IMG/VR virus record: IMGVR_UViG_3300039307_000150 | Span: 1-22,021 of that record | DNA length: 22,021 bases | Direction: 5' to 3' (one strand) | DNA from: a virus | Part shown: positions 1 through 22,021 of the stretch, piece by piece | Layout of the letters: every line of letters begins with the position of its first letter | How positions within the stretch are numbered: position 1 is the stretch's first letter | Notes under the pieces: model-generated | Seen by the model: the letters and a program-made list of their open reading frames with translations, nothing else | Told to the model about the DNA's origin: nothing | Databases searched by the model: none | Program-made: the position numbers and the translations under genes

Positions 1-79
1 TGGACCACGCCGCCAAGGCGGTCCGTTCCTCGGCCGACAGAATAATCGGAGCTGCGACTCGGCTCATGTACTCAAGCAT
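1..79 (-). CDS. IS630-family transposase, N-terminal fragment
   Basis: Read from 79 leftward, the translation begins MLEYMSRVAAP and continues IILSAEERTALAAWS, which is the typical N-terminus of IS630-family DDE transposases (an S-x-E-E-R motif starting the helix-turn-helix region). Methionines at 79 and 67 are both possible starts; 67 (MSRVAAP) looks more usual. Only 26 codons are visible because the gene leaves the window, so integrity of the enzyme cannot be judged. It differs from the right-hand copy at D/Y near residue 4 and A/T in ERTA/ERTT, so these are two diverged copies. The gene mobilises the insertion sequence and has no role in the phage operon. Confidence 0.75.
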   Translation of the reverse strand, partial: MLEYMSRVAAPIILSAEERTALAAWS

Positions 80-127
80 ACTGGCCTTATCTGTATAAGT
101 CAAGGTAATTATGGGACACTACACTAG
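1..127 (-). mobile_element. Left IS630-family element, 5' end only (runs off the window)
   Basis: This segment is the near-exact reverse complement of the last 127 bases of the window, with about four substitutions. It holds the outer end of an insertion sequence and the start of a transposase gene that reads leftward out of the window. The junction with phage DNA lies at the TA dinucleotide in CACTAGT (about 123-126), as expected for IS630/Tc1-type elements, which target and duplicate TA. The far end is not in the window, so the terminal inverted repeat cannot be confirmed. Confidence 0.8.
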
Positions 128-134
128 TAAAAGC

Positions 135-170
135 AAGAACTGAGAACTGAAAACTTACGACTGACGACTT
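135..170 (+). repeat. Heptamer array before the portal start
   Basis: Tandem 7-mers of the GAACTGA/AAACTTA/CGACTGA type run right up to the portal ATG. There is no inverted partner on the left, so the element may have been cut when the IS630 copy inserted. No Shine-Dalgarno sequence lies between it and the start. Confidence 0.6.
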
Positions 171-1928
171 ATGTCACTTCTTGAAACAGTTCGCAGCGCG
201 TTAACACCGGCGATCTCGTATCCCATGGTCCGCTTATTTCCCGGCGGGCCGATCGGCAACGATGTGGGCCTGACACCTGGCGCCATGCCGGGCGGCGGCG
301 CCGTTCCGGAACCGCAGGTTACAGATGGTGGTAGGGGCACGGCGCGCCGTGCCCCTACCAGGGATGTTGATACGTTTCTGCGCGGCGCCGTGGGTACCGC
401 GAACTTTGCCGGATTCATCCGCGATCTGGGCGAATACAACCCCATCCTCGAAGGCCGCAGCAGCTTCCTGGTTTACGAAAAGATGCGGCGCTCCGATGCG
501 GACGTGCGCGCAGCGTTGCTCGCGTGTAAGCTGCCCATCCGGGCGGCTGACTATCAGATCGTGCCCGGCCTCAAGGAAAACGAACCGGGGTTTGACCTGG
601 CAAAACAGATTGCGGACGAGGTCCGAGAAAACCTTTTGGGTGGCCTCGAATCGCCCACCAGTACGGGCTGCTGGGTGACACAGAACTTCGAGACGGTGAA
701 AGAAAACGCGCTGCTCTGCCTGGATTTTGGCTGCGCCGCGCACGAGGATTTGTGGCATATCGACGGCGACAAAGTCCGGCTGCGCAAGCTCGCGCCGCGC
801 CTGCCCTACACCTTCTACCGCTTCCACGTTGATGACGACGGCGAATCACTGCTCTACCTCGAGCAGTACGGATACCGAGGCAACAATTTCGTTAACGTGC
901 TGGTGCCGGCAGAGAAGCTCGCCTATTTCGTAAACGACATGGAAGGCGCGTATTTCTACGGGCGGTCAGTGTTGCGGGCGGCTTATCAGCACTGGTACAT
1001 GAAGAGCCAGATTTACCGCATCGACGCCATCAGCATCGAGCGCAATGGCCTGGGCGTGCCGACCATCAAGCAAGGCCCTAACGTTTCCGCCGAAGACCGC
1101 AAGGCAGCGCAGCAGTGGGTACAGATGCTCGCCGCGCACGAAAGTACGGGCCTTTCACTTCCCAGTGGCTGGGAGTTCGTGCTGACCGGGGTCTCCGGGC
1201 GGGTCCGCGACCCGCAGGCTTCCATCCAGCACCACAGCGAAATGATCATGCGCTCGGTGCTGGCAAACTTCCTCTCGCTCGGCACTACGCAAACCGGGTC
1301 GCGCGCCTTGGGCGGCTCGATGCGCGATTTCTTCTATCTCTCGCTCGAAGCGGTCTCGCAAAAGATTGACGAAACCATTTCCAACACCTCCATCCGGCGC
1401 CTGGTGAATTACAACTACACGCCGCAGCCCGGTAAGAAACTGCCTTACCCGCGCCTCGTAACCTCGAACATCATCGTGATTAATCCTCTCGAGCTGCTCG
1501 AGGTGGCGAAGGACGTGGGCAAATTCGACGTGGACCTGCTCCAACCGGACAATGACACGGAGAATTGGATCCGCAAAAAGTGCGGCATGCCGCTCAAGTC
1601 GAAAACGTCGCGCCCTCGCTGGGCGCCCATCCAGACGCGCCTGCAAGAGAAAGAGGAAGGAGAGTTTCCTGCCGAGCCGGGGACGAAGCCCCAAGAGGAA
1701 GGGCATCCGCAGATTACGCAGATTTCGCAGACTAGGGGCGGTTCGCGAACCGCACCTACGAACGGGGGTGCAGCGCGGGCTTCAGAGACCGTGTTGGCAG
1801 AATCTGCGAAATCTGCGGATTCGACCTTCGACTTTCGATCCCGCCCTGGCGGGACTGGCTCTTACGACCGGGAGGCGCAATCGGATGATCGCCCCAAAGA
1901 TGAATGCGGAATAGTGAGTGGTGAATAG
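171..1928 (+). CDS. Phage portal protein, DUF935 / Mu gp29-like
   Basis: The 585-residue product resembles DUF935 portal proteins, which form the dodecameric ring at the capsid vertex through which DNA is packaged. Support comes from the family-like stretch near residues 357-417 (IMRSVLANFLSLGTTQTGSR, then a helix ending IRRLVNYNY), and from earlier IRAADYQIVPG and NFETVKENALLCLDFG segments. The family core appears to end near residue 500. The last 80 or so residues are encoded by repeat DNA (9-mer and heptamer arrays plus a palindrome) and look like a translated tail rather than a domain. A second palindrome at 329-360 is translated as residues 53-64. The ATG at 171 has no ribosome-binding site and directly follows a heptamer array. 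Terminase should lie upstream, but IS630 sits there instead. The family call is firm; an extended N-terminus is possible. Confidence 0.88.
   Translation: MSLLETVRSALTPAISYPMVRLFPGGPIGNDVGLTPGAMPGGGAVPEPQVTDGGRGTARRAPTRDVDTFLRGAVGTANFAGFIRDLGEYNPILEGRSSFLVYEKMRRSDADVRAALLACKLPIRAADYQIVPGLKENEPGFDLAKQIADEVRENLLGGLESPTSTGCWVTQNFETVKENALLCLDFGCAAHEDLWHIDGDKVRLRKLAPRLPYTFYRFHVDDDGESLLYLEQYGYRGNNFVNVLVPAEKLAYFVNDMEGAYFYGRSVLRAAYQHWYMKSQIYRIDAISIERNGLGVPTIKQGPNVSAEDRKAAQQWVQMLAAHESTGLSLPSGWEFVLTGVSGRVRDPQASIQHHSEMIMRSVLANFLSLGTTQTGSRALGGSMRDFFYLSLEAVSQKIDETISNTSIRRLVNYNYTPQPGKKLPYPRLVTSNIIVINPLELLEVAKDVGKFDVDLLQPDNDTENWIRKKCGMPLKSKTSRPRWAPIQTRLQEKEEGEFPAEPGTKPQEEGHPQITQISQTRGGSRTAPTNGGAARASETVLAESAKSADSTFDFRSRPGGTGSYDREAQSDDRPKDECGIVSGE
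329..360. repeat. Perfect 32-bp palindrome inside the portal gene
   Basis: The left half starts TGGTAGGGGCACGGCG and the right half is its exact reverse complement, giving an unbroken palindrome centred between 344 and 345. It is read through in frame as GRGTARRAPTR. The GTAGGGGC ends match the palindromes at 1733-1758 and 2809-2857, indicating a dispersed repeat family. Confidence 0.9.
1705..1860. repeat. Composite repeat cluster forming the portal C-terminus
   Basis: Nine-base units (CGCAGATTA, CGCAGATTT) at 1705-1731 have an inverted partner TCTGCGAAATCTGCGGAT at 1803-1820. Between them lies a 26-bp palindrome at 1733-1758 centred on TTCGCGAA, with one mismatched pair. A short GTCGAAA-type array (reverse strand) follows at about 1819-1840, and a CCCGCC/GGCGGG hairpin at 1841-1854. 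All of it is translated in the portal frame. Confidence 0.75.
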
Positions 1929-1951
1929 GGAATTATGAATTCTGAATTAAG
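1910..1951 (+). repeat. Heptamer array across the portal stop
   Basis: Six consecutive 7-mers (AATAGTG, AGTGGTG, AATAGGG, AATTATG, AATTCTG, AATTAAG) span the portal stop codon and end at the ribosome-binding site of the next gene. No inverted copy is present. Confidence 0.75.
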
Positions 1952-1961
1952 GAGCTGGGAA

Positions 1962-2492
1962 ATGAGAGCGGGATTGGGAAGCCAGGAATCGGGATTCAAG
2001 TGGTGGCTAGTGCTTTTGCTTGCGGCGCTCTATGCGCTTTTTCTGAATCCGCGCTGCTTGCCACCGGTTCACGCGGCAGGGAGGAATGTTCAGCAACGAC
2101 CGACCGGCGTAGTGACGGATACACCTGCCATCACGATCGCGTCTGCGACGGCGGACACTGCGAGCACGCCCACAACAACAGCCCATGAGGCGCAAATTCA
2201 GTGGACGTTTGGCACAGTGACGGGAACTTACACGACTTGCACGGCGCAGGCCAAGACCAGCTACGATGGCTCGACTTGGCTCACCTTGGGCAGTGCTGTG
2301 TCGCTCACGGTGACCACGGGCGCCGTCAATGCCTGGACGATCTTGGAAGAGGTGGGGGCGGGTTCAGTGACCACCTCCGCAGTAAGCTCGACGGCGGCGC
2401 TGGGCTTTGGCCAGGCCACTAAATTTACGTTCGCGTGCTCGGGTGGTTATGGAACGAGCGCGCCGGTGACGGTTTCCGTGATTTATCGGTGA
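1962..2492 (+). CDS. Secreted or virion-associated beta-rich protein, unknown function
   Basis: The product is 176 residues when started at the ATG at 1962, which has AAGGAG seven bases upstream; an upstream in-frame ATG at 1935 lies within repeat DNA and is less likely. A hydrophobic segment (WWLVLLLAALYALFLN) followed by VHAAG looks like a Sec signal peptide with a plausible cleavage site. The mature part is Thr/Ser/Ala-rich and predicted beta (QIQWTFGTVTGTYTTCTAQA, then LGSAVSLTVTTGAV), like small Ig-like or jelly-roll virion proteins. It lies six bases after the portal stop in its longest form, so it is probably cotranscribed. A signal peptide on a gene between portal and protease is unusual. 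No specific family was recognised. Confidence 0.65.
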   Translation: MRAGLGSQESGFKWWLVLLLAALYALFLNPRCLPPVHAAGRNVQQRPTGVVTDTPAITIASATADTASTPTTTAHEAQIQWTFGTVTGTYTTCTAQAKTSYDGSTWLTLGSAVSLTVTTGAVNAWTILEEVGAGSVTTSAVSSTAALGFGQATKFTFACSGGYGTSAPVTVSVIYR

Positions 2493-2493
2493 A

Positions 2494-2512
2494 ATGCGCA
2501 GATTGCGCAGGT
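2494..2512 (+). repeat. Nine-base repeat pair
   Basis: GCGCAGATT and GCGCAGGTT stand in tandem just after the stop at 2492, related to the 9-mers in the portal tail (1705-1731) and the short copy near 13365-13376. Confidence 0.5.
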
Positions 2513-2532
2513 TCCACAGAAGGAGAATGAGA

Positions 2533-3306
2533 ATGAGGAAATTCCTGAACAAAAGGTTTGAGACACTTCTTTCGATTGCCGTGGTCGCGGCGTTCGCTGG
2601 CCTGGCGATGATCCTGAACGGTGGGAACCTGAGCTACTTCGGCTACCACAGTCTCAACAATCTAACCAACATTGACACCATCCCGACGACCTCGGCGGTC
2701 TATGCCGAGAATGTGTGGAAGGGGAAGCATGTCTGGAAGCCGGTGGATTTCGGGCCTGATGGCTTGTCGCTGAAGGATTTTATCCAGCAGATGTACGAGA
2801 AGACGTTTGTAGGGGCGGCCCGTCCCGATCAGATCGGGATGAACGAACCGCCCCTACGCGAGGGAAGATCCGATCTGCCGCACTGGGTCCACGTCGTGGC
2901 GCGCCACCCGGACGGCACGGTCTTCCTGGATGTGACGGGGCACAATCTGCGGACGAATGCGGGGATCAACTGGCAGTATGGTCAGATGGCGGGGGGCACC
3001 GCTGCTGTCTGCACTTACATTGCGCTGACCAATACTGCGATCACTCCAGCCGCGACCGATACCTCCCTGAGTGGAGAAATTACCACGAACGGGCTCGCGC
3101 GCGCCTTGGGTACTCTCACGCACACTTCAAATGCGACGAGCTTCACGTTGGCGAACACTTTCACTGCCACTGGGACGCAGGCGGCTCAGGCTGCGGCCAT
3201 TCTCAATGCGTCCTCTTCGGGGACAATGTGTTTTGAAAACACATTCACCCAGGCCTCGCTGGCCAGCGGCGACACGTTGACGGTGACTTGGACGATAACT
3301 TTTTAG
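2533..3306 (+). CDS. Membrane-anchored or exported phage structural protein, unknown function
   Basis: Starting at the ATG at 2533 gives 257 residues; AGAAGGAG ends seven bases upstream. In-frame ATGs at 2494 and 2527 lie in repeat DNA or too close to the ribosome-binding site. Residues 8-27 (LLSIAVVAAFAGLAMILNGG) form a signal-anchor-like segment without a clear cleavage site. The C-terminal part (about 150-257) has the pattern TSLSGEITTNGLARALGTLT and ends SGDTLTVTWTITF, a beta domain I know from many siphovirus structural proteins of uncertain role. Residues near 93-109 are encoded by a palindromic insert (2809-2857). It is likely in the same transcript as its neighbours. Role in the virion versus on the lysogen surface is undecided. 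Confidence 0.65.
   Translation: MRKFLNKRFETLLSIAVVAAFAGLAMILNGGNLSYFGYHSLNNLTNIDTIPTTSAVYAENVWKGKHVWKPVDFGPDGLSLKDFIQQMYEKTFVGAARPDQIGMNEPPLREGRSDLPHWVHVVARHPDGTVFLDVTGHNLRTNAGINWQYGQMAGGTAAVCTYIALTNTAITPAATDTSLSGEITTNGLARALGTLTHTSNATSFTLANTFTATGTQAAQAAAILNASSSGTMCFENTFTQASLASGDTLTVTWTITF
2809..2857. repeat. Nested palindromic element inside a coding sequence
   Basis: The outer arms GTAGGGGCGG (2809-2818) and CCGCCCCTAC (2848-2857) are exact complements. The inner arms TCCCGATC (2823-2830) and GATCGGGA (2832-2839) also pair perfectly around one base. The element is translated in frame as roughly VGAARPDQIGMNEPPLR. Confidence 0.85.
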
Positions 3307-3329
3307 ATCGGGTCATTGAATTATCGGGA

Positions 3330-3368
3330 CATCGGGTCATTGAAAAGCAGCCCTTCAATGATCCGATG
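3330..3368. repeat. Intergenic hairpin
   Basis: Arms CATCGGGTCATTGAA (3330-3344) and TTCAATGATCCGATG (3354-3368) pair at 14 of 15 positions with a 9-base loop. A further partial copy of the left arm stands at 3308-3320, and GACACAAT is repeated just before the next start. There is no T tract, so a terminator role is not supported. Confidence 0.7.
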
Positions 3369-3381
3369 ACACAATGACACA

Positions 3382-5466
3382 ATGAACAAATTCAGCAGGA
3401 TCATTCTCGGTCTGGTTTTCGCGCTGGCGGCTTCATCCGCTTGGGCGACGATTACCCGCGTTGAGACGGTCTGTGAAACCGCCCAATCTCCGGTGCAAGT
3501 TACGTTTGGCACGGCGACGACAACTGGCGAGCTAATTACTGTTGGGGTTGGGGTCGGAAGCAACGGGGCAGCGGATGGAGGGATCACAGACAATGCTTCT
3601 GGGGGCTCCTCGACATACCACCAGATCAGTTACTTGGCGTATGGCTCCAATTATGCCGACTTCTACTATGCCTACAATGTAGCCTCGGGTATAACCGTCG
3701 TTACCCTAGCTGTAGGGACCGGAAATCTCTACTATCAAAGCGGATTCTGTGCCACACATTACACGGGCCTTGCCACGAGCACTCCGCTGGATGTGACGGT
3801 GGCTTTTGGGAGTGAGCAAGGTTCGCCGTTTAGCAGAGCCTCTGGAACGCTTTCCCAAGCTAATGAAGTGGTTACCGGGGTGGTGGTAGACGTAGGCAAT
3901 AATTGCGCCAGCAGCTTTACTTCGACCGGAGCACTCACTCAGCGAGGCCAGTTCAACAATGCGTGCAGCGGCGCGAACGGCGCCTATGCGGATGATGTTG
4001 TATCAAGTACGTCTTCGGTAACTTACTCCGGGACAAATTCCAACGGCGGCAAAAACCGCGTCGCCATCGCCACATTTAAGGCTGGGGGCAACAGCTACAC
4101 AAGGAACGCAAGCGAATCGAACCCCGCCTCGGACGCGATTAGCCGTCTGGCGCGGTTTGCTCGCGCGGATAGCGAGAGCAACACAGCCTCCGACGCCATT
4201 GCGCGCAAAGTGAGCTTTGGGCGCGGCGACAGCGAGACTAACACGGCTTCGGATGCGATTGCGCGTTTGGGGGTTTTCAGCCGCGGCGAAAGCGAGAGCA
4301 ATACAGCGACGGACGCGATCCGGCGCTTGGCCGGCTTCGGCCGTGCCGACAGTGAGAGCAATACAGCCTCGGATGCGATCGCGCGCCAAGTGGCGTTTGG
4401 GCGCCGGGACAGCGAGAGTAACACGGCTTCCGACTCGATTGCGCGTTTGGGGGTCTTCAGCCGCGGCGAAAGCGAGAGCAATATAGCGATGGACGCGATC
4501 GCGCGCTTGGCCGGCCTTGGCCGTGCGGACAGCGAGAGCAACAGCGCCTCAGATGCGATCGCGCGTGCGGCCGTCTTGACCCGCACCGACAGCGAGAGCA
4601 ACACCGCCTCAGATGCCATCGCGCGGCTGGCCAACTTGAGCCGGGGCGAGAGCGAAAGCAACACAGCCTCCGATTCGCTGGCGCGGTTGGCCTCCTTCGG
4701 CCGTACCCCCAGCGAAACCAACATAGCCTCCGATACCGTCACAAGCCTTGAGACCGTGCCTGGCACGTACAGCGCAGCCCTGTACGAGACGAACATAAGC
4801 TCGGACGCGATTGCAGTCGCGCAGATCCTGAAGCGGAGCGAGAGCGAGAACAACACGGCCTCGGATGCCATTGCGCGTTCGGGGATTTTTGGCCGGGGTG
4901 ATAGTGAGACCAACACAGCGTCCGACGTGATTGCGCGCTCGGGAGTTTTCGGGCGGGGCGATAGCGAAACCAACACTGTCGCGGATTCGATTGCGCGCTC
5001 GCAGGGTCTGAGCCGGGGCGACGCCGAAACCCTCAGCGTTTCGGACAGTCTGGTGAGGCGGGCGGTTTCGATCCGGGGCGAGAGCGAGAACAACACGACG
5101 TCTGATTTACTGACGCGGGCAGCAAGTTTCGGGCGGGGCAACACTGAGGCGCTCAGCGCGAGCGATGATCTGAGGCGTGTCCTCGCTGCCTCGCGTCGCG
5201 ATACCGAGGCACTTTCCACTTCTGATAGTCTGAGCCGGGTTTTCGCTGCGCTGCGCGGCGATATGGAAACACTGGTCTTCAGCGATGCAATCGTTGGTTT
5301 GCGGAACTACAGTCTGACCGTCGTGCCGAGGCATGAGTTTGCCGTGCCAGGGCAGGCCAAAAGCGGAGCCGTGCCGGGGCAGGCCAAAAACGGAGCCGTG
5401 CCAGGCCAAGCGAAAACAGGCGCCGAAGCAGGGCGGGTGAAAAGCGGCACGGCGCCGGTGCATTGA
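3382..5466 (+). CDS. Secreted repeat protein with twenty 20-residue repeats (fibre/adhesin-like)
   Basis: The 694-residue product opens with a classic signal peptide (MNKFSRIILGLVFALAASSA, then WAT), a beta-rich domain to about residue 240 (TATTTGELITVGVGV; TDNASGGSSTYHQISY), then 20 repeats of consensus RGDSESNTASDAIARLxxFG (residues 241-644). The last 50 residues hold four nine-residue repeats of AVPGQAKSG type. The N-terminal domain resembles that of the gene at 19439-20200. Serine/aspartate-rich repeats of this kind occur in tail fibres and surface adhesins; a repetitive beta or solenoid rod is my inference. The repeats sit at constant 60-bp spacing except unit 12. The signal peptide argues for export in the lysogen (a moron-type surface protein) rather than simple virion assembly. 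There is no clear ribosome-binding site; the start follows a short ACACAATG repeat. Confidence 0.75.
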   Translation: MNKFSRIILGLVFALAASSAWATITRVETVCETAQSPVQVTFGTATTTGELITVGVGVGSNGAADGGITDNASGGSSTYHQISYLAYGSNYADFYYAYNVASGITVVTLAVGTGNLYYQSGFCATHYTGLATSTPLDVTVAFGSEQGSPFSRASGTLSQANEVVTGVVVDVGNNCASSFTSTGALTQRGQFNNACSGANGAYADDVVSSTSSVTYSGTNSNGGKNRVAIATFKAGGNSYTRNASESNPASDAISRLARFARADSESNTASDAIARKVSFGRGDSETNTASDAIARLGVFSRGESESNTATDAIRRLAGFGRADSESNTASDAIARQVAFGRRDSESNTASDSIARLGVFSRGESESNIAMDAIARLAGLGRADSESNSASDAIARAAVLTRTDSESNTASDAIARLANLSRGESESNTASDSLARLASFGRTPSETNIASDTVTSLETVPGTYSAALYETNISSDAIAVAQILKRSESENNTASDAIARSGIFGRGDSETNTASDVIARSGVFGRGDSETNTVADSIARSQGLSRGDAETLSVSDSLVRRAVSIRGESENNTTSDLLTRAASFGRGNTEALSASDDLRRVLAASRRDTEALSTSDSLSRVFAALRGDMETLVFSDAIVGLRNYSLTVVPRHEFAVPGQAKSGAVPGQAKNGAVPGQAKTGAEAGRVKSGTAPVH
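4102..5313 (+). repeat. 60-bp coding minisatellite, 20 units
   Basis: Twenty units of 60 bp run without interruption from 4102 to 5313, except that unit 12 (4762-4833) is 72 bp and degenerate. Units 1-10 and 13-15 are most alike; units 16-20 are diverged, which suggests expansion in the middle of the array. Alternating motif types (units 3-5 versus 6-8) hint at a three-unit higher-order duplication. Confidence 0.9.
5341..5448 (+). repeat. Four 27-bp coding repeats
   Basis: Units begin at 5341, 5368, 5395 and 5422, each starting GCCGTGCCAGG or close to it, and encode AVPGQAKSG, AVPGQAKNG, AVPGQAKTG and AEAGRVKSG. The fourth is diverged. Confidence 0.9.
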
Positions 5467-5471
5467 AAAGA

Positions 5472-5550
5472 AGCTATCAGCAGTCAGCTCTCAGCTTTCA
5501 GCAAGCGCAGAGCCGAAACCTGATGGCTGATAGCTGAGAGCTGAGAGCTG
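5472..5550. repeat. Heptamer hairpin, GCTGAGA family
   Basis: The left arm (5472-5502) is made of CTATCAG/CAGTCAG/CTCTCAG/CTTTCAG and the right arm (5526-5550) of CTGATAG/CTGAGAG/CTGAGAG. The arms are imperfect complements around a loop of about 23 bases. The array fills the spacer between two genes. Confidence 0.85.
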
Positions 5551-5556
5551 TTGGAC

Positions 5557-5856
5557 ATGACGATTTACAAAGCACCTTACGAACAATTCGCGGTTTCGCT
5601 CGATTTTGCCGCTGATATTGGCAAGGGCAACAGCATCGCCAGCATCACGGCGGTGACGGCTACAAGCGATCTGACCAGGCTGGATTCGACTGAAGAGGTC
5701 ATCGCTTCGAATCCAGCACCTGCGATTTCCGGTACAGGCGTGGTCTTCACGGTGACTGGCGGCGTGGCGGGAGAGAGACACACCATCGCGGCGCAGATCG
5801 TCTCCAGCATCGGCGAACAGTACCAGGGGGACGTTACGCTGGAAATCGTGGAGTAA
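5557..5856 (+). CDS. Small beta-rich phage structural protein
   Basis: This gene gives 99 residues from the ATG at 5557. The opening MTIYKAPYEQFAVSLDFAAD, then a GNSIASITAVTA strand and an ending GDVTLEIVE, fits small phage proteins of the type YKAP-x-E-x-x-x-x-x-DW found near capsid genes, usually predicted as one Ig-like or beta-sandwich domain. The exact role (decoration, fibre or head accessory) is not known to me. The region upstream is a GCTGAGA heptamer array with only a weak ribosome-binding site (GAG). A TTG six bases earlier is an alternative start. It lies directly before the protease gene and is probably translated from the same message. Confidence 0.65.
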   Translation: MTIYKAPYEQFAVSLDFAADIGKGNSIASITAVTATSDLTRLDSTEEVIASNPAPAISGTGVVFTVTGGVAGERHTIAAQIVSSIGEQYQGDVTLEIVE

Positions 5857-5874
5857 AGCTGAATTCTAAAGTTT

Positions 5875-5935
5875 GAAGGGTAAAGGATAAAGGCTGATAG
5901 CTGAGAGCTGAGAGCTGAGAGCTGAAAGCCGAGGG
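5875..5935 (+). repeat. Heptamer array, GGGTAAA plus GCTGAGA families
   Basis: A short GGGTAAA/GGATAAA stretch changes directly into GCTGATA and three GCTGAGA units. No inverted arm is visible. The array ends in GAGG, which may serve as the only ribosome-binding site for the protease. Confidence 0.75.
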
Positions 5936-5940
5936 CTTCG

Positions 5941-7638
5941 ATGAGCGCAACGAAGGAAGGTTATCCGCCAAGCGATTTTCTTGTGGTCGAGGACCCGGAG
6001 AAGGCAACCACGTTTCACCTTCAGGTGAAGCGGCATGGGAAGCCCGACCATGGCTTGATGGGCGCGGCTTTTGCTGCGCTTTACAAGAATTATCGCGGCA
6101 ATGCCTACGACGGCCCGGGCAAGGAAGAGGCCAAGCGGAGATTGCGCGCGCTCTATAAGTCGGAGGGCATGGAGTGGCCGGAAATAAATTCTGAAGTGGA
6201 AAGCATGAAGGATAACGTGAGAACGGAGAACTCAGACTTTATCCTTCACACTTCAGCCTTTCCACGTTTTGTCGCGCTGCTCGCCGATGTGCCGGGGACG
6301 GGCCTGATTCGGATTCCGATCGCTGTCACGGGGACCTGGGGCGGAGCGGAAAAGAAGTTCTCCATCGAGCTCGAGGATCTCGAACAAATCCGGGAGAACT
6401 TCGCCCAAAAGCCTACGGGCGAAATCAATGTGGATTACGAGCATGCCTCGGAAGTTCCCTTTGGCACGGGAGGACCCGTGCTGTCAGCCGGGCGTATCAC
6501 CAAACTGGACGAGCCCGAACGATTTTCAAACGGGAATAGGGAATTGGGAATGGGGAATAGGGAAACACCCAATTCCCAACTCCCTACTCCCAATTCCCGC
6601 TTTATCCTTTGGGGCTGGTACGAGCCCACGGAGCGCGCACGGCAGCTCATTGCCAATCGGGAGTACCGCTATATTTCGCCGGCCATCCGTTGGGGAGCGA
6701 AGGATAAAGTGACCGGCAAGACGGCAGGGACGGTACTGACCTCCGTAGCGCTGGTTAATAAGCCCTTTCTCGAGGAACTGCCCGAGATCCATCTTTGCGA
6801 AATGCAGGATTCAGCCCGCCGCGGCGGGAGGATTCAGGATTCAGGGGAAGCGCCAGACCGGGTTTTCGTGAGCCTGCAACAGTTGCATGTACCAGGTCCA
6901 GTAAATCAAGTTTCGGTTGCTTACCAGCAACCAGGAATGGATTCAGCGGGCAGGAGTAAGGGGTCAGGACCTGAATCCCAAATCCTGAATCCTGGATCCT
7001 TGTCTGCAAAGGAGACGACAATGGCTAAGAGTCTGAAGTTGAAGTGCCTCACCGACGCGCACCTCGAAGTACACCATTTGCCTGCCGAGCAGAGGGGCAA
7101 GATCGGGGTGTTCGACGGTGAGGAGTTGATCGGCATTGCTGACGGTCCCGAGGGTTGGGAACCCAAGGATGGCGACGGCGACGGCTTCACCGCCCTGTCG
7201 GAAAGCATCCACGATGGCAAGATCAACCTGGTGGAAGCCGGCAAGCTGGCGGATGCCGGGCGCGTAAGATTCTCCACCATCCTACAAGCGCAGGAAGCGG
7301 AGCGTAAAGTGAACGCGGCGGTGAAGGCGGGCAAGGTGCTGCCGAAAAACCGCGCCCACGCTCTGAAACTGGCGCTTTCAGATGCAGCGGCTTTCAGCGC
7401 GCTGGTCGAGCAAGCCCGGCCTGTGGTGGATCTACGAAGCCATGGGCATGCGGGAGGCGGCGAGGCCACCACGGCGCAGCAGGCGCTGATGGCGGAAGTG
7501 AATGCCTACGCCAAAGAGAACAAATGCTCGGTGAGCGTGGCGCTCTCGGAAGTCACCAAGCGCAAGCCGGACCTGTGGCGCGAGTATTCGGAAGAGATCG
7601 TGGCCGTCTCGCAGGCTGCGGAAGAAGAAGTCGAGTAG
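5941..7638 (+). CDS. Prohead protease, Mu gpI-like, with fused scaffold region
   Basis: The 565-residue product contains an N-terminal region found in phage head proteins (PPSDFLVVEDPEK to LYKSEGMEW, residues 10-77), then a Mu gpI-type protease domain (about 100-285) with NVDYEHAS around His168 and REYRYISPA (residues 240-248), and ALVNKP. Such proteases mature the prohead by cutting scaffold and other head proteins. Residues 198-219 are encoded by an inverted heptamer hairpin, evidently inserted in frame into a loop between LDEPERFS and FILWGW. Residues about 288-356 are also repeat-rich (GGATTCA family). From residue 361 the scaffold-like part begins, with its own start (see 7021-7638). Fusion by read-through of repeat DNA, or the natural gpI/gpZ nested arrangement of Mu, would both explain the layout. 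Confidence 0.85.
   Translation: MSATKEGYPPSDFLVVEDPEKATTFHLQVKRHGKPDHGLMGAAFAALYKNYRGNAYDGPGKEEAKRRLRALYKSEGMEWPEINSEVESMKDNVRTENSDFILHTSAFPRFVALLADVPGTGLIRIPIAVTGTWGGAEKKFSIELEDLEQIRENFAQKPTGEINVDYEHASEVPFGTGGPVLSAGRITKLDEPERFSNGNRELGMGNRETPNSQLPTPNSRFILWGWYEPTERARQLIANREYRYISPAIRWGAKDKVTGKTAGTVLTSVALVNKPFLEELPEIHLCEMQDSARRGGRIQDSGEAPDRVFVSLQQLHVPGPVNQVSVAYQQPGMDSAGRSKGSGPESQILNPGSLSAKETTMAKSLKLKCLTDAHLEVHHLPAEQRGKIGVFDGEELIGIADGPEGWEPKDGDGDGFTALSESIHDGKINLVEAGKLADAGRVRFSTILQAQEAERKVNAAVKAGKVLPKNRAHALKLALSDAAAFSALVEQARPVVDLRSHGHAGGGEATTAQQALMAEVNAYAKENKCSVSVALSEVTKRKPDLWREYSEEIVAVSQAAEEEVE
6532..6598. repeat. Inverted heptamer hairpin inside the protease gene
   Basis: Two 31-base arms (6532-6562 and 6568-6598) of GGGAATA/GGGAATT/GGGAATG units face each other around AAACA. 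About 25 of 31 positions pair. The reading frame stays open through the whole element. Confidence 0.92.
6804..7000. repeat. GGATTCA heptamer arms spanning the protease-scaffold linker
   Basis: The left arm (6804-6846) carries GGATTCA units split by a CCCGCCGCGGCGGG palindrome (6815-6828). The right arm (6970-7000) carries CCTGAATCC-type units. They are separated by about 120 bases that stay open in the protease frame. Confidence 0.75.
7021..7638 (+). CDS. Probable scaffold protein, nested in frame in the protease gene (gpZ-like)
   Basis: An ATG at 7021 with AAGGAG eight bases upstream is in frame with the protease and would give 205 residues (MAKSLKLKCLTDAHLEVHH). In Mu the scaffold is likewise made from an internal start in the protease gene. 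The body holds EAERKVNAAVKAGKVLPKNR and a helical ALKLALSDAAAFSALVE segment, matching the C-terminal region of Mu gpI proteins, and the end is acidic (QAAEEEVE). Residues 50-61 (DGDGDGFTALSE) match the 12-residue EF-hand calcium loop at positions 1, 3, 5, 6 and 12, which I do not expect in a scaffold. Expression as a separate product is inferred from the strong ribosome-binding site. Confidence 0.7.
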   Translation: MAKSLKLKCLTDAHLEVHHLPAEQRGKIGVFDGEELIGIADGPEGWEPKDGDGDGFTALSESIHDGKINLVEAGKLADAGRVRFSTILQAQEAERKVNAAVKAGKVLPKNRAHALKLALSDAAAFSALVEQARPVVDLRSHGHAGGGEATTAQQALMAEVNAYAKENKCSVSVALSEVTKRKPDLWREYSEEIVAVSQAAEEEVE

Positions 7639-7710
7639 TCGAGGAGTCGAGGGTCGAAAAGTTGAAAGAAAAGGCTTTTAACCCTCGACCTTTGACTCTC
7701 GACCTTCGAC
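7630..7710. repeat. Heptamer/octamer hairpin, GTCGAGG family
   Basis: The left arm (7630-7667) has GTCGAGTA/GTCGAGGA/GTCGAGGG units in an 8-base register that changes to 7. The right arm (7681-7710) has CTCGACC/TTTGACT/CTCGACC/TTCGACT. The protease stop codon lies inside the left arm. Confidence 0.85.
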
Positions 7711-7816
7711 TGTTATGGGAAGCTCGCACCCTTGGCCAGTTTCTAGATTCTGATTTCGAGTTTCTGATTTGATCACAGGGTCCGCGCCCCTCAAGCGCGG
7801 AAAAGGAGAAGAAACT

Positions 7817-8206
7817 ATGGCAGATGGAACTGTAAGCACACCGTCGGCGCCGCCCGAGGCTTGCCTCGGAGGGGCTTGGCCGGCGAATCTAAAGCTGTTG
7901 TTCGATACGGCACTGGCAACGCAGACGAAGGTCCTTACCGACGCACAGAATGCCGCCAACCTTGCTCTTCTCAACGCGGTCGGGGTAGCTCATGCTGCCG
8001 CACAGCAAGGACTCCGACACGCGGAGTTGGCCGCCGCCGATCAATGGGAAGAACAGGCCAGCGTTTCTGCAATCAGCGCTGACGATCTTGCCAAAATCAC
8101 GCAAAGCGTGACCGCTGCAATCAGCGCTGTGCTGGCGAATATGGCGACCGGCAGGCCTCCGGTGAATCAATCCGGTACCACGGGGACTTCGGTAGCGACG
8201 GCCTAG
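7817..8206 (+). CDS. Small helical phage protein, unknown function
   Basis: The gene gives 129 residues from the ATG at 7817, with AAGGAG eight bases upstream; an in-frame extension to 7769 includes the hairpin CCGCG...CGCGG and is unlikely to be translated. The product is Ala/Gln-rich and largely helical (LTDAQNAANLALLNAVGVAH; AAAQQGLRHAELAAADQW), with a Ser/Thr/Gly-rich end. It stands between the scaffold and the decoration protein, a position held in other phages by accessory head proteins. It has a passing compositional likeness to RebB-type proteins, but not enough for a call. The product is not recognised. Confidence 0.65.
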   Translation: MADGTVSTPSAPPEACLGGAWPANLKLLFDTALATQTKVLTDAQNAANLALLNAVGVAHAAAQQGLRHAELAAADQWEEQASVSAISADDLAKITQSVTAAISAVLANMATGRPPVNQSGTTGTSVATA

Positions 8207-8234
8207 TACAGTCTCGGAAGCAGCAGAAGAAGAC

Positions 8235-8300
8235 GTCGAGGAGTCGAGGGGTCGAGAAGTTAGACTCTCGACCTTTGACTCTCGACCCTTGACTGTTTTT
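8235..8300. repeat. GTCGAGG-family hairpin followed by T5
   Basis: The left arm (8235-8258) has three GTCGAG units at 8-base spacing. The right arm (8263-8294) has CTCTCGACC/TTTGACT units. A TTTTT run at 8296-8300 follows. The form is that of an intrinsic terminator, but the same array type elsewhere lacks the T run and genes continue closely downstream, so weak attenuation is the most I would propose. Confidence 0.65.
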
Positions 8301-8317
8301 CCAGGAGGAGAAATCGA

Positions 8318-8794
8318 ATGAGCGACATTACTGCGATCGACCAAAGTTACCATCTCAATTACAACATCGAGATCGGGAAATTCACTTGCCTGGCGCCGGA
8401 CACTTCGGTGTCCGCCGACGGGTGCAACGTGCCGAGTGGGGCCAACGGGCAATTCCTCGGGGTAGCCCAGGAATCGATTCTGCCTGACGCCGCGGCTGAC
8501 TATTCGGGCGGGCTGTACAACCTGGTGAGCGGCACTGCCTGGCCCACGGGCGTCATTCCGGCGAGCGGGCTGGGGCGCAACATCCGCACGCGCCTGTTTG
8601 GGATCTCGCGGGTGGTGGCGTCGGGCGCTATCACACGCGGCGCCTACGTGAACATCGCCAACGCCCAGGGGCAGATCAAGGCGGTGAGCGAGTCTGGCAC
8701 GATGATTAACGTCGTCGGAATCGCCATCGACGCAGCCTCGAATGCCGGCGACGTGATTCGCGTGCTGGTGATGCCGTACTCGTACAAGGGGTAG
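8318..8794 (+). CDS. Capsid decoration protein, DUF2190-like
   Basis: The 158-residue product has the DUF2190 pattern: an early DTSVSADGCNVPSG segment, GQFLGVAQESI, a central Gly-rich beta part (ISRVVASGAITRGAYVNIAN), and a closing VGIAIDAASNAGDVIRVLVM. Members of this family are small trimeric or accessory capsid proteins encoded next to the major capsid gene and thought to decorate or stabilise the head. Length is slightly above the usual 110-140 residues. A strong GGAGGAG stands nine bases before the ATG. The major capsid gene follows after a 280-base spacer, consistent with high expression of both. Confidence 0.8.
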   Translation: MSDITAIDQSYHLNYNIEIGKFTCLAPDTSVSADGCNVPSGANGQFLGVAQESILPDAAADYSGGLYNLVSGTAWPTGVIPASGLGRNIRTRLFGISRVVASGAITRGAYVNIANAQGQIKAVSESGTMINVVGIAIDAASNAGDVIRVLVMPYSYKG

Positions 8795-8817
8795 CGGCCG
8801 CGACTGCTGTCAGTCAT

Positions 8818-8893
8818 CGGCTGTCAGCTCGCAGCTATCAGCTCTCAGCGAACCGTTTTCTCCCTGAAAGCTGACGGCTGACCGCTGATGGCT
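8818..8893. repeat. Heptamer hairpin, GCTGATA family
   Basis: The left arm (8818-8850: CGGCTGT, CAGCTCG, CAGCTAT, CAGCTCTCAG) and right arm (8864-8893: CTGAAAG, CTGACGG, CTGACCG, CTGATGG) are imperfect complements. Confidence 0.8.
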
Positions 8894-8909
8894 TGTTTTC
8901 GGGCGACCG

Positions 8910-8955
8910 CTAGCGCGCTCGTCCGCCGATCAACACGCCCGCCGTGTTGCGCTAG
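8910..8955. other. Nested stem-loop upstream of the major capsid gene
   Basis: An inner perfect 7-bp stem CAACACG/CGTGTTG (8931-8937 with 8943-8949, loop CCCGC) is enclosed by CTAGCG/CGCTAG (8910-8915 with 8950-8955), leaving a 15-base bulge on the left. This is unlike the heptamer arrays on both sides and lies about 120 bases before the capsid start. No known regulatory RNA was recognised. Confidence 0.55.
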
Positions 8956-8976
8956 ATAACGCTGGGCCGGGAAGAA

Positions 8977-9053
8977 CAGGATCCAGGATTCAGGATTCGG
9001 GATTCAGGGAAGCACGCGCGAGGACATCCCCTGAATCCTGAATCCTGAATCCT
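8977..9053. repeat. Heptamer hairpin, GGATTCA family
   Basis: The left arm (8977-9009) is GGATCCA, GGATTCA, GGATTCG, GGATTCA; the right arm (9029-9053) is three CCTGAAT units plus CCT. Pairing is nearly perfect around a loop of about 20 bases. The capsid ribosome-binding site follows directly. Confidence 0.9.
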
Positions 9054-9074
9054 CGTAACAAAAAGGAGAAACAG

Positions 9075-10013
9075 ATGCCCAGCCTTAACCAACTACACGT
9101 TGACGAGGCACTCACCCAGATCAGCATTGCCTACCGCAACCAGGCGTTTGTAGCGGAGGAAGTGCTGCCGGTAGTGCCTGTGATGAAGAAGAACGATGTG
9201 TTCTTCAAATTCTCGAAACAGCACTTCCGTTCTTACAAAGACGCCTACGCGGCCGGGCAGCGCGCCCAGCAGATCGAAGTCGATCTGGACGCGCGCGGTT
9301 TCTACATGGCCGATGGCCACGCGCTGGAGGACTCGATCACCGACGACGAGCGCGACCAGGCCGATCCCGGCGCTCAGCTCGAAGTGGAGAAGACCGAGAA
9401 GCTCACCAATATCATCGCGCTGAACGAGGAGATCAACCTCTTTACGAACATCATCACCACTGCGAATATCACCCAGAACAGCAACCTCGCCAGCACTCCA
9501 ACTTCGCAGTGGTCCGATTACATCAACTCCGACCCGGTCTCCGAAGTCCTGAAACAACGTCGCACCTTACAGCAGCAGATCGGCGATTTCCCTAACCACC
9601 TGCTGGTCTCGCAGCCGGTGCTGGATGCACTGGCCAACCATCCCCGCATCCTGGACCGCGTGAAATACACGGCCAACGGCGCCCGCAACCAGCTTGACGA
9701 GCAGGACCTGGCGCGGGTGTTCAAGGTCGAGAAGGTACTGGTCGCCGCGGCACTCTATCAGACCTCGAATGAAGGTGAGGCGGACAGCCTGGGGTACATC
9801 ATGGGCAAGAACGCTATGCTGTTCTACCGCCCGCCACGACCTGGCCTCCGCGTGCCCAGCTTCGGCTACACATTCTTCTGGGCAAAGCGCTCGGGAGTGC
9901 TGAGATGGCGCGAGCTCTCGCTCGAGTCGGACTTCATCCGCGTGAAGAAGTACTACGCGCAGCAGGTGATTGCAGCCAACGCAGCGTACCTGTGGGTGAA
10001 CGCGACGGCGTAG
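9075..10013 (+). CDS. Major capsid protein
   Basis: The 312-residue product shows the features of HK97-fold major capsid proteins of Mu-like and related phages: an N-terminus MPSLNQLHVDEALTQISIAY followed by FVAEEVLPVVPV, an acidic central helix region (DSITDDERDQADPGAQLEVE), the domain containing NHLLVSQPVLDALANHP, and a closing FFWAKRSGVLRWRELSLESD segment typical of this group. About 415 copies would build an average T=7 head. AAAAAGGAG six bases before the ATG is the cleanest ribosome-binding site in the window, fitting its need for abundance. Position after protease, scaffold and decoration genes agrees. No cleavable delta domain is evident, consistent with the separate scaffold. Confidence 0.85.
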   Translation: MPSLNQLHVDEALTQISIAYRNQAFVAEEVLPVVPVMKKNDVFFKFSKQHFRSYKDAYAAGQRAQQIEVDLDARGFYMADGHALEDSITDDERDQADPGAQLEVEKTEKLTNIIALNEEINLFTNIITTANITQNSNLASTPTSQWSDYINSDPVSEVLKQRRTLQQQIGDFPNHLLVSQPVLDALANHPRILDRVKYTANGARNQLDEQDLARVFKVEKVLVAAALYQTSNEGEADSLGYIMGKNAMLFYRPPRPGLRVPSFGYTFFWAKRSGVLRWRELSLESDFIRVKKYYAQQVIAANAAYLWVNATA

Positions 10014-10018
10014 AAGTG

Positions 10019-10081
10019 CAGCTATCAGCTATCAGCTTTCAGCCAAAGACGGCTTGCTGATAGCTGGCCCGCCGCGGCGGG
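10019..10081. repeat. GCTGATA hairpin plus CCCGCCGCGGCGGG palindrome
   Basis: The left arm at 10019-10044 (CAGCTAT, CAGCTAT, CAGCTTT, CAGCC) has a short right arm at 10052-10066 (TTGCTGATAGCTGG). The 14-bp palindrome at 10068-10081 follows and is identical to that at 6815-6828. Confidence 0.8.
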
Positions 10082-10110
10082 AAGGCTCAATGCTTTTTTT
10101 CGGAGGACCC

Positions 10111-10404
10111 ATGTCAATTGCAGTGAGTACGGCGAACCAAGATTTGGTTGTGGACAACCGTGGCTATTTGCCTGCACTCGCCACCCTGGATGTGACCGGC
10201 ATGACGGCAGCGGCGACGAACACCGTGCCGCACGGTTTGCCACGCATCCCCAGGCGGGTGTGGTTTACGGGGATAGCGAGCGGAGCCAATGCTGCAGCTT
10301 GCAGTTTGGACACCTCGAGCGTGGCGGCCGGCTTTGATGCCACGAACATTTACATTTTCACGCCAGCCGGCGTGACCAGCGTGCTGGTGCACGTCGAATA
10401 CTGA
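10111..10404 (+). CDS. Small phage structural protein, unknown
   Basis: The product is 97 residues from the ATG at 10111, preceded by GGAGG at 10102-10106. In-frame upstream starts at 10090 and 10054 would translate repeat DNA and are less likely. The sequence is beta-rich with MTAAATNTVPHGLPRIPRRV and ends IFTPAGVTSVLVHVEY. Small proteins with the motif NTVPHGL..P..V are common beside capsid genes in siphoviruses, where they may be head fibres or head-tail accessories; no function has been assigned that I can name. It belongs to the head-to-connector block by position. Confidence 0.65.
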   Translation: MSIAVSTANQDLVVDNRGYLPALATLDVTGMTAAATNTVPHGLPRIPRRVWFTGIASGANAAACSLDTSSVAAGFDATNIYIFTPAGVTSVLVHVEY

Positions 10405-10486
10405 GGGAAGGGTGAATTGTGAAGTGTAAAGGATGAAGGATCACGGCTTCAGCCTTTATCCTTTACCCTTCACCCTTTAAACTTTT
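10405..10486. repeat. Heptamer hairpin, GGGTAAA/GTGAAGG family
   Basis: The left arm (10405-10442) contains GGGTGAA, TTGTGAA, GTGTAAA, GGATGAA, GGATCA. The right arm (10453-10486) contains CTTTATC, CTTTACC, CTTCACC, CTTTAAA. It ends at the next ATG, leaving no ribosome-binding site. Confidence 0.85.
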
Positions 10487-10963
10487 ATGTCTTACTGCAC
10501 GGTAGATGATGTTTGTACCGCCTTTCCGCGCTTCGTGCGGAATGCGGCCAATTCGATTCAGGACACGCAGATCCAGGACTGGATCGACGACCGCAAGGCG
10601 AGGATACGGGGCGCATTCCTGGCGCGGCTGATCGACCCGGACACCCTCGCACTTACGGTGGACGCCGGGAATTTTCTGCGCGCGCTCAACCGCGATGGCG
10701 CGATCGCCGACCTCGGTGACGCGCTCCAGGGGGACGTCACGCTCCAGCCAGGCGAGTATTCGCTGGCAGGCTCGCACCGGCAAAGTTTCGAGCGGCAGAT
10801 CAACGAAATCAAGGAAGGCCTCTACGACGCGTTGTTTAGCGGCCTGGCGCGCCACGTCGAAATCGAACCCCTTTTGGGTGGCATCGCCGGCGGCGAGACA
10901 GACCGCTCCACCGCCTTCGATCGAGGCGAGGATAAGGCTTTTTCGAAGAATCAGGTCTTTTGA
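10487..10963 (+). CDS. Head-tail connector / head completion protein (gp36- or gp6-like)
   Basis: The 158-residue product begins MSYCTVDDVCTAFPRF, the usual opening of DUF1320/gp36 and gp6-type connector proteins, which bind below the portal after packaging and form the docking surface for the tail. A helical segment (IQDWIDDRKARIRGAFLARL) matches the family's pattern of helices carrying an ID-x-x-x-AR-x-x-I-x-x-x-x-x-x-R signature. The middle part is rich in acidic turns and the C-terminus (DRSTAFDRGEDKAFSKNQVF) looks disordered. Its location between capsid and tail terminator agrees. The start has no ribosome-binding site and follows a heptamer hairpin directly. Confidence 0.7.
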   Translation: MSYCTVDDVCTAFPRFVRNAANSIQDTQIQDWIDDRKARIRGAFLARLIDPDTLALTVDAGNFLRALNRDGAIADLGDALQGDVTLQPGEYSLAGSHRQSFERQINEIKEGLYDALFSGLARHVEIEPLLGGIAGGETDRSTAFDRGEDKAFSKNQVF

Positions 10964-11050
10964 ATGGTGAATGGTAAATGGTGAATAGTAAATTGAAAAG
11001 CCGAATTTGCGGCTGGAATCCTGGGCCTGCGAATCACTATTCGCTATTCA
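10961..11050. repeat. Heptamer hairpin, GTGAATA family
   Basis: The left arm (10961-10996) is GAATGGT, GAATGGT, AAATGGT, GAATAGT, AAATT. The right arm (11034-11050) is CACTATTCGCTATTCA. The loop (about 37 bases) holds a GCCGAATTTGCGGC mini-hairpin. The connector stop codon TGA (10961-10963) is inside the array. Confidence 0.8.
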
Positions 11051-11063
11051 GATAGGAAAAGGA

Positions 11064-11200
11064 CTAGTGAATGGTGCATAGCGAATTGGGAAGCCGCATT
11101 TCGGGCTGGTCCCGCAAGGGCGGTCGAAAGTCAAAAGTCGAAGGTCGAAAGGCAAAAGCTCTGAACTCCTCGACCTTCGACTCTCGACCTCTGGACTTTT
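11064..11200. repeat. GTGAATG remnant and GTCGAAA hairpin
   Basis: A short GTGAATG/GTGCATA/GCGAATT array (11066-11088) has no inverted partner. It is followed by a GTCGAAA array (11122-11158) and its complement CTCGACC/TTCGACT/CTCGACC/TCTGGAC (11168-11198). Together with the previous element it fills the whole 241-base spacer. Confidence 0.8.
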
Positions 11201-11204
11201 AGCG

Positions 11205-11762
11205 ATGGCTTGGATTTCCTACTACAACGCTGGCCTGTCGAAGCAGGTAGTTCGGCAACTACTCGCTGTGATGAATCGCGATATTCAGGCGGCGCTGGAT
11301 TTCGTCTCCGGCGTCCCCGGCTCCTACGCGCCCTTCGCCGAATACGATTTGGCGCTTCTCCCGGTGCAGCAGTTCCCGGCAATTCTGCTGACCCCCGATA
11401 CGGTGACCTTCGACGAAGAGGCAAACTGTACGCTGCACCAGACGATGCGGCTTTCCTGCGTAATCGCGGTCACGCATCAGGACCGCAACACCCTGGCGGA
11501 GATGACCCAGGATTACGCGCGAGCCGTGCGGGCGGTGCTCGACACCCTTTGGGAATCGACGCCGGGCGATTTCCTGCTCACGAATCTTCCGTTACCTTCG
11601 CCGCCCTTTCCGAACGGTGCGCTCTCGCCGGGACTCGCGAGCGGGAAGCTTATGAAGATTTTCGCTGAAGGTCACACGTTTGAAGAAATTCGCCGCAGAC
11701 CTCAGAGCGGCTTTGCCATGGCAGCGACGATGTCGATCATGGTGGAGTTAGAGGAAGTGTAA
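11205..11762 (+). CDS. Tail completion / tail terminator candidate
   Basis: The 185-residue product occupies the place of the tail terminator or neck protein (Mu gp37-like, lambda gpU/gpZ region). It shows a helical start (VVRQLLAVMNRDIQAALDFV), then alternating strands and helices including LALLPVQQFPAILLTPD and MTQDYARAVRAVLDTLWEST, and ends with MSIMVELEEV, a layout seen in these alpha/beta proteins where a central helix carrying ARAVRAVL packs on a sheet. Such proteins cap the tail tube and connect it to the head. The family assignment rests on layout and position, not on a diagnostic motif. The ATG lacks a ribosome-binding site and lies four bases after a heptamer hairpin. Confidence 0.55.
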   Translation: MAWISYYNAGLSKQVVRQLLAVMNRDIQAALDFVSGVPGSYAPFAEYDLALLPVQQFPAILLTPDTVTFDEEANCTLHQTMRLSCVIAVTHQDRNTLAEMTQDYARAVRAVLDTLWESTPGDFLLTNLPLPSPPFPNGALSPGLASGKLMKIFAEGHTFEEIRRRPQSGFAMAATMSIMVELEEV

Positions 11763-11765
11763 AGA

Positions 11766-11910
11766 AATGGTGAATAGTGAAGGGTAAAGGGTAAAGGGTG
11801 AAGGGTAAAGGATAAACGATGACGTATGAGCGCAGGATCAATAAGGTCTTTGATCCATCCTTTAACCTTCACACTTTACCATTCCTTCACACTTCACACT
11901 TCACAATTAA
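11766..11910. repeat. Long GGGTAAA/GTGAATA heptamer hairpin
   Basis: The left arm (11766-11816) starts with AATGGTG/AATAGTG and then has five GGGTAAA/GGGTGAA/GGATAAA units. The right arm (11858-11905) has CCTTTAA, CCTTCAC, ACTTTAC and ACTTCAC units. It is the longest array in the window, with a loop of about 42 bases. Confidence 0.85.
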
Positions 11911-11922
11911 GACGGAGAATAT

Positions 11923-12711
11923 ATGCCACCAGCAGTATCAGCTTCAAGCATCCACCAAGGTCCGGGCCGCTTGTGGCTCTACGTGCCCGAGCCTGCCCAC
12001 GGCAACCGCCTGGTCATCGGGCCAGACGGCTCACCGGTAGAGCCGGCCGGGCTCGCGGCGTGGTCAGCGACGACCGCTTACACGGTCGGCCAGATGATCA
12101 AAGACTCCAGCAACAACGCGGAATTGTGCCTCGCCGCGGGGACCTCCGGCTCAACGGCGCCGGCGTGGCTCAACGCCCCTGGCCCGCCCATCGCGGATGG
12201 CACTGCCGCATGGGTGTTTGTGGGCGCGTACGGAGCCTATTGCGCCGGCGCTACGGAAGGCGCGATCACTTCCACCTTGACGCCGAAGTACGAAGAGATT
12301 GGAGCCGACCAGGTCTCCTCTCCCATCGATGTGGTGATGACTGCCGACGCCTACGAGATCGACGTCACGATCAAGCAGTCGAACCTTGCCAACTTGACCA
12401 ACTTCTTTCCGCCGGGCACCTTCACCACGGGCACGGACACCAATCAGCCCTCCGGCGCGCAGTCGTACGAGCAGATCACCTTCGGGGGCATTGTTCCTGT
12501 GCCGAAGATCGGCGTCGCCGTGATCTCTCCGCGTCGGGACGTGACGGGAAAGTTCGTGGTCTCGCATCTCTACCAAGCCTACCAGGCAGAGGCCATTAAG
12601 CTGCCCTTCCAGCGTGGCAAGGAGACAACGTATGGGGTGAAGTTCAAGGGCGTCGCGGATTCCACGCGCCCGACTGGGGACCAAGTGGGGATGGTGTGGC
12701 GGCAGGTGTAA
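11923..12711 (+). CDS. Major tail tube protein candidate with inserted carbohydrate-binding-like domain
   Basis: The 262-residue product is at the usual place of the major tail (tube) protein. Residues 110-262 look like a tube domain (strands TSTLTPKYEEIGADQ, SPIDVVMTADAYEIDVTIK, then GKFVVSHLYQAYQAEAIKLP and a final YGVKFKGVADSTRPTGDQVG). Residues 44-101 (AAWSATTAYTVGQMIKD, GTSGSTAPAWL, IADGTAAWVFVG) match the short aromatic domain of CBM5/12 or phage-tail chitin-binding type: conserved W47, Y53, W82, the DGT triplet and W97. That module probably decorates the outside of the tube. The start at 11923 has GGAG seven bases upstream. Size exceeds a plain tube protein of about 150-200 residues by about this domain. 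The tube role is inferred mostly from order. Confidence 0.65.
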   Translation: MPPAVSASSIHQGPGRLWLYVPEPAHGNRLVIGPDGSPVEPAGLAAWSATTAYTVGQMIKDSSNNAELCLAAGTSGSTAPAWLNAPGPPIADGTAAWVFVGAYGAYCAGATEGAITSTLTPKYEEIGADQVSSPIDVVMTADAYEIDVTIKQSNLANLTNFFPPGTFTTGTDTNQPSGAQSYEQITFGGIVPVPKIGVAVISPRRDVTGKFVVSHLYQAYQAEAIKLPFQRGKETTYGVKFKGVADSTRPTGDQVGMVWRQV

Positions 12712-12715
12712 AACA

Positions 12716-12799
12716 AGCTGTCAGCCGTCAGCTCTCAGCTTTCAGCTTTCAGCTCAAAACTGTTTGCTGACCGCTGATAGCTGAGAGCTGAGGGCTGAA
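12716..12799. repeat. Heptamer hairpin, GCTGAGA family
   Basis: The left arm (12717-12754) has CAGCCGT, CAGCTCT, CAGCTTT, CAGCTTT, CAGCT. The right arm (12765-12799) has GCTGACC, GCTGATA, GCTGAGA, GCTGAGG, GCTGAAG. Pairing is almost continuous around a 10-base loop. Confidence 0.9.
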
Positions 12800-12807
12800 G
12801 GTTTTCT

Positions 12808-13329
12808 ATGTCCAAGTCAAACAGCATCGCAACTGCTGCGGATTTCCGCAAGCTGGCGGAGGCTTCCGCGTTCGAGGAGCCGGCGCGCGTGGTCCTTCCC
12901 AAGAGCGGCTACGGGGTGGTGCTGCGGCGGCCCACGAAATTTTATTGGGCGCTCCGCCGCACCGGGTGGCCGTGCGAGCTACGGGAAAAACTGGATCTGG
13001 TCGCCGTGGGTGTGAGGCCGGAGCTGACTGCTGACGAAACGCTGCTACTGGTCCGCGAAGACCAGCAGATGGTCAATGAGGCTTTCGTTGACCCTAAGCC
13101 TTGCCTTAATCCGGGGCTGACGCAGTTCGATCCCAACTGGCTCCCGAAAGAGGACGCTGAATTCATTCTGAAGTACCTGCGAGGCCAGGTTCTGGCAAAC
13201 GGCCAGGACCTGGACGCCTTTCGTGCAAGCGAACAAGGACATCCTGAGGGCAGCGGCGCAGATGGCGCGATGGTACGCGAAAACGCCGAGCGAGATGTTA
13301 TGTCGCGCGGTGGCGCTTTGGCGCATTGA
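12808..13329 (+). CDS. Tail assembly chaperone, G-like
   Basis: The 173-residue product has the character of a tail assembly chaperone, the protein that binds the tape measure and recruits tube subunits. It starts MSKSNSIATAADFRKLAEAS, has a beta hairpin (RVVLPKSGYGVVLRRPTKFY) and a helical acidic C-terminal half (LTADETLLLVREDQQMVNEA; EDAEFILKYLRGQVLANGQ). It lies between tail tube and tape measure, exactly where G and GT lie in lambda-like tails. A second open frame overlaps its end (13172-13411, +1/-2 register), so the C-terminal residues after about 138 may be replaced by a T-like extension in a fraction of molecules. The start has weak AAGG only. Family identity is inferred from context plus the overlap. 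Confidence 0.6.
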   Translation: MSKSNSIATAADFRKLAEASAFEEPARVVLPKSGYGVVLRRPTKFYWALRRTGWPCELREKLDLVAVGVRPELTADETLLLVREDQQMVNEAFVDPKPCLNPGLTQFDPNWLPKEDAEFILKYLRGQVLANGQDLDAFRASEQGHPEGSGADGAMVRENAERDVMSRGGALAH

Positions 13330-13411
13330 CGCCGCCGCAACGGCGGCGTTGTTGTCCACAGAAGACACAGATTACGCAGATGAAAGTACGGCAAGACACA
13401 TTTACTGGTGA
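13223..13411 (+). CDS. T-like extension made by frameshifting from the chaperone gene
   Basis: This frame is open from 13172 to 13411 and overlaps the G-like gene in the +1 (equivalently -2) register. Its product continues VQANKDILRAAAQMARWYAK, then TPSEMLCRAVALWRIDAAA, a compact helical domain typical of the second part of tail chaperones (W-Y-x-x-x-P-S-E followed by a helix and a conserved D). A GTG at 13223 exists but has no ribosome-binding site, so frameshift fusion is more likely than independent initiation. TTT-C at 13219-13222 allows tRNA-Phe to slip forward to TTC. The final 18 residues come from repeat-like DNA. Mu is known to use a -2 shift at this place, giving the same register. 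Confidence 0.5.
   Translation: MQANKDILRAAAQMARWYAKTPSEMLCRAVALWRIDAAATAALLSTEDTDYADESTARHIYW
13330..13348. other. GC-rich stem-loop directly after the chaperone stop
   Basis: CGCCGCCG (13330-13337) pairs perfectly with CGGCGGCG (13341-13348) around CAA. It begins right after the TGA at 13327-13329 and is coding in the T-like frame. The following bases TTGTTGTT are only partly T, so terminator function is doubtful. It lies about 110 bases from the proposed slip site, too far for a normal frameshift stimulator. Confidence 0.6.
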
Positions 13412-13427
13412 AGGAAGTCGTCTGTTG

Positions 13428-13490
13428 GCAGTTATCAGTTCTCAGTGAGGAGCTTTTGCTGATAACTGAAAACTAAGCACTGAAAACTAA
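13428..13490. repeat. Heptamer hairpin, AACTGAA/GCTGATA family
   Basis: The short left arm (13428-13446: GCAGTTATCAGTTCTCAGT) faces a longer right arm (13458-13490) with GCTGATAACTGAAAACTAAG and a second CACTGAAAACTAA. Confidence 0.8.
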
Positions 13491-13524
13491 AACGGCTGAC
13501 CGTACTCCAGGAGTTATCTTCGCA

Positions 13525-14316
13525 ATGGCCACCAAGACCTCCAAGTCCACACCGGCAGCGCCGAGCATGACGGGCGACCTTAACCGGGAACTCATCGCCC
13601 CGCTCCAGGAGTTCGACAGCATCGCCCGGCTGGTATCGAAGGATATGGTCAATGAGCTGACGCCCAGCATCCAGACCTGGGCGCGCGAGACGACCCAGTC
13701 GATCAGTGCGGTTCAAACCGCCCTACAAACCTTTCAGGTGGTAGCCGGCGCTGCCTTCATGGAGACAGGCGACGCCATGACGGCGGCCGGGATCGCGGCA
13801 GCGATCTACGGCGAAAACGTCGGCCAATCCATGGAGAAGGCCGCAAAAGCCGCCCTCGCGTCAATTGCGGAACAGGCGGGGGTAAACGCACTGAACGCCC
13901 TGGCACAAGGCCTGTGGTTTCTGGCGCAAGCCATTTTTTTCGGAGACCCGGATGCTGCGATCGCTGCGGCGACCGATTTTGAAGCTGCGGCGGAATGGGG
14001 CGCGATTGCTGGTGTGGCGGGCGCGGCGGCAGCAGCGATTCCTGGCGGCGGCGCCAAAGGTACAAGCGCTGGTCGCGGAGCGGGCGCGGGATACGGCAAG
14101 GGAGGTTACGGCGGCGGAGCTCCACAACTGGGCGGTTACGGTCTCGCACCTGGCGCAGCCAGCGCGCTGAATCCACCCAGCGGGCAGCTCACGGTGATGG
14201 TGGTGGGCGAGGCGCAGGCGGGGCAGTGGCTTGCGACCACGCTCAACACTGCCGTACAGCGCGGCGTGCCGCTGAATGCCACGACGGTGCAGAAGTCGCC
14301 GTACGCCGCCGGCTAG
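13525..14316 (+). CDS. Tape measure protein, unusually short
   Basis: The 263-residue product has a helical N-terminal part (LNRELIAPLQEFDSIARLVS; TQSISAVQTALQTF), an Ala-rich hydrophobic centre (MEKAAKAALASIAEQAGVNA to LAQAIFF, then EWGAIAGVAGAAAAAIPGGG, about residues 112-186), a Gly-rich hinge (187-214) and a C-terminal beta end (GQLTVMVVGEAQAGQWLATT). This matches the C-terminal third of many tape measure proteins, where the hydrophobic segments may enter the host membrane during DNA delivery. The tape length sets tail length; about 0.15 nm per residue would predict a tail near 40 nm. The product follows the chaperone pair as expected. AGGAG stands eleven bases upstream of the ATG. It could instead be the only remnant of a longer gene; no upstream fragment is visible. 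Confidence 0.65.
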   Translation: MATKTSKSTPAAPSMTGDLNRELIAPLQEFDSIARLVSKDMVNELTPSIQTWARETTQSISAVQTALQTFQVVAGAAFMETGDAMTAAGIAAAIYGENVGQSMEKAAKAALASIAEQAGVNALNALAQGLWFLAQAIFFGDPDAAIAAATDFEAAAEWGAIAGVAGAAAAAIPGGGAKGTSAGRGAGAGYGKGGYGGGAPQLGGYGLAPGAASALNPPSGQLTVMVVGEAQAGQWLATTLNTAVQRGVPLNATTVQKSPYAAG

Positions 14317-14319
14317 GCG

Positions 14320-14393
14320 GGAAGTGTGAAGTGTGAAGGATAAAGGATAAAGTGAGAGCAGTTCAGTCTTTACACTTTAGCCTTTACACTTTC
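14320..14393. repeat. Heptamer hairpin, GTGTGAA/GGATAAA family
   Basis: The left arm (14321-14353) has GAAGTGT, GAAGTGT, GAAGGAT, AAAGGAT, AAAGT. The right arm (14367-14393) has CTTTACA, CTTTAGC, CTTTACA, CTTTC. Confidence 0.85.
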
Positions 14394-14405
14394 GAGCCAA
14401 ACACG

Positions 14406-14789
14406 ATGAGTAACCCGAAGATAGTTTACGATCCAGGAACTGGCCCAACGACTCTGACGTTTCTGCGCCCGCCACGCAAGGTGCCAGCTTATGATTACAA
14501 CGCAGTCCGGCACGACAACATTTCCAGCGCCGGTGTGCGCGAGGCTGTGCTCGAGCGCATCGAGACTTTCCTCGAGCTCGAGATGGACTGGGTGGCGATC
14601 GGCGCGGACGTGCAGGCATGGAATCAGTTCATGCAATTTGCGCTCGGCGGTGGGCAGTTCGGCTACTATCCGGACGCCTCGCAGCCGGCCTTCACCAACT
14701 GCTGGCTGGAGGACTCCAACTGGACGGCGGCCTACAAGAGCGTCGGGCAGTACACGTTTAAGCTCAAGTTTCGACAAGTGGTGAGCTGA
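14406..14789 (+). CDS. Small tail protein downstream of the tape measure
   Basis: The gene gives 127 residues from the ATG at 14406; an in-frame GTG at 14352 lies in the heptamer array. The product has IVYDPGTGPTTLTFLRPPRK, an aspartate/aromatic centre (LELEMDWVAIGADVQAWNQF) and a C-terminal strand pair ending YTFKLKFRQVVS. Small proteins with the pattern LTF.RPP and a final FKLKFR strand are common after the tape measure in siphoviruses and are likely baseplate or distal tail parts. I cannot name the family with confidence. The start lacks a clear ribosome-binding site. Confidence 0.6.
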   Translation: MSNPKIVYDPGTGPTTLTFLRPPRKVPAYDYNAVRHDNISSAGVREAVLERIETFLELEMDWVAIGADVQAWNQFMQFALGGGQFGYYPDASQPAFTNCWLEDSNWTAAYKSVGQYTFKLKFRQVVS

Positions 14790-14792
14790 AAA

Positions 14793-14876
14793 GCGAATGG
14801 TGAATAGTGAATGGTGAATAGTGAATTAAGAACGGCTCTGATGAATGCCCCATTTACTATTTACTATGCATTATTC
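14793..14876. repeat. Heptamer hairpin, GTGAATA family
   Basis: The left arm (14794-14828) has GCGAATG, GTGAATA, GTGAATG, GTGAATA, GTGAATT. The right arm (14850-14876) has CATTTACTATTTACTATGCA and TTATTCC. It resembles the array at 20749-20834. Confidence 0.85.
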
Positions 14877-14878
14877 CG

Positions 14879-14908
14879 CTGAGAGCTGAAAGCTGATAGC
14901 TGAGAGCT
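14879..14908 (+). repeat. Direct GCTGAGA heptamer array
   Basis: Units GCTGAGA, GCTGAAA, GCTGATA, GCTGAGA follow the previous hairpin without an inverted partner and end at TTTTTGTG, the next start. Confidence 0.8.
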
Positions 14909-14912
14909 TTTT

Positions 14913-15095
14913 GTGATTCAGGGTAATCAAACCTGGCAACTGGCGCTGGCGCAGCCGCAGAAGCAGGCGTACTATACGGTCGAGATCCCGGACTTTGCCA
15001 TCGCCATCGCGAGCTTTACCGCCTCAGCTCAGGCAGCGACAATGCTCAGCGGCTACGGCGTCATACTCTACGGCGTTGGTCTGTACGGGACGTAA
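14913..15095 (+). CDS. Short hypothetical tail-region protein
   Basis: A 60-residue product starts at the GTG at 14913 (MIQGNQTWQLALAQPQKQAY) and ends in a hydrophobic Gly/Tyr-rich stretch (MLSGYGVILYGVGLYGT). The strand-like middle, YYTVEIPDFAIAIASFTASA, supports a real small beta protein rather than chance, and the spacers on both sides are the same repeat class that separates other genes. The GYGVxLYGxGLYG tail resembles repeated GxxLYG ends in some phage tail proteins. There is no ribosome-binding site. The function is unknown and the start is uncertain. Confidence 0.45.
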   Translation: MIQGNQTWQLALAQPQKQAYYTVEIPDFAIAIASFTASAQAATMLSGYGVILYGVGLYGT

Positions 15096-15096
15096 A

Positions 15097-15151
15097 AAGG
15101 GTAAAGGATGAAGGATGAATTCATAATTTACACTTTACACTTTACACTTTC
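15097..15151. repeat. Compact heptamer hairpin, GGGTAAA family
   Basis: The left arm (15098-15123: GGGTAAA, GGATGAA, GGATGAATT) and right arm (15125-15150: AATTTACACTTTACACTTTA plus CACTTT) meet with almost no loop. Confidence 0.8.
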
Positions 15152-15167
15152 ATGAATTTCTGAATTT

Positions 15168-18100
15168 ATGCCCACTGTCTCGCAGTACTATCCGGGAGAT
15201 TTCTACGGCGACGCCGCCCAGTCGCTGGCCTGGCTCTATTCGCGCCAACTGAAGCTCGTGAATGGCTGGGAAGCGAACGCTCGCGAGACGGGCTTCCCGG
15301 TGACCTCGCTGCCCGGGGCGCCATGCGTACCGACCACACCGCCCTTCATTGAGTGTGGCATCGTTTCGCAGAATGACCTCAGCCAGATTGCTCAGACTGC
15401 TTGCGAGAGCATCTGCATGGTGCCACCCGGCATATTGATGCTGGGAATGGATGACCAGCTTGGCCCGGACGGCTGCCCCATAGACCTCTCGCCGATCGGC
15501 CTTCCTTTCGGGTACCTTTTTCCTCCTGTCCTGCCAGTTACCAGCGCGCAGATCAGCGCTTACTACCAGCAGATGTACAACGCCAATCCCAGTGGCTCCG
15601 TAATCAACGGGGTGACTTATCCCGTGCTGGCGGGCCTGACGATCTACGGTTATCTCTTCAATCCCCAACAGAGCATGCTCAATTACCGCATCGATCTTTT
15701 CAGCAAGACCGACCTCTTCTATTACCAAGGCAGCGCGGTGGGGACAGGGGCTTACACCAGCGGGCCGATGAAAGGCCAGTATCCTTCGCCGTCACAGTTC
15801 CAGTCGCTGCTCGTTCAGCAAGGCTTGTACGGCTACTGGGGCGCGCAGGTGCCCTTCCCAGGTATAGTGATAGCGGTGCTCTACCCGACGAGCGTGGCGC
15901 AGCCAGCCGTGGGCTCATCGTTCAGCGTTTTGCCAGCAGGTTGGATTTGCCACTCGAATACCGGCGTGGGCTACAAACTGACGGATTATTTTGCGCGCAT
16001 TTACGCCAAGACGGACGTCGAATATTTGCAGGAAGACAACATCCCCATCATCGTGCAGGATGATTTCCATGCGCGCTGCGGCTCGAGCCTGGTCCTGCAT
16101 ACAGGCACACCCACCGTGCACGTGATGTACGTGGACCCGGTGAAGGGTCCCACGCAGGTTTGCACATCGCTGGCGGCTGATTGGGCTTTTCCATCACTGC
16201 CACTTTCTTTTATCGTGCCCACTTCCGACCCGCTTTATTTCCCGGATCCCACTCTGACAGAGGGGGCTGCGCTGCAAAACCGCAGCTACATCTACGACTG
16301 CGCGCTGGCGATTATCGCTTTTGCGGGGTCGGGCAACTTCGTCGCCGCCGCCCGGATCATCAAGCAGCTCGACGCGATTCTCGACAGTCCCGGCTACCTT
16401 GCTTCCATTATTTTCGAAAACGGGGAAGATGGGGAATCGGCGAGCCGATGGACAAAGAGCAACTCTGCTGACTCCGTAACCGATGTCAATGACCCCACAG
16501 AGCCACCTTATGGCACCGGTCTGGTGGTCGATTTCCACGCCATTGCCGCAAACGATACCTTCACCTATTCTGGCAGCGGCTTCCCGGACACCACCGATGC
16601 GCAGGTCCAATTTGAGCACAAGGAAGTGGAGGCGGTGGGGTTCAATTTCGCCATCGGGGTCACCACGGCAGGCGGCAAAGTCACAAGCGTACAGGTAACC
16701 TCGGCAGCAGTCGCGCCGGCATCGCTGGTCCCGCTAAGCGGGATCATCACCATCGCGGTCGGACCGGGCAACGGCCTTTATCGTTTCCACCTCATCAACC
16801 TCGCTCAGCTCATCTCGAGGCTCGCGGGCGACACGCTCAGCTCCATCACCGGATTCGTGGTCACTCTTATCCCGCAGAGCGGGACCGGAGACCTTTACTT
16901 TGACAACTTCTCGGCGGGGAACACTCAGCCCGCGAATTCACTTGCCTTCAGCTACGATACTTACTATGGCCTCGTGGACCAAGCTTACATCCGCGCCGGG
17001 GCCATGGCCTGGGTGTGTTACGCCTACTGCATCTACATGCAGATCACCCAGGACTTCAGCCCTTCGCTCTACCTCCAGCGCATGATTAACTTCCTGCTCA
17101 CCTTGCAATCCACCGCCTCCGACCTCACGAACGGGCTGTTTTACCTCGGCTGGGGAACGTACGGAAATCCGGGCTATCAATTCGTGCCCGGTCTCATGCA
17201 GCGGGTTTCGACCGAACACCAGATCGACCTGTATTTTGCTTTCATGCGCGCCGCCGCAACTCTGCCCACTGCGGCTGTTCAGCTTCAAAAAACCAATTTA
17301 ATCACCTCCACGCAGGCTGCCTCGCTGAACGCCACTGCCGCGCAATTGCAGACCGTGGCGGATGTTGTTGCCACGAAGGTCGTTGCCAATCTCTATATCG
17401 CCCCGAGCGGCGGCGTGCCCGGCCACTTTGCCCAGGGCGCAGGCTCCGAAGCGACACCGCCTGCCGGACTTGATACCAGCCAGGCTTGTGATGCCGCTGG
17501 CACCTGGGCGGCGCTTTTCTGCCATGCCATCGGACGCGATGACCTCGCGCTGCAATGCCTGGAGTTCGTAGACCAGAATTTCCTGCTTCAGAATCAGCAG
17601 ATTTGGCTATCTGCCGCGACGAACTCCTACAACGAAACTTATCAGCAGCTCACTCCCTTCAACGGCTTCAAGTTTTTCAATGACTCTGCCGGCGGCTATT
17701 CAGGCTCTCCTCTCAGCATCTCGCAGGAACAGAGCTGGAGCATGCTCCTGGCGCTGCTCGATCTCTACAATATCTCAGGGGTTGCGGATTACTTTGCTAG
17801 CGTGTATGGCAGCCTCGATGCCTATCTCACCACGCTCATCACCAGCCAGCGCACCGTGCGCTCCACTACAGGTGATGGCTCGTTGCTTTCGTATTCCTTG
17901 GCCTCGCGCGATTTGCCTTACGAATTTGAAGTGTGGCCAGCCTTCACGGCAACAGCGTGGTTTTATCTGGTCTCGACAAATCCCGGCCTGCTGCTTTCTC
18001 TCGGCAATACTCCGACTATTATCCCCTACCTGCAAATTCCGCAGGGAGCCAGCCAGTCCGTGAACGAGCTCGAGGGGCAATCCTCACTGGGCAGCATGAC

Positions 18101-19439
18101 CATCACCTGCATCGATCCGAATGGCACGCTCAAGGGCCTCGCGGCTCAGGATGTGCTGATTGGCAGGATGGTGCAGCTCAAGCAGGGCTTTCCGGGGCTT
18201 GCCTTGGGCGATTTCACCATTCTGCAAACCATGCAGATCACTCAGGTGGGCCAGGACACGGACGGCCGCATCACTATTCAGTGCGCGGATGTGCAGCGTT
18301 TTATCCAGGGAATGCAGATTTGGCTGCGTGGCGGCCCGCTCTGGTGGACACCAGGCGGTCCCATGGCGCAACAACCCGTCGGCGCTTCGTGGCTTGAAAA
18401 CGGCTATCAGGTGAGCGACCAAAACCCGCGCTACGTGGCAGGCAACCCCATCGACATCATCCTGGCGGTGCTCCAGAACGAGCTGGGCGTGGGCCAGGAC
18501 CCGGCCCTCCTGACCTCGAATTACGTGATGCAAAGCCTCGCACCAATCTACCAGTCGCAACAGGACTACGAACCCTTGCCGCCACCAGAAGGTTGGGCTA
18601 TCTATGAGCCCGGCCAGGACTCGACGCTGATCAATCCCAATCCCTACATCGACATTCCCGGCTTCCTGGCCTTGCGGGACGGCGAATTTTCCGGCGTCTG
18701 GTTTGATTTTGTGATTACGCGGCCCATCGATGGCAAGCAGTTCCTCGAGGAGCAAATCTTGAAGCCATTGGGGCTTTATACGATCGTGCGCGCCAATGGC
18801 CAGCTCTCACTCAAGACCATGAAGCCGCCCGTCGAGCAGACGCCCGTGTTCGCCTTCAGCTCCAAGAACATCATGGGAATCCCCCAGACCCTGCGGCAGA
18901 ACATCATCAACCTGGTTACTCTCCAACTGGATGTGCAGCAAGGCGGCATCACCACGGCGGCGCGCAGCTATGGTCACCAGGTGAGCTATCAGCAACAAAC
19001 TTCGCTCAAAACTTATCGGCAGGTGTACGAGCAGCAAATCCAGTCCACCGGGCTGCGCGTGGCACGCGGGGGCATGATGCTCTCCCGTTTGCTTGCCGAC
19101 CGTATCTTTCGCCGCCACGCCTTCGAGCCGCCCGCCTACAAGTTCACTGCCCAGCTCGCCACCTTGCAGGCAGAGCTGGGCGACTACGTGTGGCTGACCC
19201 ACTCAAAAGTCCTCGATCTCACAGTCGGCAAGCTGGGGCTGAGCAATGTGGTCTGCGAGGTGATCGACAAGCAGCCCAATTACAGTCAGGGAACAGTCGA
19301 TTTCACCCTGCTCGATACGCGGTTCATCAACCTTTCTGTGCCGTATCAGATTGCAGCGGCCGCGGATAATGTCCCCACTTGGTACAACGCGACGCCTCAG
19401 CAACAGGCGCAATACATGTTCATTTCTCCGGGGTCATAA
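15168..19439 (+). CDS. Giant tail hub protein fused to a six-hairpin glycosidase-like region
   Basis: The 1423-residue product is by far the largest here. Residues 1-350 are an unrecognised beta-rich region (VGYKLTDYFARIYAKTDVEY). Residues about 355-945 look like an (alpha/alpha)6 six-hairpin glycosidase: YIYDCALAIIAFAGSGNF (374-391), AYIRAGAMAWVCYAYCIYMQ, STEHQIDLYFAFMRAAA (681-697), TWAALFCHAIGRDDLALQCL and SQEQSWSMLLALLDLY (852-867), with Glu683 and Glu854 as candidate acids. A beta-sandwich-like module (about 412-585, GTGDLYFDNFSAG at its end) interrupts it. Residues about 960-1400 resemble a siphovirus hub (SLGSMTITCIDPNGTLKG; GDFTILQTMQITQVGQDTDG; VDFTLLDTRF). The likely role is to bind and cut a surface glycan while opening the tail tip. 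The next gene overlaps its stop by one base. The glycosidase call is a fold-level inference from pattern. Confidence 0.7.
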   Translation: MPTVSQYYPGDFYGDAAQSLAWLYSRQLKLVNGWEANARETGFPVTSLPGAPCVPTTPPFIECGIVSQNDLSQIAQTACESICMVPPGILMLGMDDQLGPDGCPIDLSPIGLPFGYLFPPVLPVTSAQISAYYQQMYNANPSGSVINGVTYPVLAGLTIYGYLFNPQQSMLNYRIDLFSKTDLFYYQGSAVGTGAYTSGPMKGQYPSPSQFQSLLVQQGLYGYWGAQVPFPGIVIAVLYPTSVAQPAVGSSFSVLPAGWICHSNTGVGYKLTDYFARIYAKTDVEYLQEDNIPIIVQDDFHARCGSSLVLHTGTPTVHVMYVDPVKGPTQVCTSLAADWAFPSLPLSFIVPTSDPLYFPDPTLTEGAALQNRSYIYDCALAIIAFAGSGNFVAAARIIKQLDAILDSPGYLASIIFENGEDGESASRWTKSNSADSVTDVNDPTEPPYGTGLVVDFHAIAANDTFTYSGSGFPDTTDAQVQFEHKEVEAVGFNFAIGVTTAGGKVTSVQVTSAAVAPASLVPLSGIITIAVGPGNGLYRFHLINLAQLISRLAGDTLSSITGFVVTLIPQSGTGDLYFDNFSAGNTQPANSLAFSYDTYYGLVDQAYIRAGAMAWVCYAYCIYMQITQDFSPSLYLQRMINFLLTLQSTASDLTNGLFYLGWGTYGNPGYQFVPGLMQRVSTEHQIDLYFAFMRAAATLPTAAVQLQKTNLITSTQAASLNATAAQLQTVADVVATKVVANLYIAPSGGVPGHFAQGAGSEATPPAGLDTSQACDAAGTWAALFCHAIGRDDLALQCLEFVDQNFLLQNQQIWLSAATNSYNETYQQLTPFNGFKFFNDSAGGYSGSPLSISQEQSWSMLLALLDLYNISGVADYFASVYGSLDAYLTTLITSQRTVRSTTGDGSLLSYSLASRDLPYEFEVWPAFTATAWFYLVSTNPGLLLSLGNTPTIIPYLQIPQGASQSVNELEGQSSLGSMTITCIDPNGTLKGLAAQDVLIGRMVQLKQGFPGLALGDFTILQTMQITQVGQDTDGRITIQCADVQRFIQGMQIWLRGGPLWWTPGGPMAQQPVGASWLENGYQVSDQNPRYVAGNPIDIILAVLQNELGVGQDPALLTSNYVMQSLAPIYQSQQDYEPLPPPEGWAIYEPGQDSTLINPNPYIDIPGFLALRDGEFSGVWFDFVITRPIDGKQFLEEQILKPLGLYTIVRANGQLSLKTMKPPVEQTPVFAFSSKNIMGIPQTLRQNIINLVTLQLDVQQGGITTAARSYGHQVSYQQQTSLKTYRQVYEQQIQSTGLRVARGGMMLSRLLADRIFRRHAFEPPAYKFTAQLATLQAELGDYVWLTHSKVLDLTVGKLGLSNVVCEVIDKQPNYSQGTVDFTLLDTRFINLSVPYQIAAAADNVPTWYNATPQQQAQYMFISPGS

Positions 19440-20200
19440 TGCTGTCCGTCCAGAACAATTTTGCGAGCTATATAGCCGCGCAGTGGCCGTTAGACGGGCT
19501 GCCGGTCGAGTTTCTCGAACCCAATGTGAAGGGGAACGGCTTGATCGTGGTGGTTTACTTCATGTCGGGGATACCCTACACGAACCCGAATTTCCAAATC
19601 TCGGACTCGCAGAAGAATTCTTACCTGCCTTTAGGAGGCTGCGGGGTCCTGAACGCGGGGCAGAGAAACCTCCTCCAGGCCTGGTACGTTCAGAGTTGCG
19701 CCGGCGGACCAAACACCGTCACGGTCACGGAAACCGTGGACACCGATGGGACGACGATCATTCTGGCCGTCAGCGTATTCGAGTACTCAGGAGGATTCGG
19801 CGTGCTCGATACGAGCACTTTCACCTCCGGTCTCGCGCAACCGACAATGAGCATGAACCTGATCACCACAACCGTTGATTTACTCTTTGGGTTTGCGATG
19901 GACTACGCGCTCCTGCCGGTCCTCACCGTGGACGCCGGCAGCACCGGATGGACGCAGGAACAGAGTGAATCTCTCAAAAACGTAGCTTTGAATCCGATCG
20001 TGGCCCTCCTGACCGTCGACAAAGCGGCCAATCCGGGGCCGCAAAAGATAAGATTCGACATGACCCAGAACTCGGGAGGAGTGGACATCGCCTTGCTCGT
20101 AGCCTTGCCGGTTGGCTGGACGCCGCCGCCGGTTACGCCTCCGCCTTCGCCCACGCCGCCCGCTTCGGGTTCGTCGCTGGGCTGGCCGACGATTTTCTGA
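19439..20200 (+). CDS. Tail-tip beta-sandwich protein with proline-rich end
   Basis: The 253-residue product starts at the ATG at 19439, whose first base is the last base of the preceding TAA, indicating translational coupling with the hub gene. It carries GNGLIVVVYFMSG, SDSQKNSYLPLGG, AGGPNTVTVTETVDTDG and VSVFEYSGGFGVLDTSTF, a beta domain found in phage tail and adhesin-like proteins (SDS..N.Y..., then a C-A-G-G-x-N-T-V-T-V strand and an F-E-Y-S-G turn). The N-terminal domain of the repeat protein at 3382-5466 has a related pattern. The C-terminus ends in a PPPVTPPPSPTPPASGS linker and a short hydrophobic tail (LGWPTIF). A tail-tip adhesin is probable; the ligand is unknown. Confidence 0.6.
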   Translation: MLSVQNNFASYIAAQWPLDGLPVEFLEPNVKGNGLIVVVYFMSGIPYTNPNFQISDSQKNSYLPLGGCGVLNAGQRNLLQAWYVQSCAGGPNTVTVTETVDTDGTTIILAVSVFEYSGGFGVLDTSTFTSGLAQPTMSMNLITTTVDLLFGFAMDYALLPVLTVDAGSTGWTQEQSESLKNVALNPIVALLTVDKAANPGPQKIRFDMTQNSGGVDIALLVALPVGWTPPPVTPPPSPTPPASGSSLGWPTIF

Positions 20201-20203
20201 ACG

Positions 20204-20240
20204 GTGAATAGTGACTTTGGAGACCGCAATCTGGAATTGT
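20204..20240 (+). repeat. Weak GTGAATA heptamer remnant
   Basis: GTGAATAGTGA and, 21 bases on, AATTGTGAAT are degenerate members of the GTGAATA family. No clear inverted arm remains. Confidence 0.4.
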
Positions 20241-20261
20241 GAATCGTCCTAAAGGAGCAAA

Positions 20262-20747
20262 ATGAGTCAGTTGATCCTTTCTGCCATTCCTGGCTTTTTC
20301 GATCTCGACGACAGCGCCATCGCCGCCGGCCAGCCGCTCACCGATGACTCCATGCTCAAGATCTCTCACAACGCCAAGTTTGGCGCGGTGCGCAGCAAGC
20401 TGGTTTTCATGGGCTTCTATGCGAACGGCAACACAGTGCCTACTCCAATCGATCCTGACGATGGCTACGCCTATTCGCGCGCGGAGTGCCAGTTCGTCTG
20501 GATGATCTACAGCAACCGCGCGCCAGCGCCGGGATTCGTTCCCGGCCAGGCAAGTCCGCCCGGCCAGTCATCCTCGCAGCCAGGCTCGCTCTATAACTTT
20601 CCGGGCGGCTGGGACATCAACGATGCGACCGGCGTCGTGACTTTGCGGACAACCTACTGGCAGAATGGAAGTGAGGTTGTGAACAACGACGGTATCCTCA
20701 AGGTTTATGCTGTCTGCCTGCGCCTGAGCTTGAGCAGTGCGAACTGA
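20262..20747 (+). CDS. Tail-tip or fibre-region protein, unknown
   Basis: The 161-residue product has a strong ribosome-binding site (AAAGGAG, five bases before the ATG). It starts MSQLILSAIPGFFDLDDSAI, has a hydrophobic beta core (RSKLVFMGFYANGNTVPTPI; AECQFVWMIYSNRAP), a Pro/Gly/Ser-rich loop (PGQASPPGQSSSQPGS) and a final beta part with ITD-like strands ending KVYAVCLRLSLSS. Position between hub/adhesin and fibre genes suggests a receptor-end component. I recognise no named family. Confidence 0.55.
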   Translation: MSQLILSAIPGFFDLDDSAIAAGQPLTDDSMLKISHNAKFGAVRSKLVFMGFYANGNTVPTPIDPDDGYAYSRAECQFVWMIYSNRAPAPGFVPGQASPPGQSSSQPGSLYNFPGGWDINDATGVVTLRTTYWQNGSEVVNNDGILKVYAVCLRLSLSSAN

Positions 20748-20748
20748 G

Positions 20749-20834
20749 AGGGAATAGTGAATGGTGAATAGTAGATTGAGGATTTCGACGGCTGTCTTCG
20801 AATACGCCATTCACTATTTACCATTTACCATTCT
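20749..20834. repeat. Heptamer hairpin, GTGAATA family
   Basis: The left arm (20749-20777) has GGAATAGTGAATGGTGAATA and GTAGATT. The right arm (20806-20834) has CCATTCACTATTTACCATTT and ACCATTC. The loop is about 28 bases. Confidence 0.85.
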
Positions 20835-20851
20835 TTGAACGCGGAGCAACG

Positions 20852-21493
20852 ATGGCTGTAACTAGAACAGTTCTTCCCCGCAAGGGTCTAATCCAGTCGC
20901 AACACGGCCTGACCAGCTACGAGGTTGACCAGGACCAAAACTGGGCGCTGTTGGATGCCAATGTCGCCTTCATGAGTGATCTGCCACTTACGCCATTCCT
21001 GGAACTCGGATTCGATGGATTAATTTCCGGCTTCGTCCTCTCCCCTTCCAGCACTTTGGTCCCTGGGATCACGGCCGGTATCCTTTACGCGCAGGGCGCG
21101 GGTTACACGGCTGCGACTGCACCTACGCTCCCGCCGGCGCCGGCCAGCCAAACAAGTTACCTGTTCTACAACTCCGTGAGCGGCTTCTATTACCAATCGG
21201 GCGCCGTGGGCGCGACGGCCGGCGACGCCCTGGTCGGTGTGGTCACCACCAACACCTCAGCGGTTATCGCAGTCCAGCAGGCGACGCCCATCTTTGGCGG
21301 GGTTAGCGTGGTTTCCAGCGCGCCGGGCAATTGCACAGTTGCTCACCTGCTCGGCCGTGTCCCCGTCTGTGCAGTCATTCAAATGACCAGCGGCGGCGCC
21401 ATCTGGTTCCAGACGCCGGTTAGCTACGACGGCACGAATCTCTATCTAGTGGCTTCCGACGCGGGAGTCACGGGAAGGGTGATCGTTTGGTGA
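20852..21493 (+). CDS. Tail fibre-like protein
   Basis: The 213-residue product has GGAG seven bases before the ATG. An N-terminal segment (GLTSYEVDQDQNWALLDANV) is like those that attach fibres to a baseplate; the middle is Pro/Ala/Gly-rich (ATAPTLPPAPASQTSYLFYN) and the C-terminal half is a beta-rich Gly/Thr/Val domain (CTVAHLLGRVPVCAVIQMTS, SYDGTNLYLVASDAGVTGRV) resembling C-terminal domains of short fibres: the H-x-L-G-x-x-P motif with following strands occurs in many phage receptor-end proteins. Its stop overlaps the start of the next gene (GTGA), so the two are translationally coupled. The receptor target is unknown. Confidence 0.6.
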   Translation: MAVTRTVLPRKGLIQSQHGLTSYEVDQDQNWALLDANVAFMSDLPLTPFLELGFDGLISGFVLSPSSTLVPGITAGILYAQGAGYTAATAPTLPPAPASQTSYLFYNSVSGFYYQSGAVGATAGDALVGVVTTNTSAVIAVQQATPIFGGVSVVSSAPGNCTVAHLLGRVPVCAVIQMTSGGAIWFQTPVSYDGTNLYLVASDAGVTGRVIVW

Positions 21494-21903
21494 AAAAAAC
21501 AGGATTCGGGATTCAGGTCCGATTTCGGGTCCGATCAAGATCGGACCATCGGACTCCAGTAATCGGAGATTCAGGATTCAGGGTCTCCAATTTCAAATTT
21601 CAAATTGCGCGCCTTCGTAGATCGTTCCTCGAGCTGGCCCCGGCGCTGCCACTCTGCTGCCTATTGCTCTCCGGCTTGCTCAGAGCTCAGATCCCCGCTG
21701 GCACTCCCACCTACAACGTCAACGCCAAGTGGGTCACTGATCGCGGCAGCCAGGTTTTCAACGTCAAGGCCTACGGCGCGGTAGGGAATGGGACCACCAA
21801 CGATACAACGGCGATCCTCGCGGCGAGGACAGCAGCGGTGGCCGCTCACGGAATTCTTTTCTTCGCTCCAGGCAGTTACCCGATGAGTTCCCAACTAGTG
21901 TAG
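21490..21903 (+). pseudogene. Pectate-lyase-like tailspike, truncated by IS630
   Basis: The frame starts at the GTG at 21490, overlapping the previous stop. Residues 1-45 are encoded by repeat DNA (GGATTCA heptamers and a palindrome at 21516-21555), then comes a signal-peptide-like stretch (ALPLCCLLLSGLLRAQ), and then SQVFNVKAYGAVGNGTTNDT with TAILAARTAAVAAHGILFFA and PGSYPMSS. That is the start of a pectate lyase 3 type right-handed beta-helix, as found in phage tailspikes that degrade polysaccharide. The reading frame ends two codons into the insertion sequence (GTG TAG), so several hundred residues are missing. The protein is almost certainly non-functional in this allele. The signal peptide is odd for a tailspike. 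Confidence 0.7.
21502..21583. repeat. GGATTCA heptamers around a GTCCGATC palindrome
   Basis: GGATTCGGGATTCAGG (21502-21517) and GATTCAGGATTCAGGG (21568-21583) are in direct, not inverted, orientation. Between them GGTCCGATC (21528-21536) and GATCGGACC (21539-21547) pair perfectly, enclosed by GGTCCGAT/ATCGGACT (21516-21523, 21548-21555). Confidence 0.8.
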
Positions 21904-22021
21904 TGTCCCATAATTACCTTGACTTATACAGATAAGGCCGATATGCTTGAGGACATGAGCCGAGTCGCAGCTCCGATTATTCTGTCGGCCGAGGAACGGA
22001 CCACCTTGGCGGCGTGGTCCA
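21895..22021 (+). mobile_element. Right IS630-family element, 5' end only (runs off the window)
   Basis: This is the inverted counterpart of bases 1-127. The junction is the TA in AACTAGTG (about 21896-21899), immediately inside the tailspike gene. Terminal sequence GTGTAGTGTCCCATAATTA is identical in both copies. The outer half is missing. Confidence 0.8.
21943..22021 (+). CDS. IS630-family transposase, N-terminal fragment
   Basis: The translation begins MLEDMSRVAAP and continues IILSAEERTTLAAWS, the N-terminal start of an IS630-family DDE transposase. An alternative start at 21955 (MSRVAAP) is more usual for the family. Just 26 codons are present before the window ends, at exactly the same codon as in the left-hand copy. 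The gene reads outward, away from the phage genes, so it cannot drive them. Confidence 0.75.
   Translation, partial: MLEDMSRVAAPIILSAEERTTLAAWS

Follow-up and report, generated by a model that had tools for sequence, protein, structure and literature searches.

Gene layout and tail-hub context

The window, that is, the whole 22,021-nucleotide stretch of the viral record IMGVR_UViG_3300039307_000150 analysed here, carries on its plus strand an open reading frame of 1,423 amino acids (15168-19439) with no internal stop, which is supported both as a reading frame and by synteny with relatives, and which represents a toroid-hub fusion gene. The sequence-only reading had proposed that a toroid lies upstream of a hub domain in a single protein, and the intact frame is found exactly at the position given there. 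Five segments can be distinguished in the product, all encoded on the plus strand: an N-terminal part with a helix followed by a beta-rich region, in a low-confidence model (residues 1-340; 15168..16187); a first part of the toroid, with helices at residues 375-388 and 391-406 and an RxxxYD motif containing Asp377 (residues 341-408; 16188..16391); an inserted beta-sandwich resembling carbohydrate-binding modules (CBM; residues 409-589; 16392..16934); a second part of the toroid (residues 590-943; 16935..17996); and a tail-hub domain (residues 945-1423; 18000..19436).

Upstream of the fusion are found a Mu-like portal, a protease and a major head protein, followed by genes named by position as tube, chaperone, short tape-measure-like (263 aa; 13525..14316, plus strand) and Dit-like (14352..14789, plus strand). 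Because it is preceded by the latter four, the reading frame can be assigned to the hub slot, and the order of tape-measure, Dit and hub genes (again named by position) is conserved in viral contigs and in Acidobacteriota MAGs, which places the gene at the hub position there as well. The most plausible reading of MAG contigs with this gene order is that they are prophages or phages; since the order recurs in them, the host is probably an acidobacterium. In a draw of 396 genomes from the phylum Acidobacteriota, the genome on which the draw was centred was the only one with the hub, and the prophage is therefore rare.

Regarding the hub domain, Foldseek returned matches to NF5 Tal (a tail-associated lysin), Listeria gp18, phiCD508, T5 pb3, Mu, phi812 and VgrG, with E values of 1e-8 to 1e-5 for the hub and VgrG structures, in agreement with a gp27-like hub fold. 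These matches are assigned to predicted residues 945-1423, since no other domain fits. Neither Pfam nor PHROG models match the hub C-terminus, PF06605 (Prophage_tail) included, and the domain is thus not placed in the PF06605 subgroup; two members weakly match the TipJ-related model NF040662.

Fold and family affinity of the toroid

An AlphaFold2 model of residues 341-1423, built from an alignment of 55 rows, has a mean pLDDT of 86, with most blocks of the toroid above 90. In VIA-align 2, within the PDB families listed by VIA, its matches to (alpha/alpha)6 enzymes span about 295-347 residues and score Z 23.6-29.2, to be set against a helical-bundle background that the program itself states at about Z 14. 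An earlier model, from 13 sequences and residues 1-948, had weak loops (pLDDT 57) and already reached Z 20-23 against (alpha/alpha)6 enzymes. The best PDB match is the methylmannose polysaccharide hydrolase MmpH (Z 29.2, 2.7 A, 295 residues), followed by the 5z3 glycosidase entries (27.4 for 5z3d), which correspond to isomaltose glucohydrolase (PMC12446779), dextran dextrinase (26.8), the bacterial glucoamylase 1lf6 (26.6), AGE epimerases (about 26) and 1ug9 (24.1), with GH100 and GH94 enzymes also matched. The barrel of GH15 and clan GH-L is therefore recovered through 1lf6, 5z3d and 1ug9. Structure prediction and fold search agree on a toroid, and the predicted models confirm that residues 341-943 form an (alpha/alpha)6 toroid. 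The length of about 600 residues originally given to it has to be reduced, as some 180 of these (409-589) belong to the inserted beta-sandwich; in the AlphaFold2 model the toroid proper comprises about 420 residues (341-408 plus 590-943).

The insert is confidently predicted as a beta-sandwich in the 55-sequence model, and it is present in the fused clade and absent from the separate toroids aligned. It was also the best-predicted region of the 13-sequence model, whose viral matches include a CenC-like carbohydrate-binding protein. The predicted domain is thus best described as CBM-like and, by helix count, probably belongs to a loop on that face of the toroid where the conserved residues are found.

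Because Foldseek and VIA score several enzyme families close together, the fold alone leaves the type of reaction unfixed. Profile comparison with hhalign covered GH15 and, as controls sharing the toroid fold, GH127 and GH88. Against GH15 a probability of 93 was obtained with the separate toroids and of 75 with all toroids, versus 0.3-5.6 for the two controls (at most 1 for GH127 and 6 for GH88, rounded), so that the toroid shows no profile similarity to GH127 or GH88. Sixteen of the 55 members are hit by the NCBIfam GH15-type model TIGR01577 (oligosaccharide amylase), the best at 3.2e-9, far below the model cut-off, and the one cellular protein that the phage toroid profile also matches is itself a GH15 member. 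Pfam PF00723 matches none of the 55 members, no Pfam, PDB-sequence or PHROG model gives the toroid a catalytic function, and no curated sequence model names the toroid of the window; PHROG 'tail fiber' families do match it.

The toroid shares with the GH15 glucoamylases, glucodextranases and isomaltose glucohydrolases, and with the alpha-endomannosidase MmpH (7qsj), the (alpha/alpha)6 barrel of its best structural matches, and with GH15, the best of the three profiles tested, the conservation of acidic residues in loops before the inner helices. It differs from GH15 by an identity of only about 11-13%, by a catalytic Glu pair unmatched residue by residue, by the 180-residue insertion and by its location in a phage tail hub. 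Since profile alignment does not bring the catalytic Glu residues of GH15 onto conserved Glu residues of the toroid and no curated model applies, these profile comparisons point to a GH15-like toroid, distantly related to GH15 (clan GH-L), rather than to a GH15 member.

Putative active site and distribution among relatives

The sequence-only reading had singled out Glu683, in STEHQIDLYF, and Glu854, in SQEQSW. Both motifs sit where they had been placed (codons 17214..17216 and 17727..17729, plus strand; the latter reads WxEGTWG elsewhere), and both residues prove conserved in the alignment of 55 homologues, at 54/55 and 53/53, respectively. In the same alignment, His684 is kept in 54/55, Asp769 in 55/55, Asp775 (17490..17492, plus strand), six residues downstream of Asp769, in 54/55, Arg609 in 54/54, Asp377 in 48/50 and Glu919, in LPYEFEVW (17922..17924, plus strand), in 49/53, two Salinicoccus copies having Lys at this last position. 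This conservation extends down to about 27% identity across the 55 proteins. The predicted fold is a toroid and conserved acidic residues stand ahead of its inner helices, in the manner of GH15, so that neither of the two results that would have spoken against the sequence-only reading was obtained.

GH15 enzymes have their acid in the alpha5-alpha6 loop and their base in the alpha11-alpha12 loop (PMC12446779), and in MmpH the base is conserved and the acid shifted (PMC9883506). In the model, Glu683 lies at the N-terminus of the alpha-6-like helix and Glu919 ahead of the last inner helix, the place of the GH15 base, and by this loop count Glu683 is the natural candidate for the general acid and Glu919 a candidate for the base. 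Glu854 precedes the alpha-10-like helix, an alpha9-alpha10 position by helix count, and may not be the catalytic base. Glu683 and Glu854 are thus conserved, but may not form a simple catalytic couple, as Glu919 occupies the GH15 base place. In profile alignments Glu683 and Glu919 do not coincide with the GH15 Glu pair either, and with the acid displaced in MmpH the catalytic pair is best treated as putative.

Strong purifying selection acts on the toroid, with omega values of 0.06-0.09 against close relatives, comparable with or stronger than the selection on the remaining protein, and it is the slowest-evolving part in comparisons with relatives L002 and L004. One fused relative, L076, has lost most of the putative catalytic residues, positions 683, 684, 775 and 919 being occupied by R, D, E and Q, and yet retains the fusion; it is the longest branch within the fused clade and, judged by these substitutions, a candidate natural pseudoenzyme.

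All 29 fused proteins, from viral contigs and Acidobacteriota MAGs, group together in the tree as one clade (branch support 100/99), and because they also share the beta-sandwich, a single fusion and a single insertion fit. No hub without a toroid was found within this clade; in more distant hub relatives (L081-L087) the toroid is missing and the C-terminal parts are of other kinds. A programmed frameshift was considered for three fused copies and rejected, since L036 is interrupted by a run of N, and L038 and L042 each have a single shift, at differing places.

Beyond the phages of Acidobacteriota, the toroid is encoded as a tail protein of its own. Its gene in Bacillota prophages directly follows the hub gene, in the order tape measure (phrog_58), hub (PF06605) and toroid, then an endolysin in at least one locus. 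These separate toroids (Coprococcus phage NatCom_10489 XTK82734.1; phrog_13714/7032/37493) belong to the same family, with the same conserved residues and a tail position adjoining the hub gene, but differ in being encoded by their own unfused gene and in lacking the beta-sandwich. Their N-terminal parts are probably related to that of the fused proteins, as suggested by profile comparison (hhalign probability 78, E 1.8e-5). Homologues of the toroid also occur in sequenced phages, namely gp30 of Thermus phage phiYS40, in which no hub domain was seen, and minor tail proteins of Microbacterium phages (RubyRalph), all without an annotated function.

Proposed role, alternatives and precedents

These data are best explained by a GH15-like glycoside hydrolase that is carried in the virion, on the tail axis. 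We consider it likely that the protein is a tail hub bearing a competent-looking, GH15-distant (alpha/alpha)6 glycoside hydrolase N-terminal to the hub domain, with a CBM-like insert in the toroid, and that it clears host glycan by means of the very component that initiates DNA delivery. Hubs of the gp27 type are trimers, and because such a trimer is expected here, the tail tip would be surrounded by three toroids. The insert would bind glycan at the host surface, where the toroid would cleave it by acid/base catalysis, with Glu683 as candidate acid, Glu919 or Glu854 as candidate base, and Asp377, Arg609, Asp769 and Asp775 binding sugar, so that a path could be opened through acidobacterial exopolysaccharide or capsule as the tip reaches the envelope. 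It is also somewhat favoured that the toroids constitute a distinct GH15-like family of tailed phages, fused to the hub once in Acidobacteriota phages together with the sugar-binding insert.

A toroid that has kept the enzyme fold for adhesion only, serving on the hub as a receptor module that binds carbohydrate without catalysis, would account for the presence of a CBM-like domain within it and for the persistence of the fusion in L076 despite the loss of Glu683, His684, Asp775 and Glu919. However, the putative active site is kept in nearly all other relatives, the toroid evolves slowest in the comparisons with L002 and L004, and the long branch of L076 is what would be expected once constraint is lost, so that we regard this explanation as unlikely. 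Another sugar reaction on the same fold, be it epimerization (AGE), phosphorolysis (GH94) or lyase or unsaturated-uronyl hydrolysis (GH88), can be envisaged from the AGE, GH94, GH100 and GH88 structures lying within a few Z units, but is very unlikely given that profile comparison favours GH15 over GH88 and GH127, the only families compared with it.

As hub-linked lysins are common and a PhoD-like phosphatase adjoins the toroid in two separate relatives, an attack on peptidoglycan or teichoic acid might also be considered. The acidobacterial envelope is Gram-negative and teichoic acid is not expected in such hosts, and no peptidoglycan hydrolase signature was found in Pfam and PHROG searches, which makes this a highly improbable activity. 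Finally, the window is a metagenomic contig and the three MAG copies with a run of N or frameshifts are broken, but the same continuous frame is found in many independent contigs and MAGs, and the fusion has hardly any chance of being an artefact of assembly or annotation.

The suggestion that the toroid makes up for a broken tailspike does not hold, as L002 and L004 carry the same fusion alongside long spike ORFs (about 900 aa) that are pectate-lyase-like, with weak PF12708 matches. Since the fusion is fixed across the clade, L002 and L004 included, it predates any loss of the spike in the window contig, where the spike ORF (PF12708, E 1.4e-7) ends at 21903, leaving 118 bases before the contig end.

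Enzyme-bearing hubs and rare toroid depolymerases are already known. The peripheral domain of megatron proteins is TIM-barrel-like and not a toroid. The RcGTA and R4C megatrons nevertheless offer a structural precedent for an enzyme or sugar-binding domain built into a hub-type protein, with an adhesin-like domain, a peripheral domain (carrying in R4C a carbohydrate-binding insertion) and a central hub domain (PMC7296036, PMC10276861). Judged by this published domain order alone, the fusion protein resembles them in having an N-terminal helix and adhesin-like part, a peripheral domain and a hub-like domain in the same order, and differs by their fibre-binding C-terminus. Toroids are likewise found in phage virion proteins among depolymerases, where alpha/alpha-toroids made up 11 of 984 fold hits in the part of the DepoScope study used here, which draws them from proteins with depolymerase-type annotations and describes no hub fusion (PMC11326577). 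A toroid N-terminal to a hub with a sugar-binding-like insert was not found in the literature searched, which covers only a minority of subscription journals, and within it the combination and its position appear undescribed.

If the toroids do form a GH15-like, hub-fused family, glycan degradation and genome delivery would be combined in one central protein instead of being left to peripheral tailspikes. The fusion places a toroid glycosidase fold in the tail axis, not on a spike, and is fixed across a lineage of Acidobacteriota phages. With the conserved residues, the separate-gene relatives from Bacillota and the degenerate L076, the function and substrate of the toroid and the consequences of its fusion can be tested directly, and the family would be a new source of polysaccharide-degrading enzymes. 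The window phage itself is read as a soil phage of Acidobacteriota, which are abundant, poorly cultured soil bacteria.

Possible degeneration and disruption of the toroid-hub gene

A natural copy of the toroid-hub gene, found in the related locus L076 (5142-9533), carries the equivalents of E683R, H684D, D775E and E919Q (numbering of the window protein), and despite these substitutions the fused architecture is retained; its product is a candidate pseudoenzyme. In another relative, L005 (7870-9180), which belongs to the same contig as L012, a transposase-bearing insertion breaks the toroid-hub gene past approximately residue 630. This insertion, with inverted ends (CATAAGCGTTAACCTAA) and a target duplication of about 11 bp (GACTACAGCCC), looks IS4-like by eye; Pfam gave it no name.

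Insertions and modules associated with toroids

The toroids of L037 and L043/L044 harbor an additional insertion of about 50-60 residues ahead of the D769/D775 region, and those of L003 and L005 an extra insertion near residue 650, built of GYGVGLYG repeats. These repeats are resembled by the C-terminal end (GYGVILYGVGLYGT) of a small ORF located 5' of the hub gene in the window (14913-15095). Toroids encoded separately from the hub can be joined to RHS/DUF6531 repeats (L045) or to a PhoD-like phosphatase (L065 and L066), and that of L055 has an EndoU nuclease match at its C-terminal end.

Other ORFs of the window

The gene in the tape-measure slot (13525-14316) encodes only 263 aa, and comparably short genes (about 250-290 aa) occupy this slot in several relatives (L011, L012, and L013); with a tape measure of this size, the tail would be very short. 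The 694-aa ORF at 3382-5466, composed mostly of SESNTASDAIAR-type repeats and without a family match, lies opposite a long antisense ORF. At the window end, a pectate-lyase-like spike ORF (within 21487-22021) stops at 21903. A Pfam search of the 39 aa following it gave no match; by eye, the frame beyond the stop resembles the start of a transposase.
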